A program made the position numbers and the translations under genes. The notes under the pieces are model-generated. The model was not told the origin of the DNA. It did no database searches and saw only the letters and a list, made by a program, of their open reading frames with translations. Source: Opitutales bacterium (lineage in GTDB: Bacteria; Verrucomicrobiota; Verrucomicrobiia; Opitutales; Oceanipulchritudinaceae). From it: a DNA stretch of 64,000 nucleotides. Numbering within the stretch: position 1 is the first letter of the stretch; every line of letters starts with the position of its first letter. The DNA is taken from positions 1 through 64,000 of the forward strand of contig SLLG01000056.1 in the NCBI GenBank assembly GCA_007134215.1, in the 5' to 3' direction. Shown here one piece after another: positions 1 to 64,000 of this stretch.

Positions 1-60
1 CGTCCTTGCGATGCGGTTTGCCTTGGCGGAGGCTCTGCGCAAAATCCACCGTTTTCATGA
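1..60 (+). CDS. possible 3' end of an upstream ORF (partial)
   Basis: Frame 1 stays open from the window edge to a TGA at 58-60, which overlaps the ATG at 57 in an ATGA arrangement. The next pair in this operon is coupled in the same way, so a gene ending here is plausible. Only about 19 codons are visible and no family can be recognised. Confidence 0.25.
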   Translation, partial: RPCDAVCLGGGSAQNPPFS

Positions 61-821
61 TGTCCATGACTCCGGAAATCGAGTTTTGCGGTGTGTCGAA
101 GCGGTTCGGCACGGGACCGCTCGTGCTCGACGGGCTCGATCTCAAGGTGGCGCCGGGGGAGTTTATCAGCGTCATCGGCCCGAGCGGATGCGGAAAAACC
201 ACCTTTCTGCGTATCGCCGCCGGACTCAGCCAACCGAGCGGCGGAGAAATCCGATTCGGCACGCGGACCGACGGAGCCCGCCCGGAACTGGCCTTTATCT
301 TCCAGGAAGCGACGCTGCTGCCGTGGCGCACTGTCCTTGGCAACATCGAGTTGCCTCTGCGGCTCCGCGGTGAACGGCGCGCGCGCCGACGAAAAACGGC
401 GGAGCGGCTTGCCGCCGAAGTCGGGCTTGGCGCGGCGGGCGATTTCCATCCCCGCCAGCTCTCCGGCGGCATGAAGATGCGGGTCTCGCTCGCGCGCGCC
501 CTGAGCCTTTCCCCGGATGTCCTCCTCCTCGACGAGCCCTTCGGCGCACTCGACGCGATCACCCGCAACCGGCTCAACGAAGACCTCCTCGCCCTCCACC
601 GGCGCGAGGGCTGGTCGGCGTTTTTTGTGACCCACTCCGTGACCGAGGCCGTGTTTCTCGCCGACCGCATCCTCGTGCTCGCAGCGGAGCCGGCCCGCGT
701 CGAAACCATCATTCCCGTAGACTTGCCGCGCGACCGCACGCTCGCGCTGCGCGAGAGCGACGAATTCCACGACGCCGTGGCCGAAGCGACGCGGCGCATG
801 CACAACATCCTCGCACGATGA
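57..821 (+). CDS. ABC transporter ATP-binding protein (nitrate/sulfonate/pyrimidine type)
   Basis: Cytoplasmic ATPase of an importer, about 254 aa. The Walker A is GPSGCGKTT, the Q-loop follows in FIFQEATLLPW, the signature is LSGGMKMRVSLARAL (SGGM instead of the usual SGGQ), the Walker B is LLLDEPFGALD, and the H-loop is FVTHSV. This order and the 'QEATLLPW' Q-loop are typical of the SsuB/TauB/NrtD and thiamine-precursor ATPases. An earlier in-frame TTG exists at 6, but the ATG at 57 overlaps a possible upstream stop and gives a normal N-terminus. It is coupled to the permease by ATGA. The substrate is set by the third gene, not by this one. Confidence 0.9.
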   Translation: MMSMTPEIEFCGVSKRFGTGPLVLDGLDLKVAPGEFISVIGPSGCGKTTFLRIAAGLSQPSGGEIRFGTRTDGARPELAFIFQEATLLPWRTVLGNIELPLRLRGERRARRRKTAERLAAEVGLGAAGDFHPRQLSGGMKMRVSLARALSLSPDVLLLDEPFGALDAITRNRLNEDLLALHRREGWSAFFVTHSVTEAVFLADRILVLAAEPARVETIIPVDLPRDRTLALRESDEFHDAVAEATRRMHNILAR

Positions 822-1618
822 ATTTCCCGGTCACCTACCGCGAATACATCGCATGGCCACTCATTTTCGGCGCCGGGCTCATTGCCCTGTGGTATGCCGT
901 CAAACACGCCTTTGCCCTGCCCGCCTACACCCTGCCCGCGCCGCACGAGGTGCTCGCGGCCCTGCGGGACGAACGCGGCGTCCTCGCCCGCGCCGCCTTC
1001 GCGACGGCCAAGGGCTCGCTCACCGGCTTCAGCGCCGCCGTCGGGCTCGGCTTCGCCCTGAGCCTTCTCATCGCCGCCTTCCGCATTCTCCGCATCGGAC
1101 TCTACCCTTACGTTATTTTCATGCAGATGGTGCCGATCATCGCGACAGCCGCGATCATTGTGACATGGCTCGACGCCGGACTGCCTTCGGTCGCCGCTAT
1201 CGCCTTTCTAATCGGGTTCTTCCCGGTGGTGGCGAGCACCGTGGCCGGACTTCACTCCGTGCCGACGAAGCAGGTGGAGCTGTTCCGCCTCTACAAAGCG
1301 CGTCCGTGGCAGGAGCTTTTTCTGCTGCGTGTTCCGTCGTCGCTCCCCTACTTCTTCACGGGGGCGAAGATCGCGGCCACCCTCGCCGTCATCGGGTCGG
1401 TCACGGGCGAGATCTTCGCGGGCAGCACGGCGCGCGGGGGCGGACTGGGATTCATGATTCTCATTTACAAATCATCGGTGAACACCCCCGGCATCTTCGC
1501 TGCCACCCTCCTCTGCTGCATTCTTGGATTTCTCTTTGTCGGCACCGTCCTTCTTCTCAAACGTATGCTCCTGCGCAAATGGCACGATTCACTCGACACC
1601 GATTTCAATCCGCTCTGA
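818..1618 (+). CDS. ABC transporter permease (BPD_transp_1 family)
   Basis: Inner-membrane permease, 266 aa, with about six hydrophobic segments. The cytoplasmic EAA-like loop is around residues 155-175 (PTKQVELFRLYKARPWQELFLLRVPSSLP), where the ATPase docks. The start ATG at 818 overlaps the stop of the ATPase gene, and the binding-protein gene follows. Family and length fit the SsuC/TauC/ThiX group that pairs with NMT1/THI5-like binding proteins. Confidence 0.9.
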   Translation: MNFPVTYREYIAWPLIFGAGLIALWYAVKHAFALPAYTLPAPHEVLAALRDERGVLARAAFATAKGSLTGFSAAVGLGFALSLLIAAFRILRIGLYPYVIFMQMVPIIATAAIIVTWLDAGLPSVAAIAFLIGFFPVVASTVAGLHSVPTKQVELFRLYKARPWQELFLLRVPSSLPYFFTGAKIAATLAVIGSVTGEIFAGSTARGGGLGFMILIYKSSVNTPGIFAATLLCCILGFLFVGTVLLLKRMLLRKWHDSLDTDFNPL

Positions 1619-1752
1619 ACGGCACGCCACCAGAGCGACGGTTTCCGGCGACGACCGGAAAGGCGTACCGGCACCGCCGGCTTTCGCGGGCTGAAGCACA
1701 GCGCTCCTGCGACAAAGCGAACCACCCGCGCGCTTATTCTCCATGGTGGTTC

Positions 1753-2739
1753 ATGGCCGCCGTCGCATGCCTCGCCACCCTCGCCGGTTGCGGCAAAGCG
1801 GGCGACGGTCCCGCCGAGCCGACGCCGGACAACCCGTTCCGCGTCGTCCTGCAAACCGACTGGTTCGCCCAGCCAGAGCACGGCGGCTTTTACCAGGCCC
1901 TCGAGAAAGGCTACTACCGCGAAGCGGGGCTCGACGTCGAAATCCTCGAAGGCGGCCCCAACGCCATGTCCGTGCAGAAGGTCCTCAGTCGACGCGCGCA
2001 CTTTGCCATGAACCGGGCCGACACTGTTATGACCTTCGCCAAACGGGATATGCCAGTCGTCATGGTCATGGCCACGCTTCAGCACGATCCGCAAGGCATC
2101 CTCCTGCACGCCGACGATCCCGCGCAAACCGTCGAAGACCTCGACGGGCGACGGGTTATGGCCGTGCCGGGACTAGCGTGGATCGCGTATGTGGAACGCA
2201 AATACGGGATCACACTCGACATCATCCCCCACGACTTCGGGATGGACCGTTTCCTCGCCGACCCCCGCTTCATCCAGCAGTGCCTCGTCACCAACGAGCC
2301 CTACTACATGGAAAAACACGGCGCGGAGGTGCGCGTCCTACGACTCTCCGAAACGGGCTTCAACCCCTATCACGGAATCTACTGCCGCAAGGATTTCGCG
2401 GAGGCACGCCCCGACATCGTTCAGCGTTTTGTCGATGCCTCCATCCGCGGCTGGACCGACTTCATCGAGGGCGACCCCGCCCCCGCCTTCGCCGCCATTG
2501 CCGCGCGCAACCCGAAAATGACACCCGGCTTCATGGCCTACGCCCGCGACCGCCTCGTTGAAGACCGCCTCGTGACCGGCTTTCCCGAACGCGGCGAAGC
2601 CGTCGGCCGCCTCGACCCCGAACGCATGCGCGCGCTGCGCGACGAGTTGCACGCCCTCGGCATTCTTGAGGAGCGGACGCCGCTGGCTTCCTTTTTCACC
2701 GGTGAATTCCTGCGGCGGGATGGAGAGAGGCCGCGGTGA
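1753..2739 (+). CDS. NMT1/THI5-like substrate-binding lipoprotein
   Basis: Periplasmic solute-binding component of the same importer, about 328 aa. The N-terminus has a hydrophobic stretch ending in the lipobox LAGC, so it is probably a lipoprotein. The mature part begins with the NMT1/THI5-type pattern 'DWF..PEHGGFYQALEKGYYREAGLDVEI', which in this superfamily binds thiamine-pyrimidine precursors, sulfonates or nitrate. The ATG at 1753 leaves almost no basic n-region, so the true start could be a non-ATG codon slightly upstream; an ATG at 1579 would overlap the permease and give an over-long leader. thiGHS in the same window makes a thiamine precursor a fair guess, but nothing visible proves it. 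Confidence 0.8.
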   Translation: MAAVACLATLAGCGKAGDGPAEPTPDNPFRVVLQTDWFAQPEHGGFYQALEKGYYREAGLDVEILEGGPNAMSVQKVLSRRAHFAMNRADTVMTFAKRDMPVVMVMATLQHDPQGILLHADDPAQTVEDLDGRRVMAVPGLAWIAYVERKYGITLDIIPHDFGMDRFLADPRFIQQCLVTNEPYYMEKHGAEVRVLRLSETGFNPYHGIYCRKDFAEARPDIVQRFVDASIRGWTDFIEGDPAPAFAAIAARNPKMTPGFMAYARDRLVEDRLVTGFPERGEAVGRLDPERMRALRDELHALGILEERTPLASFFTGEFLRRDGERPR

Positions 2740-2781
2740 AAAAACGACCGCCCGAGCGGATGGGACAGTCACCCGGCCCCC

Positions 2782-4632
2782 TCAATGCACTCGCAGGCGG
2801 AAATTTTTCAAATGCAAATCGCCGCGGCGCATCCAGACGAAAATATTCGGCGTAACGACCCCTTCCACAACTTCGCCGGACACCGCCATTGACGTCCACT
2901 CCTGTCTACGCACCGTGATGCTTGTGTGAACCAACTCTTCGTTGTCGGCGGCAAGTAATTGCATGCCGACAAACCCGTCCGGACTGCGCTCCGCCTCGAT
3001 CTTCGCATCGAAATAGAGCGTCAAGCGCTGCCCGGCCTTAAGGTCCATACCTTCAATACGCTGCATGATGCCACTGAAGGGCCTCACAGCAAGATGCCGC
3101 GAGCCGTCCGCCGCCTCCACGAAACGGACGTCTTCTTCTTTTGCCTGCCATCCGGCAAGACCATCCGCGAAATTTGGATTTTGCAGGTGGGGCGCATACA
3201 CGGGATCCGCGCTGAAGGTGGCATTGACCGTCGCGTCGCGGGCGGGCATCCCAATGCGCGTGGTCGGAGAGCGGGGATCCTCCACACCGTCCACATCCCC
3301 AGTCCAGACGTCAAAAGCCTTCCCTTCCGGAACGTTGGCGAAGATCCATTGGTGGGATTCCTCCGGCACATCGGCACTCCCCTCGCCATGCGCCACGGTC
3401 AACACGTAGTCAACGGCGGGGCGGAAGAGCGCCTCCAACGCGAGGGAATCTTCCGCGGGAACATCAAAGCTCGTGGAGGAAGCGCGGACGTCTTCCACAC
3501 CGGCTGTATCCCCGGACCACCGGTCGAAGACCTTCCCCGGGGGCGGTTCATCGGCTTCGATAGGGATGCCCCGCGAACCCGTGAGATACACGTCCGAGCC
3601 GGATCCGCCGGACACGGTGACCTCCGTCATCTTCCGCTCCTCCGTGCCGCCAAGACCGAAGGGTTGGAGAAGGGTTTGCGTGCCGTCCCCACCTTCCAGC
3701 AAGACCCGCACGTAGTCACCGAGATTCATGGACAAGGGGAGGGACTTGCCGCGATGGATTTCGTGGCCGTGGCTGATCCAAATGACTTGATCTTCGCGGC
3801 ATTCCACCACCAGTTCGATGGCCGTTTCACGGACGTGGATCGCTTCCGGAACAATCACTTGGGCCGTGTCGCGGGAGGGGTTGTGCACGGTATGAAACCG
3901 CCCGCGCTCAAAAGCATCGCGGAAGGTTTCCTCGTTGAGTCCGCCCGGCGGCAGGAGAAAGAGATTAAAGCTCCGCGCGAAATGCTCCATGCGGTGAAAG
4001 TCGTCGTTCCCCATGGCCCAGACAGGCCTGTCCGGCATGAGGACGCCGAGGACCGCGTCGTAAAGACGGCGGTCTTCCGGATAGCGGTCATTCTGATTGA
4101 AGACTTCCATCCCCACAAGATGCGGGAACCTTTCATAAAGATCCACATACCAGTCCACGGTACGGCGGTGACTGTACCGGCCCGGGTGAAACATCACCGC
4201 CAGCCCGCCGCGGCGCCCGATTTCCACCAACGCTTCGGGCTCCGAGCGCTGCGCGGCTTCGCCGTAGTCATTGAAATAGCTGCCGATATGGTGCGGGCGC
4301 GAGATTTCATTGCCAAGAACAGGCAGCATGCCGATGGCGTCCATATCGATACCATACGCGTCCCATGGCCAAGTCGGTTCCTCCGGGTCAATCGTGTCAT
4401 GGTCGGTTAACGAGAAAATCGTGTAGCCCGCGTCCTCGTAAAGATCAACGACCTCCCGGGCCGACAGCGATCCGTCGCTTTCCGTCGTGTGCGTGTGCAA
4501 GTTGGCTTTGTGCGTTTCAACCGTTTTCCAGTCCACGCCCTCATAGGGATTTAGAACCACGCGGGCGTTGGGAAACAAAAACGCCGGCGAAACAAACCAA
4601 ACGGCGAACAGGAGGATATTTTTTCGGGTCAT
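2782..4632 (-). CDS. secreted PHP-domain metallohydrolase-like protein with InlB-type repeats and C-terminal CBM-like domain
   Basis: 616 aa, starting with a signal peptide (residues 1 to about 23). The PHP domain (about 40-300) shows the first metal-binding motif NLHTHTTESDG, then SLTDHDTID, then a GNEIS/H motif, which suggests a CehA/McbA-like phosphoesterase or hydrolase. Two tandem repeats follow at about 350-480 (pattern 'G...F..W.GD..GVEDPR....TRI.MPA.D....A.F'), resembling the bacterial InlB B-repeat fold. The last ~130 aa (PNFADGLAGWQ ... LKNFRLRVH) look like a CBM4/9-type jelly roll. The protein is exported and probably acts on or at an extracellular polymer. It is divergent from the sulfatase maturase, with about 190 bp between starts. 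Confidence 0.75.
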   Translation of the reverse strand: MTRKNILLFAVWFVSPAFLFPNARVVLNPYEGVDWKTVETHKANLHTHTTESDGSLSAREVVDLYEDAGYTIFSLTDHDTIDPEEPTWPWDAYGIDMDAIGMLPVLGNEISRPHHIGSYFNDYGEAAQRSEPEALVEIGRRGGLAVMFHPGRYSHRRTVDWYVDLYERFPHLVGMEVFNQNDRYPEDRRLYDAVLGVLMPDRPVWAMGNDDFHRMEHFARSFNLFLLPPGGLNEETFRDAFERGRFHTVHNPSRDTAQVIVPEAIHVRETAIELVVECREDQVIWISHGHEIHRGKSLPLSMNLGDYVRVLLEGGDGTQTLLQPFGLGGTEERKMTEVTVSGGSGSDVYLTGSRGIPIEADEPPPGKVFDRWSGDTAGVEDVRASSTSFDVPAEDSLALEALFRPAVDYVLTVAHGEGSADVPEESHQWIFANVPEGKAFDVWTGDVDGVEDPRSPTTRIGMPARDATVNATFSADPVYAPHLQNPNFADGLAGWQAKEEDVRFVEAADGSRHLAVRPFSGIMQRIEGMDLKAGQRLTLYFDAKIEAERSPDGFVGMQLLAADNEELVHTSITVRRQEWTSMAVSGEVVEGVVTPNIFVWMRRGDLHLKNFRLRVH

Positions 4633-4820
4633 TGAGAAACAGGGAATGGGGTTCGCTCGCCAACTCTCGCGTGAAACACCGCCACTTTACGCCAATCCAA
4701 CAGAACTGACAACACGGGTTCGCGCCGAAATTATGTGATTTTGCGTCGCCCGTCACCGCAAGGGCGCCGCTCCCGTTTGCCCTTGTCAGGGCGGGGGCGG
4801 ACGGGTGAAACTAGCCGGAA

Positions 4821-6110
4821 ATGACCTCCCCCCCGAGATGGATTGAGGAGACCCCGGCAACGGCGCCGTTTCACATCATGGTGAAACCGATCGGGCCGAA
4901 GTGCAATCTGGACTGCACCTACTGCTTTTACTTGGAAAAGGAAGTTCTGTTCGGAGACGGCGGGAAGTGGAAGATGGACGAGGCACTCCTCGAAACCTAC
5001 GTTCGCCGCTACATCGAGGCGCAGCCGCCGGGGAGCGGGCCCGTCGTTTTCGCGTGGCAGGGCGGCGAGCCCACGCTCTGCGGGGTGGATTTTTTTGAAA
5101 AGGCGGTCCGCTTCCAGAAAAAATACGCGGGCGGGCGGGCCATCGAAAACGCCTTCCAGACCAACGGCACGCTCCTCGACGACGAATGGGGAGCGTTTCT
5201 GAAGCGGGAGGGCTTTCTCGTCGGCATCAGTATCGACGGGCCGGAGAAGGTGCACGACGCCCTTCGTGTGACGCGTAATGGTAAGGGAAGTTTCCGGGAG
5301 GTGATGCGCGGCCTCGACGTGCTCAAGCGGCACCGGGTAGACTTCAATACGCTCACCTGCGTGAACGCGGTCAACGCGAACAAAGGCGCGGAGGTCTACG
5401 ACTTTCTGCGCGACGCCGGTTCGCGCTACATGCAGTTCATCCCCATCATCGAGCGGCTTCCAGACGCCGAGGCGGAGAAGCTCGGCCTCAGCCACGCGGC
5501 ACCGCCGCGCTTTGAGGAAGAAGACGAAAACCTGAAGGCGCCCGTGACGTCGTGGAGCGTCGCGCCCAAGGCTTACGGGCGCTTCATGTGGCAGATTTTC
5601 AAGCGCTGGATCCGGCGCGACGTGGGCACGGTCTACGTGCAGATGTTCGACACGGCACTCGGCAAATGGGCGGGAGTTCCCGGCGGCGTGTGCGTCTACA
5701 ATGATGAATGCGGGCGGGCTCTCGCCCTTGAGCACGACGGCTCGCTCTACTCCTGCGACCACTACGTCTACCCGCGCTACCGCCTCGGCAACATCGCCGA
5801 GAAACCGATGTCGTCGATGGTCGACAGCGCCTTCCAAACGGGCTTCGGCAAAGACAAGTCGCGCCTGCTTCCGCGCTTTTGCCGCGAGTGCGAGTTCCGC
5901 TTCACCTGCAACGGCGGCTGTCCCAAGCACCGTTTTCTCTCCACGCCGGAGGGCGAGCCAGGCCTCAACTACCTGTGCTCGGGCTACCGCTTCATCTTCG
6001 GCAAGATGGATCCCTACATGAAAGCCATGGCGGCCCTGTACAAGGCGGGCCGCGCTCCCGCCGAGGTCATGGACATGATCCGCGAGCGCAAATTGCCCAA
6101 GCCCGCGTGA
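4821..6110 (+). CDS. anaerobic sulfatase-maturating enzyme (radical SAM / SPASM)
   Basis: Converts the active-site Cys or Ser of sulfatases to formylglycine in the cytoplasm before export. It is 429 aa, the usual anSME length. The radical-SAM motif is C28-NLD-C32-TY-C35, with a WQGGEPTLCG glycine-rich segment after it. The C-terminal SPASM region carries the extra cysteines for two auxiliary clusters (CVYNDECG, YSCDHYVYPR, FCRECEFRFTCNGGCPKHR). No sulfatase gene lies in the window, so it must serve substrates encoded elsewhere, as is common in polysaccharide-degrading Verrucomicrobia. The stop overlaps the GTG start of mutY. Confidence 0.93.
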   Translation: MTSPPRWIEETPATAPFHIMVKPIGPKCNLDCTYCFYLEKEVLFGDGGKWKMDEALLETYVRRYIEAQPPGSGPVVFAWQGGEPTLCGVDFFEKAVRFQKKYAGGRAIENAFQTNGTLLDDEWGAFLKREGFLVGISIDGPEKVHDALRVTRNGKGSFREVMRGLDVLKRHRVDFNTLTCVNAVNANKGAEVYDFLRDAGSRYMQFIPIIERLPDAEAEKLGLSHAAPPRFEEEDENLKAPVTSWSVAPKAYGRFMWQIFKRWIRRDVGTVYVQMFDTALGKWAGVPGGVCVYNDECGRALALEHDGSLYSCDHYVYPRYRLGNIAEKPMSSMVDSAFQTGFGKDKSRLLPRFCRECEFRFTCNGGCPKHRFLSTPEGEPGLNYLCSGYRFIFGKMDPYMKAMAALYKAGRAPAEVMDMIRERKLPKPA

Positions 6111-7159
6111 GGAAAAAACCGATACCCGCGGACACCGCGAAGCTCACGGAACTGCGCGGCACCCTGCGCGATTGGTACGCGCGCCACCGGCGCCCGCTGC
6201 CGTGGCGGACGGCACCGTCGCTCTACCGGACGGTCGTCTCGGAATTCATGTGCCAGCAGACGCGTATCGAAACCGTCCTGCCCTACTTTGACCGCTGGAT
6301 GCAGCGATTTCCGGACTTCAACGCACTCGCGCGGGCGGAAGAAGCGGAAGTCCTGCGGGCGTGGGAAGGGCTTGGGTATTACTCCCGCGCGCGCAACCTC
6401 CACCGCCTCGCCAAGGAAATCGCGCCGATGAGCGAACCGCCGCGCACGGCTACCGGATGGCAGAAGCTGCCCGGAATCGGCCCCTACACGGCAGCTGCCG
6501 TAGCGAGCATTGCCTTCGGCGAACCGGTGCCCGTGGTCGACGGCAACGTCGTTCGCGTGCTTGCCCGCGTGCGCGGAGACGACACGGAGTTCCGTTCCAA
6601 CCAAGAGGCGGTCGACGCTTTCCGCCCGCTCGCGGAGGCCTTCCTCGATCCCCGCCATCCCGGCGACCACAACCAGGCGATGATGGAACTCGGCGCTACG
6701 GTCTGCCGCAAAAGCAAGCCCGCCTGCCTCGTCTGCCCCCTGCGGCCCAGCTGCTTGAGCGCCGGAAACCAACCGGAAAAGCGCCCCCGCATCGTGCGCC
6801 GCGCCACCGTCAAGGTCGAGGTCACGCGGCTCTGGATCGAACGCGACGGCCACCTCCTCCTGCACGAGGGCGCACCCAACGGCCGCCGTCTCCGCGCCAT
6901 CTGCGAACTGCCCATGGCGGAGGACATCCCGGGCGCCGGACGCGGCGACCGCCTTCACCGCGGCGTGCGCGCCATCACCCACCACCGTATCACCGAGGAG
7001 ATTTTCCACGCCCGGTTGCCGGATGCCCCAGGCAAGCCTTCCCTGCCCTGCCCGCCGCGCCACGGCCAGTGGCACTGGGTGCCCCTCAACCACATAGAAG
7101 CCGTCACGCTCTCCGGACCGCACCGGAAGTGGATCGAAGCTATCCTCGGGCGCCGGTGA
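6107..7159 (+). CDS. mutY: A/G-specific adenine DNA glycosylase MutY
   Basis: Removes adenine mispaired with 8-oxoguanine. 350 aa. The start is a GTG at 6107 that overlaps the TGA of the maturase gene (GTGA). The catalytic Glu lies in QQTRIETV, the helix-hairpin-helix is LPGIGPYTAAAV, and the catalytic Asp is in VVDGNVVRVLAR. The iron-sulfur motif is exactly C-x6-C-x2-C-x5-C (CRKSKPACLVCPLRPSC). The C-terminal ~110 aa correspond to the 8-oxoG-recognition (MutT-like) domain but are short. All key residues are present. Confidence 0.95.
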   Translation: MRKKPIPADTAKLTELRGTLRDWYARHRRPLPWRTAPSLYRTVVSEFMCQQTRIETVLPYFDRWMQRFPDFNALARAEEAEVLRAWEGLGYYSRARNLHRLAKEIAPMSEPPRTATGWQKLPGIGPYTAAAVASIAFGEPVPVVDGNVVRVLARVRGDDTEFRSNQEAVDAFRPLAEAFLDPRHPGDHNQAMMELGATVCRKSKPACLVCPLRPSCLSAGNQPEKRPRIVRRATVKVEVTRLWIERDGHLLLHEGAPNGRRLRAICELPMAEDIPGAGRGDRLHRGVRAITHHRITEEIFHARLPDAPGKPSLPCPPRHGQWHWVPLNHIEAVTLSGPHRKWIEAILGRR

Positions 7160-7320
7160 GTCACCCGCGGCAACCGGACTGCCGCACGCCGGACCAACGG
7201 CTTCAGCCGTCGCTCGCGAACGCGAACCATCCATCCACCGCAGTCACCGGCTAAAGGCAGCGGTCCCGCACAAACCGCCCACTAAAGGAAGAAACGAACT
7301 TTCCAGGTTCAGAACATAGA

Positions 7321-7479
7321 CGGGCTGATTGATTGCTCGCTCTCAGGGACCTGCCGGAGGTCTCGCGCGCCGACTTCATGAAAGGACGCGTCGGTAAGCT
7401 TTCAGCCCTTGGGGTCCGGGGATGAATCTCCCGGACTACCGAACTTCGGTGCGAAGAGATGCAAGCTACAGGCTACACT
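7321..7479 (-). repeat. structured ~160-bp repeat, copy A (3' end of the M29-type peptidase gene)
   Basis: Closely matches 13491-13651 over its full length, with one small indel near 7380. Four hairpins can be drawn. 7348-7362 pairs GACCT with AGGTC. 7370-7394 pairs CCGAC with GTCGG. 7414-7436 pairs GTCCGGG with CCCGGAC. 7444-7456 pairs CTTCG with CGAAG. The element ends at the TAG stop of the minus-strand gene at 7478, so it lies directly in that gene's 3' untranslated region. It fills about half of the ~320-bp gap after mutY; I see nothing else in 7160-7320. Confidence 0.85.
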
Positions 7480-8650
7480 ACACCGTCGCCGACTCGCTTT
7501 GCGCAATCAGTCCCACCATATACTCGCCGGGCTTGTAGTTGCCCATGATGACGGTCGTCTCGCCGTCGCGGTGCATGCGCACTTCGGGCACCTTGACCTC
7601 CGGGGTCTTGTGCGGCGCGTAGAGCACGTCGTCGTGCGAGGCATGCGCCTTCTCCTTGAAGAGATCCGGGGTCAGCTTCCCGCCGAGGTGGTCGTCGCGC
7701 CCGGTGGCGATGTGGATCGTTCCGAGGATCTTTTCGTCCTGGATATCGCGTCCGCTAAAGGGAAGGACCTGCGTGCCGAAGCCAAGCTCGCCGAGCGCCC
7801 CGACCATTGGATCGTAGGCGAGCTTTTCGTTGTGTTCCTTGATCTTTCCGTAATCGCCGTAGATAAGACGGCTGTGCACGATCCTGCCGTCCTCGACGGT
7901 GAGGAGACCGAGTGTCTCCTCGTCATATTTGAAGGGGAATTGCCCCTCCGCGCCCTCCGGCACATAATAGACTTCTCCGGCCGGCAGGTTGGCGACGTCG
8001 GGCTCACCCGGCGGGCAAAGGCCGTGGCTTTTCTGCGCCTCCTGCCCGTTGGTAAGGAGACGAAGCGTGGTCTTTTTGCCCTCCACGACGAAATCGATCT
8101 CAAACCAGTCGGCGCGCGTGAGGCCAAGGCGGAGTTGCTCGGTGCGCGCGCTGACTTCCTCGTAATCCACGCTCAGGCCCGTTTCGAGAATGATCTGGTT
8201 AAGACCGTGCAGCGTCGCCCCGCGGAAACCGAACTCCCTGGCCTTGGCCGTGAGCGGCGCCGTAGCGGAGAAGGTGGAGACGCAGAGGATAAGGTCGTAA
8301 TTCGGGTAGATATCGCGGTCGAGGCTGAGTTGCCGTCCGTCAGGGGCGTGGCATTCGTCCTCCATGTCGAGATTGCTGCCGCCGGTTTCCTTGTAAGCGT
8401 AGATCTCGCCGCCCACGTAATTCATCTCGTCGAGACCACCGTCCCGCAGGCCCTTGTAGAAGACTTCGTAGCCATAGTTCTGGATGGAAAGGGCGGGGTT
8501 TTCGAGAAAGGCGAAGTCTTTGATCTCCGCGGGATCCGGAAGATCAATGAGAATGCACACGCGTTCGCCGTTGCCCGGGCCAAACGACGTCTCGAGGAGA
8601 CGGCGGAGCGAAAACGGCGGAAACTCGATCTTATTTGCGTCAAATTCCAT
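7478..8650 (-). CDS. M29-type (aminopeptidase T-like) metallopeptidase
   Basis: 390 aa from the ATG at 8650. The C-terminal half has the M29 signatures: NLPAGEVYYVPEG (metal-binding Glu), GALGELGFGTQ (second Glu), DEKILGTIHIATGRDDHLGG (His), and a later HASHDDV (His and Asp). These match the two-metal site of AmpS/AmpT aminopeptidases. The N-terminal half is the less conserved substrate-capping part. No signal peptide is visible, so it should be cytoplasmic. The family match is by motif; exact specificity is unknown. The repeat at 7321-7479 begins at its stop codon. Confidence 0.75.
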   Translation of the reverse strand: MEFDANKIEFPPFSLRRLLETSFGPGNGERVCILIDLPDPAEIKDFAFLENPALSIQNYGYEVFYKGLRDGGLDEMNYVGGEIYAYKETGGSNLDMEDECHAPDGRQLSLDRDIYPNYDLILCVSTFSATAPLTAKAREFGFRGATLHGLNQIILETGLSVDYEEVSARTEQLRLGLTRADWFEIDFVVEGKKTTLRLLTNGQEAQKSHGLCPPGEPDVANLPAGEVYYVPEGAEGQFPFKYDEETLGLLTVEDGRIVHSRLIYGDYGKIKEHNEKLAYDPMVGALGELGFGTQVLPFSGRDIQDEKILGTIHIATGRDDHLGGKLTPDLFKEKAHASHDDVLYAPHKTPEVKVPEVRMHRDGETTVIMGNYKPGEYMVGLIAQSESATV

Positions 8651-8747
8651 GAATGAAAAACTGGAGGTTTGCAGGTTACTTGGAACGAAACCGTAATCAT
8701 TAGACGGATGACGCCGGGGACGCAACCTCAGCATCCAAAATCTATGC

Positions 8748-8780
8748 AAAAAAAACGCCGCCCGGAAAAGGGGCGGCGCT
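8748..8780 (-). terminator. rho-independent terminator of the mscS gene
   Basis: On the minus strand an 8-bp GC stem (GCCGCCCC / GGGCGGCG) is followed directly by a run of about eight T. It sits just past the stop of the MscS-type gene and before the start of the M29-type gene, so the two genes are separate transcription units. Confidence 0.85.
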
Positions 8781-8809
8781 GAAAACGAAAGCATTGAGCG
8801 AAGCGGACT

Positions 8810-9634
8810 CTACTTCTCCTGTTGAAAAAGATGCACGTCGCGCTGCGGGAAGGGAATGGTGATTCCCGCGGCGTCGAAACGCTTCTTCATCTCAAGATTC
8901 AGGTGAAAGAATACATCCCAGTAGTCCGCCTTATTTACCCACGGACGCACCGCAATATCGATGCTGCTGTCGGAGTGGGCGAGCACGCCGACAGTCGGTG
9001 CCGGGTCCTCAAGGATACGCTTATCCTCGGACAGCACCTCTTTGATGAGCGCGATGACCTTGTCGAGATCATCGTCGTAGCTCACCCCGTAGAGCAAATC
9101 GACGCGGCGCGTGTCCTTGGAAGAGAAATTGGTAATAACCTTGCCCATGACACTGGCATTGGGCGCAATGACCTTCTTGTTGTCGGGCGTGCGCATCTCT
9201 GTGAAGAGGATGCCTATTTCCTCGACAATACCCATGGTGCCCCCCGCGTCGATGAAGTCGCCGACCTTGAACGGACGGAAAATGATAATGAGCACGCCCG
9301 CCGCAAAATTGGAAAGCGACCCCTGCAAGGCGAAGCCGACGGCGAGACCGGCGGCACCGACCATCGCAATGAAGGAGGTAGTCTCCACGCCCAGTTGCCC
9401 GATAGCCGCGATGGCCACAAGAACAATGAGCACATAGTAGACAAGGCTGGTCAAAAAGCCGATCAGAACCGGATCGACATTGCGCTTGGTCATGACCGTG
9501 CGCATGCCGCCCGTGAGCTTCGCCGCGACCCACTTACCGATAAGGAAGACGAGGATCGCGGAAATCAGCTGCACAGCAATTCCCGGCCCCACTTCGAGCA
9601 GGTGTTCCCATTGTTCTTTGAGCCACTCTTCCAT
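8810..9634 (-). CDS. small-conductance mechanosensitive channel (MscS family)
   Basis: Inner-membrane channel that releases solutes on hypo-osmotic shock. 274 aa, close to E. coli MscS (286). It has three N-terminal membrane segments. The third is the Gly/Ala-packed pore helix (GAAGLAVGFALQGSLSNFAAGVLIIIFRPFKVGDFI), and the cytoplasmic beta domain and vestibule follow (G...IGILFTEMRTPDNKKVIAPN). Length and layout argue for the minimal MscS type rather than MscK-like giants. It ends at a strong terminator. Confidence 0.95.
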   Translation of the reverse strand: MEEWLKEQWEHLLEVGPGIAVQLISAILVFLIGKWVAAKLTGGMRTVMTKRNVDPVLIGFLTSLVYYVLIVLVAIAAIGQLGVETTSFIAMVGAAGLAVGFALQGSLSNFAAGVLIIIFRPFKVGDFIDAGGTMGIVEEIGILFTEMRTPDNKKVIAPNASVMGKVITNFSSKDTRRVDLLYGVSYDDDLDKVIALIKEVLSEDKRILEDPAPTVGVLAHSDSSIDIAVRPWVNKADYWDVFFHLNLEMKKRFDAAGITIPFPQRDVHLFQQEK

Positions 9635-9696
9635 GGTGATGTGTTCCCTTCTTTTATGTTGAGGTTAGGACCAAAGCAAAATTCCCCGCACGCACC

Positions 9697-10758
9697 TCAC
9701 TCCCAGCGAAGGAGAAGCCGGACGTAGTACATCGTGTCCAATTTATCACGCCCGGTGTCCGGGCTGCTGTTATAGCGATTTTCGAGGCCGAGGCGCAGCG
9801 TCCAAAAGTCGGAACTCCCGAGCGGTATGTTGACACCAGAATCGTGGGTGACCAGAAACTCGCCGAAGAAGTCGTCGAAGCTCGGGAGAAAAGCGAGGTC
9901 CGTCGTGACCTCGCCCCAGTCGGCGAAGCGCCAGTAGTTCAGCAAGCCGAACTCCATGCCGGGAAAATCCTCCGTCCCGCCCGTGGAGTAGGATTCGTGC
10001 CGGTAGCTCAGACCGGCGCGGGTCTCAAGACGGTGACGCGGCTCATTGAACCAGCGGTACGTGAGGCCGGCGACAGAGGTCGAGCGCAGATCGATGTTCT
10101 CCGGCTCGTTGAATTCCAGTTCCTGGCGGACATACCAGCCGAGATTGTCGAGGAAGAAACTCGTGAAGGACAGACCGCCGACCGCGCGGTGATCGGTCGT
10201 CACGCTGCTCTCCTCGGCAAAGCTGTAGATCGTGTAGAATTCGAGCCGGTCGGTCGGGCCTTCGAGGCGGGCGCGGAAGCGGGAGCTCGCCGCCATGCGG
10301 TCGCTGTTGCCCTCCCGGCCGGAGAAATCGAGCCCGGCTTCATAAGTCCACCGGCGCAGTTGGTCTTCCAGCTCCGCTTCGCGCGCAATCACAGCCGGAT
10401 CCCGCTGCCCGGGCTGCCACCCGGCGGCGACCTCGGCGGTACGCGCACGCACCGGTCCCCCGGCGGTGGAGACCTCGACTTCGCCTTCCGCCCTGCGGCG
10501 CACGGGTCCGACGAGGACATCGCCCGTCTCAAGACGCACGGATACGTCCGAGTCGGTTGAGAACGCAGTCACCTCGGACATCCGGATCTCAATCGTGCCT
10601 GCGTAGGTCGTCTCGAGCTTGAGCATGCCGTCGTGAATACCGACGACGCGCCCGGTGAGGCGCGAGCCGTCCGCTGTCTCCACGACATCGGCGGTAAGGA
10701 ACACGGGCCAGAGCATCATGCAGATGAACGGCGCTAAGCAGTGAACGAGACGATTCAT
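9697..10758 (-). CDS. DUF481 (YdiY-like) outer-membrane beta-barrel protein
   Basis: 353 aa from the ATG at 10758, with a signal peptide at residues 1 to about 23. After a ~100-aa N-terminal domain (pattern 'V.TADGSRLTG.V..I.DG.L.L.T.YAG...I', seen in many DUF481 proteins) the rest alternates short aromatic beta strands. It ends in a strand with terminal LLLRWE, typical of outer-membrane barrels. The biochemical role of the family is unknown. It appears monocistronic. Confidence 0.8.
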   Translation of the reverse strand: MNRLVHCLAPFICMMLWPVFLTADVVETADGSRLTGRVVGIHDGMLKLETTYAGTIEIRMSEVTAFSTDSDVSVRLETGDVLVGPVRRRAEGEVEVSTAGGPVRARTAEVAAGWQPGQRDPAVIAREAELEDQLRRWTYEAGLDFSGREGNSDRMAASSRFRARLEGPTDRLEFYTIYSFAEESSVTTDHRAVGGLSFTSFFLDNLGWYVRQELEFNEPENIDLRSTSVAGLTYRWFNEPRHRLETRAGLSYRHESYSTGGTEDFPGMEFGLLNYWRFADWGEVTTDLAFLPSFDDFFGEFLVTHDSGVNIPLGSSDFWTLRLGLENRYNSSPDTGRDKLDTMYYVRLLLRWE

Positions 10759-11007
10759 AATGGTTTTCAAGACTAAAGGGTTAAGCAATTCCCTTACTCC
10801 AAACACTCCAACCTCTTAGATTGTCTTTCCCTAAAAGCAAGGATGCGGTCAAAAATTATTCGCTTCGCACGGAACCGGAGCCGCGGATACGCCTCTCTGT
10901 CCGACAGACAAACTCCGTACGCGCTCAAGCCGCCCGAAGGCGAAACCATCTTTCCTGTCGCACCGAAACGGCGGAAACAGTCCCGCACCCCGGACACGAA
11001 GCACCCG

Positions 11008-11163
11008 TCACTCGTCGGGCTGCGTCTTCTTCAGACCGACGACGCGATCCCCTTCGCTCCACTCGCCGCGCCGCCTGAGCAACGCGACACGCTCGAAGCG
11101 CTTGAGCACATTGCGGCGCTTCTTTTTTCCGCCGCCGACTTTGAAACTAGGATGCTGTGACAT
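11008..11163 (-). CDS. small basic protein of the PVC superphylum type
   Basis: 51 aa, very basic (starts MSQHPSFK, then GGGKKKRRNVLKRFERV). It matches the pattern I know for the conserved small basic protein of Verrucomicrobia, Chlamydiae and Planctomycetes (TIGR04137-like): MSxHPS, a KRRNVLKRFERxxLL core and a GxWxEGDRVxGLxKT end. A GGAAG ribosome-binding site lies just upstream of the ATG. The function is unknown; charge and size suggest RNA or ribosome association. It is the best single taxonomic marker in the window. Confidence 0.85.
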   Translation of the reverse strand: MSQHPSFKVGGGKKKRRNVLKRFERVALLRRRGEWSEGDRVVGLKKTQPDE

Positions 11164-11254
11164 GACTTCCTTACATTGAAAACCCGGCAGCAGAACGCCC
11201 CGCACCCCCCGACGCAAGCACTTTTCGAGGCAAATAACCGACCGGACGCACGTA

Positions 11255-11949
11255 GTGATCTTGACGCGCTCCGCCCACTCCGGATATCAGACAACCGTCC
11301 CCGTGCCCGATCCCGACGAAATCCCCGTCCGTCTCAAAGCCACCGAAACGTTCGGGATGGTGACACCCGCCTACCCCGTTATCGCCTACCCACACAAGCA
11401 GGAATTCGGCGGCGACGCCATCGCCAACGGCTACGTCTACCGCGGCGCGGCCATCCCAACGCTGGCCGACAAATTCGTCCTCGGCGATATCACCACCGGT
11501 CGTCTCTACTACGCCGACTTCGCGGAGATGCTCGCCGCCCACGCCGACAACAGCCCCGACTCCCCCGTCGACCTCAAACCGCTGCACATTGAGTGGGAGA
11601 ATCCCTATGACGGCTCCGGCACAGCCGTCTATCCAGACATGTTCGACATCGTCAAAAGCGCCTATCACGCGCGGGGCGGTGCCGAGCCGATATCGACCTG
11701 CCCGGCAATTCCCGTATCTCCGGCTCCGGGCGAGCGGACATCCGCTTCGCCATCGACGACGAAGGCGAACTCTACATCATCAGCAAGAGCGACGGAATGA
11801 TCCGCGGCCTCACCGCCCCGCCCGAAAAGGACGCATGGCTGGCCGCACACTTCGATGCATCCGAACGAGCCGACCCGAACACCTCGGGCGACCTCGCCGA
11901 TTCCGGAGCCGTCTTCCTGCGCCTCTCCGTGCGCCCGCGCGTTCAGTGA
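11255..11949 (+). pseudogene. truncated, frameshifted PQQ-type glucose/sorbosone dehydrogenase remnant
   Basis: Frame 2 (11255 to about 11690) reads PVIAYPHKQEFGGDAIANGYVYRGAAIP ... DKFVLGDITTGRLYYAD, the C-terminal blades of a PQQ-dependent sugar dehydrogenase beta-propeller. Near 11680-11700 the homology jumps to another frame: DLPGNSRISGSGRADIRFAIDDEGELYIISKSDGMIR, which runs to the TGA at 11947. The N-terminal blades and catalytic residues are absent. This is a decayed 3' fragment with at least one frameshift. It ends convergently inside the last bases of cutA. Confidence 0.75.
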
Positions 11950-12296
11950 GGACCGTCCTCAAGACCACCCGCGCCCATGCACTGCTCCAACACCCACTTG
12001 CGGTAAGCCTCCGCCACGCGGTCGGCGCGGCAGACCACCCACTGAGGCGTGTCGTAGGCGTGGGCCCCACCCAGCCAAGACTCCAAGGCTCCCGCGCGCG
12101 CCTCCGCGAACTTGAAAGTCACCCGCCATTCCTGGTCGTCACATACCTTGCCCTTCCACTCGTAGAAGCTGCGCACCGGACCGTCCACTTGCGCGCAAGC
12201 CGCCAGCCCCGCGTCCACCGCCCCGCGCGCCAGCACCTCCGCCGCTCCCTCGCTGTCCACCGTCGTCCAACCAATCATCAATGTTTCCTGTGCCAT
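11943..12296 (-). CDS. cutA: divalent-cation tolerance protein CutA
   Basis: 117 aa from the ATG at 12296. It is a trimeric PII-like cytoplasmic protein: an N-terminal GWTTVDSEGAAEVLARGAVDAGLAACAQV, then the conserved core FYEWKGKVCDDQEWRVTFKF, then an HAYDTPQWVV motif. Length and motifs fit CutA1, linked to copper and other divalent-metal tolerance in E. coli. The 3' end overlaps the sugar-dehydrogenase remnant by 7 bp, convergently. Confidence 0.92.
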   Translation of the reverse strand: MAQETLMIGWTTVDSEGAAEVLARGAVDAGLAACAQVDGPVRSFYEWKGKVCDDQEWRVTFKFAEARAGALESWLGGAHAYDTPQWVVCRADRVAEAYRKWVLEQCMGAGGLEDGPH

Positions 12297-12365
12297 GCCA
12301 CCCAAACAAACGGCTTCCGCCGACCCGCGCAACGGCATACCATCGCCCGCGCGCTCCACCGGATG

Positions 12366-13373
12366 TCATCCGCGCGGGTCTTCGACCGCGCAATACCTTG
12401 CCCGTGAGCGGGCGACCACGAGGTCGACATTGTCGAGCAGTTCAACAGGATGGCACGGCGGCGGATGTCTCATCTTTGCGAGGACGCTTGCGCCTTCACC
12501 GCGTTCCAGCCACTCGCTCGAACCCAGCACGCGCCCTTCCGTGAGAAACCGCGCGCGCAGCCGCAGCAATTCGTGTGGCTGCAACTCTCCGCCGTTCTTC
12601 ACCGCTTCCAGCAGCACCGCGGTGTCGATGCGCGCGCCCGTGCCGTCGCCCTTCGCGCCCGCTCCTTTCCCGAGCATCAGCAACCGGTAGCGCGCAAGCG
12701 CGTCCGTCGTGTCCTTCGCCCCCGGAAAGCTGGCGGCCAGTGCGCGGCAGAGCGTCTCCCTCCCCGCGAGCGCCTCGGTGTAGCCGCACCATCGGTAGTT
12801 CTCCGGAAGACCCGCCAAGCCCGCCCGCACCGCGTTCAGGTCGATGTAGGCCGCGATCAAGCCCACAAGCCACGGCGTATCCTGCACAAGTACGCTGCCG
12901 AAGCGCTCCGCCCACATTGTTCCAGCCGTCTCGTGCGCGCGGTTGAACCAGCGCGTGTAGCGTTGCCGTAACGTGCGCATGAACTCCGACACATCCCCCA
13001 TGCGGCGGCGCAGCCGCTCGCGCAGGGCCTCCGCCTCCTCCGGCCGACCCTTCTCCAGTGCGTGCGCCAGTTCATCCGCGTTGAGACCGCTCCACTGCGC
13101 GCGCGACTCCCCGTAGAGCGCGCGGTAACGCCGCACGAACGTGGCGTCGTCGCACAACCGCGCCGCCGGATCGATGCGCACGAGAATGTGGAAGTGCGTT
13201 TCCAGCACACAGTAGGTGATCACCTCCACCCCGCTGAACTCCGCCGTGCGGTGCAGCGCCGCAACCCACACCTCCCGTTGCCCCTCCGCCAGCAGCCGCC
13301 GCTTCTGGATCACACGGGATGTCACATGATACACCGCCGGACCGTCTTCACCTTTGATACGAATTTCGCCCAT
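12366..13373 (-). CDS. RAYT / IS200-like HUH (Y1) transposase, copy 1
   Basis: 335 aa. The HUH motif is H60-F-H62 in CVLETHFHILVRID, and the catalytic Tyr is probably Y139 in LRQRYTRWFN. The segment WAERFGSVLVQD...AAYIDLNAVRAGL is typical of REP-associated tyrosine transposases. The C-terminal ~100 aa are a lineage-specific extension. It is colinear with the copy at 48048-49082. No flanking inverted repeats or target duplication are seen, which fits a domesticated RAYT. Repeat copy B begins about 120 bp upstream of the start. Confidence 0.88.
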   Translation of the reverse strand: MGEIRIKGEDGPAVYHVTSRVIQKRRLLAEGQREVWVAALHRTAEFSGVEVITYCVLETHFHILVRIDPAARLCDDATFVRRYRALYGESRAQWSGLNADELAHALEKGRPEEAEALRERLRRRMGDVSEFMRTLRQRYTRWFNRAHETAGTMWAERFGSVLVQDTPWLVGLIAAYIDLNAVRAGLAGLPENYRWCGYTEALAGRETLCRALAASFPGAKDTTDALARYRLLMLGKGAGAKGDGTGARIDTAVLLEAVKNGGELQPHELLRLRARFLTEGRVLGSSEWLERGEGASVLAKMRHPPPCHPVELLDNVDLVVARSRARYCAVEDPRG

Positions 13374-13490
13374 AACAAGGATAACTATGGAGGTTACGGA
13401 ACCGGAACACAAGATATTTTCTTCAAGAAATTTATCGCTGGGCCTATCAGAGGAAAACACGAAGTTATTCGGGTTGAGAGCGTAGAAGGC

Positions 13491-13651
13491 GGCTGATTCA
13501 TCGCCCGCTCACAGGGGCCTGCCGGAGGTCTCGCGCGCCGACTTCAATAAAATAAAGGGCGCGTCGGTAAGCTTTCTCCCCCTTGCGGTCCGGGGATGAA
13601 TCTCCCGGAGTACCGAACTTCGGTGCGAAAAAAGGCAGGTTACAGGCGACT
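13491..13651 (-). repeat. structured ~160-bp repeat, copy B (3' end of the EF-G2-like gene)
   Basis: Second copy of the element at 7321-7479, same orientation, again ending at the TAG stop of the upstream minus-strand gene (13650). The hairpin stems persist where the sequence differs: GGCCT/AGGTC (wobble pair), CCGAC/GTCGG around a longer AT-rich loop, TCCGGG/CCCGGA, and TTCG/CGAA. It separates the EF-G2-like gene from RAYT copy 1. Confidence 0.85.
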
Positions 13652-15734
13652 AGTGATTGGCTCCTTTGGCGGCTTTCGCCTCGGCGATGACTTTCTGTTC
13701 GAGGGCGGGGTCCATTTCCTCGTAGTGGGAGACGGCTTCCTCGTGCACGCCCTGGCCGCCGGTGATGGAGCGCAGGGCGGTGGAATAGCGGTAAAGCTCG
13801 ACCTGCGGCACCTGCGCGCGGATCACCTGCAGCCCGCTCTCGGCGTCGACCCCCTGAATGCGCCCGCGGCGGCTGGAGATATCGCCCATAACGTCGCCCA
13901 CGTAGTTCTCGGGCACACGGATGGTGACATCGCAAATGGGTTCGAGGAGGCAGGGTTTGGCGGCCATGAAGGCCTCGCGGAAGGCGGCCTTGCCCGCGAT
14001 CTGGAAGGCCACGTCCTTCGAATCGACGGGGTGCATCTTGCCGTCGTAAAAATCGACCTTCAAATCGACGATGCGGTATCCCGCGAGAACGCCCTCGTTG
14101 CAGGCGGCGTTGACGCCCTTCTCCACGGAGGGGACGAAGACGCGGTCGACATTCTGGCCGACGAGCGAGTTTGTGAACTCGACTCCGCTGTCGCGCGGGA
14201 GCGGTTCGATGCGCATCCACACTTCGGCGAACTGCCCGGCCCCACCGGACTGTTTTTTGTGCCTGTATTTGGAGTCCGCCTTCTTCTTGATGGTCTCGCG
14301 GAAGGGCACGCGCGGCTCGACGAGTTCCACGTCGACGTTAAACCGGCGCTTGAGGCGTTCGAGGATAATGGCGAGGTGCAGCTCGCCCTGGCCGGAAAGG
14401 ACGGTCTCCCGTGTCTCGGGGTCGTTGCGGTAGAGGAAGGTGGGGTCTTCCTCGTGCAAGGTCGAAAGCCCCGTGCCCAGCCGGTCTTCGTCGCCCTTTG
14501 TCTTGAGCCGGAGGGCTCCGTGGATGTTGGGCCTCGGGTATTCGACGGGCGGCAAGGTAACGTGGCGTTTCACGCTGCTGAGGGTGTTGCCGGTATGGGT
14601 GTCGCGCAGCTTGACGGCCGCGCCGATATCGCCGGGGCCGATGGACTCCGCCGCCTCGCGGTCGTGCCCGTTGACGTGAAAGAGCTGGCCGAGGCGCTCG
14701 TTGAGGCGGCGGTCCGAGTTGTAGACATCCACGCCAGTGCGGATGCTGCCGGAATACATGCGGAAGAACGACAGCTCACCGACGTGCGCCTCGCTGAGCG
14801 TCTTGAAGACATAGCAGGCGGGCTCCGGATCATCGAGTGCGATGAGCGTCTCGGTGCCGCTCTCGTCAAAGGCCGGCACTTTCTTGCGGTCGACCGGGGA
14901 GGAACCGTATTTGGCGACAAAGTCGAGCAGACGCGCGACGCCCACGTTCGTCTCCGCCGAGGTCACGAAGAGCGGGATAAAGGCTTGGCTCTGCACGGCG
15001 GCGTGGATACCGGCGCGCATCGTCTCCTCGCTGAGCGTGCCTTCCTCAAAGAACTTTTCGAGGAGGCTGTCGTCCGACTCGGCGACAAATTCGATCAGCT
15101 CGCGGTGAAGCTCCTTCACGCGCCCGGCGTCCTCGCCGGAGACCTCCTGTTCGGTGAACTTGCCGCTCGCGTCCTTGGCGTAGACGCACTCCTCGTTACG
15201 CAGGACATCGAGGACGCGGTGAAAACCCGGCCCAGCGTCGAGCGGCAGCGTCATTGGAAAGACGGTTCGTCCGAACCGCTCGCGCAGGGATTCGAGCACG
15301 AGATCGAAGTCCACGTGCTCCTTGTCCGCGCCGTTGACGACGATAACGCGCGGGAGTTCAAAGCGGTCGGCGAACTCCCACACTTTGGAGGTGCCCATCT
15401 CCGGCCCGGTGGAGGCATTCACGACGACCATGGCAAAGTCGCCGACGCGCAGCGCCCCGAGCGCCTCGCTGATGAAGTCGAGGTACCCCGGCGTATCGAG
15501 GATGTTGAGCTTCTTCTCCATCCACTCCGCGTTCATGATCGATGCATGCACCGAAATCTTCCGCTGTTTTTCGCTCACGTGGTAATCGGATACGGTGGTT
15601 CCCGCTTCGATACTGCCGATACGGTTGATCCGGCCGGCGCAGCGGAGCATCGCTTCCACGAGCATGGTTTTTCCGGATGCCTGGTGACCCACGATCGCGA
15701 AATTGCGGATATCCTTCGGGGCGTATTGCTTCAT
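13650..15734 (-). CDS. EF-G paralog (EF-G2-like translational GTPase)
   Basis: 694 aa with the EF-G domain order: G domain (1 to about 265), domain II (about 300-390), III, IV and V to the end. The P-loop is GHQASGKT (16-23). Two canonical positions differ from true EF-G. The G3 motif is DTPGY (80-84), where the catalytic His is replaced by Tyr. The G4 motif is NGAD (134-137) instead of NKxD. These changes, and a position outside any str operon, mark the EF-G2-like paralogs, whose role is uncertain; the mycobacterial EF-G2 has been reported to lack GTPase activity. The main fusA should be elsewhere in the genome. Confidence 0.88.
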   Translation of the reverse strand: MKQYAPKDIRNFAIVGHQASGKTMLVEAMLRCAGRINRIGSIEAGTTVSDYHVSEKQRKISVHASIMNAEWMEKKLNILDTPGYLDFISEALGALRVGDFAMVVVNASTGPEMGTSKVWEFADRFELPRVIVVNGADKEHVDFDLVLESLRERFGRTVFPMTLPLDAGPGFHRVLDVLRNEECVYAKDASGKFTEQEVSGEDAGRVKELHRELIEFVAESDDSLLEKFFEEGTLSEETMRAGIHAAVQSQAFIPLFVTSAETNVGVARLLDFVAKYGSSPVDRKKVPAFDESGTETLIALDDPEPACYVFKTLSEAHVGELSFFRMYSGSIRTGVDVYNSDRRLNERLGQLFHVNGHDREAAESIGPGDIGAAVKLRDTHTGNTLSSVKRHVTLPPVEYPRPNIHGALRLKTKGDEDRLGTGLSTLHEEDPTFLYRNDPETRETVLSGQGELHLAIILERLKRRFNVDVELVEPRVPFRETIKKKADSKYRHKKQSGGAGQFAEVWMRIEPLPRDSGVEFTNSLVGQNVDRVFVPSVEKGVNAACNEGVLAGYRIVDLKVDFYDGKMHPVDSKDVAFQIAGKAAFREAFMAAKPCLLEPICDVTIRVPENYVGDVMGDISSRRGRIQGVDAESGLQVIRAQVPQVELYRYSTALRSITGGQGVHEEAVSHYEEMDPALEQKVIAEAKAAKGANH

Positions 15735-15943
15735 AAGGTAATAAGTTTTTGTTTAAGGATGAATGGACTCTGCGCCGCAGGCGGCGGCGGGCGCTAATGA
15801 CCCAGCGCGTCGGTTATCGTGGTCCGGACACTTAAAGTCAATGGGTTCCGGAAATCAGCGGATTTTTTGCCCGGCGGGTAATTGGGCGGGCCACACCCGC
15901 TTTTCGCATCGCCACGCACCGCTGCCCGGCCCACATTCACCGG

Positions 15944-16468
15944 GTGATGAAAAAGGAACTTGTGATGACTGTTCTCGCGGAGGACCGCCCCGGTCTCGTC
16001 GCCCGGCTCGCCGACTGCGTGCGCACCCACGGGGGCAACTGGATCGAGAGTCGCATGAGCCAGCTCGGCGGCCGCTTCGCGGGCATTGTGCGCGTGGAAG
16101 TGGAGGAAGACTCGGAAAACGAGCTTGGCGCCGCGCTGCGCGGGCTCTCCGGCCTCAACCTGACCGTGGAGACCGCCGACGCGCCCTATCCCGTGGAGAC
16201 CGGGGCGAAACAGGCCCGCCTCGAAATCCTCGCCCAGGACAGGCCCGGCATCATCGCCGAAATCTTCGGAGCGCTCTCCGCCCACCGCGCCAACGTCACC
16301 GAGCTGACGACGGAGCGCTTTGCGGCCCCTATGAGCGCGCAGCTGCTCTTCAAGGCCAACGCCCGCCTGCGGCTGCCCCCGGGCCTCGACGCGGGGACGC
16401 TGCACGCCTCGCTCGAAGACATCGCCAACGACCTGACCGCCGAACTCCACCTCACCCAGGAATGGTGA
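15944..16468 (+). CDS. double-ACT-domain regulator (GcvR-like)
   Basis: 174 aa made of two ACT domains: about 5-80 (ELVMTVLAEDRPGLVARLADCV) and about 90-170 (ARLEILAQDRPGIIAEIFGALSAH). Both carry the 'DRPGL/I' ligand-binding turn. This matches GcvR, which modulates the glycine-cleavage regulator in enterobacteria, but no gcv gene is nearby, so the target is unknown. It is convergent with the zinc-ribbon gene, only 22 bp apart. Confidence 0.8.
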   Translation: MMKKELVMTVLAEDRPGLVARLADCVRTHGGNWIESRMSQLGGRFAGIVRVEVEEDSENELGAALRGLSGLNLTVETADAPYPVETGAKQARLEILAQDRPGIIAEIFGALSAHRANVTELTTERFAAPMSAQLLFKANARLRLPPGLDAGTLHASLEDIANDLTAELHLTQEW

Positions 16469-16490
16469 AGGCGAAGCCCGCCGCCGGGCC

Positions 16491-17036
16491 TCAAAGATAA
16501 TCGCTCATTTCGTAGAGCACGGGATCGCGCGAAGGCCCGCGGCGGCGGCGCAGCGCACGGGCCACCGAGCCCGGGCCGAACACCTCCGCGCCGTCACCAT
16601 CCCCTTCGCCGTCCATGCCCTCCGCCTCGTCGAGGAGGTCGCCGTATTCTTCTTCCAGCTGCTCCGGATCTTCACCCTTCTCCATGCGCTCGACCATCTC
16701 CTTCATGGCTTCGGGCAGCTTCTCGCCCGTGAGGTCGGACATGCGGCGCATGAGGTGCGCGAGCTGGCGCGGGTCGGGGTTGTCTTCGTCGATTCCGGAA
16801 AACTCGCGCTCCATCTGCTCCATTGCCGCCTCGAGGCGCGGGTCGTCGAAATCGCCGCCCTCCCCGTCGCCGGGCTCCTTCGCACGCCCCGTCACGGCGA
16901 AACCCGAGACGCGCTTCTCCATCGGATACTCCGGATTGTCCGGACAGCGCGGCACGCGGTCGCCCAGTTCGAGAGAACGGGCGAAGAACGAGTAGATCTT
17001 GTGGTTCTTCGGACAATAAAACTCGTAGATCGGCAT
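16491..17036 (-). CDS. FmdB-like zinc-ribbon protein with long acidic tail
   Basis: 181 aa from the ATG at 17036. The first ~35 aa (MPIYEFYCPKNHKIYSFFAR ... RVPRCPDN) resemble the FmdB/zinc_ribbon_8 domain, although the second knuckle lacks one cysteine (C-P-D-N), so zinc binding may be partial. The middle (about 70-150) is strongly acidic and helical, with many Glu, Asp and Met. The end is basic. The function is unknown. Confidence 0.6.
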   Translation of the reverse strand: MPIYEFYCPKNHKIYSFFARSLELGDRVPRCPDNPEYPMEKRVSGFAVTGRAKEPGDGEGGDFDDPRLEAAMEQMEREFSGIDEDNPDPRQLAHLMRRMSDLTGEKLPEAMKEMVERMEKGEDPEQLEEEYGDLLDEAEGMDGEGDGDGAEVFGPGSVARALRRRRGPSRDPVLYEMSDYL

Positions 17037-17147
17037 GGCGGGAAAGGGAAAGAAACGCCCGCCCGCTTTCAACCCAATTGACGCCCTGCGCATTCAGTTC
17101 CTGAAACCGCTTGGCAATTCCCGTCGGCGCTCTAGTAAAGCAGGACC

Positions 17148-18662
17148 ATGACAACTGCCAATACGACCCCGGTCATTTTCAACAACACCGTCCTGCGCGA
17201 CGGCCACCAGTCGCTTGCCGCCACGCGGATGACCACCGCGCAGATGCGGCCCGCCCTCGAAGATCTCGATGCCCTCGGTTTCGGGGCGCTGGAGACCTGG
17301 GGCGGAGCGACGATCGACTCCGGGCTGCGCTTCCTTGATGAATTCCCCTTTGACCGCCTCGACGCGATCAAGAAAGGCACGCCGAAGACGCCCCACATGA
17401 TGCTTCTGCGGGGGCAGAACATCGTCCAGTATGCGAATTTCCCCGACGACGTCGTCACCGCGTTTGTCTCGGCGGCGGCACGGCACGGCATGGACATCTT
17501 CCGGATCTTCGACGCGCTCAACGACATGCGCAACATCGCCACCGCCGTCAAAGCAACGAAGGCGGCGGGCAAGCACGCGCAGGGGACGATCTGCTACACC
17601 TCCAGTCCGGTGCACAACGTCGAAACCTTTGTCAGCCTCGGTAAAGAAATCGAAGACCTCGGCTGCGACTCTATCTGCGTCAAAGACATGGCCGGACTCA
17701 TTCCGCCGCGCGTCTGCTATGAGATCGTGCGGGGACTGAAAAACAGCTGCGGTATTCCCGTCATCGTCCACACTCATGAGACGGCGGGGCTCGGCGCGCC
17801 CACCTACTACGCCGCCATCGAAGCCGGGGCCGACCAAGTCGACACCTCCATCGCCCCCTTCGCCAACGGCACGGGGCAGCCCGACACCGTTCGCATGCTC
17901 GCCCTCCTCGAAGACCATCCGCGCGCCCCGAAATACGACCGCGAACGCCTGCTGCGCCTGCGCGAGCACTTTAAGGGCGTCTACGCCGAGCTGTCCAACT
18001 TCACCTCCATCCGCAACGAGGTCGTCGACACCGAGGCGCTCGCCTACCAGGTGCCGGGCGGGATGCTCTCCAACTTCCGCAACCAGCTGAAGGAGCAGAA
18101 GATGGAAGAACGGTTCGAGGACGTCTTCCGTGAGATACCCGTCGTGCGGGAGGCGCTCGGCTGGATCCCACTCGTCACACCGACCTCCCAGATCGTCGGC
18201 GTGCAGGCCATGCTCAACGTGAAATTCGGGCGCTGGAAGAATTTCTCGCCCGCCGCCGCGGACGTCGCGCTCGGCTACTACGGGACGACCCCCGCCCCCG
18301 TCGATCCCGAGGTCCGCAAACTCGCCTCCAAGGCGACCGGGAAGGAGCCCGTCGACTGCCGCCCCGCCGACCTGCTGGAGCCCCGCATGCCCGCCCTTGC
18401 CAAGGAGCTGAAAGCGGCGGGCCTGCCGGACGACGAAGAACACTGCGTCATCCACGCGATGTTCCCGCAGGAACTCAAAAAGCACTACGACAAGAAGCAG
18501 AAACCACCAGCCGCCGCCGCTCCGCCCCACCCCGCTCCGCCCCCGCAACAGACACCGGCCGCGACGCATGAATCCACCGCCGCGCCGAAAGGCAGAGCGC
18601 GCGCATTCAATCTCGTCGTCAGCGGCAAGTCCTACGCGGTCGAAGTCGAGGAACTCGACTGA
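17148..18662 (+). CDS. pyruvate/oxaloacetate carboxyltransferase subunit lacking the biotinyl domain
   Basis: 504 aa. The N-terminal ~300 aa form the HMGL-like TIM barrel: NNTVLRDGHQSLAATRM holds the metal-binding Asp, then FRIFDALND, CVKDMAGL with the conserved Lys, and VHTHETAGLG with metal-binding His residues. The conserved carboxylase domain follows. After a Pro/Ala/Gln linker (about 455-485) the chain stops at AFNLVVSGKSYAVEVEELD. This is where OadA or PycB would enter the biotinyl domain with its AMKM lysine. A separate biotin carrier must therefore supply the prosthetic group; none is in the window. Confidence 0.88.
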   Translation: MTTANTTPVIFNNTVLRDGHQSLAATRMTTAQMRPALEDLDALGFGALETWGGATIDSGLRFLDEFPFDRLDAIKKGTPKTPHMMLLRGQNIVQYANFPDDVVTAFVSAAARHGMDIFRIFDALNDMRNIATAVKATKAAGKHAQGTICYTSSPVHNVETFVSLGKEIEDLGCDSICVKDMAGLIPPRVCYEIVRGLKNSCGIPVIVHTHETAGLGAPTYYAAIEAGADQVDTSIAPFANGTGQPDTVRMLALLEDHPRAPKYDRERLLRLREHFKGVYAELSNFTSIRNEVVDTEALAYQVPGGMLSNFRNQLKEQKMEERFEDVFREIPVVREALGWIPLVTPTSQIVGVQAMLNVKFGRWKNFSPAAADVALGYYGTTPAPVDPEVRKLASKATGKEPVDCRPADLLEPRMPALAKELKAAGLPDDEEHCVIHAMFPQELKKHYDKKQKPPAAAAPPHPAPPPQQTPAATHESTAAPKGRARAFNLVVSGKSYAVEVEELD

Positions 18663-18686
18663 GGGGACGGGTACCGGGAGGGGCGC

Positions 18687-19193
18687 TCAGCCGACCATCC
18701 GGAAAATGCGCGAGAGGAAACCGCTGCGGGAAGGACTGCCCGCGAACATTTCGTCGTCTTCCTCCTGTTCGTCCGGGTATCCGGCGGCGGTCGTTTCGGC
18801 CGCCGCTTTGGCCGCCGCACGTGCCGGAACGCGCTCCACAGCCTTTGTGCGCAGAAGGTACGCGAGCACATCGCCGTAGAGCACGGGCTTGAGGAAGAAG
18901 GGAATCCCCTGCCGCTCAAGGTCCTCCTGCTCGTCGAGCGTCAGGCACCCGGACACAACCGCGCTAGGGATCGTACAGCCCGATTCCCGGAGCACCTCGA
19001 GGAAGGCGATGCCGAGCCCGTCGGGGAGGCGGTGGTCGGCGATGATGAGGTCGAGTTCCTCTTTGTGTTTCGCGTAGATGTCGCGGGCTTCCCATACGGA
19101 AAAAACGGAAAAGACCTCGTGCCCAAGATCTTCCAGCTGTATGGAGCCAATTGCGTTGAGTTCTTCTTGGTCTTCGATAAACAGGATTTTCAT
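18687..19193 (-). CDS. response regulator receiver protein
   Basis: 168 aa. The receiver domain (1 to about 120) has the acidic pocket E7-D8, a phospho-acceptor Asp in LIIADHRLPDG (D53), a Ser in VVSGC, and the Lys in FFLKPV (K102). It is followed only by an Ala-rich, then acidic tail of about 50 aa with no DNA-binding or enzyme domain. So it is a stand-alone receiver that probably works by protein contact. No histidine kinase is adjacent. Confidence 0.9.
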   Translation of the reverse strand: MKILFIEDQEELNAIGSIQLEDLGHEVFSVFSVWEARDIYAKHKEELDLIIADHRLPDGLGIAFLEVLRESGCTIPSAVVSGCLTLDEQEDLERQGIPFFLKPVLYGDVLAYLLRTKAVERVPARAAAKAAAETTAAGYPDEQEEDDEMFAGSPSRSGFLSRIFRMVG

Positions 19194-19432
19194 GGAAAGT
19201 GCTCCGGATCGTGATGGCGGCTATGCTTTCGGCGCGGACCCTTTGTCCGGAACCCGGCACCGAAAGCGGAAGATTGATTCTCTGAAACAAATAGGTAGAA
19301 AACCTCATTGATACTGTCAATGTTTTACCTCGTAAAAAACCGGTCAAATCCCTTGTCCAATTCAAAGGACGGGGTAACCCCGTAGACACGACGGGCTTGC
19401 GGGAACTCGGTGAAGCGCCTTTTCTCGGCGGG

Positions 19433-20749
19433 ATGAGTGCCGAAACGGGAGAAAACACGCGCGAACTCAATCCGGCGGATTTGCGCGGCATCCTCAAATA
19501 CGTGCCGCAGTGGCGCAACCACACGTTTGTCATCGCCGTGGACGGTGCCGCAGTGGACGGCGAGGCCTTCGGCAACCTCATGCTGGAGATCGCGGTCCTG
19601 CACAACCTCGGCATCCGTCTTGTCCTCTGCCACGGGATCGGGCTCCAACTGGAGCGCCTCGGCGCCGGGCGCGGAGTCGCCGTGAGCGACGCGCGCGGCT
19701 ACGGGCCGACGGACGGCCCCACACTCGAACTCGCCGTCGCCGCCGCCGGGGAGGTGACGCACCGCATCATGCGGGGTCTTACACAGCACGGCCTGCGGTG
19801 CTCCACAACCAACGCCGTGCGCGGCACTGAGCGGGGCATCATCAAGGGGGTGGACCAGCAGTTCGCGGGCAAGGTGGAGCGCGTCGACACCACCGTGCTC
19901 ACCACACTCATGGAGCGCGAGATCATCCCCGTCATCAGCCCGCTCATTTACACCCGGCACGGCACGGCCCTGCGCATTAACTCCGACCTCCTCGCCTCCG
20001 ACCTCGCCATCGCCCTGCGCGCCTCCAAAGTTGTCTTTCTTCTCCCCTGCCCCGGCCTCACCGTGAAAGGGGAATTCCGGCTCAACATGGCCGTGCAGGA
20101 AGTGCGCGCCCTCCTTGACAACTCGCCCGGCGACATCGATGCGGAGGTGCGCAGCAAGGCGGTCCACGCCGTGCGTACCATCGAAGGCGGCACGCCGCGC
20201 GCGCACATCATCGACTGCCGCATCCACGACGGGCTCCTCCTCGAGATCTTCTCGAAGGTCGGCATCGGATCCATGATCCACTCGAATCCCTACGCGCGGA
20301 TCCGGCAGGCGCGGCGGGCCGACACCGGGCCGATCTTCAACCTCACCAAGGCGGCAGTTCGCAACGAGGAGTTGCGCCCGCGCACGCGCGAGGCCATTGA
20401 GGCGGAAATCGGCGATTACTTCGTCTACGAAATCGACGAAAGCGTCATTGCCTGCTTCCGCCTCACCGCGCTGAAGGCGGCGGGCGCGTGCGAGCTGGGC
20501 TCGGTCTTCGTCCACCCCGCCTACCAAGCCCGCAAGATCGGGCAGACCCTCGTCGAATTCGCACTCGACAAAGCCGACAAAGCCGGTTTCAAAGCGGTCT
20601 TCGCCCTCACCACGCAAGCCATCCCCTTCTTCAAGAATGTCTGCGGTTTCCGCGACGCCGCCGCCGAAGAAACGCCGAAGCACCTGCGCGCCACCGCCGC
20701 CAACGCCGGACGCAACTCACGCGTCCTCGTCCACGACCTCGGAGAGTGA
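19433..20749 (+). CDS. argA: N-acetylglutamate synthase ArgA
   Basis: First step of arginine synthesis: glutamate + acetyl-CoA to N-acetylglutamate. 438 aa (E. coli 443) from the ATG at 19433; an earlier in-frame TTG at 19397 is less likely. An amino-acid-kinase-like domain (about 25-285, IAVDGAAVDGEAFGNLMLEIAVLHNLGIRLVLCHGIG) is followed by a GNAT domain (about 300-430, SVFVHPAYQARKIGQTLVEFAL), the two-domain bacterial ArgA layout. The stop overlaps the GTG of the next gene. Confidence 0.93.
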   Translation: MSAETGENTRELNPADLRGILKYVPQWRNHTFVIAVDGAAVDGEAFGNLMLEIAVLHNLGIRLVLCHGIGLQLERLGAGRGVAVSDARGYGPTDGPTLELAVAAAGEVTHRIMRGLTQHGLRCSTTNAVRGTERGIIKGVDQQFAGKVERVDTTVLTTLMEREIIPVISPLIYTRHGTALRINSDLLASDLAIALRASKVVFLLPCPGLTVKGEFRLNMAVQEVRALLDNSPGDIDAEVRSKAVHAVRTIEGGTPRAHIIDCRIHDGLLLEIFSKVGIGSMIHSNPYARIRQARRADTGPIFNLTKAAVRNEELRPRTREAIEAEIGDYFVYEIDESVIACFRLTALKAAGACELGSVFVHPAYQARKIGQTLVEFALDKADKAGFKAVFALTTQAIPFFKNVCGFRDAAAEETPKHLRATAANAGRNSRVLVHDLGE

Positions 20750-21642
20750 AACCGCACCCGCACCCCGTCCGCGTCATCGACACCCCCGACGGACACCGCG
20801 TCGGCGTCACCGAATACGGTGCCCCCGGCGGCGTGCCGACCCTCTTCTTCCACGGATGGCCTGGCTCGCGCCTCCAGGGGGCCTACGCCCATGAGGCGGC
20901 AAAGAGAGCCGGCGTGCGGATCCTCGCCCTCGACCGCCCGGGATACGGCACGACCCCGCCACGCCCCGGCGGCACGCTCACGGCATGGGCCGAAACCGTC
21001 GACTTCGCGGCCGACGCGCTCGGCCTCGGCAAATTCCATGTCCTCGGCCTTTCCGGAGGCGGACCCTCCGCCTACGCCTGCGCCCACTGCATGCCGGAAC
21101 GCGTCCCGGGTGTCTTCCTCCTCTGCCCCGCTCCGCCCTTCGCCGAAGTCGGCGGTTCCCGCCGCCTCATGCCCGCCTTCCGCGCGCTGCTCGCCGTGCG
21201 CCGCAAGTCCGACCGCATCGCCCGGTTCGTCATTCGCGTCGGCGCCGCTTTTATCCTCCGCTTTCCCGCCGCATGGCAACCCCGCCTCTGCCTCCCGCTG
21301 CTCCCCCGCGCGGACCGCCGCCTCCTCGTGCGCAAGCCCGTCGCCCGCCAGCTCATCGAATCCGTGCGCGAGGGCATCCGCGCGCATCCCGCCGTCATCC
21401 TCGAAGACGCCGATACCTTTCTCGCCCCGTGGGGCTTTACCGTATGCGGCATCCACCAGCCCGTCCACATCTGGCACGGCACCGCCGACCGCACCGTTCC
21501 CCACGCCTACTCCGAAGCCGTCGCACGCCTCCTGCCCAACGCCACACTACACTCCCTCCCCGGAGAAGGCCACTACTCCCTCCCGTGGAACCACAGCGCG
21601 GCCGTCTGCCGACAGATCGCCGGGAATTCCTTCAGCGCGTAA
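20746..21642 (+). CDS. alpha/beta hydrolase
   Basis: 298 aa, starting at a GTG that overlaps the argA stop (GTGA). Catalytic features: an HGWPGSR oxyanion-hole segment (about 36-42), a nucleophile elbow GLSGGG (S103), Asp in WHGTADRTVP, and His in PGEGHYS. No signal peptide. The substrate is unknown; the coupling to argA is probably organisational. Confidence 0.85.
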   Translation: MKPHPHPVRVIDTPDGHRVGVTEYGAPGGVPTLFFHGWPGSRLQGAYAHEAAKRAGVRILALDRPGYGTTPPRPGGTLTAWAETVDFAADALGLGKFHVLGLSGGGPSAYACAHCMPERVPGVFLLCPAPPFAEVGGSRRLMPAFRALLAVRRKSDRIARFVIRVGAAFILRFPAAWQPRLCLPLLPRADRRLLVRKPVARQLIESVREGIRAHPAVILEDADTFLAPWGFTVCGIHQPVHIWHGTADRTVPHAYSEAVARLLPNATLHSLPGEGHYSLPWNHSAAVCRQIAGNSFSA

Positions 21643-21860
21643 CGCAACCCCCATCCCTAGCACCCGCCTGGCACTTCCGACCTCATCTACCTGACGCACC
21701 AGACCCCGCTGCGGACCCGCGTCACAAAACGAGGTTCTGTCACCGGCTTCCCTAATTTGTTGAATCAGGCCGAATGATTTCGCATGGGAAACGCCGGTAG
21801 GCATTGTTCTTCGCGAGTTGAAAATAGATATTGGTCGATCTCCGCGGGGAGGATCTACCG

Positions 21861-23609
21861 ATGAAAGTACCATACATATATCTAAGCGCAGCCATTATCG
21901 GCTGCACGCAGGCAGATGCGGCTCCGCCCGCAAATGCTTTCTTTGCAGACAGGGAATATGTGGAATTGGCCCACGGCATCATAATGACCGACGGCGTCGT
22001 GAACCATGCGACAACAGAGCCCTTTGAACCGGGCAGCGGATACCGGAGCCTGTGGTGGGAGACAGTCGCTCCGGAGGATGGGATACTGAGAATTCAGACG
22101 ACGAGTGCCTTCCTTCACTATATCGAAGTTTACGAAGGGGTGCGGTTGGATTCATTAAGATGCATTTGGACAAAGAGCGGCACAGCATACGCAAAGGATC
22201 ACGAGGTCCGAATCCGGGCGGCATCAGGGACCCGGATGGTTCTCCGCACATCAACCTACTATGCCGATCAAGCGGGAGCAATCTCAATGGGACTTATTTT
22301 TGATAGTTCGTCTTCAATAGGTTTTGTTTCCTTGACGGGTCGGACTTCTCACGAAAACGACAGCCTTGCAGACCACCGGATACTGAACGGATTTGAAGCC
22401 TCCGGATCCGGCTTTGTCTCCTCGGCGACAAGCGAACCCTTCGAGTCCGGCGACGGAAGCAAGAGTCTCTGGTGGGGCTGGAGGGCCCCGGCCACCGGCT
22501 TGCTGAACGTGACCACGGACGGCAGCGATGAACTCTTGAAATATCTCTCTGTATGGACCGGGGACCAAATCGCCTACCTGCGTCCACTACTGTTGCTTTC
22601 CTACGAACGCTACCCCAACCTCTCACTGCCGGTAATTGCCGGGCAGGAGTATAAGTTCCGTATTTCCGCCTATAGCTCTGCGGCGACAGGAACCGTAGTC
22701 TTGAATCTAAAACTGGACACATCGAAAGAACCGGTATCAACTTCCCGATTCCGTTCACTTCCTGAGACAAACAACGGAACCTTCGCCAACCGCACGGTGC
22801 TCACCGGAACAAATCTTTCCTCGCTGGTCTACACGCGACCGGTTGATCAAAGTAACGAGGCCTTTGAGAAAGGCCGCGGCGGGCGCTCATCCTGGTGGGA
22901 ATGGATAGTCCCGAAAACAGGAACGTATTCCGTGACTACGGAGGGGAGCGATACCAACAGCAAATACCTCGCGGTGTTCTACGGCGACAGCTTCCGGGAT
23001 CTTGAGTTCCTGGTGCCCGAATCCTCATTTACCGGCTGGCCCTCCCGGACCTTCACCGCCGAGGCTGGCACGCGACTCTTCATTCGCTCTGCCTATTCTT
23101 CAAGCAGTAACTCCGGCCACATACTCCTCACGATCAGGGGCGAGGACGACGGCGGGTTTCCGACGATCACGAACTGGATGCACGCCAACTCCCAAGTCGA
23201 CAAGGATTTCTACTTCAGGATCGACGCCCGCAACCAGCCTGAATCGTATGCGGCCTTCGGTTTGCCGGAGGGCCTTTCCCTGAACACCGCAACCGGCGAA
23301 ATCACGGGCCAGCCGCAATACGCGGGGACCTTCCCGGTGTCGCTGGTCGCCCGCCAGGGAGCGATGGAAAGCACCGCCGTCCTGCGCCTCACTGTGGCCC
23401 CGCAAGCCGGTGCCATGATCGACGCAATTACCCCGGTCTTTTCCGGATATGTGTATACTCCGGACATGGGATGGGTCTACACGAATTGGAGAACCTACCC
23501 CTTTCTCTACGATTTCGAACGCGAGACATGGCTCTATTTCTACGACGGAACGACCAACCCGCGACATTTCTGGAACCTGCTCACCGAGTTGATCGAAGAG
23601 AAGCCATAA
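21861..23609 (+). CDS. exported protein with three tandem ~110-aa repeats and an Ig-like domain
   Basis: 582 aa from the ATG at 21861, with GGGGAGGA as ribosome-binding site. A signal peptide is present (an IIGC lipobox is possible). Three homologous units start at about 25, 166 and 302. Each begins like NDSLADR, continues with 'ATSEPFE.G.G..SLWW.W.AP..G...V.T.GS' and ends with a 'YLSVW.GD' strand, so each is a beta-sandwich. A putative Ig-like domain follows (about 450-530, AFGLPEGLSLNTATGEITGQPQYAGTFPVSL). The last ~50 aa (GWVYTNWRTYPFLYDFERETWLYFYDG) resemble C-terminal tails of Verrucomicrobia surface proteins. Base composition is clearly less GC-rich than the neighbours. Confidence 0.75.
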   Translation: MKVPYIYLSAAIIGCTQADAAPPANAFFADREYVELAHGIIMTDGVVNHATTEPFEPGSGYRSLWWETVAPEDGILRIQTTSAFLHYIEVYEGVRLDSLRCIWTKSGTAYAKDHEVRIRAASGTRMVLRTSTYYADQAGAISMGLIFDSSSSIGFVSLTGRTSHENDSLADHRILNGFEASGSGFVSSATSEPFESGDGSKSLWWGWRAPATGLLNVTTDGSDELLKYLSVWTGDQIAYLRPLLLLSYERYPNLSLPVIAGQEYKFRISAYSSAATGTVVLNLKLDTSKEPVSTSRFRSLPETNNGTFANRTVLTGTNLSSLVYTRPVDQSNEAFEKGRGGRSSWWEWIVPKTGTYSVTTEGSDTNSKYLAVFYGDSFRDLEFLVPESSFTGWPSRTFTAEAGTRLFIRSAYSSSSNSGHILLTIRGEDDGGFPTITNWMHANSQVDKDFYFRIDARNQPESYAAFGLPEGLSLNTATGEITGQPQYAGTFPVSLVARQGAMESTAVLRLTVAPQAGAMIDAITPVFSGYVYTPDMGWVYTNWRTYPFLYDFERETWLYFYDGTTNPRHFWNLLTELIEEKP

Positions 23610-23642
23610 CCACATCGGTCGCTGAGATCTCGTCTGCCTGTT

Positions 23643-23678
23643 ACAGAGCCCGGGAGTTTCTCCCGGGGTTTCCTCTGT
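23643..23678 (+). terminator. long two-part hairpin after the repeat-protein gene
   Basis: An inner 8-bp stem (CCCGGGAG / CTCCCGGG, loop TTT) lies inside an outer 6-bp stem (ACAGAG / CTCTGT). It is placed 34 bp after the stop of the exported repeat protein and before ppk1. There is no T run, so it may act as a terminator or as an mRNA-stabilising 3' hairpin. Confidence 0.5.
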
Positions 23679-23760
23679 TCCAGGAGGTCCCTCCGCACGG
23701 CACCGCAGTCACTCAACCGTCACATCCCGTCGGTACTACATCGTTGCCTCGTGCGTCGGG

Positions 23761-25929
23761 ATGTCCATTCTGGCCATCATAATGGTGAAGAGCACAAAAA
23801 AACGGGCTCCCCGGAAGGCCGCTTATTTCAACCGCGAGTTGAGCTGGCTGGCGTTCAACCGCAGGGTACTGGAGCAGGCGGAGGACCAACGGTTTCCGCT
23901 ACTTGAGCGCCTGCGGTTTCTCTCTTTCGTGAGCTCCAACCTCGACGAATTTTTCGAAATCCGCGTCGCCGGGCTGATCCAGCAGGTGGAGGCCACTCAC
24001 ACCAAACCGGGAATGGACGGCATCGGCCCGAAAGAACAACTAAGGCGCATCCACTCCGTCACCACTTCGCTCGTCCAGGACAAATACCGCTGCTGGCACG
24101 GGCAGATTGTCCCGGCGCTCGCAAAAGAAGGCATCGTCTTCAAAACCCGGTCCGAGTTGACGCGCCGGGAACTGGACTGGCTGCGCCGGCACTTCGAGGA
24201 GCAAATCCAACCGGTACTCACACCACTCGCCGTCGATCCGGCGCACCCCTATCCCCAGTTCGGCAACAAGGCGCTCTACATTCTGCTCTGGCTTGACGAT
24301 CCGGACACCCCGACGGTGGACCGGATGCTCGCGTTCATCCCCGTGCCGCGGATACTCTCGCGCGTCGTGCGCATCCCGGGCAACCGGCGCGTGGCGGACA
24401 GCTACATCTTCCTCAGCGACGTCCTGAAAATCTTCGCGCCGAAGTTATTTCCCGGATACAAGATTCACTCCGTGCACGCCTTCCGTGTGACGCGTAACAG
24501 CGACCTTTACATCGACGAAGAGGAAGTCGAAAACCTCCTCCAGACGATCGAGGAGGAACTCTACAACATGCGCAAAGGCGCGGCCGTCCGCCTCGAGATC
24601 GAGGACGGGATCCCGGAAGAATTACTCGACGAATTGCTACGGGCGATCCACATGGCAAAGCAGCACGTCTTCCGTATCAACGGGCCGATCAATCTCATGC
24701 GTCTGACGAGCGTCTACGACATGATCGACCGCCCGGACCTAAAGTTTCCGCCATTCCATCCGTATTATCCGGAGGAACTGCGCGCGACGCGATATATTTA
24801 CGACGCGGTGCGCGAGAGCGATTTTCTGCTCCACCATCCGTACGACGCCTACGACCCCGTCGTCGACTTCGTGCGGCACGCGGCGGTGGACCCGGAGGTA
24901 TTGGCCATAAAGATTACGCTGTACCGAACAAGCTCTGACTCACCGATCGTGCAGGCCCTTGTCGACGCCGCCCGCAGCAACAAGCAGGTGACCGTTCTCA
25001 TCGAACTGAAAGCCCGCTTTGACGAAGCCGCAAACATCAACTGGGCGAAACAGCTCGAGGAGAACGGCGTCCATGTCGTCTATGGTTTTGTGGGACTGAA
25101 AACGCACTGCAAATGCTGCCTTGTCGTCCGCCGCGAGGACGGCGTGCTCCGGCGCTACGCGCATCTGGGAACGGGCAACTACCACACGAAGACAGCGCGT
25201 CAATACACAGACCTTAGCCTCCTCACCTGCCGCGAGGACATTACACAAGACGTCTCGGAGGTTTTCAATACCCTTACCGGATTCGCCAAGTCGCCCCGCT
25301 TTCAGAAGCTGCTCGTTGCTCCCTACACCCTGCACAACCGGATGAATGAGATGATCTCGCGAGAGGCGCGCAACGCGCGCAAAGGCAAACGGGCGCGCAT
25401 CCTCGTCAAATGCAACAGCCTGATCGACAAGGAGACGATCGACAACCTTTACGCGGCCTCGCGCGCCGGCGTGCAGATCGACCTCTTCATCCGTGGAATC
25501 TGCGGCCTCGTTCCAGGCGTCAAGGGGATGAGTGAAAACATCCGCGTGCGAAGCATCCTCGGTCGGTATCTGGAGCACTCCCGCATATACTACTTTGAAA
25601 ACAGCGGCGGGGAACACCCGCTTGTCTGGGTGGGCAGCGCCGATTGGATGGCGCGCAACTTCTACCGCCGTATCGAAGTGATCTTCCCCATCGAAAACGA
25701 AGCGTTGCGCGAACGCGTCATCCACGACATCCTCGCTCCCTACCAACGCGACACAGCGGCGGCAAAGCAACTGCGCCCCAACGGAAGCTACCGCCCGTTG
25801 ACCACTGGACGTGATGACGAGCCGTTTTCGGTGCAGAAATTTTTCCTCGCCACCGCAACGGAGAAAATCCACCGCATCATCGAGGAAAAGCAGGAAGCCG
25901 CGGAGATGAGCGCCGAGGCGGGCGGCTGA
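23761..25929 (+). CDS. ppk1: polyphosphate kinase 1
   Basis: Synthesises polyphosphate from ATP. 722 aa from 23761; an ATG at 23782 (MVKSTKKRAP) is equally possible and neither has a good ribosome-binding site. Domains in order: N domain starting YFNRELSWLAFNRRVL, head domain (about 115-320), and two PLD-like catalytic domains. The phosphorylated His lies in RYAHLGTGNYHTKTA; the second catalytic segment is around RYLEHSRIYYFENSGG. All PPK1 hallmarks are present. The CYTH/CHAD/ParA operon lies about 6 kb away on the other strand. Confidence 0.95.
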   Translation: MSILAIIMVKSTKKRAPRKAAYFNRELSWLAFNRRVLEQAEDQRFPLLERLRFLSFVSSNLDEFFEIRVAGLIQQVEATHTKPGMDGIGPKEQLRRIHSVTTSLVQDKYRCWHGQIVPALAKEGIVFKTRSELTRRELDWLRRHFEEQIQPVLTPLAVDPAHPYPQFGNKALYILLWLDDPDTPTVDRMLAFIPVPRILSRVVRIPGNRRVADSYIFLSDVLKIFAPKLFPGYKIHSVHAFRVTRNSDLYIDEEEVENLLQTIEEELYNMRKGAAVRLEIEDGIPEELLDELLRAIHMAKQHVFRINGPINLMRLTSVYDMIDRPDLKFPPFHPYYPEELRATRYIYDAVRESDFLLHHPYDAYDPVVDFVRHAAVDPEVLAIKITLYRTSSDSPIVQALVDAARSNKQVTVLIELKARFDEAANINWAKQLEENGVHVVYGFVGLKTHCKCCLVVRREDGVLRRYAHLGTGNYHTKTARQYTDLSLLTCREDITQDVSEVFNTLTGFAKSPRFQKLLVAPYTLHNRMNEMISREARNARKGKRARILVKCNSLIDKETIDNLYAASRAGVQIDLFIRGICGLVPGVKGMSENIRVRSILGRYLEHSRIYYFENSGGEHPLVWVGSADWMARNFYRRIEVIFPIENEALRERVIHDILAPYQRDTAAAKQLRPNGSYRPLTTGRDDEPFSVQKFFLATATEKIHRIIEEKQEAAEMSAEAGG

Positions 25930-25961
25930 TCAAACGGCACCGGTGCAGCGCGCCGCGCCTC

Positions 25962-26822
25962 TCACGGCTTTTCAAAAAACCAGTCGAACAGACCTTGGTT
26001 CACCTGCAGTTCGGTGACTTCCTGTGTCTGCACCAGCTCACCGCCACGGTACGTTTGCACACGGTGGGGAAAGACAAAACCGTCGACAGCAGCGTGACCC
26101 GACATGACGGATTCCTCCTCGATCCACTCGCCGTCCAACTCGATGTTGGAGATACGGCCCAGCTCGTAATAGGTCTCCGCGTCGAGAAAGAAGCGGGTGA
26201 TGCCTCCGTTCACGTGTTCGCCGACAATTTCGTAGGCGTCCTTGCCATGGTATTCGACCTTTCCCGCAAACTGGAGGCTCAGCCCCTTTTCCTCCGGTTC
26301 GTATAGGTCGCTCGTGGCCCATGCGTTGCGCATCAGCTCGGGCAGGTCCTCCGGATCGCGCGGCGTCGCCTCGACAAGTTCGCCGCTGAACTTCCTCGCT
26401 TCCCATGCGGTCTCGCCGTTAAAGGCCTGAATCACACGCACCCCGCGCCGGTTGATCGAAAAACGCACTTGGTTGGGGGCTTTCTTGACGAGGGAAAAAT
26501 CGAGCCGACTGTCGTCGGGCAGGATGTACACGCCGCCGACATGGTAGCTCCCGAGACGGTCGAGCCCGAGTTCGCTAGACACCGCGTCGTAGTAGCGGGC
26601 GAGGACCTCGTTGAGCGCCCGCTCTTCGTCCATGTCCTCAATAGCGGTCTCGTCTCCGTAGACGACGGGCGGAGCCTGGTCCGCGAGCGTGCGCGCCTGC
26701 CAACGCAGCAGGCTGACGAAAACGGCCGCGACAAGGAGCACGCCGAGGAGCGCCCCGCCCACACCAAAGATGATGCGGCGGCGCCGACGACCGCGGCGGG
26801 AGGAACGGACTTTAGGTTTCAT
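25962..26822 (-). CDS. membrane-anchored LolA-like / outer-membrane-lipoprotein-sorting-like protein
   Basis: 286 aa from the ATG at 26822. A very basic N-tail (RRGRRRRR) precedes one membrane helix (about 17-40), leaving a periplasmic domain. Its beta-rich pattern (GSYHVGGVYILPDDSRLDFSLVKKAPNQVRFSI ... YELGRISNIELDGEWIEEE ... FVFPHRVQTYRGGELVQTQEV) resembles the LolA/LolB-like half-barrel family that handles lipoproteins. The match is by pattern only. It lies 125 bp after panD on the same strand. Confidence 0.5.
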   Translation of the reverse strand: MKPKVRSSRRGRRRRRIIFGVGGALLGVLLVAAVFVSLLRWQARTLADQAPPVVYGDETAIEDMDEERALNEVLARYYDAVSSELGLDRLGSYHVGGVYILPDDSRLDFSLVKKAPNQVRFSINRRGVRVIQAFNGETAWEARKFSGELVEATPRDPEDLPELMRNAWATSDLYEPEEKGLSLQFAGKVEYHGKDAYEIVGEHVNGGITRFFLDAETYYELGRISNIELDGEWIEEESVMSGHAAVDGFVFPHRVQTYRGGELVQTQEVTELQVNQGLFDWFFEKP

Positions 26823-26947
26823 CGTTTCAATGGCGGGGAATGTCAGGGGAATGGCTGCCGCTCCCGCAGCGGCCGCAAAGGCACGCCCGCCGCCGAACAG
26901 GAGCGGCGACAAAATTCCACGAAAACGCCCCCGCCCCGCAAGCGTAA

Positions 26948-27337
26948 TCAGGCGGAGATTGTCGCCCGCCGCTCCGTGGCCGTCACCGGATCCTGCCCGC
27001 GCAATTGGTTGCGCGCGTCGACATGCACCAGTTTGGGCTCGTGCCGGGCGACCTCGGCCTCCTCGTAATCCGCGTACGAAGCGATGATGACGAGGTCGCC
27101 GGGCTGCACCAGCCGCGCCGCCGCGCCGTTGAGGCAGATCTCGCCCGGCCCGCCCTCGATGACATAGGTGGCGAACCGCTCGCCGTTATTGAGGTTGTAG
27201 ATCTCCACCCGTTCAAAGGGCACCATGTCCGCCGCCCGATAGAGGACGGGATCGATGGAAACCGAGCCCTCGTATTGCAGGTTCGCGTCCGTCACCGTCG
27301 CGCGGTGGATCTTTGATTTCAGCAGCGTTCGTCTCAT
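26948..27337 (-). CDS. panD: aspartate 1-decarboxylase PanD
   Basis: Makes beta-alanine from aspartate for pantothenate. 129 aa, normal length. The self-cleavage site is Gly24-Ser25 (EGSVSID), which generates the pyruvoyl cofactor. Conserved K9 and the TV.DA.L.YEGS block are present. The start overlaps the coaX stop (ATGA), so it is the last pan gene of a four-gene coupled operon. Confidence 0.97.
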
Positions 27338-28149
27338 ATTTTGCCTCCTTTCGCCGCGCCCGCGCGCGAAGAACCGGTGTTCAAATCGATGGCGCGGAGC
27401 AGCCCGCGCAAAACAAGGTCGGGGACAATCGTGTCGAAGATCCCAAATTCTTTGAAAAGCGGCGCAAAACCACCCGTGCCCACAACCATGGGAGGCGTGC
27501 CGCCGAAGGCTTCTTCCGACAACCGCGCGATCAGTTCACGCAGCGTGCCGAGGTGCCCGAAGAACAGTCCGCTCTGGATGTTCTCGATGGTCGTGCGCCC
27601 GAGGGCGTGTGGCGGTCGCTGGATATCGACGAGCGGGAGCTTCGCCGTGCCGCGGCCGAGAGCGCGCATGGAGAGTCCGAGCCCCGCCACGATGGCCCCG
27701 CCGAGGTATTCGCGTGCGGCCGTCACGACACACAGCGTCGTGGCCGTGCCCGTGTCGATGATGATGAGGTCGCGGTCGGGAAATCGGTCGACGGCGGCGA
27801 TGGCGTTGGCGATGCGGTCGGCCCCGACCTCCGTGGGCTCCTTCACACGGAGCTTCAGTCCCGTGCGCACACCGGCTTGGAGCACCAGCGGCTCGACGCC
27901 GAGATGCACGCGCACCGCACCGGCCACAGGCCCGAGCGCGTCCGGCACGACGGAGGCGATCGCCACCGCCTTGATCTCCGCCGGGTCCACGCCCTTCAGC
28001 CGGAGCAATTGCACAAGAAAGACCCCGAACTCGTCCACCGTGGGCCGGGCATGGTTCGACTTGCGGAACTCGGCGATGAGTTCCTCTCCGCGGAAGACAC
28101 CGCCGTAGATGTCGGTGTTGCCGATATCAAAGCACAGGCGCAGGCTCAT
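27334..28149 (-). CDS. coaX: type III pantothenate kinase CoaX
   Basis: Phosphorylates pantothenate, the first step of CoA synthesis from the vitamin. 271 aa of the ASKHA fold: [14 protein letters not shown] (phosphate 1), [11 protein letters not shown] (conserved GADR), and [13 protein letters not shown] (phosphate 2). Type III kinases are not feedback-inhibited by CoA in studied species. It overlaps panC and panD by 4 bp each, so the kinase is built into the pan operon. Confidence 0.95.
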
Positions 28150-28955
28150 GAGGCGGATCCGGTCAAAATCGGGGTGGCGTCCGCTCCGGGTGCGGGTGTC
28201 GCCGCAAGCGGAATGTTGTCGATGAGACGCACGCCCTCCAGCTCGACGGCGGCGAGGCGGCGGGACCCGGCGTCCTCCACATACTGCACGGAGAAACCGG
28301 CCTCAGTGAGGCGCTCCCGCGCCGCCGCCGCCGTCGGTGACTCGACGAGCGCGCGGTGGAATTCGGGCGCGCGGGAGCGGGCCGCGGGGGAGAGGCGCCG
28401 GTTGCGGCTGCTCATGGCGAGGCCGTCCGCCTCGCGTACCGTCGGGCAGGCAACCACCTCAATCGGCATAAAGAAGGCCGCTGCCATGCCGCGCACCAGC
28501 TCCAGTTGCTGCCAGTCTTTCTCGCCGAAGTAGGCGCGGCCGGGCACGACGATCTGAAAGAGTTTCAAGACCACGGTGAGAACACCGTCAAAATGCCCCG
28601 GACGGTGCGCTCCCTCGAGGGTCAGGGAATGCCCGTTCTCCGTAACACGGTAGCGGTAGCCGTCCGGGTAAAGCGCTTCAAAGGTCGGCGCGAAGACCGC
28701 GTCCATTCCCGCCTCCCGCGCCATCGCAAGGTCTGTCTCCCATGTCTTCGGATAGCTCCGGCAGTCCTCCGGGTCGTTGAATTGGGTGGGATTCACGAAC
28801 ACGCTCGCAACCGTCGCCGCGCACTCGGCGCGCGCCCGCTCCATGAGGCTGCGGTGCCCGGCGTGGAGCGCGCCCATCGTCGGCACAAAGCCCAGCGGGC
28901 CCGCCGCACCTCCGCGCCACGCCCGGAACGCCTCCACTGTGGACAGGATCTTCAC
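28146..28955 (-). CDS. panC: pantothenate synthetase PanC
   Basis: Joins pantoate and beta-alanine using ATP. 269 aa. The nucleotidyltransferase motif is TMGALHAGHRSLMERAR (HIGH-like), followed by VFVNPTQFNDPEDCRSYP and FGEKDWQQLELVR, then the KMSKS-like SSRNRRLS. Coupled by ATGA to both panB and coaX. Confidence 0.97.
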   Translation of the reverse strand: MKILSTVEAFRAWRGGAAGPLGFVPTMGALHAGHRSLMERARAECAATVASVFVNPTQFNDPEDCRSYPKTWETDLAMAREAGMDAVFAPTFEALYPDGYRYRVTENGHSLTLEGAHRPGHFDGVLTVVLKLFQIVVPGRAYFGEKDWQQLELVRGMAAAFFMPIEVVACPTVREADGLAMSSRNRRLSPAARSRAPEFHRALVESPTAAAARERLTEAGFSVQYVEDAGSRRLAAVELEGVRLIDNIPLAATPAPGADATPILTGSAS

Positions 28956-29827
28956 GCGAAACTCTCCCGCTTGTTCGGGAAGTCACCCGAGCGAACCGCC
29001 TCCGCATAGGCATCGACAGCGCCGGTGACCGCTCCCGCTCCGTCGAGGAACGTGCGCAGAAAGCGCGGCTTGAAGCCCGGATTCATGCCCAGCATGTCGT
29101 GCAAGACGAGGATCTGACCGTCGCAAGCCGGCCCCGAGCCGATCCCGATAGTCGGGATGCGCAGCGCACGGGAAATGCGCTCCGCCAGAGGCGCGGGCAC
29201 GCACTCGAGTACAAGCGCAAAGCAGCCCGCCGCTTCCAACGCCTTCGAATCCTCGAAGATACCGTCAGCGGCGGCATCGTCGCGGCCCTGCACCCGGTAG
29301 CCGCCGAGCTGGTTGACCGACTGCGGAGCCAGTCCGAGATGCCCCATCACCGGAAAACCGCCCTCCACGATGTGCGCGACGGTGTCGAGGTGGCCGCGGG
29401 CACCTTCGATCTTCACCGCGGTGGCCCCGGCTTTGGCGAGAGCATCGACCGCCTTCATGGCCCGCACCGGGCCAAGCCGGTGCAGAGGAAACGGCATGTC
29501 GGCGACGACAAACGCCTCCGGATCACCCCGTCGCACGGCCGAAGTGTGCAACCGCATCATCTCCAAGTCGGCGTGGACCGTAGACGGATGCCCATGCATC
29601 ACCATGGAGACGCTGTCGCCCACAAGCAGAGCATCCACCGAACTGCGGGCTAGCAGACGCGCGCTCCACGCGTCGTAGCAAGTGACCATCGAGAGCCGCA
29701 CGCCCTCGTCTTTCATCCGCTGAAAATCATTCAGCGAGCGCACCCCACCACGGGGCCGCGCCGTTGTTTTCGCTGTGCCGCCCGCTGAATACGGGGTCGG
29801 ATCAGCGTTCTCCGGTACCTGTCGCAT
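28952..29827 (-). CDS. panB: 3-methyl-2-oxobutanoate hydroxymethyltransferase PanB
   Basis: First committed step of pantoate synthesis, using methylene-tetrahydrofolate. Up to 291 aa; the first ~30 residues (to RSLNDFQRMKDEG) are longer than usual, so a later start is possible. Motifs: VTCYDAWSARL, LLVGDSVSMVMHGHPST (metal-binding Asp), VKIEGA, GHLGLAPQSVN, and LECVP with the catalytic Glu. It is the first gene of panB-panC-coaX-panD. Confidence 0.95.
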   Translation of the reverse strand: MRQVPENADPTPYSAGGTAKTTARPRGGVRSLNDFQRMKDEGVRLSMVTCYDAWSARLLARSSVDALLVGDSVSMVMHGHPSTVHADLEMMRLHTSAVRRGDPEAFVVADMPFPLHRLGPVRAMKAVDALAKAGATAVKIEGARGHLDTVAHIVEGGFPVMGHLGLAPQSVNQLGGYRVQGRDDAAADGIFEDSKALEAAGCFALVLECVPAPLAERISRALRIPTIGIGSGPACDGQILVLHDMLGMNPGFKPRFLRTFLDGAGAVTGAVDAYAEAVRSGDFPNKRESFA

Positions 29828-30018
29828 CGATCAAGTCCTCCGCCAAAAACGAACTAGTTTTCACACAAGGTGGTCGCGAACCGTTCACGCCACTCCCACA
29901 CAGACGCACAATTCCGCTCCGTGTTCAAACGCAAACTACAGTCGCCCCGCGACGCAGCACGGCAAGCGCGGGCGGGAACTCCCTCAAACGCTGGCCAACG
30001 TGGCGGAGGTGTGATGCA

Positions 30019-31458
30019 ATGACTCCCATGAACGACCGCATCCCATGGTTTCTCACCTCGGTACTCCTACTCCTCCCTGCCGATTTTTTTGCTGCGCCAG
30101 CATCCGCAAGCTCCGGCATCCCCGTCGCCGCCCTTGCCGACGGAACGCATGAATACGCGGACGAGGGGCTGCGTTTCGCGGACTACAGCCACACCCTGCA
30201 TGCCGTCTTCGCGGCAGGCGGTCTCTCCCGGTCCAGCGAAATGGGGCATGAGAACTACCGCCCGGAGCTGGGCGGCGACATCATGCGCGAACGCGGCGAA
30301 CGCTGGCTGCGTCTCCTCCGAAAAATTGACCGGAAGTTCCATGAGCAGGGGCGTCTCTATCCGTTCGCGACGACCGACGGTCATTCGGACGACAAGACGC
30401 CGCCGCGCCTGAGCGACTATCCCCACGGAGTCTACGCCTACCACATGCACCACCGCGCCGGACGGTGGGAGGCCCACGGACTCGAGACTGCCATCACCTA
30501 CGCCGGACTGCCTTATCTTGTGGAGCCCGGTATTCGGCTGCTCGAAGAGCACTTTGCCGACGGTCGCTTTTATGCGGACAAAACGCAGACCCGCTTCGAC
30601 AACGGTTCAATGGCACACGGACTTGCAGGCCTCGCCGGGCACGCCTACGCGTGGGCGCGATGGAAAAAACCGGAAGGTGCCGAAGACATGGGGGCCGTCC
30701 CCCTGCCCCGCCTCAAAGCGTGGCTCCGCTACGGCCCCGATGAACTCGCTGCGCTCCTGCGGGAGTCCGCCTCAGTCCTCGGCAACGCATGGGACAGCCG
30801 GCGCAAGGCGTATGTGTTCGGCGATGACCCGGTGTGGTCGCTCGAAGAAATCGGATCGCTCCTCCGCGGCGCCAAAGTGATCTACGAAACACTCTACATC
30901 TTCGGAGATGACGAAGCCCGCACGGCAGGGGAAACCGTCTTTAACCAAACCGCCGCCATGCTCCGGGAGGTACTCAAACTCTCCCGTGACTGGGGCCTGC
31001 CGGAGAGAGTCGCTTTCACGGAAAACGGGGCCGAAGCCGCCTCGGACCGCGTCGACACCGCCGCCCTTTGGAATCTTGTCAACCACGCGGGCAGCGGGTT
31101 CGCCCTCTTCAGCGAGGGCGACGGCATGTCACCGTGGTTCAGCGCGTCCGGGCTCGGCACAGAAGTCGCCGCCGCTATCGACCGGTGGCTGCTCGGCGCG
31201 CCGGAGCACCACCTGAAAGATGGTTGGATCGTCGCCGCCGTGTCCTACGGGTCCGGAGAGGTCATCGACGACCGCTTCGCCACGGTGACCGCCGGACAGT
31301 TCACCGTCGCCGCCGCGAACAACTACGGCCGCGGGGAGAGCTTTGTGCGGGCCGCAGACTGGGATGCAGCGGGTGCCGATCTCGTCGAAAGGACGCGGGA
31401 TCTCTACGATACCATCCTCCGTCACGCCGAACGCCTCGAAAGCCGGATCAGCGATTAA
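30019..31458 (+). CDS. secreted protein of unknown function
   Basis: 479 aa from the ATG at 30019, with GGAGGT nine bases upstream. A signal peptide covers residues 1 to about 30 (PWFLTSVLLLLPADFFAAPASAS). The rest is helical with many Trp, Tyr and His (YPHGVYAYHMHHRAGRWEAHGLET, FDNGSMAHGLAGLAGHAYAW), a pattern that could be an (alpha/alpha) toroid of the glycosidase/epimerase kind. I recognise no family signature. It stands alone between panB (divergent) and the ParA gene (convergent). Confidence 0.65.
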   Translation: MTPMNDRIPWFLTSVLLLLPADFFAAPASASSGIPVAALADGTHEYADEGLRFADYSHTLHAVFAAGGLSRSSEMGHENYRPELGGDIMRERGERWLRLLRKIDRKFHEQGRLYPFATTDGHSDDKTPPRLSDYPHGVYAYHMHHRAGRWEAHGLETAITYAGLPYLVEPGIRLLEEHFADGRFYADKTQTRFDNGSMAHGLAGLAGHAYAWARWKKPEGAEDMGAVPLPRLKAWLRYGPDELAALLRESASVLGNAWDSRRKAYVFGDDPVWSLEEIGSLLRGAKVIYETLYIFGDDEARTAGETVFNQTAAMLREVLKLSRDWGLPERVAFTENGAEAASDRVDTAALWNLVNHAGSGFALFSEGDGMSPWFSASGLGTEVAAAIDRWLLGAPEHHLKDGWIVAAVSYGSGEVIDDRFATVTAGQFTVAAANNYGRGESFVRAADWDAAGADLVERTRDLYDTILRHAERLESRISD

Positions 31459-31522
31459 CGGTCGCCGCCAGTTTTCCTTCTTGTGCAAAAAGCGCGTCGG
31501 CGCTGAGATGCCAGACATGTTT

Positions 31523-31544
31523 TTAGTTCTCTGAGAAGAACTAA
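31523..31544. other. hairpin between convergent genes
   Basis: A 7-bp perfect stem (TTAGTTC / GAACTAA) with an 8-base loop lies between the convergent stops at 31458 and 31581. It has no clear T run on either strand, so it is only a weak candidate terminator. The rest of the 120-bp gap shows nothing. Confidence 0.35.
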
Positions 31545-31580
31545 GTCAGTCAAGGTCGGCAAAGGTTTCTTCGGGTCGCG

Positions 31581-32324
31581 CTAGTAGAGCTGATGCCGGA
31601 TTTCCGTCCACAGCGCCTGAAAGGCCCGGGCGGCGGCGGAGCGCCGGTCATAGACAAAAAGGGGCGCACGCTCCGGTCCCATCCGCTCGACGGCGGCGGA
31701 CATCGGAATGACCGATGAGAAAAACCGCGGATCGCTGTCGAGGGTCTCGTGGATCGTGGCCGAATGGAGTTTCTTCCGTCTCTCGGCCATCGAGAAAAAA
31801 GCACGCAAGCCGTCGCGCGGCAGCTTCTCCTTGCGGAGAAAGCGGTCGAGTTGCTCCCATGTGCGGAGGGAAAGCGTCGTCGGGATGACCGGGCAGAGCA
31901 GTAGATCCGCCGCCGCGATAATGTTTTCGGAAAGCAGCGTGATGTTGGGCGGAGCGTCGATGACCACGAGATCGTAGGCATCGGCAAGTGTCCGGAGCGA
32001 CTCGCCGAGGCGCTTTCGCGACCGTTTGCGGGCGTCGAGCTTGAGATCGAGATTGCGGAACCCCAGCTTGGCGGGCAGCAGGTCGAGGGCGGGGAAGTCC
32101 GACTCGCGGATCTGCCGGTCGAGCGCTTTGCCGCCCCGGATGAGCCGCTTGGCCCCGTGGCGCTTGCCCGCGCGCACGCGCAGGTAAAAGGTGGCAGCGG
32201 CCTGCGGATCGAGGTCGCAGAGGAGCGTGCGCCTGCCCTCCGCCGCCGCGAGGTAGGCGAGGTTCACGGCGGCGGCGGTCTTCCCCACCCCACCCTTGAT
32301 GTTGTATAGGGCGATGACCTTCAT
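31581..32324 (-). CDS. ParA/MinD-type ATPase linked to CYTH-CHAD genes
   Basis: 247 aa. Deviant Walker A KGGVGKT (10-16) with the signature lysine, Walker A' in LLCDLDPQ, Walker B region LVVIDAPP. This is the orphan ParA type, which makes nucleoid-bound gradients to place cargo, rather than a full chromosome ParA: there is no N-terminal helix-turn-helix and no parB beside it. The ATG overlaps the CHAD gene stop (ATGA), so the two are translated together. The adjacent CHAD protein is the obvious candidate adaptor or cargo. Confidence 0.88.
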   Translation of the reverse strand: MKVIALYNIKGGVGKTAAAVNLAYLAAAEGRRTLLCDLDPQAAATFYLRVRAGKRHGAKRLIRGGKALDRQIRESDFPALDLLPAKLGFRNLDLKLDARKRSRKRLGESLRTLADAYDLVVIDAPPNITLLSENIIAAADLLLCPVIPTTLSLRTWEQLDRFLRKEKLPRDGLRAFFSMAERRKKLHSATIHETLDSDPRFFSSVIPMSAAVERMGPERAPLFVYDRRSAAARAFQALWTEIRHQLY

Positions 32325-33892
32325 TTGAAATCGTCCTTTCCGCCGAAAAGCGCCTTCGCCCGCGCGCGCACGGAGGGCGCGTCGAGGCGGGAGAATGCCC
32401 GTCCGAACTTGGCACGCTCGGCGGCGCGCGCCCGGCCCAGCTCGGAGAGCAGACCGCCGAGCGAAGCCGCCAGCTCCGTCGATGTGCCCGCCTTCGCCTC
32501 GGCCGCCTCAAGGCGGCGGCGGACCCAGGTCTCCTGGTTGCAGAGGTCGTTGAAGCGGCCGAGGATATTCTGAAGTCTGCGGAACCGCTTCACGAACGAG
32601 GCCGTTTCCCCGGCAGGCAAAAGACTGCCGAAAAACTCAAGCAGGTAGCGCAGTTTCTTTACCTGGAGCCGCAGCTTGTGCAGGGCGGCGTCAGGCGTCT
32701 TCGCACCGATACCCCGCCCGTCCTTCAGTATGCGGCGGAAGCGTTTGCGCAGGAGTCGCTTGCCGAGCGCCTCGGCGGGCTCATTGGCGCGCGGTGCCGC
32801 GGCTTCCGCAGACGGTTCCAGAAACGCCCGCCAGTCGCGAAGAATCTCCATCGTCACGGGACGTTTGAGGAATTCGAGGCACCGGCGCAGGGCACGCTCC
32901 CTTTCCCGCTCCAATTGGCGGAACAGACCGTCAAGACCTGCGTGCAGCTCCAGCGGAAGCATCGCCTCGAAGGCCCCGCGCTCAAGCAGGTGGACATCGA
33001 GATCGCGCAGACGGTTCGTCGCGCGCTGAATTTCCGCGAGGTCCTTCCCGAAGCGCTTCTCAACGCGCGCCGGAAATACGCCCTTCACGAGCGACAAGGC
33101 GGAGCGGCTGCGCCGCAGCGCAACCCGGAAGTCATGCAGAAACTCCGTGTCGAGATCGTCGTAAATTCCCGGAAGATTGCGCTCCGCAGTATCGAGGGAA
33201 AAGAGGTGAATCCGCCTGCAGGCGTCTGCCGCCGTAATCCCCTGCGGCAAGTCCACCCGCGCCTTCGATGAATAGTCTCCCGGTTCCCGGCCCGCAGCGG
33301 CAAACGCAAGGCGCGCGGGATGGTCACTGCCTGCAACCGCACGGCACCCCATTTCCGCAAGGCAGGCGGCGGCCCCGCGTGCCTCCCCGGTATAACCCTT
33401 CAGCGGAATGAGCCGGAAACCTGCGGCGGACGACGGCTCGGCTCTTTCGCGCGGTTCTTTCGCCGATGCCTTCTCCCAGACAAGGCGGCAAACGGTCTTC
33501 CCGTCGTCGTTGCACAATGCGAGAAACTCGCGCGTCTCACGGAATCGGCCCATGGGCAGGACGGCACGGATTCCGCAGATCTTCCGCAAGTGATCGCGCA
33601 ACGCGCCGGGCGGAAAATCGCTCCAGAACCACCTGCGCGGCGCCGCCTTGCCCGGCTTTGCTTCCGCGACAATGGCACGGTCGTCGGTCCGCGACAAAAC
33701 CCACCGCGCCGGACGGGCAGATCGCGTCAACACCAATCCACTCTCCCACAACCGCCAGTCGAAGGTCTCGAAACACTGGGCCACCATGGACCGGCGGCCT
33801 TCCGGAACCACCTTGAAACGGTGGCGCACATCCGCGAGCACACGCCGGGCAAACCCCTCGTCCGTCACCCACCAGACCGCCGGTGAACTCAC
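32321..33892 (-). CDS. CHAD-domain protein with degenerate N-terminal CYTH-like domain
   Basis: 523 aa, starting at a GTG that overlaps the stop of the CYTH gene (GTGA). Residues 1 to about 190 resemble a decayed CYTH domain (FETFDWRLWESGLVLTRSARPARWVLSR) without an ExExK motif. The CHAD domain (about 210-490) is helical and basic with conserved histidines: LHDFRVALRRSRSALSLVKG, EIQRATNRLRDLDVHL, and LHKLRLQVKKLRYLLEFFG. CHAD domains bind polyphosphate and target proteins to polyphosphate granules. The gene is between CYTH and ParA genes and coupled to both. Confidence 0.88.
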   Translation of the reverse strand: MSSPAVWWVTDEGFARRVLADVRHRFKVVPEGRRSMVAQCFETFDWRLWESGLVLTRSARPARWVLSRTDDRAIVAEAKPGKAAPRRWFWSDFPPGALRDHLRKICGIRAVLPMGRFRETREFLALCNDDGKTVCRLVWEKASAKEPRERAEPSSAAGFRLIPLKGYTGEARGAAACLAEMGCRAVAGSDHPARLAFAAAGREPGDYSSKARVDLPQGITAADACRRIHLFSLDTAERNLPGIYDDLDTEFLHDFRVALRRSRSALSLVKGVFPARVEKRFGKDLAEIQRATNRLRDLDVHLLERGAFEAMLPLELHAGLDGLFRQLERERERALRRCLEFLKRPVTMEILRDWRAFLEPSAEAAAPRANEPAEALGKRLLRKRFRRILKDGRGIGAKTPDAALHKLRLQVKKLRYLLEFFGSLLPAGETASFVKRFRRLQNILGRFNDLCNQETWVRRRLEAAEAKAGTSTELAASLGGLLSELGRARAAERAKFGRAFSRLDAPSVRARAKALFGGKDDFK

Positions 33893-34392
33893 TGCCCGCC
33901 CCCTTCCATGCGTTCCGGCTCCGCGCCCCCGCTCCATTCGGCGTAGGGATGACGGGCGAGGTAAGCGTTGAAATACCGCGGGTCGCCGCTGACCTCGCGC
34001 TTCGCCCACGGAGGAACGTCGACTTCCTCGTCCTCACTCTCCAGTTCGACTTCGGCAAGAACGAGACCTTCGTTCGCCCCCCCGAAAACATCCACCTCCC
34101 AGAGGCGCCCGTCGTGGCGGTAGTAGCGCCGCGTCTTCGTCACCCGGCCGGGCAGCGAACAGGAACGCAGCAGCTCCCGTGCGTCTTCGAGCGGAATGGC
34201 GTACTCGAACTCGGCACGCGCGGTGCCCGCCCCGGTTCCCTTGAGGGTCAGAAGGGCCCGCTCGCCCGCGATCCGCACCCGTGCCGCGATCCGCCCGTGG
34301 TCCAGATAGCCCTGCTCCATTGGCACCGCTTTCTCCGGCTCGGGCAGCATCGCCGCCTCGACGAGGAACTTCCGTTCGATCTCAACGCCCAT
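33889..34392 (-). CDS. CYTH-domain protein (triphosphate tunnel metalloenzyme)
   Basis: 167 aa from the ATG at 34392. It starts with the tunnel-enzyme signature EIERKFLV (ExExK), then ARVRIAGERALLTLKG and the Asp/Glu-rich wall LAEVELESEDEEVDVP. Stand-alone bacterial CYTH proteins are usually inorganic triphosphatases (YgiF/NeuTTM type), acting on short polyphosphate; adenylate cyclase activity is rare. It is first in the coupled CYTH / CHAD / ParA operon. Confidence 0.9.
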   Translation of the reverse strand: MGVEIERKFLVEAAMLPEPEKAVPMEQGYLDHGRIAARVRIAGERALLTLKGTGAGTARAEFEYAIPLEDARELLRSCSLPGRVTKTRRYYRHDGRLWEVDVFGGANEGLVLAEVELESEDEEVDVPPWAKREVSGDPRYFNAYLARHPYAEWSGGAEPERMEGGGQ

Positions 34393-34526
34393 CGCTCCGA
34401 CTTTCCGCAAACGGGAAATATAAACCCCTTGCTGTTACAAATCTGCAAAATTTCATCGGACTCGATATAGGCAGTACCCGTGGAACAACCAAGACTTCAA
34501 TTGTTACGATTTGACAACAAAGCAAG

Positions 34527-34555
34527 AGCGGCCGCCCCTTTTGAGGGCGACCGCT
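34527..34555 (-). terminator. terminator after the tyrosine-autokinase gene
   Basis: On the minus strand a ~11-bp stem with one mismatch (AGCGGTCGCCC with GGGCGGCCGCT) lies about 30 bp past the stop of the autokinase gene. It is followed by CTTGCTTTG, only partly T-rich. It probably ends the exopolysaccharide operon before the CYTH gene. Confidence 0.65.
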
Positions 34556-34586
34556 TGATAAACAGAAATCCGGCTTGGGCGCGGCG

Positions 34587-36854
34587 TCAGGATTTGACGG
34601 AAGTCTCTTCCTTGGTCTCGCCCCCCTGCGGTTCGCCGCCGTCCGCGACAATCTGCTCGGCGTCGTCCCCGGCAAAATAGTACTGCGAGTACGACTTGTC
34701 GTAGTAGTGCGAGTAGTAGTAGCCGGCAAAGCGGGTGTTGATGTTGTTCAGAACCGCCCCGAAGATCGGGATGTTGGACTCGCGCAGGCGGCGGATATTG
34801 AGGTTCGCCGTCTTCCGCTTGACCATGTTGAAGCGCACCACATACAGCACGCCATCGGCGAGCGGAAGCACGTTGAGCGCGTCGCTCACCGGAGCGAGCG
34901 GCGGCGAGTCGATGATCACTTTGTCATAGCGGAGGCGAAGCTCGTGAATTAGATTGGCAAAGCGCTCGCTGCTGAGCATCTGCGTCGGGCTTTTGCTGCG
35001 TCCGCCGGACGGAAGAATGTCCAAATTCGGGAGGTAATCCTTGATGATCACTTCCTCCAGCGTCTTGTCGCCGGTGAGGACATGGAGCGAACCCTGTTTC
35101 GCGTCCAGATCGAGGGACTTGGCGATGTTGGGCATGCGCAAGTCGGAATCAACGATGATCGTGCGCTCGCCATGGTTGGCGAATGTAATGGCCAAGTTAG
35201 TTGAAACAAAGGACTTACCCTCACTCGGAACCGTGCTGGTGGTGAGGATGACCTTGGCGTTCCGGCTCTCCTCATTGAGCTTGAGCGTGGAGACGATGGC
35301 GCGGAACGATTCGACAGTGTGCTTGTCCTGATTGTCGGCGACGATCCGCGCCTTCTCTGTCACATCCACCCGGCTGATCCGCGGCACGATCCCGATAAGC
35401 GGGAGGCCGATGGTTGATTCGATGTCGAAAGCCGTCTTGATCTTGTCGTCGAGAATCGCAAGGGCGAAGACAAGCCCGAGGCCCAGCCCGAAACCGGCAA
35501 CCAAACCGATGGCGAGATTGAGGGAAATATTCGGGCGGTAGGGACGCGCCGGGACGAGCGCCTCGTCCACGATCCGGGCAGTCTGCCCTTCGAGGGAGCC
35601 CTTCACCGTCGCCTGCTGGAGGCGGGAGTAGTAGTGGTCGTAAAGCTGCTTGCTGATGCCGAGATCGCGGAGAAGCGCATTGTACTCCGGGCGCAGGCGG
35701 TCAAGCTCAATAACTTCGCGCTCCTTCTCGGCGAGGCGCTCGCGGGAGTTTTCGAAGTTGGTGCGGGAGCGCTCATAGTCATTGCGGAAGCTGCGCGCGG
35801 CCTCACTGACGGCGGCGGTGAGTTCGTCCTGCGTGCGCTCCAGCGCTTCGCGGGCCGCGATCATGCGGGGATGCTTGTCGCGGAAACGCTTGCTCAGCGT
35901 CGCGACATCGATGCGAAGTGTGCGCATGCGTGTGAGCAACTCGGGGACCTGTGCGGTGCCGGCAATCGTCTTCAACTCATAGAGCGGGCGGCCTTCGTCC
36001 ATCGCGCGCTCGATCTGCAGCCATGCGGTGCGCGCCATGTCGTAGTTGCGACGGTCTTCCTGGAGCCGCGTGTTCAGGGCGATGAGTTGCTGGTTGTCGA
36101 TGTCCTGGTGCGCGTCGAAGGAGGTCGTGCCGTATTTGTCTTTGAAGTCGGCGAGGCGACGCTCCATGTCCTTGATCTTCACCAGTTCCTGGTCGGCCTG
36201 CTGGCGCAATTGGTCGACCGCGCGGCGGGAACCGTCGATCTGCTCGCGCAGAGAGTGCTCTAGGTAAGCCTCGGCGAAATAGTTGGCAACGGCCGCCGCC
36301 ACTTCCGGATTTGGGTGCGAGTAACCGATATTCACCATGAGGGACAGGCGCCGGGGCGAGATCGTCCGGTTGGAGAAGAGGATTTCCTCCGGGCTGCGCA
36401 TGCCGCGCAGAGAAACATCCAGACCTTCTTCGTAGGGAGCCATGAAACGGCGGAGTTCGTTGCCTTGCAGCCGCTTCCGCACCTCGCGCACCATGCTGAA
36501 ACTCTCCAGCACCTGCACCTGCGTGTTGAAGTCCTCCACGTTGTGGATCTTCTGATTGACGATGTCCTCAAACTGGACGGTGCGGTCTTTGTCGCGCAAC
36601 AGTTCGACCGACGCCACCGCACGGTACTGCTCCGGCGCGTTGAAGGTGTATAGCGCGACGCCGAGGAAGACGACGAAGACCGTGACGACGAGCCACCAAA
36701 TCCGTTCGCGGAGGATGACGAGGTAGTCTTTGAGTCCGCGCGAGGGCTGAACCGCGGCCTCGGCGTAACTGCCGTAGCCTTCGCCGTAGTAGTAGCCGCC
36801 GTAATAGCCGCCGCCGTAGCTTCCGTCGTTTCCGGGAGGAGGGGTCTTGTTCAT
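34587..36854 (-). CDS. polysaccharide co-polymerase / bacterial tyrosine autokinase (Wzc-like)
   Basis: 755 aa inner-membrane protein controlling exopolysaccharide polymerisation and export. Order: a cytoplasmic N-tail rich in Gly and Tyr (about 11-30), a membrane helix at about 52-72, a Wzz domain, a long periplasmic coiled coil (about 200-420) with the GNVR-like segment, a second helix at about 450, then the BY-kinase domain. Kinase motifs: Walker A VPSEGKSFVSTNLA, A' TIIVDSDLRMP, and B VIIDSPPLAPVSDA. The C-terminus carries the tyrosine cluster YYYSHYYDKSYSQYYF that BY-kinases phosphorylate. The N-terminal Tyr-Gly tail is unusual. Last gene of its operon. Confidence 0.93.
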   Translation of the reverse strand: MNKTPPPGNDGSYGGGYYGGYYYGEGYGSYAEAAVQPSRGLKDYLVILRERIWWLVVTVFVVFLGVALYTFNAPEQYRAVASVELLRDKDRTVQFEDIVNQKIHNVEDFNTQVQVLESFSMVREVRKRLQGNELRRFMAPYEEGLDVSLRGMRSPEEILFSNRTISPRRLSLMVNIGYSHPNPEVAAAVANYFAEAYLEHSLREQIDGSRRAVDQLRQQADQELVKIKDMERRLADFKDKYGTTSFDAHQDIDNQQLIALNTRLQEDRRNYDMARTAWLQIERAMDEGRPLYELKTIAGTAQVPELLTRMRTLRIDVATLSKRFRDKHPRMIAAREALERTQDELTAAVSEAARSFRNDYERSRTNFENSRERLAEKEREVIELDRLRPEYNALLRDLGISKQLYDHYYSRLQQATVKGSLEGQTARIVDEALVPARPYRPNISLNLAIGLVAGFGLGLGLVFALAILDDKIKTAFDIESTIGLPLIGIVPRISRVDVTEKARIVADNQDKHTVESFRAIVSTLKLNEESRNAKVILTTSTVPSEGKSFVSTNLAITFANHGERTIIVDSDLRMPNIAKSLDLDAKQGSLHVLTGDKTLEEVIIKDYLPNLDILPSGGRSKSPTQMLSSERFANLIHELRLRYDKVIIDSPPLAPVSDALNVLPLADGVLYVVRFNMVKRKTANLNIRRLRESNIPIFGAVLNNINTRFAGYYYSHYYDKSYSQYYFAGDDAEQIVADGGEPQGGETKEETSVKS

Positions 36855-36909
36855 TGCTAAATATGCGTTGTGTCAGATTATCAGAGTTGTCGGGCGAAAC
36901 CGCCGCGGC

Positions 36910-37506
36910 TCACCACATGCGCCGCGGCACGAAGATCAAATCGTTTTCCTGCAGCGGCATGTCCGTCGCGGAGATATCGTCGGCATTGACCGTGATCACC
37001 TCTTCCTGCCCGTCCGTGCCGATGCGCGTGATGCGGACGCGGCGCTTGTCGGCCAGATCATTACTGCGGAAACCACCCGCTGCGGCAATCGCCTGGAGGA
37101 GTGAAAGGGGCTGCTCCGACGGGAGAAAAACCTGCCCTTGCGCGTTCACCTGCCCCATGACCGTGACGGTTCGGGCGGCCGAAGTCAGAACAACCAAATC
37201 GATATGCGGCTCCACATAGTAGTCGCGGTTGTAGGGCTCATAGACAAAGCGCCGGGCCTCCTCCACCGTCAGGCCAGCCAAGGTCACTTGGTCCAGATAC
37301 GGCAGGGACACGGTCCCGCTGGACGAAACCCGCACCTCCGTGGAGAACTGCTGATCATCCGCCACGTAAAGAGTGACACGGACGACGTCGAGGGGCCGGA
37401 TCGTATAACTCCCCGAGGCATAGGTCATATTCTGACCCGCGACAGTGCCGATCGGGGCGAGGAGGGGAAAGAGAAGGAAAATCAGGAAACGGTGTGCTGT
37501 ATGCAT
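36910..37506 (-). CDS. polysaccharide export protein (Wza-like, SLBB domain)
   Basis: 198 aa from the ATG at 37506, with a signal peptide (1 to about 25). A Poly_export domain (about 32-105, YTIRPLDVVRVTLYVADDQQFSTEVRVSSSGTVSLPYL) is followed by one SLBB domain (about 115-180, VTVMGQVNAQGQVFLPSEQPLSLLQAIAAAGGF). It lacks the C-terminal barrel helix of E. coli Wza, so it is the short periplasmic/outer-membrane-lining type. It lies between the outer-membrane protein and the autokinase. Confidence 0.92.
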   Translation of the reverse strand: MHTAHRFLIFLLFPLLAPIGTVAGQNMTYASGSYTIRPLDVVRVTLYVADDQQFSTEVRVSSSGTVSLPYLDQVTLAGLTVEEARRFVYEPYNRDYYVEPHIDLVVLTSAARTVTVMGQVNAQGQVFLPSEQPLSLLQAIAAAGGFRSNDLADKRRVRITRIGTDGQEEVITVNADDISATDMPLQENDLIFVPRRMW

Positions 37507-37549
37507 GGCGATTGAAAGAAACGAAGAATTGAAGATGCGGAGAAAGGAA

Positions 37550-37582
37550 GGGGAGGTCAACACCGTAGTGCCTGACCTCCCC
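37550..37582 (-). promoter_or_regulatory. intercistronic hairpin in the exopolysaccharide operon
   Basis: A perfect 10-bp inverted repeat (GGGGAGGTCA / TGACCTCCCC) with a 13-base loop lies 30 bp after the stop of the outer-membrane protein gene and 44 bp before the SLBB gene. On the minus strand it is followed by TTCCTTTC, so it could be a partial terminator or an mRNA-processing hairpin that lowers expression of the last two genes. Confidence 0.6.
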
Positions 37583-37612
37583 CGGAAATTCTGCAAAGGA
37601 TCGAAGAAGACC

Positions 37613-38809
37613 TTAGTAACGGAGAGACGCCGAAACCGAGAGAATGTTCACCCGATAATCCGAACCAGCGTCCACCCGGTCGTTGTCGTCCACGCGCTGG
37701 TGGGTCAGCGAAGCGGAAAAGCGGACGTACTCGTTGGGATTGTAAACGAGCCCGGCACGCAGGAAGTAGCTGTCGTCGCGGCGGTCGATGCCCGAGTAGT
37801 CCGAGCGGTTGTAGCCGATCATCGTGTTGGCCGACCACATGGGCTGGAGCTGGAAGCGGCTGCCGAAGGAGATCTGTGCGCGGGAAAAATTACGCCCGCC
37901 GACCACACTATTGAGGTAATCGCGCTCGACCCGGAGGGTGTGCGACGAATTGACGGCGTTGTAAGTCAGGCCGACGTCGTAGGTCATGGAGTCGAGGGTC
38001 CTGCTGGGAACCGTCATGGGACCGAAAATCGTCTGAACTTGACGCTCCAAAAACTTCCGCTGCGTCCAACCGACCTTCACATCACCGACCCACATGGGGG
38101 AGCCCATCTGGCCGACAGCCCCGACATAGACGGAGTTGTCGCGGTAGTCTTGGTTGATCCCCTGCACAAACGGATTGAGGACATCAACCCGGCGGTAGAC
38201 ATAACCCACTTGCGCGTCGAGGCCCGGGCTGATCTGGTAGTAGCCGGAAACGGGGATCGAGTAGCTCTCGTGGCCGGAGGCGTTGTTCTGCTTGTACTCG
38301 CGGCGGTCGTAGTTGAACCCGAGCCCCATCGATGTGAGGTTGGTGAACATGTAGCGACCGTTCACGCCGAGAGCCGTCTCTTCGCGTTCGAGGAGACGGG
38401 CTTGGAGATTCGCATCCATATCGTTGGTCGCGCGCTCGTCGTAGCGGGCGTGGAAATTGATGCGGTATACCGACTCGTCGAGGCTGGCGTTGAAGAGGAG
38501 GTGGAGGAACTCGTCATTCAGGTCGGATTCGTCGGCCCAGCGGACAACCTCAGCCGAAGCAAAGAAGCTCGCCTGGGCAAGACCGCTGCCGAACTGAAGC
38601 TCGACGCCCGGCTCGAAGCGGAACCGGAAATCGTCGACACGGCCCGTGCGGTCGCGGAATACGTTGTCCTCGTAGCGGATCTCGGCAACGCCGGTGAGAA
38701 ACAGCGCGGCGTTGTCTCCGATGGCGACCATGGGAGCAGCGGACGCGGCCACCGGGAGGAAGCAAGCTCCGAGGAGCGGAAATGACATTAGTTTGGTTGG
38801 CGACTTCAT
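37613..38809 (-). CDS. outer-membrane beta-barrel protein of the exopolysaccharide operon
   Basis: 398 aa from the ATG at 38809, with a signal peptide (1 to about 25). The rest is a run of amphipathic beta strands (IRYEDNVFRD, VYRINFHARYDERATND, YVRFSASLTHQRVDDNDRVDAGSDYRVNILSVSASLRY) ending in an aromatic C-terminal residue. This is typical of a large outer-membrane barrel. Related proteins (EpsX or DUF560-like) sit beside wza/wzc genes and are thought to help pass the polymer. First gene of the operon. Confidence 0.8.
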   Translation of the reverse strand: MKSPTKLMSFPLLGACFLPVAASAAPMVAIGDNAALFLTGVAEIRYEDNVFRDRTGRVDDFRFRFEPGVELQFGSGLAQASFFASAEVVRWADESDLNDEFLHLLFNASLDESVYRINFHARYDERATNDMDANLQARLLEREETALGVNGRYMFTNLTSMGLGFNYDRREYKQNNASGHESYSIPVSGYYQISPGLDAQVGYVYRRVDVLNPFVQGINQDYRDNSVYVGAVGQMGSPMWVGDVKVGWTQRKFLERQVQTIFGPMTVPSRTLDSMTYDVGLTYNAVNSSHTLRVERDYLNSVVGGRNFSRAQISFGSRFQLQPMWSANTMIGYNRSDYSGIDRRDDSYFLRAGLVYNPNEYVRFSASLTHQRVDDNDRVDAGSDYRVNILSVSASLRY

Positions 38810-39092
38810 GATTGTGTTTGGAGTGTATTTGATCGAATGCGCGTTGGTTAAGAAACGTCCGCACAATGGAAAAGTTTGTGCGATAGGCTAGAAAAAAACG
38901 GTCAAACCGAAGGAGCAACCTTTTTTTCCAGTTTTCGGGGGGAGAGCATTGGCGTCCTTGCCCCGAACGGTCAAGCCCGTTATCCGTGTTTTCCCGCCGG
39001 TTTTTGTTCAATAAGGCGTTTTTTGCCTTTGGTGCCGCGAATGCGCGCTGCGGACTTGCTCCCGCCGAGACCATGGCTCAACGTGACCCGAT

Positions 39093-39701
39093 ATGTTCGG
39101 AAACCCAAGAATGGCTGAAGACGAAGAAGGCAAGAAGCAGGACAAAACTCCGCCGCTGAGCGAGCTGATGCAGCGCAAGTTCCTCGACGAACGGAAGATT
39201 TTCTTCTGGGGCGAGGTCTCGGACAAAAGCGCCCGCACCGCCACAGAGCAGCTCCTTTACCTCGAATACATGGATCCCGGCAAGGAGATCACGATGTATC
39301 TCAACTCCCCCGGCGGCTCGATCACGGCGGGCATGGCCGTCTACGACACCATGAAGCTCGTCACGAGCGATATCCGGGTGGTCGTTGTCGGGCTCGCCGC
39401 GAGCATGGGCTCGGTTTTTCTCTGCGGCGGCGCCAAGGGCAAGCGCCTCCTCTACCCCCACTCGCGCGTGCTCATCCACCAGCCGCTTATCATGGGGACG
39501 ATGCGCGGGGCCGCCGTCGACATCCACATCCAGGCACAGGAGATGGAAAAACTGCGCGAGGAGATGAACCATATCCTCGCCGAGTCTTCCGGGCAGCCCC
39601 TCGACCGCATCCGCAAGGACACAGACCGCGACTTCTACCTGAACGCGCACGAAGCGATCAAATACGGCCTCGCCGACGCCGTCGTCGAAAAAGTGGTCTG
39701 A
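39093..39701 (+). CDS. clpP: ATP-dependent Clp protease proteolytic subunit
   Basis: 202 aa serine peptidase that forms a tetradecamer with ClpX or ClpA. The catalytic Ser is in LAASMGS (S104), the His in VLIHQPL (H129), and the Asp in KDTDRDFYL. The hydrophobic N-terminal axial segment is replaced by a charged Lys/Glu-rich stretch before residue 20. A start at 39111 (MAEDEEG) is also possible. No clpX follows; the next gene is convergent. Confidence 0.95.
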   Translation: MFGNPRMAEDEEGKKQDKTPPLSELMQRKFLDERKIFFWGEVSDKSARTATEQLLYLEYMDPGKEITMYLNSPGGSITAGMAVYDTMKLVTSDIRVVVVGLAASMGSVFLCGGAKGKRLLYPHSRVLIHQPLIMGTMRGAAVDIHIQAQEMEKLREEMNHILAESSGQPLDRIRKDTDRDFYLNAHEAIKYGLADAVVEKVV

Positions 39702-39731
39702 GCCGGGCGGGCGGCGCCTCCGGCACCGCAG

Positions 39732-41519
39732 TCAACCCCCGTCTTCTTCCTCTGCTGAAACGGCCTCCTCGGCGCGGATGATGGCGAGCTGGCGGTCGCG
39801 CCACTCCATGCTTCGCTCGGAATCTCCTGCGCTCGCGGCGGCGCGCGACGCCTCGCCGAGGATCGCGCGGGCAAACCCTTCGTCGTGCGCGGCGCTTTCG
39901 AGCACGCGCTGGTACAACGTCACGGCCTCGGCAGACATGCGCTCGCGCGCGCACGCCTCGGCAAGAGCGGCGAAAAGGCCCCAGTCCGTCGGGCGCTCCG
40001 GTGCCGCGCCGCTCTCCACCACGCGGCGCAGGACGGCCTGCCGCTCGTCGCGCTCCTCGTGGGCGGAAAGCATCTCCACCAAATACAGTGCCAAGCCCGG
40101 ATGCGCCTGCTCCGCAAACGCGCCGCGGATACCCTCGCGCGCCTCCTCCTCGCGGCCGTCGCGGCGGAGCCGGTTGGTCGCGCGGATAAGGATGTAGGCG
40201 TCGTGCCCGTCCCAGCCGTTCTCCCGGATGCGCTCGATTTGCGCCTCCAGCGGCACGGCAAAGGGACGGTAGAGCGGATCACCCAAAGTCACATTCTGCC
40301 AACTGAGGACGGGCAACGCAAAATACGCGGCGTCGCCCCATGTCCACCCGTCCAGAAGCGCCCCGGTGAGGGCGTCGAGATGATGCGAAAACATGAGGTA
40401 GGGCTCGTAGACGTTGCCCACCGTTGCGGCGGCCCCGCGCCGTACAAAAGGCGCCGCCCAGCCCTTTTCCGCATCCCGCAGGGACCGCGCGGAAAAACTG
40501 TGGATGTGCGCCGCCACCGCGCCCGCCGCGAACTTGAAGTCCTCCAACAGGAAGACCCCGTCGACATCGTTCGCGTACCAACCGAGGTAAAACGCCGGGG
40601 CATCGAACCGCGCGCGGCGGTCGAAGATTTCGCGGCGGGTGTCGACCGTCGTGTCAAAGCCCGCCATTTCGATGATGCGCCGCGCGCCGCGCAACCAGTC
40701 GTTGCCCATGCGGTAGCCGCCCTCCTCGCGCCCGTCCTCGTCAAAATAGGCCCGCCCGCGGAGGCCGAGCCGCTCGCCCTCCAACGCCTGATCGACGAGC
40801 CGCTTTGCGTCCGCCGGCGTGGGCCCGTCGAGCCGGGCCACGCGAATAACCTCCGAAGCCAGCACACCCGGTTCAATCTGCCGGAACACCGGATTGCCCA
40901 CCATGCCGGTGACCGGCACCGGACCCATCGCGAGCGTCGCCAGCTCCGAATCCACCGAAGCGTTGTTCGCTGCCAGCCGCCCCTGGAAAAACTCCGGCCG
41001 GGCGAAATTCGGACGCGTCCGCGCATGCCGCCGCACAAAACGCTCCACTTCTTCGGACTCCTCCAAATCGTTCACGCGCGCTATGCGCAGCGGCACACCG
41101 TAGCAGAGCACTATGTAGCGCACATGGTTGTAGACGACCGAGTATCCGCGGCGTTCCGATCCGTCCGCCGGCGCGCGCTCCAGTACAACGTCCATGAACC
41201 CGCCTTCGTCGAGAGCCTCCACCAGCGGGTTGAGCACGCGCCGGTTGAAGGCCGCGCGCGAAATCGTCTCGCGGTCGGGCATGTCGAGGAGAATGATCCG
41301 CTCCGGATCGATCCCCCGGCGCTCCGCATAGTAGCGCGCGACCGCATCCGAACCCTCGACCGCGCGGTTCGCCACAATGACGACCTCACCGGCCAGCGGA
41401 TGCCGCTCCACGCCCGCCGCACAGGCCACCGCGAAAAACAATAGCGCACAGAGCGCGGCAAACACGCGTGCCCGCCCCCGGCAGAGAAATCCGCCCGCCG
41501 CGACGGGATCACTCCTCAT
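39732..41519 (-). CDS. TIGR03790-type exported protein
   Basis: 595 aa from the ATG at 41519, which overlaps the end of infC by 11 bp. A signal peptide is at about 10-35. The first domain matches the TIGR03790 family: VVIVANRAVEGSDAVARYYAERRGIDPERIILLDMPDRETISR, then YIVLCYGVPLRI and WYANDVDGVFLLEDFKFAAGAVAAHIHSFSA. The last ~170 aa are helical and TPR-like. The family is common in Verrucomicrobia and other polymer-degrading bacteria; its function is unknown. The coupling to infC is odd. Confidence 0.8.
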   Translation of the reverse strand: MRSDPVAAGGFLCRGRARVFAALCALLFFAVACAAGVERHPLAGEVVIVANRAVEGSDAVARYYAERRGIDPERIILLDMPDRETISRAAFNRRVLNPLVEALDEGGFMDVVLERAPADGSERRGYSVVYNHVRYIVLCYGVPLRIARVNDLEESEEVERFVRRHARTRPNFARPEFFQGRLAANNASVDSELATLAMGPVPVTGMVGNPVFRQIEPGVLASEVIRVARLDGPTPADAKRLVDQALEGERLGLRGRAYFDEDGREEGGYRMGNDWLRGARRIIEMAGFDTTVDTRREIFDRRARFDAPAFYLGWYANDVDGVFLLEDFKFAAGAVAAHIHSFSARSLRDAEKGWAAPFVRRGAAATVGNVYEPYLMFSHHLDALTGALLDGWTWGDAAYFALPVLSWQNVTLGDPLYRPFAVPLEAQIERIRENGWDGHDAYILIRATNRLRRDGREEEAREGIRGAFAEQAHPGLALYLVEMLSAHEERDERQAVLRRVVESGAAPERPTDWGLFAALAEACARERMSAEAVTLYQRVLESAAHDEGFARAILGEASRAAASAGDSERSMEWRDRQLAIIRAEEAVSAEEEDGG

Positions 41520-42153
41520 CATCCTCATCGTCGTCGTCATCATCGGCCCCGCCGACGTTGACGTGCTCGTTGTATTTGAGGGTCCGCTTGTTCGCCGAGT
41601 GCGGCGACATGATGAGATTGACGTGCCGGCCGCTCAGCTTCGGATCCGCATCCGACGAACCGACGTGGGTGAGGTCGTTCGCCGCGCGCTTGAGCATCTC
41701 CACTCCCAGCTCCTTGTGCTCGTTCTCGCGGCCACGGAACATGAGGGAGAGTTTCAGCTTGTTGCCCTTGTAGAGAAACTCCTCCGCGCGCCGCAGCTTC
41801 GTCATGTAATCATGCTCTTCGATGCGCACCCGGAACTTCACTTCCTTGATCTTCGAGGAGGACGCCGCCTTCGCCTTGTTCTCCTTCTGCCGCTTCGACT
41901 GTTCGTACATGTACTTGCCGAAGTCGAGGATGCGGCACACCGGCGGGCGCGCATTGGCTGCGATTTCAACGAGATCGAGACCCATCTTCTTCGCCGCCGA
42001 CAGCGCGTCGTCGCGGCTCACCACTCCGATCTGGTTGCCGTCGTGGCCGATAAGGCGCACCTCGCGGGCACGTATGCGTTCGTTCTTGCGAACCTGAAAC
42101 TGGGGGGAGCGATGATAGCGGCCGCGGCCGCGGGAACCTGGATAATTCGCCAT
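41509..42153 (-). CDS. infC: translation initiation factor IF-3
   Basis: 214 aa from the ATG at 42153. The N-domain (about 20-90: NERIRAREVRLIGHDGNQIGVV, then ARPPVCRILDFGKYMYEQSKRQKE, the conserved linker) and the C-domain (about 95-190: KEVKFRVRIEEHDYMTKLRRAEEFLYKGNKLKLSLMFRGREN) are both complete. It ends in a run of 11 acidic residues (204-214), not normal for IF-3. rpmI and rplT do not follow; a TIGR03790 gene does. Confidence 0.95.
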   Translation of the reverse strand: MANYPGSRGRGRYHRSPQFQVRKNERIRAREVRLIGHDGNQIGVVSRDDALSAAKKMGLDLVEIAANARPPVCRILDFGKYMYEQSKRQKENKAKAASSSKIKEVKFRVRIEEHDYMTKLRRAEEFLYKGNKLKLSLMFRGRENEHKELGVEMLKRAANDLTHVGSSDADPKLSGRHVNLIMSPHSANKRTLKYNEHVNVGGADDDDDDEDDEE

Positions 42154-42326
42154 GCGGTAGTTGGTGATTCTTTCTCGTATTCGGATTTTCGGATAAGCAC
42201 TGATGCCGCCGCAGAGAAACAAGGCAGCGACAATTTAAAGAGTGAGAATGCCGTCCCGCTCCCGCAGGGCAACCCAAATCGTCAGTCCCGGAACCCGCGG
42301 AATCCCAACCGGAAAAACCCGCCGCT

Positions 42327-45300
42327 TCACTTTACTGGAGGACCCCACCCGCCGCCGCCGGGGGTTTCGAGGCGCAGACGGTCACCGGGGGCAGCGTGGA
42401 AGGCGGTGATGCCGTCGAGTTCCGTCGCCTCTTCCCCCGCCCGGAGCCAAACCTGACGTCCGCGCGCGCCGGGCGATCCGCCCTCGCGGCCGTAGGGAGC
42501 TTCGACGCGGTGCTGCGTGACGAGGGAGACTTCGACGGGGGCAAGAAACTCGATCTCGCGCACAAGACCGTCGCCCCCGCGGTGCGCGCCCGCGCCGCCC
42601 GATCCACGCCGCAGGGCGAAACACCGCAGACGCGCGGGGTAGCGCAGTTCGAGGACCTCGGGATCGGTGATCGCGGTGTTCGTCATGTGCACCTGCACCC
42701 CCGACGCGCCGCCGTAGCCGGGCCCCGCCCCGCAGCCGCCGCCGACGGTCTCGTAGTAGCCGAAGCGTTCGTTCCCGAACAGAAGATTGTTCATCGTACC
42801 CTGCGAGCACGCCGCCTCGCCGAAGGCTTTGAAGAGGGTGTCCACGAGCCGCTGGCTCGTTTCCACATTGCCCCCCACGACGGCGGGCATCGAATCCGCC
42901 GCGCCCTCGAAAGCGGGAGCGAGAAACGTGCCCTCCGCGCGGACGCGCACCGCTTCCATCAAGCCTTCATTGAGCGGAAAATCGCCGCCCGCGAGACACC
43001 GCAGGACATAAAGCACCGCGCTCGCGACGATGCCCTCCGTCGCGTTGAGGTTGCCGGGATGCCGTCGACCGGAGCGCGTCAAATCCAGTTCGAGGCACCC
43101 GCCCGCGCAGCGCCATCGCAAAACAATCGGCGTTCCGTCATCGAGACGCTCCTCCGCCTCGCCCGCACGCCCGACAAGCGTCTCCAGCCACCGCTCCATG
43201 CCGTCGCGCGCGATCCGCCTCAACTCTGCGAACCATCCTTGTAGGGCCCCGGCGTCGACCTCCGCCTCGAGAACGCGGAGGCGCTCCCCGCCGAGCCGCA
43301 GGGCGGCCACCTGAGCCTGAAGATCGAGCAGATTTTCCCGCGGATTGCGGCTGGGATACGGCCCGGACCGCAGCAGCGCGTCCAGCCCGTCGAGATCGAG
43401 CCGCCCTCCGCGCGCAAGCAACCGTGGTGCGATGAGAATCCCCTCCTCGGCGAGCGTGCGCGCCTCGGGCGGCATGGAGCCGGGCCGCCGTCCGCCCACC
43501 TCGGCGTGGTGGGCGCGCGTGACGAGGTAGGCGAAAGACCGGCCCCGGCGGTCAAACACCGGGGCCACGGCGGTGATGTCCGGCAGGTGGGAACCGCCGT
43601 AGCCGGGATGGTTCGTCACCCAGATATCCCCCGCCTCCGGTTCCCCGAACTCCGCGCGGAGCGAGCGCACGCAGGTCCCCATTGCACCAAGGTGCACCGG
43701 AATGTGCGGGGCGTTGACGACGAGCCGCCCCTCCGCGTCGAGGAGCGCGCAGGAAAAATCGAGCCGCTCACGGATATTCACCGACACTGCCGTGCGCCGC
43801 AGCTGGTCGCCCATTTCCTCGACGACGGAACGGAAACGGTTGGCGAACAACTCGCGGCTCACAGCATCGCGTTTCGTCGCCTCTGGAGCACCGGACGCGG
43901 GCCGCCGGACCTCCGCCGTGAGTTTCAGCGAACCCAGCGACCCGGTCACGCCCGACCAACCAGGCTCGACAACCAGCGTGCTGAACGCGTCGTAGACCAC
44001 GCACGGGCCCTCCACGCGCGCTCCCGGCGGAAGGGCATCCCGCTCGTAGACCGCCGCCTCGCACCAGTCACCGCCGACATGCAGGCGCGCGCGGCGCCTC
44101 GGCTCGGCGGCAGGACCGTCCGGGAACGATTCCTTCCCGGACGGCGGTGTGGCCGCCCGGCACACGGCGGAAAGCGCGACGACCTCCACGCGTCCGCCCT
44201 CCGGCGCATAGCCAAAGACAGCCTCGTGCCGCCCGCGGAACGCTCCCGCTAGATCGGCGCCGGGTGTCCACGGCAGCCGCAACGCGTGTTCCTGACCGGC
44301 AAAGCGCAGCTCCGCCTCGAAAGCGGTCTCGCTCACCGCCGCTCCGTCACGCCCGAGAGTCTCGCCCGCCTCGCGCCCCAGAGCCTCCATCCAATCCGCG
44401 ACCTCTTCCGCGCACTCGTCAAGCGGTCGCAGGATCTGCCGCGCCGCGCGGCTTTCCTCCGCCGCGTGCAGGATGCCCAGCGCGCTCAACAAACCGGCGT
44501 CGGCCGGCATGAGAATCGTCTCCATGCCGAGAAGTTCCGCCACCGCGCAGGCGTGCAGCCCGCCGGCGCCGCCGAAGACGAGCAGCGCGTGTTCGCGCGG
44601 ATCGTAGCCCTCGCGCACGCTGATCGTCCGCGCCACCTGGGCCATGCGCTCGTTTGCGATGCGCAGGAAGCCAGCAAGCATGCGTTCGCGGTCGAGCCCG
44701 GCCGCACAGGCGAGTTCGTCCGCCGCGCGTTCGGCGGCGCCGCTGTCGAGCGGAATCTGGAAGGCGGCAGGATCGAGGCGGCCGAGGAGCAGATGGACGT
44801 CCGTCAGCGCGAGCGGCCCGCCACGTCCGTAGCAAGCCGGCCCCGGATCGGCCCCCGCGCTCTCCGGACCCACCGTAACCGTTTCCCCCGCGACGGCGCA
44901 GACGCTTCCCCCGCCCGCCGCCACCGTCTCGATGTGCAGGGAGGGCGCGATAACGCGCGCCGGACCGACCTTGCGCGAACGCCGCAGGGAGAAACCGCCC
45001 GCCCACCGCGACACATCCGTGCTCGTGCCCCCCATATCGAAGGCGATCAACCGCTCGAGCCCCGCCCGCGCCGCGCAGTGGGCCGCCCCCGCGAGCCCGC
45101 CCGCTGGCCCGCTGAGCAGGCTGTCGACGGGATGAAAGCGCCCGCGCGGCAGTAATCCGCCTGCGCTGTTCATGACAAGCAGGCGGCTGCCCGCGGCGAG
45201 TCCGCCCTCTACAGCGTCGAGATAGGATTGCATCACCGGGCCGAGCGATGCGTCGACAACCGCCGTCTCCGCGCGGTCAAGGTATTTGATGAACGGGCAG

Positions 45301-46085
45301 AGGACGGCGGATTCGACAACCGTCGCAAACCCCGCCTCCCGCAGAAGCGCGGCAACGCTCCGCTCGTGACTGCCGTTGCGGTAGGCATTGAGGAGCGCGA
45401 CCGCCGCCACCGTGCAGCCCGCCTCTCGCGCCTTCGCGAAGGGCTCGGCCAGCGAAGCCTCGTCCATGGGCTCGATTTCCCGCCCTTCCGCGTCGATCCG
45501 CCCGGCCACGCCAACGATCCGCGCCGGCTCGAGGCGCTCCTTCACCACGCGCAGGGCGAAGAGGTCCGGACGGCGTTGGTCGCCGATGGCCAGCAGGTCT
45601 TCGAAACCCGCCGTCACGACAAGACACACCGGCGCGCTTTTGCCCTCGAGGAGAGCGTTTGTCCCCTTCGTCGTGCCGAGCCGGAAATCACTCGGCGGAA
45701 GCGGCTCGCGCGTCGGCGTGCCGGTGAGCAGGCGCGCGCCAAAGACAGGGGCCTCCTCGCCGGTCTCCACAGAAAACAGATCCCCTTCCCCCGCGTCCCG
45801 CGATGCCGCGGCATCCAGCTCCAGCACGTCCGCCCCGTGCTTGGTGACGCCCCGGCGCGTGCCGTCGGCGAATTCAACCCGCGCACCCTCGAGAAAACCT
45901 TCGGGGAGCGCCCAGCCGGCCTCGTAGAACAGGCGACGCCCCTCCGCGCGAGCGATCCGCGCCCGGAGCCGGCCCGAGGAGAGCAGCTTGGCCCGCCGGA
46001 ATGAACCGTCGGGCGCATAGCCGAGGCAATCGGTGAACGTCCCGCCGGTGTCGACGGCAATCCTCCAGCGCCCGCCCCCGCTCAT
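42327..46085 (-). CDS. 5-oxoprolinase / hydantoinase, HyuA-HyuB fusion
   Basis: ATP-dependent opening of 5-oxoproline or related cyclic amides. 1252 aa. The N-terminal HyuA half (1 to about 690) has VDTGGTFTDCLGY, TTKGTNALLEGK and the ASKHA segment IAFDMGGTSTDVS. The HyuB half (about 710-1250) has FANRFRSVVEEMGDQLRRTAVSVNIRERLDFSCALLD and HIPVHLGAMG, and ends RLETPGGGGWG. Both halves are intact and fused, as in eukaryotic oxoprolinase. It is coupled by ATGA to the YgjP-like gene upstream. Confidence 0.92.
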   Translation of the reverse strand: MSGGGRWRIAVDTGGTFTDCLGYAPDGSFRRAKLLSSGRLRARIARAEGRRLFYEAGWALPEGFLEGARVEFADGTRRGVTKHGADVLELDAAASRDAGEGDLFSVETGEEAPVFGARLLTGTPTREPLPPSDFRLGTTKGTNALLEGKSAPVCLVVTAGFEDLLAIGDQRRPDLFALRVVKERLEPARIVGVAGRIDAEGREIEPMDEASLAEPFAKAREAGCTVAAVALLNAYRNGSHERSVAALLREAGFATVVESAVLCPFIKYLDRAETAVVDASLGPVMQSYLDAVEGGLAAGSRLLVMNSAGGLLPRGRFHPVDSLLSGPAGGLAGAAHCAARAGLERLIAFDMGGTSTDVSRWAGGFSLRRSRKVGPARVIAPSLHIETVAAGGGSVCAVAGETVTVGPESAGADPGPACYGRGGPLALTDVHLLLGRLDPAAFQIPLDSGAAERAADELACAAGLDRERMLAGFLRIANERMAQVARTISVREGYDPREHALLVFGGAGGLHACAVAELLGMETILMPADAGLLSALGILHAAEESRAARQILRPLDECAEEVADWMEALGREAGETLGRDGAAVSETAFEAELRFAGQEHALRLPWTPGADLAGAFRGRHEAVFGYAPEGGRVEVVALSAVCRAATPPSGKESFPDGPAAEPRRRARLHVGGDWCEAAVYERDALPPGARVEGPCVVYDAFSTLVVEPGWSGVTGSLGSLKLTAEVRRPASGAPEATKRDAVSRELFANRFRSVVEEMGDQLRRTAVSVNIRERLDFSCALLDAEGRLVVNAPHIPVHLGAMGTCVRSLRAEFGEPEAGDIWVTNHPGYGGSHLPDITAVAPVFDRRGRSFAYLVTRAHHAEVGGRRPGSMPPEARTLAEEGILIAPRLLARGGRLDLDGLDALLRSGPYPSRNPRENLLDLQAQVAALRLGGERLRVLEAEVDAGALQGWFAELRRIARDGMERWLETLVGRAGEAEERLDDGTPIVLRWRCAGGCLELDLTRSGRRHPGNLNATEGIVASAVLYVLRCLAGGDFPLNEGLMEAVRVRAEGTFLAPAFEGAADSMPAVVGGNVETSQRLVDTLFKAFGEAACSQGTMNNLLFGNERFGYYETVGGGCGAGPGYGGASGVQVHMTNTAITDPEVLELRYPARLRCFALRRGSGGAGAHRGGDGLVREIEFLAPVEVSLVTQHRVEAPYGREGGSPGARGRQVWLRAGEEATELDGITAFHAAPGDRLRLETPGGGGWGPPVK

Positions 46086-46819
46086 CGGCCCATCTGCATC
46101 AAAGCGCGTGAAACCTTCGTCAGCGCGCGGTCGTGCCGGTCACAGGCCGGATCCAGCTCGTACAGAAGATTCCAGAACTTCTTCGAGTGGTCGAGGTGCT
46201 TCAGGTGCGCCAGCTCGTGCAAGATCACGTGGTCCTGCAAGGGCGCCGTCAACAGAACCAGACGCCAGTTCAGGGAAAGCGTCGAGCGGTCCGTGCAGGC
46301 ACCCCAGCGCGTGCGCTGGTCGCGGATCGTTACCCGCTTCACGCGCAGGCCATGCTCCTTCGCAAGCACGTTCACTCGCTCCGGCACGACCTCGCGGGCA
46401 AACGCCCGCAAAACCAGACGCAACTGCCGCTCAATTTCCAACTGCGGATCGAGGGCGATCTCCACGCGCTCCGGATTGTCGTGCAGAAGAAAACTAAGCT
46501 CCCGCGCCCGGAAGCCCATCTCAAGGGGAATGTCGCGCCCGCTCGCCGAAACCGTCTTTTGCTTCACCAGAAATTCGTGCAGCGTGAGGCGGCGCGGCGT
46601 GCGCTCGAGTGCCTTCACCACCCACTCTCCCTGCGACCGCAGAAATTGAAGGGCGTCGGCCTCCGATATCCGGTACGGGACCTTGAGTTGCACGCGGTTG
46701 GAATCGTCCACAAGCACGCGAAGATGGCGCATGCCTTTGCGGCGGTGCACTTCGTAGGGCACCATGAACAACCCCTCCGAGGTCCTCAACTCACAGAGTT
46801 TCACGTCGCTTGTGGCCAT
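46082..46819 (-). CDS. YgjP-like metallopeptidase (DUF45)
   Basis: 245 aa from the ATG at 46819. The zinc motif is HELAHLKHLDHSKKFW (HExxH plus a downstream His). The preceding RTRWGACTDRSTLSLNWRLVLLTAP block is the conserved core of the YgjP/WLM-like family. No signal peptide, so cytoplasmic. The start lies inside the last 29 bp of mazG and the stop overlaps the oxoprolinase start. The physiological substrate is unknown. Confidence 0.88.
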   Translation of the reverse strand: MATSDVKLCELRTSEGLFMVPYEVHRRKGMRHLRVLVDDSNRVQLKVPYRISEADALQFLRSQGEWVVKALERTPRRLTLHEFLVKQKTVSASGRDIPLEMGFRARELSFLLHDNPERVEIALDPQLEIERQLRLVLRAFAREVVPERVNVLAKEHGLRVKRVTIRDQRTRWGACTDRSTLSLNWRLVLLTAPLQDHVILHELAHLKHLDHSKKFWNLLYELDPACDRHDRALTKVSRALMQMGR

Positions 46820-47462
46820 TGTCGGCTCGCTCCATCTGCTTCCGCACATGCCGCCGCAGCGCGGACTCCGGATCGATCCCAGCGGACCGGCAGGCCGCCG
46901 CCAGCTCAAAGAGCCGCGCGCCCGCCGCCTCCTCCGTCAAATCCTCCGGATAGTGAGGAAGTTGCACCCGTTTTCCGCCGCCATCAATCGGCAGTCCCCT
47001 TTTTTTCAACTGCTTGAGAAATTCCGTCGCAAACAGCAGCGACGGCAGCGTCGCGGGCACGGACTCCGCAAGACCCCCGCGGTCCATGCGCGCCTTTGAC
47101 TCCCCCGCCTTGATCGCATCCCACTGCCGCAGCACCGCCGCGCTGTCCTCCGCCTTCGCTTCCCCGAAAACGTGGGGGTGGCGGCGCACAAGCTTGTCGT
47201 TGATTCCCCGCGCGACGTCCTCGAAGGAAAACGCGCCACGCTCCTCCGCCATCCGCGCGTGAAACACCACTTGCAGAAGCACGTCCCCCAGTTCCTCCGC
47301 CATGTGGGCGTCGTTGCCGTGGTCGATGGCCTCCAGCAACTCGCAGGTCTCTTCCACGAGATTCGCGCAAAGGCTCTCGTGCGTCTGCTCCAAATCCCAC
47401 GGACAGCCCCCCGGACTCCGCAGGCGCGCCATCGTCGCAATCAAATCCTCTATCGCACTCAC
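46791..47462 (-). CDS. mazG: nucleoside triphosphate pyrophosphohydrolase MazG
   Basis: Hydrolyses (d)NTPs to NMP and pyrophosphate. 223 aa from a GTG at 47462, chosen because the family starts about 10 residues before LRSPGGCPWDLEQTH. A longer frame from 47585 adds an unlikely hydrophobic leader. Catalytic helices: LVEETCELLEAI (EExxE) and HMAEELGDVLLQVVFH (ELGD). A perfect 7-bp inverted repeat lies two bases upstream of the GTG (47465-47481). Confidence 0.9.
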   Translation of the reverse strand: MSAIEDLIATMARLRSPGGCPWDLEQTHESLCANLVEETCELLEAIDHGNDAHMAEELGDVLLQVVFHARMAEERGAFSFEDVARGINDKLVRRHPHVFGEAKAEDSAAVLRQWDAIKAGESKARMDRGGLAESVPATLPSLLFATEFLKQLKKRGLPIDGGGKRVQLPHYPEDLTEEAAGARLFELAAACRSAGIDPESALRRHVRKQMERADNGHKRRETL

Positions 47463-48047
47463 AAACCGGCAGAGTGCCGGTTCCGGAGGCCGAGGCAACG
47501 CCTTTGCTCCAAATCCGCGCAACGCAGCCGACACCACCGCGACTCCCACCAAAACCAACGCATCGGCCCCCGCACCGCGTGCCAATCACAGAAAATGATA
47601 CAGGCAAACCCTTCAAGAAAAGCAGATAGCAACCCCATAGATAATTTCAGCAAACCCATGCTAGAATTCCATTAGGCTTTGAGCATTTCATTTCAAGCTT
47701 ATATATAGGATAGAATGGAATTCGGACGGGCAGGCAGCAAACAACGGTACGCGAAGTCGTTTCACGCTGTTTCGGTTATTCGCCACGGCAAAGACAGGGC
47801 CCACAATGGCCGGATCTTTCTGCTGAACATATGGCCTCTCTGAAGCCTCCGCACCTGCTCGCAAAACCTTCCTCCCGCTGCCTCGCCGCACGACCTTCCC
47901 GGACATTTGCGATACTCCATTGCAACCGCGCGCAGTCGGACGGATCCAACAGGTATAAACGTCGCACTCTGCGGACTCCGGAACCGGTGCTTCAATCACC
48001 GCGATGAAAAACAGCGCGGACGGCGAACGCTCACTCGGGCGATCCCT
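47463..48047. other. 585-bp non-coding stretch between RAYT copy 2 and mazG
   Basis: It begins with an inverted repeat (ACCGGCA / TGCCGGT, 47465-47481) beside the mazG start. It then holds an AT-rich patch at about 47630-47720 (TATATATAGG). The remainder is mixed sequence with only weak ORFs that lack codon structure. No repeat copy of the 7321/13491 type is found here. Confidence 0.6.
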
Positions 48048-49082
48048 TCATTCGCGCCGAATTCCCGGAACGGATTGACCTCCAGTCGGTGCCTCAATGC
48101 CTGCGGCGGTCCAGTTCCCCACCACCGCCAGTTCCGCATCTTTCAGCACCTCGACGGGCCGCGCTCCGGGTGGCTTGTCCAGACGCGAAAGCGCCGCCCC
48201 ACCGGCCCCCTCCCGCAGCCACGCCTCCGTCCCCAGCGCCTTGCCTCGCGTGAAGAAGCGCGCCCGCAGCCGCAACAACTCGTGCGCCTCCAGCTCGCCG
48301 CCGGCCGCCGCCGCTTCCGCCAACGCCACCGGGTCGATCCGCCCGCCCGTCCCGTCGCGCTTCGACGCCGCCCCCTTGCCCAGCATCAGCAGGCGGTAGC
48401 GCGCCAGCGCACCCTCATCTCCGCCCTCCCCCGGAAAGCAGCCCGCAAGGGCGCGCCGCAGCTCCGCGTCCGCCCCGCACAGCGCCGCCGCATACCCGCT
48501 CCAGCGGTAGTCCTCCGGCAGCTCCGCCAAACCCGCCCGCACAGGATTCAGGTCGATGTATGCCGCCACAAGACCCACCAGCCACGGCACGTCCTGCACC
48601 AGAACGCTCGTGAAGCGCTCCGCCCACAGCGTCCCCACCGTGTCATACGTCTTGTTGAACCACATCGTGTAGCGCTGACGCAGCGTGCGCATGAACTCCG
48701 ATACGTTCCCCATGCGCGCGCGCAGCCGCTCGCGCAGCCGATCCGCCGCCTCCGGCGGGTCGTGCGCCAGCGCGTGCGCCAGCCCCGCCGCGTCCAGCCC
48801 GCACCACATCGCCTTCGCCCGGCCGTAGAGCGCGCGGAAGCGACGCACCAGCTCCGCGTCGTCACAGTCCTTCGCCGCCGGGTCGATGCGCACAAGGATA
48901 TGGAAATGGTTCTGTAAACAGCAGTAGGTGATCAGCTCCACCCCGCTGAACTCCGCCGCGCGCCGCAGCGCCGCCACCCACACCTCCCGCTGCACGTCCG
49001 CCAGCAAACGCCGCCGCTGCACCACGCGGGCAATGAGATGATAGATACATACTTTGTCTGATACGATTCGTTTATCGCCCAT
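48048..49082 (-). CDS. RAYT / IS200-like HUH (Y1) transposase, copy 2
   Basis: 344 aa from the ATG at 49082. HUH motif H59-F-H61 (CLQNHFHILVRID); probable catalytic Tyr Y138 in LRQRYTMWFN; then WAERFTSVLVQDVPWLVGLVAAYIDLNPVRAGL. It is colinear with copy 1 at 12366-13373, including the C-terminal extension, but clearly diverged, so it is a paralog and not a recent duplicate. Both flanks are non-coding and the upstream one is AT-rich. Confidence 0.88.
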   Translation of the reverse strand: MGDKRIVSDKVCIYHLIARVVQRRRLLADVQREVWVAALRRAAEFSGVELITYCCLQNHFHILVRIDPAAKDCDDAELVRRFRALYGRAKAMWCGLDAAGLAHALAHDPPEAADRLRERLRARMGNVSEFMRTLRQRYTMWFNKTYDTVGTLWAERFTSVLVQDVPWLVGLVAAYIDLNPVRAGLAELPEDYRWSGYAAALCGADAELRRALAGCFPGEGGDEGALARYRLLMLGKGAASKRDGTGGRIDPVALAEAAAAGGELEAHELLRLRARFFTRGKALGTEAWLREGAGGAALSRLDKPPGARPVEVLKDAELAVVGNWTAAGIEAPTGGQSVPGIRRE

Positions 49083-49285
49083 AAATAGGTTCTCCAAATT
49101 TAATTTATTTGTTATTAGCTTTGAGAAACAAAACAAGCCCGTTTTTGCTGTTTCTTCGAACGATTCGGTTCGGTCGTTTGCCGACCCGATCCGTCTTGGT
49201 CTGCCGCCCCGCCGGGAATGGTTCTTCAGGCCAGCTCCCTGCCGGTCCTTCGCTCCCCTCCCTTGCCGTCGGCTTTCCATATTCA

Positions 49286-49345
49286 TTCAATCGACCGACG
49301 TTCAACCGACCGACGGACGTTCAACCTTCATTCAACCGACCGGCG
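49286..49345. repeat. four 15-bp tandem units (TTCAACCGACCGACG type)
   Basis: Units at 49286-49300, 49301-49315 and 49331-49345 are near identical. The 49316-49330 unit is degenerate but keeps the 15-bp register. They lie in the flank of RAYT copy 2 and could be remnants of a repeat array or simply slippage products. Confidence 0.6.
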
Positions 49346-49510
49346 CCTTACATACATACAAACGGGCCAGAGCCTGCCGAGGAGCGGACCCGCGGTCGGT
49401 TGCTCTCCTGTTCGGACCGCATATCCCGTCCGTCATCCGTCAGACGAGATCACCGGCTTTTGCTCGCTTTATTGACGATTGACGACCGCTGTCGAGCAGG
49501 CAGTGACCCG

Positions 49511-49536
49511 AAAAAAAGCCGCCCATTCGTGCGGCT
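49511..49536 (-). terminator. rho-independent terminator of the pseudopilin gene
   Basis: On the minus strand a 6-bp stem (AGCCGC / GCGGCT, loop of 8) runs straight into seven T, 20 bp after the stop of the GspG-like gene. Confidence 0.85.
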
Positions 49537-49555
49537 GAAGACGGATCCGGAGTAT

Positions 49556-50011
49556 TCACCAATTCCCGATCCGGGTCGACTCGTCATGCGGAGGCGGTCC
49601 TTTAGACCAAATGTCAAACCCTCTCGCACCGAGTGGGTTACTTTGACCGGGAAAGCGGTATTGGTACTCGTTCCCCCACGGATCGACGGGGATTTCGCGG
49701 ATGTAGGGGCCGCGCCAACGGGCCTCCTTGCCTGCCGGCGCTTGGTAGAGGGCCCGTAGGCCTTCTTCGGTCGTTGGGTAAGCGCCCATGTGGATGCGGT
49801 ATTGCTCCAGCGGGGCGTTCAGCGAGCTGTTGACGTACATTTTCGCGGTATCGACCTGCGACTCGCCGAACATGTTGGAGAGGACGCCGACGGAAAGCCC
49901 GATGATGAGGGCGATCATTCCGATGACAATGAGCATCTCAAGAAGGGTGAAACCCTTTTTCGAGCGCATTCCTGTACTCTGAGCACGGCCCATAGATTCT
50001 ATCCTTTTCAT
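49556..50011 (-). CDS. type II secretion pseudopilin GspG-like
   Basis: 151 aa, or 137 aa from the ATG at 49969. The prepilin motif is KKG-FTLLEM with Glu at +5 of the cleaved form and a long hydrophobic helix after it. The C-terminal part has the GspG pattern: YRIHMGAYPTTEEGLRALYQAP, GPYIREIPVDPWGNEYQYRFPG, and GFDIWSKGPP (major-pseudopilin calcium-loop region). No other gsp gene is in the window. It lies 86 bp after the TPR gene of the TonB-type operon, on the same strand. Confidence 0.92.
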   Translation of the reverse strand: MKRIESMGRAQSTGMRSKKGFTLLEMLIVIGMIALIIGLSVGVLSNMFGESQVDTAKMYVNSSLNAPLEQYRIHMGAYPTTEEGLRALYQAPAGKEARWRGPYIREIPVDPWGNEYQYRFPGQSNPLGARGFDIWSKGPPPHDESTRIGNW

Positions 50012-50097
50012 GGTCAGTGGGAGATGCGGAAGTCCTCGTTCATTCCAAGAGCCGTGAGGGAGAACAGAGACCGTGTCGCCAGGTTCTCAAGCCGACT

Positions 50098-51621
50098 TCA
50101 GGAGCGGGCGCGGCGGGCGCGCACGGCCTGGCGGATCTGGTTGAGGTAGGACTCGATGTGCTCCTGACGCCGGAGGCCCTGGGCGGACTCGAGGAGGCGG
50201 ATGGCCTCGTCCAGCTCCTGGCGGCGGACGCGCAGGCGGGCGTGCGAAACAAAAGCGCGGACCTGCTGGTCGATGTCGTCGACCTCCTGAGCGCGTTCGA
50301 AGTAGAGGATCGCCTGGTTCTGAAAGCGCCGTTCCTGCACCTGTTGCTGTTCCTCATTCAGGTCCAGATCCGGCGTGCGGTCGGCATAGTATTGCCCGAG
50401 GGCGATGAGCGCGCCGGCGTTGAACGGGTCGCGCCGCAGGACGGCTTCGAGGTTGTCGATCGCTTCCTCGCCGCGTCCCATGACGACGTTGACCTGCGAG
50501 CGGAGGGTGAGGAGTTCGATCTCCTGGCTGTCGCTAAGGTCATCCCCGAAGCGTTCCTCGAGAGTGTCGACAACAGCGATCGCTTCATCGTAGCCACTGA
50601 AATTGATGAGGGTGCGCACGGCACCGACGAACGACTGATAGAGCGTGAGATCGCGCGCCGCAAGGATTGCCTCGCGGTAGGCCTCCGCCGCGTCTTCGAC
50701 GATATTGCGGTTCATGTAGACGTCGCCAAGGAGCCGCAGCGACTGGGAATCGGCGACCCCCATCATGCGCACCATTTCAAGGTTCTGGGTAGCCTGGTCA
50801 ATGCGGTCGGTGGCGATAAAGGTGTTCGCCTGGAGGTTCCACAGATCCGAGCTGTTCGGGCGCTCGTAGAGCAGCTCGGTGAGGGCTGACTGTGCCTCGT
50901 GGTAGCGCTCTTGGTTGAAGAGAAGCTGGGCGAGGATCTGGCGGAACTCAAAACTTCCCGGATTGAGCATGAGGCTGTTGCGCACGGCGTTCTCGGCCGA
51001 TGTGTAGCGACCTTCCTCAAAGTAAATGTAGCCGAGGAGACCGAAGACGATGGCATCGTTGAGCCCGAGTTCGACAGCGCGGATGAAATGGCGTTTGGCG
51101 TCGTCGCGGCGGTTGTCCATGCGGAAGTAGATGTGCCCCATATTGGTATGCACGCGCCGGAAATTCGGGAAGACCTCCACCGCCTGCCGGAAGTATTCGA
51201 GGGCGCGGTCGCGCCAGCGCCGCTGCTCGGCCGAACCCGAGACGGTTTCGGAGAGCCGCATGCTGACGTTGCCCGCAATCTGCAGGATATTGGCAGAAGG
51301 ACTCCTGTCCTCGCCCCGCACCCGCCGGATGTATGCCTCGGCGGCGTCGACAACGGCGCGCAGATGCTGTTCGCCGGAGCGCCCCTCGGCTTCCGCTTCG
51401 GAGGCGCGCTGAACATTTTCCCGGATGACCGGCAGCAGCTCCATGATGGCCCGGTCCTGCCGGTCGAGTTCGGGCTCGACGCCGGGATCTATCCCGTAGG
51501 TGCCGGCGAACGCGCGCTCCCACTGCGGAGAACGATAGATTTCGAGAATTTCCTGGCGCGAAATGGCGCTCAGCGCCACGGCTGTGCCGAGGAGTCCGAA
51601 AAGGATAGTGATCTTTTTCAT
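50098..51621 (-). CDS. TPR protein of the TonB2-like operon
   Basis: 507 aa from the ATG at 51621, with a signal peptide (1 to about 18). About ten tetratricopeptide repeats fill residues 125-500 (ALEYFRQAVEVFPNFRRVHTNMGHIYF, FGLLGYIYFEEGRYTSAENAVRNSL, and others). A TPR gene downstream of tonB is typical of the Vibrio TonB2-type clusters. It probably scaffolds the transducer complex on the periplasmic side. Confidence 0.85.
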   Translation of the reverse strand: MKKITILFGLLGTAVALSAISRQEILEIYRSPQWERAFAGTYGIDPGVEPELDRQDRAIMELLPVIRENVQRASEAEAEGRSGEQHLRAVVDAAEAYIRRVRGEDRSPSANILQIAGNVSMRLSETVSGSAEQRRWRDRALEYFRQAVEVFPNFRRVHTNMGHIYFRMDNRRDDAKRHFIRAVELGLNDAIVFGLLGYIYFEEGRYTSAENAVRNSLMLNPGSFEFRQILAQLLFNQERYHEAQSALTELLYERPNSSDLWNLQANTFIATDRIDQATQNLEMVRMMGVADSQSLRLLGDVYMNRNIVEDAAEAYREAILAARDLTLYQSFVGAVRTLINFSGYDEAIAVVDTLEERFGDDLSDSQEIELLTLRSQVNVVMGRGEEAIDNLEAVLRRDPFNAGALIALGQYYADRTPDLDLNEEQQQVQERRFQNQAILYFERAQEVDDIDQQVRAFVSHARLRVRRQELDEAIRLLESAQGLRRQEHIESYLNQIRQAVRARRARS

Positions 51622-51656
51622 TGAAGCAAAATTACGTGGAATGGCCAAAGAGAAAA

Positions 51657-52325
51657 TCAAGAACTGTGACGGAAGGGGATGCGGATACGCACGCGGGTGT
51701 TGACGGCCTGTCCGTCTTTCTCACCCGGTTCGAAGCGCCAGCGGCGAACGGCCCGGATGGCCGGCTCGTCAAACCCTGGATTGGAGGAGGAGCGCACGCG
51801 GATATCGCGCGTGGTGCCGTCGGGGGTGACGATGAACTCAAGGACGACTTCGCCCGAAATGCGCGCGTTGCGCAGTTCCGGCGGGTAGGTGGGCTCGGGC
51901 TGGAAAGTGGGCCGCGGCGGGTGGGAGAGGTCGCCGATTTCGTAGATGATGTCATCCAGGCCGGCGCCGATCTGAAAGTCCGGGACGGTGAAGTCGCCCC
52001 CGGCGAGTCCAGTGACATCGGGATTGAGGGCGAGCTCCAACTGGTCGAGCGTCGGCGGTTCGCGCTGCTCTTCCACGTCGTCGATATCAGCGTCATCTTC
52101 GATGTCTTCCGGCGGCGGCGGTTCGGGCGGAACATCCGGCGGTTGGTAATCCACCAGTTCCACAGTCCGCGTGAGCCTCTCGCGCAAAGTGGTGATGTAT
52201 TGGCTGATCGGCAACAACAACATCACCACCAATGCAAAAATGAGTCCGGTCGTGATCGAAACGGGGTATTCTGACTTCAGGCCCGGGGGACCTCCTTCAT
52301 TTTCGTGCTTTTTCTTGCTCATCAC
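51657..52325 (-). CDS. TonB-family energy transducer
   Basis: 222 aa. A short cytoplasmic N-tail and one membrane anchor (about 21-42) are followed by a Pro/Glu/Asp-rich spacer (about 60-90) and the C-terminal TonB domain (about 140-220, TYPPELRNARISGEVVLEFIVTPDGTTRDIRV ... AIRAVRRWRFEPG). The spacer is short, as in TonB2-type proteins. It carries proton-motive energy to outer-membrane receptors. exbD lies 25 bp upstream. Confidence 0.9.
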   Translation of the reverse strand: MMSKKKHENEGGPPGLKSEYPVSITTGLIFALVVMLLLPISQYITTLRERLTRTVELVDYQPPDVPPEPPPPEDIEDDADIDDVEEQREPPTLDQLELALNPDVTGLAGGDFTVPDFQIGAGLDDIIYEIGDLSHPPRPTFQPEPTYPPELRNARISGEVVLEFIVTPDGTTRDIRVRSSSNPGFDEPAIRAVRRWRFEPGEKDGQAVNTRVRIRIPFRHSS

Positions 52326-52350
52326 TCTTCCTCCTGTGGGTAAGACGTCC

Positions 52351-52776
52351 CTAACGGCTTCTCTGTTCGTCCGTAGACAAACTGACGATTGAAGCCGGCG
52401 AGGCCAGCTTCGACTCGTCGATCACACGGATCACAATCCCGGAGGGCGCGCCGCGGTCGACTTGGATGATGATCGGCATGGCGGGGGTTTGCGAGGTGAG
52501 GCGGCGCACCACGCCGCGCACACCGACGATTCCGATGTCATCCCCCCCGTAGTAGACCTCCCCGCCCTCGGTAACGGCGAAGAGAATGCTCATGCGCTCG
52601 AGCTGGGCGGCGGTGAACGCGCGCTCGCGCTGCACTTCGACCCCCGGCTCTTCGACAAACACCGTCACGACGATAAAGAAGATGAGGAGGATGAACACCA
52701 TGTCGATGAGCGGCGAGATGTTGATGTCGCTCACCTCGGCGTCGTCGCGGCTGCTCAAAGATCCACGTTTGCTCAT
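52351..52776 (-). CDS. exbD: ExbD-type biopolymer transport protein
   Basis: 141 aa: an N-terminal helix with the proton-pathway Asp (ISPLIDMVFILLIFFIV) and a small periplasmic domain. It overlaps the exbB gene by 4 bp and precedes tonB. Together with exbB it forms the proton channel that energises TonB. Confidence 0.93.
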   Translation of the reverse strand: MSKRGSLSSRDDAEVSDINISPLIDMVFILLIFFIVVTVFVEEPGVEVQRERAFTAAQLERMSILFAVTEGGEVYYGGDDIGIVGVRGVVRRLTSQTPAMPIIIQVDRGAPSGIVIRVIDESKLASPASIVSLSTDEQRSR

Positions 52777-53471
52777 GATGCTTTCCTTTCTTCCCCGGCG
52801 TCCGCGTTGTACATCCGCTGCACGACAACCGACTCCAACTCGGCGAGGAACGCAATGTAGCGATTGCGCCCGCGCATCACGAGCGCGATGAGGATGTAGC
52901 CGGGAATGGCGATCATGAGGCCGGTCTGGGTCGTAATGAGGGCGATGCGAATGCCCTCGGCGACCAGCTCCACGGCGGTGCTCGCCGCCGAGGAGAGCAC
53001 GCGGAAGGTCGCGAGCATGCCGATGACGGTCCCGAGCAGCCCCATGAGCGGGGCGATGGTCACAAGGACACTCAGCACGGTGATACGGGAATTGACGGCG
53101 GGAATGATCCGCGCCCGCACCGCTTCGATCCGCATGAGCGCATCGGCGGTGAAGCTCCCGTCACCGACGACAAAGCGCACGACGTCGCCGAGATGGCCTT
53201 CGCCCTTCTCCGGATTGTCGAGCCACTTCTGCCAGACCTCGCGCGGCACTTTTTTCGCCTTCGTGCGACTGAGCCGCAGGTAGAGCGACATGGCCTGGAA
53301 GTAGATCGTGAGCGCGAGAAGGAAGAGCGGGATCATGAGCCATCCGCCGTCCCGCCACGTCTCCCACGTGAAGGCCGGGAAGTCGTCCCACGAGAGGTCC
53401 GTGTAGAGTTCCTGCGCGGCTTCCGCCGCGTCGGGAGGCACCTGGGCTAATATGGAAAGGAACGCGTCCAT
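52773..53471 (-). CDS. exbB: ExbB/MotA/TolQ-type proton channel protein
   Basis: 232 aa with three membrane segments: about 45-65, about 128-150 and about 172-200. The conserved ExbB core is VLVTIAPLMGLLGTVIGMLATFRV, with a second in ALITTQTGLMIAIPGYI. It is the short ExbB type. It lies 25 bp after the longer ExbB-like gene and is coupled to exbD. Confidence 0.93.
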   Translation of the reverse strand: MDAFLSILAQVPPDAAEAAQELYTDLSWDDFPAFTWETWRDGGWLMIPLFLLALTIYFQAMSLYLRLSRTKAKKVPREVWQKWLDNPEKGEGHLGDVVRFVVGDGSFTADALMRIEAVRARIIPAVNSRITVLSVLVTIAPLMGLLGTVIGMLATFRVLSSAASTAVELVAEGIRIALITTQTGLMIAIPGYILIALVMRGRNRYIAFLAELESVVVQRMYNADAGEERKAS

Positions 53472-53496
53472 GGGGTCAGCTCCGGGGAACGGGCTC

Positions 53497-54897
53497 TCAG
53501 GCGGCGTCCTTCTTGCTCAGGCGGATTTCTTCGATGCCGTTGATGAAGCCGACGGCGGTCTGCTCCATGCTCGCGACCACGCCTTTGGCCTTGCGGTTGA
53601 GGAGGGCGTGAACGATGAGCGTCGGAATAGCGATCATGAGCCCCCACTTCGTCGTGATAAGCGCCTCGGAGATACCGGCGGCGAAGTTACGCGCGTCGCC
53701 CGTGCCCACGATTGTGATGAGCTTGAAGGTGCGGATCATGCCCGTGACCGTCCCGAGAAGACCGAGGAGCGGGGCGGTCGCCGCCGTCACCGCGATGATG
53801 GCGAGGAAACGCTCCAGCTTCGGCTGGGTGTTGATGATCTTTTCGTAGAGGATCTCCTCGACGACTTCCTTGTTCTCGCCGGAGTTCTCGACCGCCGCAG
53901 TGAGCATGTCGCCGACCGGACCGCCGACCGATTTCGCGTGGGCGAGGGCCTTATCCTTGTCGCCCTCGCGGATGTGGCCGAGGATCGTCCGCAGGTCGCG
54001 CTCCTTGGCAGACTTCACGGAGAAGAGTTCAAAGGCCTTGAAAATGGCGATGATTGTCGCGACGAAAAGGAGCGTGAGGATCGGCACCATAACCGGGCCG
54101 CCGGTGCGGATTTCCTCGGCCAGCGTCAACGTATGTTCCTCCGCTTCCCATGCCTCGCCGTCGGTCGTGTCGACGGGCAGGTCGCCCTCGCCCGTCTCGA
54201 TGACGCGCGCGATGCCGGCGCGGTACTGCGGTAGCAGGTAGATGTCGGCGCGGTTATTGTGTGTGCCGCGCGAGATACCGACGAGTTCACCGTCGTCCGA
54301 CTGGAAATACGAATTCGGCCCCACGACGACGAAGGTGCCTTCGCGAATGGCGCCGCGTGCGATGGACGCTTCGCCCTCGAAACGCATGCCCCCGATGGAG
54401 TCGGCGAGGCGTTGCACGGCGACATTGAGCAGCTCAAGCTGGCGCTCGAAAATCTCCGAGTCGTCCATCGGATCATCCGTGTCGAGCAGTTCCAGCGTGC
54501 GCCGAACCTTTTCGCGGTAGAGCGGGATCTGGGATTCGTCGATGTTGTTCTCGAAGCGGCGGAAGTAGTCGTTGAGAAGCGTCGACTTGATGTAATTGTT
54601 GTTCTCCTGGATGTCGCGCAGGCGCTGCTGCAACTGGCTGACCTCGAGGTCGACGCTCTGGCGGATGCGGGCGGCGTCGGAGACTTCGGCGCGCAGACGC
54701 ACGACCTCGTCCTCGAGCACATCGAGTTCGGCCGCGAGGGAAGGCCTGTTCTCCGCGATCTCCTCGTTGAGCGCTTCCAACTGCTGCTGGGCGCGCTCGA
54801 GGCGCTCCTGAGCCTGCCGCACGGCGGAATCAAAATCCTGGGCCGCGAGAACACCCGCGCCGAGGACAAAAGAAAGGGTTAGAAAAAGTTTCTTCAT
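53497..54897 (-). CDS. TtpC-like long ExbB homolog with periplasmic coiled coil
   Basis: 466 aa. A signal peptide is followed by a ~110-aa coiled coil (DFDSAVRQAQERLERAQQQLEALNEEIAENRP ...) and a beta-rich region. The MotA/ExbB domain comes last (about 270-455: GPVMVPILTLLFVATIIAIFKAFE, TAATAPLLGLLGTVTGMIRTFK, ALITTKWGLMIAIPTLIVHALL). Such long homologs (TtpC) accompany TonB2 systems in Vibrio and are needed for TonB2 function there. It precedes exbB in the same transcript. Confidence 0.88.
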   Translation of the reverse strand: MKKLFLTLSFVLGAGVLAAQDFDSAVRQAQERLERAQQQLEALNEEIAENRPSLAAELDVLEDEVVRLRAEVSDAARIRQSVDLEVSQLQQRLRDIQENNNYIKSTLLNDYFRRFENNIDESQIPLYREKVRRTLELLDTDDPMDDSEIFERQLELLNVAVQRLADSIGGMRFEGEASIARGAIREGTFVVVGPNSYFQSDDGELVGISRGTHNNRADIYLLPQYRAGIARVIETGEGDLPVDTTDGEAWEAEEHTLTLAEEIRTGGPVMVPILTLLFVATIIAIFKAFELFSVKSAKERDLRTILGHIREGDKDKALAHAKSVGGPVGDMLTAAVENSGENKEVVEEILYEKIINTQPKLERFLAIIAVTAATAPLLGLLGTVTGMIRTFKLITIVGTGDARNFAAGISEALITTKWGLMIAIPTLIVHALLNRKAKGVVASMEQTAVGFINGIEEIRLSKKDAA

Positions 54898-54927
54898 TGT
54901 CGTGGAAAAGCTGAAAGTTTGCAGCGG

Positions 54928-55710
54928 TCAGTCGCCGATGGTGACCTCGGTGATGCGGATAGGGAGCCTCACGGCCTGCGCCGGTTTGACACGGCCCGCG
55001 TAAAATTCGACGGCCCGGCGCACGGAGTCGACAAGCGCGGGTTGCTCCGTCCACGCCCACCCGCCGTCGGCGGGCACGCCGTAGCCGGCGACGTTGCCCT
55101 CGCGGTCGACGTAGTAGGCGAAGGCAAGCCCCATGTAGATCACGTCGACGCTGACAATCTCGCCGTTGTCGAGGCGGCGCTCGTCCACATCGACGGTGAA
55201 GAGGGAGTTGAAGCGGTCCGCCTCGTTCAAAAGGCCGACCACGATCGCCATGCGGTCGGAGGCCTGCTGCGAACGCCCGAGCTGCCCTATGAGCCGCTCG
55301 GTGCGGGTGCGCAGCGGTCGCGGAAAATACTGGGCGATTTCGCGCATCCTCGCTTCGAGGCCCGGCAGCGCCTCCTGGATGGAGCGGTTGGCCGCGCGCA
55401 CTGCGTCGATATCCTCGCGGATCGCGGCAATCCGCCGCTCCGCCTCGGTCGTGCGCGCCTCCGTCTCTTCAATGCGCAGGCGCAGGTCGTCACGCTCCGA
55501 GCGGAAGAGGTCGATCCGGCGCTGCGCCGTCTCCTGGTAGATTTGCCAATCACGCCGCGTCTCCGAGAGCGTCGTGCGCACGCGCACCATCTGCTCGATC
55601 GTTGTGCGCGTGCCTTCAATGCGTTCCCGGACCTGCTCCGGATTCTGGGCGGAGGCCATGCCGGGCGCCGCGAAGGCGACCGCGAGGCCGAGGAGTAATC
55701 GTCTTTTCAT
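54928..55710 (-). CDS. DUF3450 periplasmic coiled-coil protein
   Basis: 260 aa from the ATG at 55710, with a signal peptide (1 to about 22). Long helices (about 25-130, EQVRERIEGTRTTIEQMVRVRTTLSETRRDW ...) are followed by a compact C-domain (FNSLFTVDVDERRLDNGEIVSVDVIYMGLAFAYYVDREGNVAGYG). The family is found at the head of TonB2-type operons, as here. First gene of the six-gene operon; function not known in detail. Confidence 0.85.
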   Translation of the reverse strand: MKRRLLLGLAVAFAAPGMASAQNPEQVRERIEGTRTTIEQMVRVRTTLSETRRDWQIYQETAQRRIDLFRSERDDLRLRIEETEARTTEAERRIAAIREDIDAVRAANRSIQEALPGLEARMREIAQYFPRPLRTRTERLIGQLGRSQQASDRMAIVVGLLNEADRFNSLFTVDVDERRLDNGEIVSVDVIYMGLAFAYYVDREGNVAGYGVPADGGWAWTEQPALVDSVRRAVEFYAGRVKPAQAVRLPIRITEVTIGD

Positions 55711-56191
55711 GTGAATCGTTATGATGGATTTATGAAGTAAACTGAGGTGGCTTAAAATACCGCTTTGCATGATACGCACCGAATGGATGCAGTGTTTCGC
55801 GGGGTGCTGCACGGTAGCGGGCATCGTAGTCTCTGAACCGTGACAATCACCTTCGGCCAAGTCAAAGTCAATGACTCAAACACACCACTACTGTGTCCAT
55901 TGTCTCAACGCCCGGCGGAGAGTCATGTCAAACAAAGATTCCCACATTGCGCCATGGCGGTACCAATTCGCGACCCGCCAGACCGCGGGGACCTGCGGCG
56001 GTCGCCGCGGCGCGGGAGCGGTGCCCGAACAAACCGCACCGGGGGCGAAGCAACGGGTATGCGGAAAATTCCATTGCTTCCTCCGATCATAAAGGACCGG
56101 GAATCGTTCAAATAATCATCTGCGGCGGAAAGAGGCGCCGTACGCGGCGCACGCTCGCCCCGGCACAACGAAAATTTTCCGGAATTCGCTC
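55711..56191. other. non-coding region between the TonB-type operon and lexA (about 480 bp)
   Basis: Divergent regulatory region. The 150 bp next to the DUF3450 start are richer in A and T and probably hold its promoter, though no clean -35/-10 pair stands out. The middle (about 55900-56110) has overlapping weak ORFs without coding character. No repeat or RNA motif is recognised. Confidence 0.5.
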
Positions 56192-56229
56192 TTGACGGTG
56201 AACGCGCGAGCACCTAAACATTTGCTTAG
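56192..56229 (+). promoter_or_regulatory. lexA promoter with candidate LexA operator
   Basis: -35 TTGACG (56192-56197), a spacer of exactly 17, and -10 TAAACA (56215-56220). A 16-bp palindrome CTAAACA-TT-TGCTTAG (56214-56229, one mismatch) covers the -10 box and ends one base before the ATG at 56231. Transcription should start about four bases before the ATG, so the mRNA would be nearly leaderless; no ribosome-binding site is visible. The location suits LexA autorepression, but the operator is inferred. Confidence 0.6.
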
Positions 56230-56230
56230 C

Positions 56231-56866
56231 ATGAAAGATCTGACCGTCCGCCAGCAGGAAGTTCTCGGGTATTTGCAGTTGCACATGCGCGAGCAGGGCA
56301 CATGGCCCAGTTTCCGTGAAATCGAGCAGCACTTCGGTTTCCGCAGCACGAATGCCGTCATGGGCCACATTCGCGCCCTCGAACGCAAGGGCTACATCAG
56401 CCGGATCCCCGGCCAGGCGCGCACCTACCGCATCAACCTCGACTTGAACGACGACAGCCCGCCAAATGAAGCGCTCGACGTGCTCGAAATCCCGATCTAC
56501 GGGCACATCGCGGCGGGTTACCCCGACGGCGTGGAGACCTCCGGCGAGATCGGTCGTCTGCAGATCGACGTGGAGTCCGCCGGCGTCCGCCGCTCCCGCC
56601 GCAGCTTCGGACTGAAGGTTCGCGGCGAGAGCATGGTCGACGCCGGGATATTTGATGGCGACACCGTCATCGTCGAACAGAGCCCCCCGCGCGACGGCGA
56701 CATCGTCGCCGCCCTTATCGACGGGGAAACGACGCTCAAGCGATTCGTCAACAAACCGGGCGAACCTCCGTACCTTAAAGCGGAAAACCGCCGCTACCCC
56801 ACCCTCCATCCTGTCGCCGAACTCGTCGTGCAGGGTGTCGCCAAAGCTGTTGTGCGCCACTTGTAA
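56231..56866 (+). CDS. lexA: SOS repressor LexA
   Basis: 211 aa. An N-terminal winged helix-turn-helix (LTVRQQEVLGYLQ ... PSFREIEQHFGFRSTNAVMGHIRALERKGYI) is followed by the S24 peptidase domain. The self-cleavage bond is A95-G96 (HIAAGYPDG), the catalytic Ser is S134 in GESMVDAGI, and the Lys is K170 in TTLKRF. The recognition helix FGFRSTNAVMGHIRAL is normal in shape, but the binding motif varies between phyla. Confidence 0.96.
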   Translation: MKDLTVRQQEVLGYLQLHMREQGTWPSFREIEQHFGFRSTNAVMGHIRALERKGYISRIPGQARTYRINLDLNDDSPPNEALDVLEIPIYGHIAAGYPDGVETSGEIGRLQIDVESAGVRRSRRSFGLKVRGESMVDAGIFDGDTVIVEQSPPRDGDIVAALIDGETTLKRFVNKPGEPPYLKAENRRYPTLHPVAELVVQGVAKAVVRHL

Positions 56867-56882
56867 TCGTGGCAGGCGACCC

Positions 56883-57356
56883 ATGGGCACCGACCGGAAG
56901 CCCCCGACCGGTACTGCGGCGCGTGAGCCCCGCACTGCGGAGGAATGGGAGGCTTATTACTCCGCGCGTTGGCAATGGCTGCGCTCGCCGCTCGGACAGC
57001 CGCGCGGGAGCGAACGCGACGAGCACGAAGGCTCTGCCGTTCACCGGGCTGTCTTCGATTCGTCCGGCGCAGTTCTCGCACTCGGCCGGCTGCATCCCGT
57101 CGACGGTGGCGGCGCCCGCATCCGCTATGTTGCCTGCGACCCCGCCCACCGAAGACTCGGCCATGCGCGGACCGTCATGAGCGCGCTCGAAGACGCCGCC
57201 CGCCGGCTCGGGGTGCACCGGATCCACCTCGATGCGCGCCGCGATGCCGTCTCGTTTTACCTCCGTCTCGGCTACCGCGCCACCGGCCTGGCTCCCACGC
57301 TCTACGGCAAAATCGCGCAGAAAATGATGGAGAAACAAATCGTCCCTCCCGCATAG
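56883..57356 (+). CDS. GNAT-family N-acetyltransferase
   Basis: 157 aa, 16 bp after lexA. The acetyl-CoA loop is VACDPAHRRLGHARTVMSALEDAARRLG (R/Q-x-x-G/A type), then FYLRLGYRATG near the end. It fits the ElaA-like or small-molecule GNATs. The substrate is unknown. It probably shares the lexA transcript. Confidence 0.88.
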   Translation: MGTDRKPPTGTAAREPRTAEEWEAYYSARWQWLRSPLGQPRGSERDEHEGSAVHRAVFDSSGAVLALGRLHPVDGGGARIRYVACDPAHRRLGHARTVMSALEDAARRLGVHRIHLDARRDAVSFYLRLGYRATGLAPTLYGKIAQKMMEKQIVPPA

Positions 57357-57416
57357 CGCGGCTCTTGCCGCCTTTCCCGTTGCAAAGGCAGGGCATGCGC
57401 GTACGTTGCGCACAAT

Positions 57417-58208
57417 ATGTCTGGCACCCTCGGCACAGAACCTCTGCGCATCGCCGGCCGTGAGTTTCCCTCGCGGCTGCTCATCGGTACGGGAAAATTC
57501 GCCTCCAACGAGATCATGCGCGACGCCTGCGCGGCAAGCGGAAGCGGTCTGGTGACCGTCGCGCTCAAACGCGCCAGCCTGCGCGGCGAAGATCCGTTCG
57601 CAGACATCCTCAATTTCCTCGACCCGGAGCGCTATCTCGTGCTGGCCAACACCGCCGGAGCGATGGACGCCGACGAAGCCGTGCGGATCGCGCGGCTCGC
57701 CGCCGCCGCCGGTCTGCCCAAGTGGATCAAACTCGAAATCCACCCCGACCCCAACTACCTCCTCCCGGATCCGATCGAGACCCTCAAGGCCGCCGAGATT
57801 CTGGTCGACGAGGGCTTCACCGTGCTTCCCTACATCAACGCGGACCCCGTTCTCGCCGCCCGCCTCCAGGATGTCGGCTGCGCGACTGTCATGCCCCTCG
57901 GCTCGCCCATCGGCTCCAACCGCGGACTCGAAACCGAAGCACAGATCCGCATCATTATTGAGCAGGCGCGTGTGCCCGTCGTCGTCGACGCCGGCATCGG
58001 CGCTCCCAGCCACGCCGCCGCCGCCATGGAGTTGGGGGCCGACGCCGTCCTCGTCAACACCGCCATAGCCGTCGCGTCCGATCCGGTGCGCATGGCACGC
58101 GCCTTCGCTCTCGCTGTCGAAAGCGGGCGCGCCGCCTACGAAACTGGTCTCGCCGGCACGGCGGACCAAGCGGTCGCCACCTCCCCCCTCACGTCCTTTC
58201 TCGGCTAA
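57417..58208 (+). CDS. thiG: thiazole synthase ThiG
   Basis: Forms the thiazole ring of thiamine from DXP, dehydroglycine and ThiS thiocarboxylate. 263 aa TIM barrel: [12 protein letters not shown], then VTVALKRA with the Schiff-base Lys, LPNT-like [29 protein letters not shown], and [31 protein letters not shown]. It heads the thiG-thiH-thiS group. Confidence 0.96.
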
Positions 58209-58232
58209 CGCCGCGCTTGCGGCCCTATACCC

Positions 58233-59393
58233 ATGGGATTTTCCGAAATCTATTCGCAACTGCCTGTCGAGGCGCTCGTCCGGCAATCCGAAGACACTTC
58301 GGCGGCCACCGTCGACGACGTTCTCGCGCGCGGCTCTGCGCGGAACCTGCGCGAGTTCGCCGCACTAATTTCGCCCGCCGCGCAGGACCGCCTTGAAGCC
58401 CTCGCGGCGCGCTCCCAGTCCGTCACCCAACGGCATTTCGGGAAGGTCATCCGACTTTTCGCGCCTATCTACCTCTCCAACGAGTGCGTGAATATCTGCA
58501 CCTACTGCGGCTTTTCCCGCAACAATCCGATACCGCGCATCACCCTGCCCGTAGAGCAGGTTGTCGAGGAAGTCGGCAAACTCGCGCGGCAGGGATTCCG
58601 CTCCATCCTCGTCGTCGCGGGCGAACACCCGAAGTATGTTTCCAATGGATACGTGGAGGAAGTCGTCCGCCGTTGCCTTGACACCGTTCCCGGCATCGCC
58701 CTCGAACTCGGGCCGCTCGAGACCGCCACGTACCGTCCCATGGTCGCGGCAGGGTGTGAATCCCTCGTCGTGTATCAGGAAACCTATCACAAGCCGACTT
58801 ACACCGCACTCCACACCGCCGGACCGAAGAAGAACTATGAGTGGCGCATGGACACGCCCGAGCGGGCCTACGCGGCGGGATTCCGCCGCCTCGGCATCGG
58901 CGCGCTCTTCGGCCTGCACGACTGGCGCTACGAGGCCCTCTCTGTCGCCGCCCACGCGCGGCACCTCCTCCAGCACTGCTGGAAAGCGCAGATCTCCATC
59001 AGCATTCCGCGCATGCGCCCCGCCGCGGGCGGCTTCCAGCCGGATCCGCAATACTTTATGAACGACCGCGCCCTCGTGCAACTGATCGCCGCTTTCCGGC
59101 TGCTGCTCCCGCACGCGGGTATTGTCCTCTCCACCCGCGAACACCCTACCCTGCGCAACGGTCTCGTGCGCCTCGGCGTCACCCACATGAGCGCGGGCGC
59201 CTCCACCGAGCCCGGCGGGTACAGCTCGTTCGACGAAACAACGTGGACACAGACCAAGGCCGACCAGCCCGGCGAGCAGTTCCACATCGCCGACGAGCGC
59301 AGTCCCGCCACCATCGCCGAAATGATCCGCGCCCAAGGCTACGAACCGGTCTGGAAAGACTTCGATCAATCCCTCGTCTCCGGCAAAGCCTGA
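58233..59393 (+). CDS. thiH: 2-iminoacetate (dehydroglycine) synthase ThiH
   Basis: Radical-SAM tyrosine lyase that supplies dehydroglycine to ThiG, the oxygen-sensitive alternative to ThiO. 386 aa. Cluster motif C85-VNI-C89-TY-C92 (CVNICTYCGFSRNN); YQETYHKPTY and SISIPRMRPA are typical of ThiH. Having thiH suggests tolerance of anoxic conditions, in line with the anaerobic-type sulfatase maturase. Confidence 0.96.
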   Translation: MGFSEIYSQLPVEALVRQSEDTSAATVDDVLARGSARNLREFAALISPAAQDRLEALAARSQSVTQRHFGKVIRLFAPIYLSNECVNICTYCGFSRNNPIPRITLPVEQVVEEVGKLARQGFRSILVVAGEHPKYVSNGYVEEVVRRCLDTVPGIALELGPLETATYRPMVAAGCESLVVYQETYHKPTYTALHTAGPKKNYEWRMDTPERAYAAGFRRLGIGALFGLHDWRYEALSVAAHARHLLQHCWKAQISISIPRMRPAAGGFQPDPQYFMNDRALVQLIAAFRLLLPHAGIVLSTREHPTLRNGLVRLGVTHMSAGASTEPGGYSSFDETTWTQTKADQPGEQFHIADERSPATIAEMIRAQGYEPVWKDFDQSLVSGKA

Positions 59394-59408
59394 CCCCGCC
59401 GACCGACC

Positions 59409-59624
59409 ATGACCGAAACAACCGCCACCGTCCACGCCAACGGCGAACCGTTTGTCATCGCCGAAGGCACCCCGCTCGACCGCTTCGTCGAAAGCCAGGG
59501 GCTCCTGCCCGCGCACGTTGTCGTCGAGCACAACGGCCGCGCCCTTCCGCGCGGGGCCATCGGCGAAACCGTCCTGAAAGACGGCGACCGCCTCGAAATC
59601 CTGCGCATTGTCGCCGGTGGCTGA
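59409..59624 (+). CDS. thiS: sulfur-carrier protein ThiS
   Basis: 71-aa ubiquitin-fold carrier with the C-terminal Gly-Gly (RIVAGG) that is adenylated and converted to thiocarboxylate. It lies 15 bp after thiH. The thiF needed for activation is not in the window. Confidence 0.93.
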   Translation: MTETTATVHANGEPFVIAEGTPLDRFVESQGLLPAHVVVEHNGRALPRGAIGETVLKDGDRLEILRIVAGG

Positions 59625-59653
59625 ACCGCGCCCGCCGTCAACCCGATCAGCCC

Positions 59654-61015
59654 TTGCACCTCACCGACCTGAACCGCCGCGGCGGCATCGACGCCAACTG
59701 CCTCCTTCTCGAATTCGGGCCCTTCCGCATCGCCGTCGACGCGGGCCTCAGCCCCAGCGTAAGCGGCAACCGCGCCCTCCCCGCCTTCGACCGCGCGCGC
59801 GATGTATCCATCGATCTCATACTCCTCACGCACTGCCACCTCGACCACCTCGGCGCCATGCCCGTGCTCATGCGGCAACACCCGGAGAGCACGCTCGTCA
59901 TGAGCGCGCCCTCCAAGCTGCTCGCGCGGCGCATGCTGCAAAACTCCTACAATGTCATGATCCGCCAGCGGGAGGACGAGGGAATCTCCGAATACCCGCT
60001 CTTCACCCGGTCGGAAATCGAGCGCATGGGCGCGCGCGTCTTCCCCGTCGGCTTCGACCAGCCCCGCATCTTCTCCAGCGCCGCGGGCGATACCCTTGTC
60101 GTCACCTTCCATCCCGCCGGGCACATACCCGGCGCGGTCTCCATCACGCTCGAATACAAACACCGCCGTATCTTCATCACCGGCGACGTCCTCTTCGCCG
60201 ACCAGGCCATCCTCAAAGGCGCACGCCTCCCGAGCCAACGGGTCGACACGCTTGTCCTCGAAACGACCCGCGGTCGCAGCAGCCGGCCCGCCGGGACTTC
60301 CCGCGACACCGAGGTGGACCGGTTTCTACAGTACATCCGCACCGTCCACGCCCGCGGCGGCTCGCTCCTCGTCCCCGCCTTCGCCCTCGGGCGCATGCAG
60401 GAAATCCTCACCCTCCTCCACCGCGCAAAGCTGCGCGGCGAGCTGCCCCCTGCCCCCGTCTACGCCAGCGGGCTCGGCCTCGATCTCGTCAACCACTTCG
60501 ACGAGATCTCCCGCAAAACGGGTGGCTGCGACTTCCGCCGCCAAGTTGTGAAAGACCTCGGCGTGCTCCCCCTGCCTGAAAACGGCAACGGCACGAAACT
60601 CCCGCGCCACCAGGCCATCTACATTCTCAGCAGCGGGATGATGGTCGCCAAGACACCCTCCTACAACGCTTGCGCCGCGCTCCTCAGCAACGAAAGCAAC
60701 GCCGTCGCCTTCGTCGGCTACTGCGACCCGGAGACACCGGGTGGCAAACTCCTTGCCGCGCCCATCGGCGCGCCCTTCCTCTTCGACGCCATCGACAAGC
60801 GTGCCAACCGCCTCGCCTCCGTCGAGCGCTTCGACCTCAGCTCACACGCCGAACGCGAAGAACTCCTCGGCTACGCGGTCAGCCTCGACCCGCGCGTCGT
60901 CGTCCTTACCCACGGCGACCCCGACGCCCGGCAATGGTTCGCCGAATCCCTCGCCGAAGCCCTCCCCAAGGCCACCGTCCTCGACCCCGAACCCCTCCGC
61001 ACCTACGAGGTCTGA
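59654..61015 (+). CDS. MBL-fold / beta-CASP-like metallo-hydrolase (RNA-processing type)
   Basis: 453 aa from a TTG at 59654, the first sensible start for LTDLNRRGGIDANCLLLEFG, 29 bp after thiS. The zinc motif is H60-C-H62-L-D64-H65. Later pieces are PAGHIPGAVSITLEYKHRRIFITGDV, then a beta-CASP insert with LLVPAFALGRMQEIL, AIYILSSGMM and RFDLSSHAEREELL, and a terminal VVLTHGDPDARQWFAESL. This order fits the Ysh1/CPSF73-like bacterial exonucleases. The 3' end overlaps the peroxiredoxin gene convergently by 13 bp. Confidence 0.88.
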   Translation: MHLTDLNRRGGIDANCLLLEFGPFRIAVDAGLSPSVSGNRALPAFDRARDVSIDLILLTHCHLDHLGAMPVLMRQHPESTLVMSAPSKLLARRMLQNSYNVMIRQREDEGISEYPLFTRSEIERMGARVFPVGFDQPRIFSSAAGDTLVVTFHPAGHIPGAVSITLEYKHRRIFITGDVLFADQAILKGARLPSQRVDTLVLETTRGRSSRPAGTSRDTEVDRFLQYIRTVHARGGSLLVPAFALGRMQEILTLLHRAKLRGELPPAPVYASGLGLDLVNHFDEISRKTGGCDFRRQVVKDLGVLPLPENGNGTKLPRHQAIYILSSGMMVAKTPSYNACAALLSNESNAVAFVGYCDPETPGGKLLAAPIGAPFLFDAIDKRANRLASVERFDLSSHAEREELLGYAVSLDPRVVVLTHGDPDARQWFAESLAEALPKATVLDPEPLRTYEV

Positions 61016-61512
61016 GCGCCCGCGTTGTCCTTCAACCACTGCAACACACCGGCGGCGTGACTCTCGCTTCCGGCCGCTTTCGGCCAGTGCGCGGCGATTT
61101 TTCCGTCCGGACCGATGATAAAGGTCTCTCGCGAGACACCCATGTATTTGCGCCCGTACATGGACTTTTCTTTCCACACGCCGAAGGCTTCGGCGACAGC
61201 GTGGTCTTCGTCGGCGAGAAGGGGAAACCCGAGTTTGTACTTGGCCGCAAACCGGGCCTTGGAAGCACTGTCGAGGACGGACGCGCCGAGCACTGCCGCG
61301 CCGAGACCGTCAAACGCCCCGGCGGTGTCGCGGAAACCGCAGGCTTCCTTGGTGCAACCGGGTGTGGCGTCTTTCGGGTACCAGAAAAGGACGACACACC
61401 GCCCGGCGTAGTCGGCGTTCCGGTGCCGCCTGCCGTTTTGGTCCGGCAAATCGAAGGCGGGTGCGGTCGTGCCGACCATAGGAGAAGGTTCTGTATTCTG
61501 CGTTTCAGCCAT
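61003..61512 (-). CDS. bcp: thioredoxin-dependent peroxiredoxin (Bcp/PrxQ type)
   Basis: 169 aa from the ATG at 61512. The peroxidatic Cys is C53 and the resolving Cys is C58 in YPKDATPGCTKEACGFRD, the atypical 2-Cys PrxQ arrangement (spacing of five). It reduces peroxides in the cytoplasm with thioredoxin. Convergent overlap with the MBL gene. Confidence 0.95.
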   Translation of the reverse strand: MAETQNTEPSPMVGTTAPAFDLPDQNGRRHRNADYAGRCVVLFWYPKDATPGCTKEACGFRDTAGAFDGLGAAVLGASVLDSASKARFAAKYKLGFPLLADEDHAVAEAFGVWKEKSMYGRKYMGVSRETFIIGPDGKIAAHWPKAAGSESHAAGVLQWLKDNAGAQTS

Positions 61513-61612
61513 GATCGGTGAAAGTTGCCGGAAGGAGCGCCGCGTCAAGCCCGCGCTTCATTGCATCCGCGCATAAAAACGACCGTCCCGAGGCGGATTT
61601 AACTCCTTGCGC

Positions 61613-64000
61613 CTACGCCCGCCAGAGAGCGCAGGAAAGCGGGGGCATGCCGAGGTGGAGTTCGTCGTCCTCCATGGGAACGAGCGCGGTCCGCAGTCCG
61701 TTCTCATCGAAGCGCTCGGCGTCGGCGATCTGCAAGCGCGGTTTGACCCACGGCTCGGGCAACGGCAGGGACACAGGGTGGAAAGCCGGGTTGACGGCGA
61801 AGAGCAGACGATTGCCGCCGCGCGAGCCGTCGGCGTTGATGAGGAGGGCGAGCGCGTTTTCCTTCCACGCGGAGGCGAAGTACTCCGGGTTCGGCGCGTC
61901 GTGCAGGCAGAGGAGGCTCCGGCCCGCGCCGAGCCGGAAGGCAATCCACGCGCGGAAGTAATCATGGGTGGATGGAAACTCCCGCATCCGCCTATAGTGG
62001 AGCGCGTTGGTCTCGCCGTCCTGGTACGTGTTACGCTTTCCTCCCTTGGATTTCAGCATATCGACCCCTTGGTGCAGCATCGGTATGCCGACGGAGAGGA
62101 ACAAAACCGCCGCCATAAGGTGGGTGCGTCTGCGGTCGGTGGCGGTGGGATGTTCCCCGCTGCCGCTTTCGTGCTCGGTGATTTCGTCGATCCAGCAGCG
62201 GTCGTCGTGCGACTCAACGTAGTTCACCGTCTGCGCGGGAAAGCGGAAGCTGTCGCGCGCGCCCGTCATGAAGTAGAGCAGGCCCTCCGCGCCGCCCTCG
62301 CCGCGCACATATTCTTTGAGGAATTCGCGGTACCCGTCGTTCCACGACGCGATGCCGGTCTCCTCGAGCTGGTCGACAATGTGGCCGCGGAAGCTCCACG
62401 GCTCCGCGACGAGGATCGTCGACGGTTTGACGGCTTTGACGGCTTCCTCAATCTCAATAAGGGTGTCGCGCCCGAGGAGTTCGCCGAGGTCGAAGCGGAA
62501 TCCGTCGACATCGAAGTGCTCGATGAGGAAGAGAAGGCTGTCGACAATGAGCCGCCGCACCATGGGCGTGTCGCAGTCAAACGTGTTACCGCATCCGCTG
62601 TAGTTGAGGTAGTTGCCGTGTTGGTCGAGAAGGAAATAATAATTGCGGTCGATGTATTGAAAATGGTTGGGCTCGCCCGTGTGGTTGTAGACGACATCGA
62701 GGATCACAGCGATGCCCGCCTCATGAAAGGCGGCGACAAGGTCGGCGAATTCCGCGAAGACCTCCATCCCCGCGCCCGCAGTGCAGTACTGGGGCGCGGG
62801 CGAGAAATAGTTGATTGGCATATACCCCCAGCCGTATTCTCCGAAATCAGCGGAATCGTAAGCCTGCACCGGTTGCAGCTCCACGGCGTTGATACCGAGG
62901 CCGCGCAGATAGCTCCCGCTCTCCCGCACCCAGCGGGCAAGACCGCGGAAACCCGTTCGCTCCTCATCCGGCATATCGACGGGCGCGTGGGCGGCGAGAT
63001 CGCGCACGTGCCCCTCCATGACGACAAGCTCGTGCCACGGCGGCGGGGAGAACGGCTTCTGCGCGCGAGGCAGCGTCGCCTCGTCGACGACGATGCCCGG
63101 ACCGGCGGGACCGACAATGGTCTTTGCGTAGGGATCGAGAACGCGGAAGGAAGGGTCGAAGTGCGTGAAGGCCTCGACGGCATAGCCGCGCACCTGGTAG
63201 TGGTAAAACCACCCGTGCCGGTTGCCGGGGACGGTTGTCTCCCAAACCACACTTTCGCGCAGGTGCATGGCCACCGCTTTTCCCGGATCGCCGCCGGCGT
63301 CTTCGTAGAGGTAGAGATTCACCCCGTGCGCCTGCGGGGCGAAGAGGCGGAAAACAGTCTCGCCGTCGGAGCAGACCGCGCCGAGCGGGAGGTCGGTGCG
63401 CAGCTCCTTGAGGAAAGGGCCGGGCCGCATCTGCACGGTCTCTTCCACTTCGCCGATGGCGACAACGAGAAATTTGTCGCTGGCGATATTGAAGGGTAGC
63501 GGCGTCTCAAAGTAGAATTCGTGGTGTCCGGTTCTCTTCGGGTAGTAAGCGTAGTTGCGGTTGCCTTGGTCATCGGAAACCTCGTTGGGCGCGTCGTGGG
63601 GCACATCGATCCAGCGCTCCCTGCCCGTAACGAATTTGAACTGCAGGGCCTTCCATTCTTTCGCCGTCTTCCGCGGCACGGTGAGTGTTAGGTAGCGGCC
63701 GCCGTCGTCCTCGTCCTTATTACTTTCCCTCTCCGGTGCGGCATCGCCGTCGCACAGACCCTCAGCAAGCGTGTGATCGGATTCGTGAAGCCGCCACTTC
63801 TTCTGTCCTACCGCTTTCTGCCACCCGTTGAAGTCCCCGGCGAGGTAAATTCCGCGCTCCTCCTCCAGATCGAGGTCCTCCAGTTCGGAGAGCGGCAGGA
63901 CGAAGTGAACATTGCCGCCCTTGGCATAGTAGCCGCTCAGGAGGGCGTAGTGCATGGGCGGAGCGGGATGGACGCGCTTTACGGGCAGGCGGTCGGCGCC
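61613..64000 (-). CDS. pullulanase-type GH13 alpha-glucan debranching enzyme (5' end beyond window)
   Basis: At least 780 aa. The frame stays open to the window edge, and the extra codons (RLPVKRVHPAPP before MHYALLSG) look coding, so the true start may lie outside. N-terminal beta domains (about 30-160, carbohydrate-binding, YLAGDFNGWQKA) and a CBM48-like domain (about 190-290) precede the GH13 barrel. Barrel motifs: VILDVVYNHTGE, FRFDLGELL with the nucleophile Asp, ILVAEPWSF with the general-acid Glu, and VNYVESHDD. The GYMPINYFSP motif places it with type I pullulanases or glycogen-debranching enzymes. It degrades alpha-1,6 branches in glycogen or starch; no signal peptide is visible in the part seen. 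Confidence 0.9.
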   Translation of the reverse strand, partial: GADRLPVKRVHPAPPMHYALLSGYYAKGGNVHFVLPLSELEDLDLEEERGIYLAGDFNGWQKAVGQKKWRLHESDHTLAEGLCDGDAAPERESNKDEDDGGRYLTLTVPRKTAKEWKALQFKFVTGRERWIDVPHDAPNEVSDDQGNRNYAYYPKRTGHHEFYFETPLPFNIASDKFLVVAIGEVEETVQMRPGPFLKELRTDLPLGAVCSDGETVFRLFAPQAHGVNLYLYEDAGGDPGKAVAMHLRESVVWETTVPGNRHGWFYHYQVRGYAVEAFTHFDPSFRVLDPYAKTIVGPAGPGIVVDEATLPRAQKPFSPPPWHELVVMEGHVRDLAAHAPVDMPDEERTGFRGLARWVRESGSYLRGLGINAVELQPVQAYDSADFGEYGWGYMPINYFSPAPQYCTAGAGMEVFAEFADLVAAFHEAGIAVILDVVYNHTGEPNHFQYIDRNYYFLLDQHGNYLNYSGCGNTFDCDTPMVRRLIVDSLLFLIEHFDVDGFRFDLGELLGRDTLIEIEEAVKAVKPSTILVAEPWSFRGHIVDQLEETGIASWNDGYREFLKEYVRGEGGAEGLLYFMTGARDSFRFPAQTVNYVESHDDRCWIDEITEHESGSGEHPTATDRRRTHLMAAVLFLSVGIPMLHQGVDMLKSKGGKRNTYQDGETNALHYRRMREFPSTHDYFRAWIAFRLGAGRSLLCLHDAPNPEYFASAWKENALALLINADGSRGGNRLLFAVNPAFHPVSLPLPEPWVKPRLQIADAERFDENGLRTALVPMEDDELHLGMPPLSCALWRA

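Follow-up and report, generated by a model that had tools for sequence, protein, structure and literature searches.

Paired inverted GTAG hairpins behind stop codons in an Opitutales genome: probably a dispersed REP-dimer family

A structured repeat found twice in a 64,000-nucleotide stretch of an Opitutales genome (the window, C101:1-64000 of the host assembly, which comprises 4.44 Mb in 374 contigs and is designated G000) is likely a non-autonomous REP-dimer element, which would owe its position at gene ends to the choice of target and to purifying selection and not to an RNA function. The element probably adds a new family to an established class of mobile repeats, dispersed by a RAYT transposase, rather than being a new RNA. 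Three Opitutales metagenome-assembled genomes, G001, G002 and G006, were used as compared relatives. The two copies in the window, A and B, comprise the following features, listed together with the transposase-like gene next to copy B.

7282..7477, minus strand: copy A, whole, ~196-200 bp with an approximate right end (17-copy alignment; element-free site in G001 and G002).
7416..7439, minus strand: REP-L of copy A, GTAG foot 7436-7439, loop (A/T)GATTCATC (pattern search, 1 mismatch; alignment).
7316..7340, plus strand: REP-R of copy A, the decayed inverted partner, foot ATAG, loop TGATTGATT (dimer alignment).
7478..7480, minus strand: native TAG stop of ORF 7478-8794, outside the element (TAG in the G001 orthologue, TGA in G002).
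13445..13649, minus strand: copy B, whole, right end approximate (copy alignment; element-free site in G001 and G002).
13590..13613, minus strand: REP-L of copy B, foot GTAC 13610-13613 (alignment).
13482..13508, plus strand: REP-R of copy B, foot GTAG 13482-13485, loop TGATTCATC (alignment).
13650..13652, minus strand: native TAG stop of the EF-G gene 13650-15734, outside the element (CACTAG in G001 and CACTGA in G002, both element-free).
12366..13460, minus strand: Y1 transposase-like ORF beside copy B (Pfam PF01797; NCBIfam RAYT model 43.6 of 80 bits, below the cut-off).

An earlier note on this DNA had described a ~160-bp repeat in two copies. The match it reported is real and far above chance (7321-7479 against 13491-13650, same strand, 85% identity, E = 1.8e-45), and its length needs revision: in an alignment of 17 own-genome copies with their flanks, a further 35-45 nt past 7321 and 13491 are common to most copies, so that the unit measures ~200 bp and had been clipped on one side. 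Read on the minus strand, it starts directly after the stop (..TAG TCGCCTGTAAC..) and ends in ..GTTTTCCTC, behind which lies a short variable stretch that is frequently similar to the complement of TAG. The contact with stop codons is likewise as described. The left end of copy A touches the TAG at 7478-7480 (minus strand), which is the stop of ORF 7478-8794, and copy B touches the TAG at 13650-13652, the stop of a gene identified as EF-G by Pfam and NCBIfam. The label of M29-type peptidase attached to the product of 7478-8794 (minus strand) is not supported, as the protein matches nothing in Pfam, NCBIfam or PDB sequences; a search for its relatives hit 67 loci, each of them in a Verrucomicrobiota-type record.

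The pair of copies is part of a larger population. A whole-genome blastn search with the element, which the note had proposed as a check, gives 17 matches and not two. Identity to copy A ranges over 75-100% among the 17 (75-89% for the other copies). Both sides are present in 12 of them, with a reduced left hairpin in L014, and one side or part of one is missing in the remaining five (L006, L012, L015, L016, L017). The repeat is thus dispersed and extragenic, with 17 element matches and 20 hairpin matches in its own genome and none of the 17 inside a called gene.

Each unit consists of two different GTAG-tagged imperfect palindromes that are inverted to each other and share the loop TGATTCATC. 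REP-L reads GTAG TCCGGG TGATTCATC CCCGGA, and REP-R, on the opposite strand, GTAG GCGGGC TGATTCATC GCCCGC; a leader of ~35 nt lies outside each GTAG of the dimer. Eighteen dimers were aligned, 11 from the own genome, six from G001 and one from G006; their two hairpins start 87-101 nt apart, 16 of the 18 at 93-98, and are nearly invariant, whereas the spacer and outer arms vary between genera. In its architecture the unit corresponds to a GTAG REP head-head heterodimer, a REPIN/BIME-like arrangement. As far as the cited sections of Di Nocera et al. 2013 (PMC3733652) describe them, GTAG REP head-head (HH) dimers share the GTAG at the outer feet, the inverted pairing and the occurrence of heterodimers with different stems; GTAG REPs also occur there as singles and tandem clusters, mostly in convergent or unidirectional gaps, as they do here. 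Several GTAG families are on record for O. terrae in the same sections, and the loop TGATTCATC is a putative distinguishing feature of the present family relative to the 24 of that paper. The REPINs of Pseudomonas fluorescens SBW25, in the cited parts of Bertels and Rainey 2011 (PMC3116915), are similar in that an inverted REP doublet with a diverged spacer forms the unit and a RAYT lies nearby; their preferred spacings are 71 and 110 bp, against ~95 nt here. Unlike the REPINs described there, the present element is a heterodimer whose L and R stems differ, has conserved leaders outside the REPs in its own genome, and numbers tens rather than hundreds of copies. In the literature matches listed, none brings REPIN or RAYT together with Opitutales.

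The hairpin type has a narrow distribution. The pattern GTAGNSSGGNTGATTCATCNCCSS, run with up to one mismatch on 55 genomes with the reversed pattern as a control, matches 20 times in G000, 28 in G001, 16 in G002 and 56 in G006 (one family); the other 51 of the 55 genomes yield no match, and the reversed control yields none in all 55. A class-wide draw gave matches in 5 of 286 genomes, namely G000, G002, G006 and two others with a single one-mismatch match each, G001 being absent from the rows of this draw. GTAG is exact in 94 of the 120 pattern matches and differs by one change in the remaining 26, the pattern permitting one mismatch. At stem pair 6-22, 56 matches have C-G and 64 have G-C; all 120 are complementary here, which the pattern does not demand. 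Such compensatory stem changes separate hairpin subtypes, as they commonly do in REPs. Some subtypes form tandem arrays, for instance in G002:C106 with a distance of ~157 nt between copies. For the TGATTCATC hairpin, arrays repeating every ~150-200 bp were seen in L158 (G002:C106) and on G006:C170, C191, C230 and C231; since several of these lie where a contig ends, the copy numbers are probably too low.

Judged from sequence, one locus, G002:C155, ties the hairpin type to a RAYT in the genus. A 199-aa protein encoded there scores 82.6 bits against NCBIfam REP_Tyr_transpos (cut-off 80) and 19.6 bits against Pfam Y1_Tnp, under the cut-off of 23. Its gene ends in ..CTG CGG TAG, where the TAG is the GTAG foot of GTAGTCGGGATGATTCATCGCCCGAC, and the same 24-mer is present in the own genome (C135:3476); it is this shared hairpin at the end of the gene that makes the link. 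One intact REP stands at the stop, and the other side of the gene holds only a degenerate stretch, as read by eye. Of 17 genomes searched for classical RAYTs, nine gave a total of 24 matches. REPs were sought in the flanks of 16 of these matches, and a GATT(C/T)ATC loop in 11 of the 16; in this set the hairpin was found at G002:C155 only, the others carrying different GTAG hairpins or none found. The search gave no cognate RAYT for the own genome, whose sole classical RAYT, at C146, has GTAG hairpins of other kinds in its flanks. That genome seems to have lost the cognate gene, or the draft misses it. Because the other copies are 75-89% identical to copy A and no cognate RAYT accompanies them, the copies in this genome are probably an ageing population. 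A RAYT with a hairpin at the gene end, as at G002:C155, recalls TnpAREP / RAYT systems in the cited parts of PMC8266576 and PMC2817692; the host differs from these systems in having no cognate RAYT found, and the G002 gene in having one intact hairpin beside it. The lack of a cognate RAYT in the own genome and the dependence of the link on a single G002 locus both count against the preferred reading.

Evidence of mobility comes from the sister genomes, in which ~11 kb around copies A and B are largely syntenic, most blocks at 83-89% identity. At the sites of A, B and L007 the element is absent from both G001 and G002. G002 is continuous without the element at L010, where G001 is informative at the stop side; at L004, G002 is informative at the stop side and lacks the element. 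These element-free orthologous sites bear out the earlier description of the repeat as mobile. The nine orthologous element-free gene ends carry a stop at the corresponding place (TAG in six, TGA in two, TAA in one), which shows that the element arrived behind a pre-existing stop and did not supply it. Neither a constant target-site duplication nor an exact cut is visible among the copies and element-free sites, and between genes the sister species are too diverged for placing the right-hand junction. The family offers readable insertions, with element-free sites in two sister genomes and a left edge that can be read to the base beside coding sequence.

Dispersal by a RAYT would proceed as follows, by analogy with characterised systems. 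TnpAREP, as described in the cited part of PMC8266576, binds the single-stranded hairpin, uses GTAG as a guide and cuts at C|T. A RAYT nuclease (HUH, Y1) would bind one hairpin strand of the dimer, cut outside the hairpin, and excise or copy the single-stranded dimer, which would then join a target already present at a stop or directly beside it, often C|TAG. Cleavage at C|T near GTAG, as in the TnpAREP / RAYT systems of the cited parts of PMC8266576 and PMC2817692, would suit the C-TAG junctions seen here. Selection would remove insertions within genes, and those behind stops would remain. The spread of REPs is itself described as poorly understood (PMC8266576, cited part).

The junctions also admit another reading, in which the repeat is a MITE of a DDE or other CTAG-targeting element and the REP-like hairpins are incidental subterminal palindromes. 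CTAG is common as the left junction, and the outer ends of own-genome copies resemble imperfect inverted repeats (CTAGTCG... / ...CGACTAG). In G001 copies, however, these outer arms are not kept and the GTAG hairpins are, and a MITE would be at odds with the missing constant duplication. The GTAG next to a palindrome, the inverted pairing and the RAYT that ends on the hairpin all suit REPs, and we regard a MITE as unlikely.

The placement of REP dimers relative to genes was examined with a codon-usage gene caller, run on the window and the retrieved stretches. Nine of the 17 own copies lie in convergent gaps, seven in tandem gaps and one in a divergent gap. The convergent share of 9/17 was tested against intergenic sequence in the window, counted in base pairs (272 of 7,629); when gaps are counted instead, the figure is 6/44. 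Eight copies are flush with a TAG stop, by the left end in L001, L004, L005, L007, L010 and L017 and by the right end in L002 and L016. Pfam matches were obtained for five of the six proteins whose genes adjoin flush copies outside the window, the exception being that of L010. The chance that a random non-coding position meets a TAG stop is roughly 1 in 1,400, so the placement at gene ends is not random; with 8/17 copies flush and 0/17 inside a called gene, the suggestion of more gene ends than a random insertion would give is upheld. Against the background of CTAG itself the excess is smaller: stops occur at 3 of 14 non-coding CTAG outside elements versus 8 of 17 copies (Fisher p = 0.13), small numbers from 182 kb of own DNA that was partly chosen via the element and Y1 searches. 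The placement is therefore not clearly above expectation if CTAG is the target and insertions in genes are lost. A test for TAG found it in 10 of 12 genes that face the element within ~60 nt, with a rough p and with L012 (a weakly scoring ORF) and further right-hand-side genes left out.

A larger sample is provided by single hairpins. In the four genomes, 131 deduplicated hairpins (up to two mismatches, after dropping those near stretch ends or repeating an earlier context) were placed against called genes, and one of the 131 lies inside a called gene; 23 are without an upstream gene in the stretch and 32 have a gene start upstream. Distances of 0-160 nt between a stop and the GTAG foot were obtained for 43 stop-facing hairpins. 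Twelve of the 43 stops lie 34-39 nt before the foot where 1.6 are expected (p = 4e-8), six among 15 in the own genome and six among 28 in the relatives (p = 5e-4). The flush copies L002 and L017 escaped this count and were read by eye. These 12 stops comprise eight TAG and four TGA: all six in the own genome are TAG, and the relatives have two TAG and four TGA. The interval of 0-33 nt is nearly empty, with 2 of the 43 stops, and in three further hairpins the GTAG itself serves as the stop codon. A second small group of stops stands 48-52 nt before the foot, ~13 nt beyond the main edge (L004 at its right side, L009, L011, L015, L019 and L147). Both this group and the TAG preference at the flush boundary, which is mainly an own-genome feature, count against the preferred reading.

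The nearly empty first 33 nt and the edge at 34-39 nt, which recurs in relatives with a diverged leader, point to a leader of ~36 nt as part of the mobile unit. More tentatively, the pile-up of stops at 34-39 nt may be a real dimer edge, with the RAYT inserting at stop-type targets (C-TAG / TGA); this is a possibility we hold with considerable doubt. If true, it would describe REPs with a defined leader and a gene-sparing target, and a geometric rule for where REPINs land. The termini of GTAG REPs often supply the TAG stop in the cited sections of Di Nocera et al. 2013 (PMC3733652); here, unlike there, the flush stop in eight own copies is the TAG of the gene itself, ~36 nt outside the GTAG. 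What may be novel in the family is the reproducible edge that a native stop forms ~36 nt from the hairpin foot, on its outer side. That the identical 34-39 nt edge is seen in diverged relatives adds to the readability of the insertions. MIRU-type stop-codon repeats would be a precedent; a literature search for them gave no useful result. A structured repeat at a stop codon can, as a caution, be explained by insertion target and selection, with no RNA function.

The same placement invites the view that the repeat is a functional 3'-UTR RNA, a terminator, stabiliser or source of small RNA that spread through its usefulness at gene ends. Gene 3' ends and convergent gaps are preferred, the hairpins would be transcribed, and roles of REPs in termination and mRNA stabilisation are hypothesised in the cited sections of PMC3733652. 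The earlier note had suggested that such a role was possible, and had described four hairpins. Several hairpins do appear in the minimum-energy fold, and only two are kept in the consensus of the 18 dimers (RNAalifold). A 207-nt stretch folds no better than its dinucleotide shuffles (RNA z = -0.20, DNA z = -0.84), 74 of 200 shuffles being equally or more stable as RNA. The compensatory stem changes proposed as support for an RNA are hardly found within the dimer family: a both-sided change affects 1 of 15 consensus pairs, in one row and at the foot, and the covariation term (RNAalifold, 18 dimers) is unfavourable. Rfam gave no match in the window, the terminator scan no terminator-like site in copy A or B, and neither a conserved RNA structure nor a stem with a U-tract was found. 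Orientation relative to the adjoining gene follows no rule either, since six flush copies meet the stop by the left end and two by the right, so that in L002 and L016 the opposite strand would be co-transcribed. The hairpin is missing from 51 of the 55 genomes, and the element from the orthologous gene ends examined. A terminator, stabiliser or small RNA thus receives no positive support from Rfam, the terminator scan, folding or the consensus structure, and we consider this explanation quite improbable.

It is more improbable still that the neighbouring high-copy Y1 family (12366-13460) is the mobiliser and the element its mini-version: copy B does lie ~10 bp from a Y1 unit end and the G001 copy L023 is also beside a family member, yet the ~1,075-bp unit is bounded by AATTTCTTGAAGAA and GTGACATCCG, unlike the ends of the element, and has no GTAG hairpins, the element's hairpin is near none of the 30 own Y1 loci read, and at site B the Y1 is present in G001 while the element is not. 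On the unit ends and the 30 loci without a hairpin, the Y1 gene of the window was rejected as the mobiliser. The multi-copy unit of this ORF stops at ~13432 and its ends are not common to the element, so its adjacency to copy B is probably fortuitous. A mini-element of the IS200/IS605 type, which has both end hairpins on the same strand, was likewise rejected, since the two hairpins of the present element are inverted to each other.

Some further repeats and transposase-like genes were observed along the way. Another hairpin repeat, CACGGACATTCCTGTCCGTG-like, occupies the gene-end gap of L102 (the G001 element-free site A) and recurs in the RAYT flanks of G001 and G002 (L177, L181). On G000:C146 (L043 / L165) the RAYT-like domain lies in frame inside a 1,075-aa open frame, which by eye has a restriction-modification-type look and is bordered on either side by GTAG hairpins that belong to a different type, GTAGCAGAGGCAATCCTGCCTCTG and its variants. 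The Y1 family has two members in the window, 12366-13460 and 48048-49082, both on the minus strand. Y1_Tnp matches number 47 across the own genome, and at the DNA level the family has dozens of matches in G001; a copy number of this order seems unusual for RAYT-like proteins.

Follow-up and report, generated by a model that had tools for sequence, protein, structure and literature searches.

Three minus-strand genes at 31581–34392 of the window (a 64,000-nucleotide stretch of contig SLLG01000056.1 from an Opitutales bacterium) form one operon, in the order CYTH, CHAD, ParA. The pairing of this type of CHAD protein with this type of ParA ATPase is conserved far outside Verrucomicrobiota, and its link to polyphosphate (polyP) is close to certain. 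We think it likely, with real room for doubt, that the operon serves ParA-driven, nucleoid-based positioning or partitioning of polyP granules, with the CHAD protein as the granule-binding partner. ParA-type ATPases as a family distribute cargo within bacterial cells. For the broader proposal our preference is slighter: that a so far unnamed and widespread ParA system may actively partition polyP granules in bacteria and some archaea, through an adaptor that combines a dead triphosphate-tunnel domain with a polyP-threading CHAD domain.

The operon and its three products

The features of the operon are collected in Table 1. The original prediction had described three genes coupled by GTGA and ATGA overlaps, with ppk1 about 6 kb away on the opposite strand; the overlaps are exact, and ppk1 lies 5.7 kb from the ParA end of the operon. 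The CYTH gene ends in ...GGGCAGTGA, whose GTG (33892) is the CHAD start codon, and the CHAD gene ends in ...TTCAAATGA, whose ATG (32324) is the start codon of ParA. The source genome contains one CHAD gene, one ppk1 and, elsewhere, a separate Soj-like ParA. The stretch directly upstream of CYTH, at 34587–38866 (-), is probably an exopolysaccharide export cluster: its ORFs resemble a tyrosine kinase of the Wzc type, a short protein of the polysaccharide-export type and a protein of the outer-membrane type; the ATPase part of the kinase ORF matches weakly in ParA searches. Further off, a single 1252-aa ORF at 42327–46085 (-) resembles a hydantoinase/oxoprolinase in which A and B are fused.

Table 1 Features of the CYTH–CHAD–ParA operon and the ppk1 gene, in window coordinates.
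Feature	Position	Strand	Description
CYTH gene	33889..34392	-	stand-alone CYTH/TTM protein, 167 aa
ExExK motif EIERK (residues 4-8 of CYTH protein)	34369..34383	-	
GTGA overlap	33889..33892	-	CYTH stop / CHAD GTG start
CHAD gene	32321..33892	-	523 aa; N-terminal TTM-like domain without ExExK
N-terminal domain of CHAD protein (residues 1-205)	33278..33892	-	predicted TTM/CYTH-like fold, ExExK absent
CHAD domain (residues 208-506)	32375..33271	-	polyP-binding residues conserved
ATGA overlap	32321..32324	-	CHAD stop / ParA start
ParA gene	31581..32324	-	deviant Walker A ATPase, 247 aa, distinct subfamily
Deviant Walker A motif KGGVGKT (residues 10-16 of ParA)	32277..32297	-	invariant in 44/44 subfamily members
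ppk1 (polyphosphate kinase 1)	23761..25929	+	5.7 kb from ParA end of operon

The stand-alone CYTH protein combines a Pfam CYTH match (4.7e-15) with the intact ExExK motif that had been predicted for it, and thus has both sequence marks of an active TTM/CYTH phosphatase. Its closest solved relative is NE1496 (2fbl/3typ; phmmer 1e-18). ExExK is present in 28 of 29 stand-alone CYTH proteins at related loci, and the single exception probably reflects a mis-set start.

The CHAD protein matches the Pfam CHAD family over residues 233–457 (1.3e-49). Its CHAD domain is 37% identical to that of CtCHAD from Chlorobium tepidum (Q8KE09), with a phmmer value of 4.5e-53 and TM-scores of 0.93–0.94 against structures 6qv7 and 6qva, the latter with polyP bound. 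CtCHAD comprises residues 208–522 of Q8KE09, and its polyP contacts H253, R256, R260 and R296 have been probed by mutation (PMC6537752). These four residues carry identical numbers in the window protein and, together with R415/Y416 (window numbering), are invariant in 51 of 51 family sequences; R415/Y416 probably correspond to R418/Y419 of CtCHAD. The window protein thus has both the fold and the contact residues of a polyP-binding CHAD protein. Its N-terminal domain was predicted to be a degenerate CYTH-like domain, and this stands as regards the fold: the AlphaFold2 model (mean pLDDT 92) matches ygiF and thiamine triphosphatases in Foldseek. It does not stand as regards sequence similarity, since neither Pfam nor profile comparison with a CYTH alignment detected any to CYTH in the N-terminal ~205 residues; the kinship therefore rests on the predicted fold. 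ExExK, sought in the first 90 residues, is absent in 48 of 51 family members including the window protein, and the other three have scattered matches.

The ParA protein matches Pfam AAA_31 (3.8e-35) and has the KGGxGK[ST] motif of ParA/MinD ATPases with its signature lysine, K10-GGVGK-T16. Its model (pLDDT 91) retrieves Soj structures first in a fold search of the PDB (TM 0.86–0.89) and McdA next. Conservation in the subfamily extends to the P-loop, the DxD motif and two basic residues, R183 and R219. For comparison with Soj we took the presumed positions of its two DNA-binding arginines: in the phmmer alignment to a solved ParA, R183 aligns with one of these presumed positions, and at the other the arginine is replaced, with the conserved R219 eight positions off. 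Among the relatives searched, close kin of the window ParA score at 47% identity or above and E<1e-60, other ParAs at ~1e-25, and in a second phylum the corresponding scores are 291 bits for the subfamily against 149 for other ParAs. One branch (SH-aLRT 100) divides 44 members of the subfamily from 46 other ParAs in a tree of both sets. Judged from these sequences, the subfamily is one clade distinct from Soj-like ParAs. The window ParA reaches no NCBIfam equivalog, its best score being 93.7 bits where the cut-off is 180. It had been described as an orphan without parB or helix-turn-helix, and this agrees with what we find: Pfam detects no HTH domain in it, and the adjacent ParB of ParABS systems was not seen beside it or its relatives, with a ParB motif near none of the 80 CHAD loci described below compared to 20 of 47 control loci of other ParAs. 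A role as a defence system is unsupported, as PADLOC gave a weak P-loop match only.

Conservation of the CHAD–ParA pair and its exceptions

We scanned 84,980 species genomes with a CHAD alignment and kept the best 80 loci, selected by CHAD similarity alone and including one from the window's own genus. In 75 of the 80 the same ParA subfamily is encoded directly downstream, two of these with a broken ParA frame. Three loci run off the contig 128–362 bp past CHAD, and two are truly without ParA. At L129:5639-6379 and L161:5541-6379 the ParA frame is split between two ORFs, which may reflect either decay or an error in sequencing. The loci come from Desulfobacterota, Geobacter, KSB1, Calditrichota, Dadabacteria, Gemmatimonadota, Chloroflexota, Planctomycetota and a methanophagalean archaeon. 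Of the 75 pairs, 29 have an overlap of exactly 4 bp between the CHAD stop and the ParA start, and in 54 the two are at most 30 bp apart. One Desulfocapsa MAG has two loci (L144 and L158), each with both genes.

In the window's phylum, 388 sampled genomes include 16 with the subfamily ParA, 19 with the CHAD clade and 13 with both, and in every one of the 13 CHAD precedes ParA as its neighbour. Membership of the CHAD clade here means a match to the window protein with E about 1e-40 or lower; this limit was set after the scores had been seen, and G215 counts as a carrier with its gene split over contig ends. The co-occurrence (13/3/6/366) gives a Fisher p of 2.5e-17, kinship not being corrected for. 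The proposed check, whether CHAD is conserved beside parA among Verrucomicrobia, could have overturned the original prediction and did not, the pair being present in 13 of 16 carriers in the phylum and in many phyla besides. The pairing goes beyond chance: none of 47 other ParA genes has CHAD beside it. Nor does a ParA adjoin any of the 14 CHAD proteins of the window's phylum that are more distant. When searches started from ParA, CHAD was adjacent in 5 of 6 cases in the phylum to which Desulfosediminicola belongs, in 2 of 2 cases from the archaeal phylum, in 6 of 7 from the phylum with the Anaerolineae locus and in 12 of 24 from the Geobacter family, where the other half of the ParAs have no CHAD next to them. 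Across 84 pairs, the CHAD and ParA trees have 43 of 81 splits in common, a grouping of Latescibacteria with Gemmatimonadota among them, and the Mantel correlation is 0.75 compared to a permutation maximum of 0.14. The common splits reflect species history in part.

The exceptions fall on both sides of the pair. Six genomes of the window's phylum keep the CHAD clade, often behind NUDIX, without ParA. Three genomes have the subfamily ParA and no CHAD detectable in the genome at E<=1e-10: in G037 and G253, two genomes of one genus (L057, L058), ParA lies behind an SNF2 helicase, and in G466 it adjoins a coiled-coil PAS protein. G423 keeps ParA–NUDIX, and upstream of these a remnant of CHAD survives, 58 residues from its C-terminus. 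At L234:4573-6008 a 206-aa coiled-coil and PAS protein occupies the place of CHAD beside the subfamily ParA, possibly through a change of partner. At L235:2265-2618 (G614) a lysine-rich 117-aa protein precedes ParA, and the CHAD gene of this genome lies at the ends of two other contigs, followed by CYTH–NUDIX. For the Geobacter-family ParAs without adjacent CHAD we inspected five regions: four have ppk1 at a distance of 3.6–13.5 kb, and three of these four also have a short CHAD and a SixA-like gene further on. The polyP link of ParA thus does not depend on CHAD adjacency alone.

These data bear on one alternative, in which the two genes are together through operonic convenience or genomic hitch-hiking while this ParA carries out ordinary DNA partitioning, for instance that of a one-time mobile element. 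Membership of the ParA superfamily and the six genomes that keep CHAD without ParA would fit such a reading, but it is contradicted by the recurrence of the pair in many phyla with common tree splits. The missing ParB motif and the ppk1 linkage that remains where CHAD is not adjacent also count against it. We regard it as highly improbable.

Polyphosphate genes, a proposed model of granule positioning and its alternatives

Of the 80 CHAD loci, 18 have ppk1 within 4 kb; at the same distance 16 have ppk2, 11 ppx, 29 CYTH, 16 NUDIX and 30 a SixA-like histidine phosphatase. Pfam scans of the adjoining proteins confirm the PPK1, PPK2, Ppx, CYTH and NUDIX assignments. In L233 the gene order is ppk1–CHAD–ParA–CYTH–NUDIX. 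Elsewhere ppk1 lies immediately upstream of CHAD (e.g. L123, L125, L126, L128, L133, L177 and L183), and it overlaps or abuts CHAD in several phyla, with the archaeal locus L128 among them. No ppk1, ppk2, ppx, CYTH, NUDIX or SixA-like gene occurs in the 1.5-kb flanks of the 47 control loci of other ParAs. Conservation of the pair across phyla and the repeated appearance of these neighbours strongly support the connection to polyP that had been proposed for the operon. Across these loci CYTH is frequent yet not obligatory, so that CHAD–ParA is the core. Nor is ppk1 obligatory, as it is absent from G215 and Desulfosediminicola (G427). In L132, L140, L154, L160, L179 and other Desulfobulbales loci argJ is directly upstream of CHAD–ParA, and ArgJ accounts for 13 of 116 neighbour proteins scanned.

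The pairing, the polyP gene context and the conserved polyP-binding and ATPase residues are features of the sequences themselves. From knowledge of the protein families we infer a model in which CHAD would act as a ParA-activating adaptor for granule positioning and CYTH as a trimmer. ParA would bind ATP, dimerize and coat the nucleoid. The CHAD protein would grip polyP chains at the granule surface by threading them through its basic central pore, and would contact ParA, probably via the inactive TTM-like domain, and stimulate its ATPase activity. Granules would then track and clear the ParA gradient, which would keep them apart and let both daughter cells inherit them evenly. The stand-alone CYTH protein, or NUDIX at other loci, may trim short chains. 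Several observations count against positioning. There are the exceptions on both sides of the pair described above, the Geobacter-family ParAs without adjacent CHAD included. Of the two presumed arginine positions of Soj, only one aligns with a conserved basic residue. The N-terminus of CHAD (about 26 residues) is not basic, with a mean net charge of -0.6 (range -4 to 4), unlike known ParA partners, which touch their ATPase via a positively charged N-terminus (PMC12204374).

The lack of this basic tail, together with neighbours that for the most part make polyP or break it down, would suit a different role, in which ParA is a non-positional ATP-sensing switch whose ATP/ADP state gates a CHAD–Ppk–Ppx–CYTH complex and couples polyP synthesis and breakdown to energy charge. 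FleN and similar relatives of ParA are likewise regulators rather than movers. We consider such a switch unlikely, given that the fold is nearest to Soj and McdA, that the basic R183 and R219 are kept, and that the pairing of ParA with the polyP-binding protein is far more regular than its association with any single enzyme. The many loci with ppk1 immediately upstream of CHAD could also mean that ParA holds the machinery of polyP synthesis, as a complex, at one fixed site, the pole or a spot on the nucleoid, with no partitioning of granules. BcsQ is thought to anchor cellulose synthesis in such a way. BcsQ structures rank below Soj and McdA in the fold search, however, and the ParA C-termini inspected show no conserved C-terminal extension, which makes static anchoring more doubtful still.

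Granule positioning by CHAD–ParA would answer to a gap in the literature. A 2025 review names AlgP as the polyP positioning factor, leaves open whether granule localization needs energy or ATP, and allows that further proteins may await discovery (PMC13052382). The ParA ATPase and its CHAD partner are named, widespread candidates for this question, with conserved residues, and cultured carriers exist in Cerasicoccus maritimus, C. frondis and Desulfosediminicola flagellatus. A survey of multiple ParA/MinD ATPases assigned cargo by gene neighbourhood and mentions neither polyphosphate nor CHAD (PMC10241942), and loss of CHAD proteins in Ralstonia and E. coli gave no apparent phenotype (PMC6537752). 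In searches of openly licensed PMC papers we found none describing the CHAD–ParA pair. If the positioning model is correct, it would give a large group of CHAD proteins a cellular role, and for the first time an ATP-driven system would be seen to position a granule of inorganic polymer.

Comparison with known positioning and polyphosphate systems

In Pseudomonas aeruginosa, AlgP affects how evenly polyP granules are spaced along the nucleoid (PMC9239181), but it is a histone H1-like DNA-binding protein and no ATPase, unlike ParA. Among polyP-binding proteins, CtCHAD has the same residue layout and polyP contacts as the window CHAD protein, and the literature examined on CtCHAD, phosins and CHAD reports that they bind polyP and attach to granules, and mentions no ParA partner. 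The active TTM–CHAD polyphosphatases of the ygiF type have the same arrangement, a TTM-like domain followed by CHAD, but in most of the present family the N-terminal domain lacks ExExK; here catalysis may come from the separate CYTH gene.

With Soj/ParA of chromosomal ParABS systems, the window ParA has in common the fold, the deviant Walker A motif, DxD and one arginine aligned with a presumed DNA-binding position; it differs in its separate clade, the lack of a ParB motif nearby and the polyP gene context. McdAB resembles CHAD–ParA in that a ParA-type ATPase is encoded with a cargo-binding partner, presumably without parS DNA in the case of CHAD–ParA, and in that the cargo, the carboxysome there and by proposal the polyP granule here, is organelle-like. 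The pair of ATPase and cargo-binding protein that characterizes McdAB recurs at 75 of the 80 loci, with polyP binding known from relatives of the CHAD protein. The positively charged N-terminus by which such a partner contacts its ATPase is not found in CHAD: McdB is largely disordered with a basic N-terminus, whereas the CHAD partner is folded, with TTM-like and CHAD domains. The proposed cargo, an inorganic polymer granule, is also unlike that of McdAB, and in the fold ranking for this ParA, Soj comes ahead of McdA. McdAB would nevertheless be the closest working analogy for CHAD–ParA, with a partner and a cargo that are both new.
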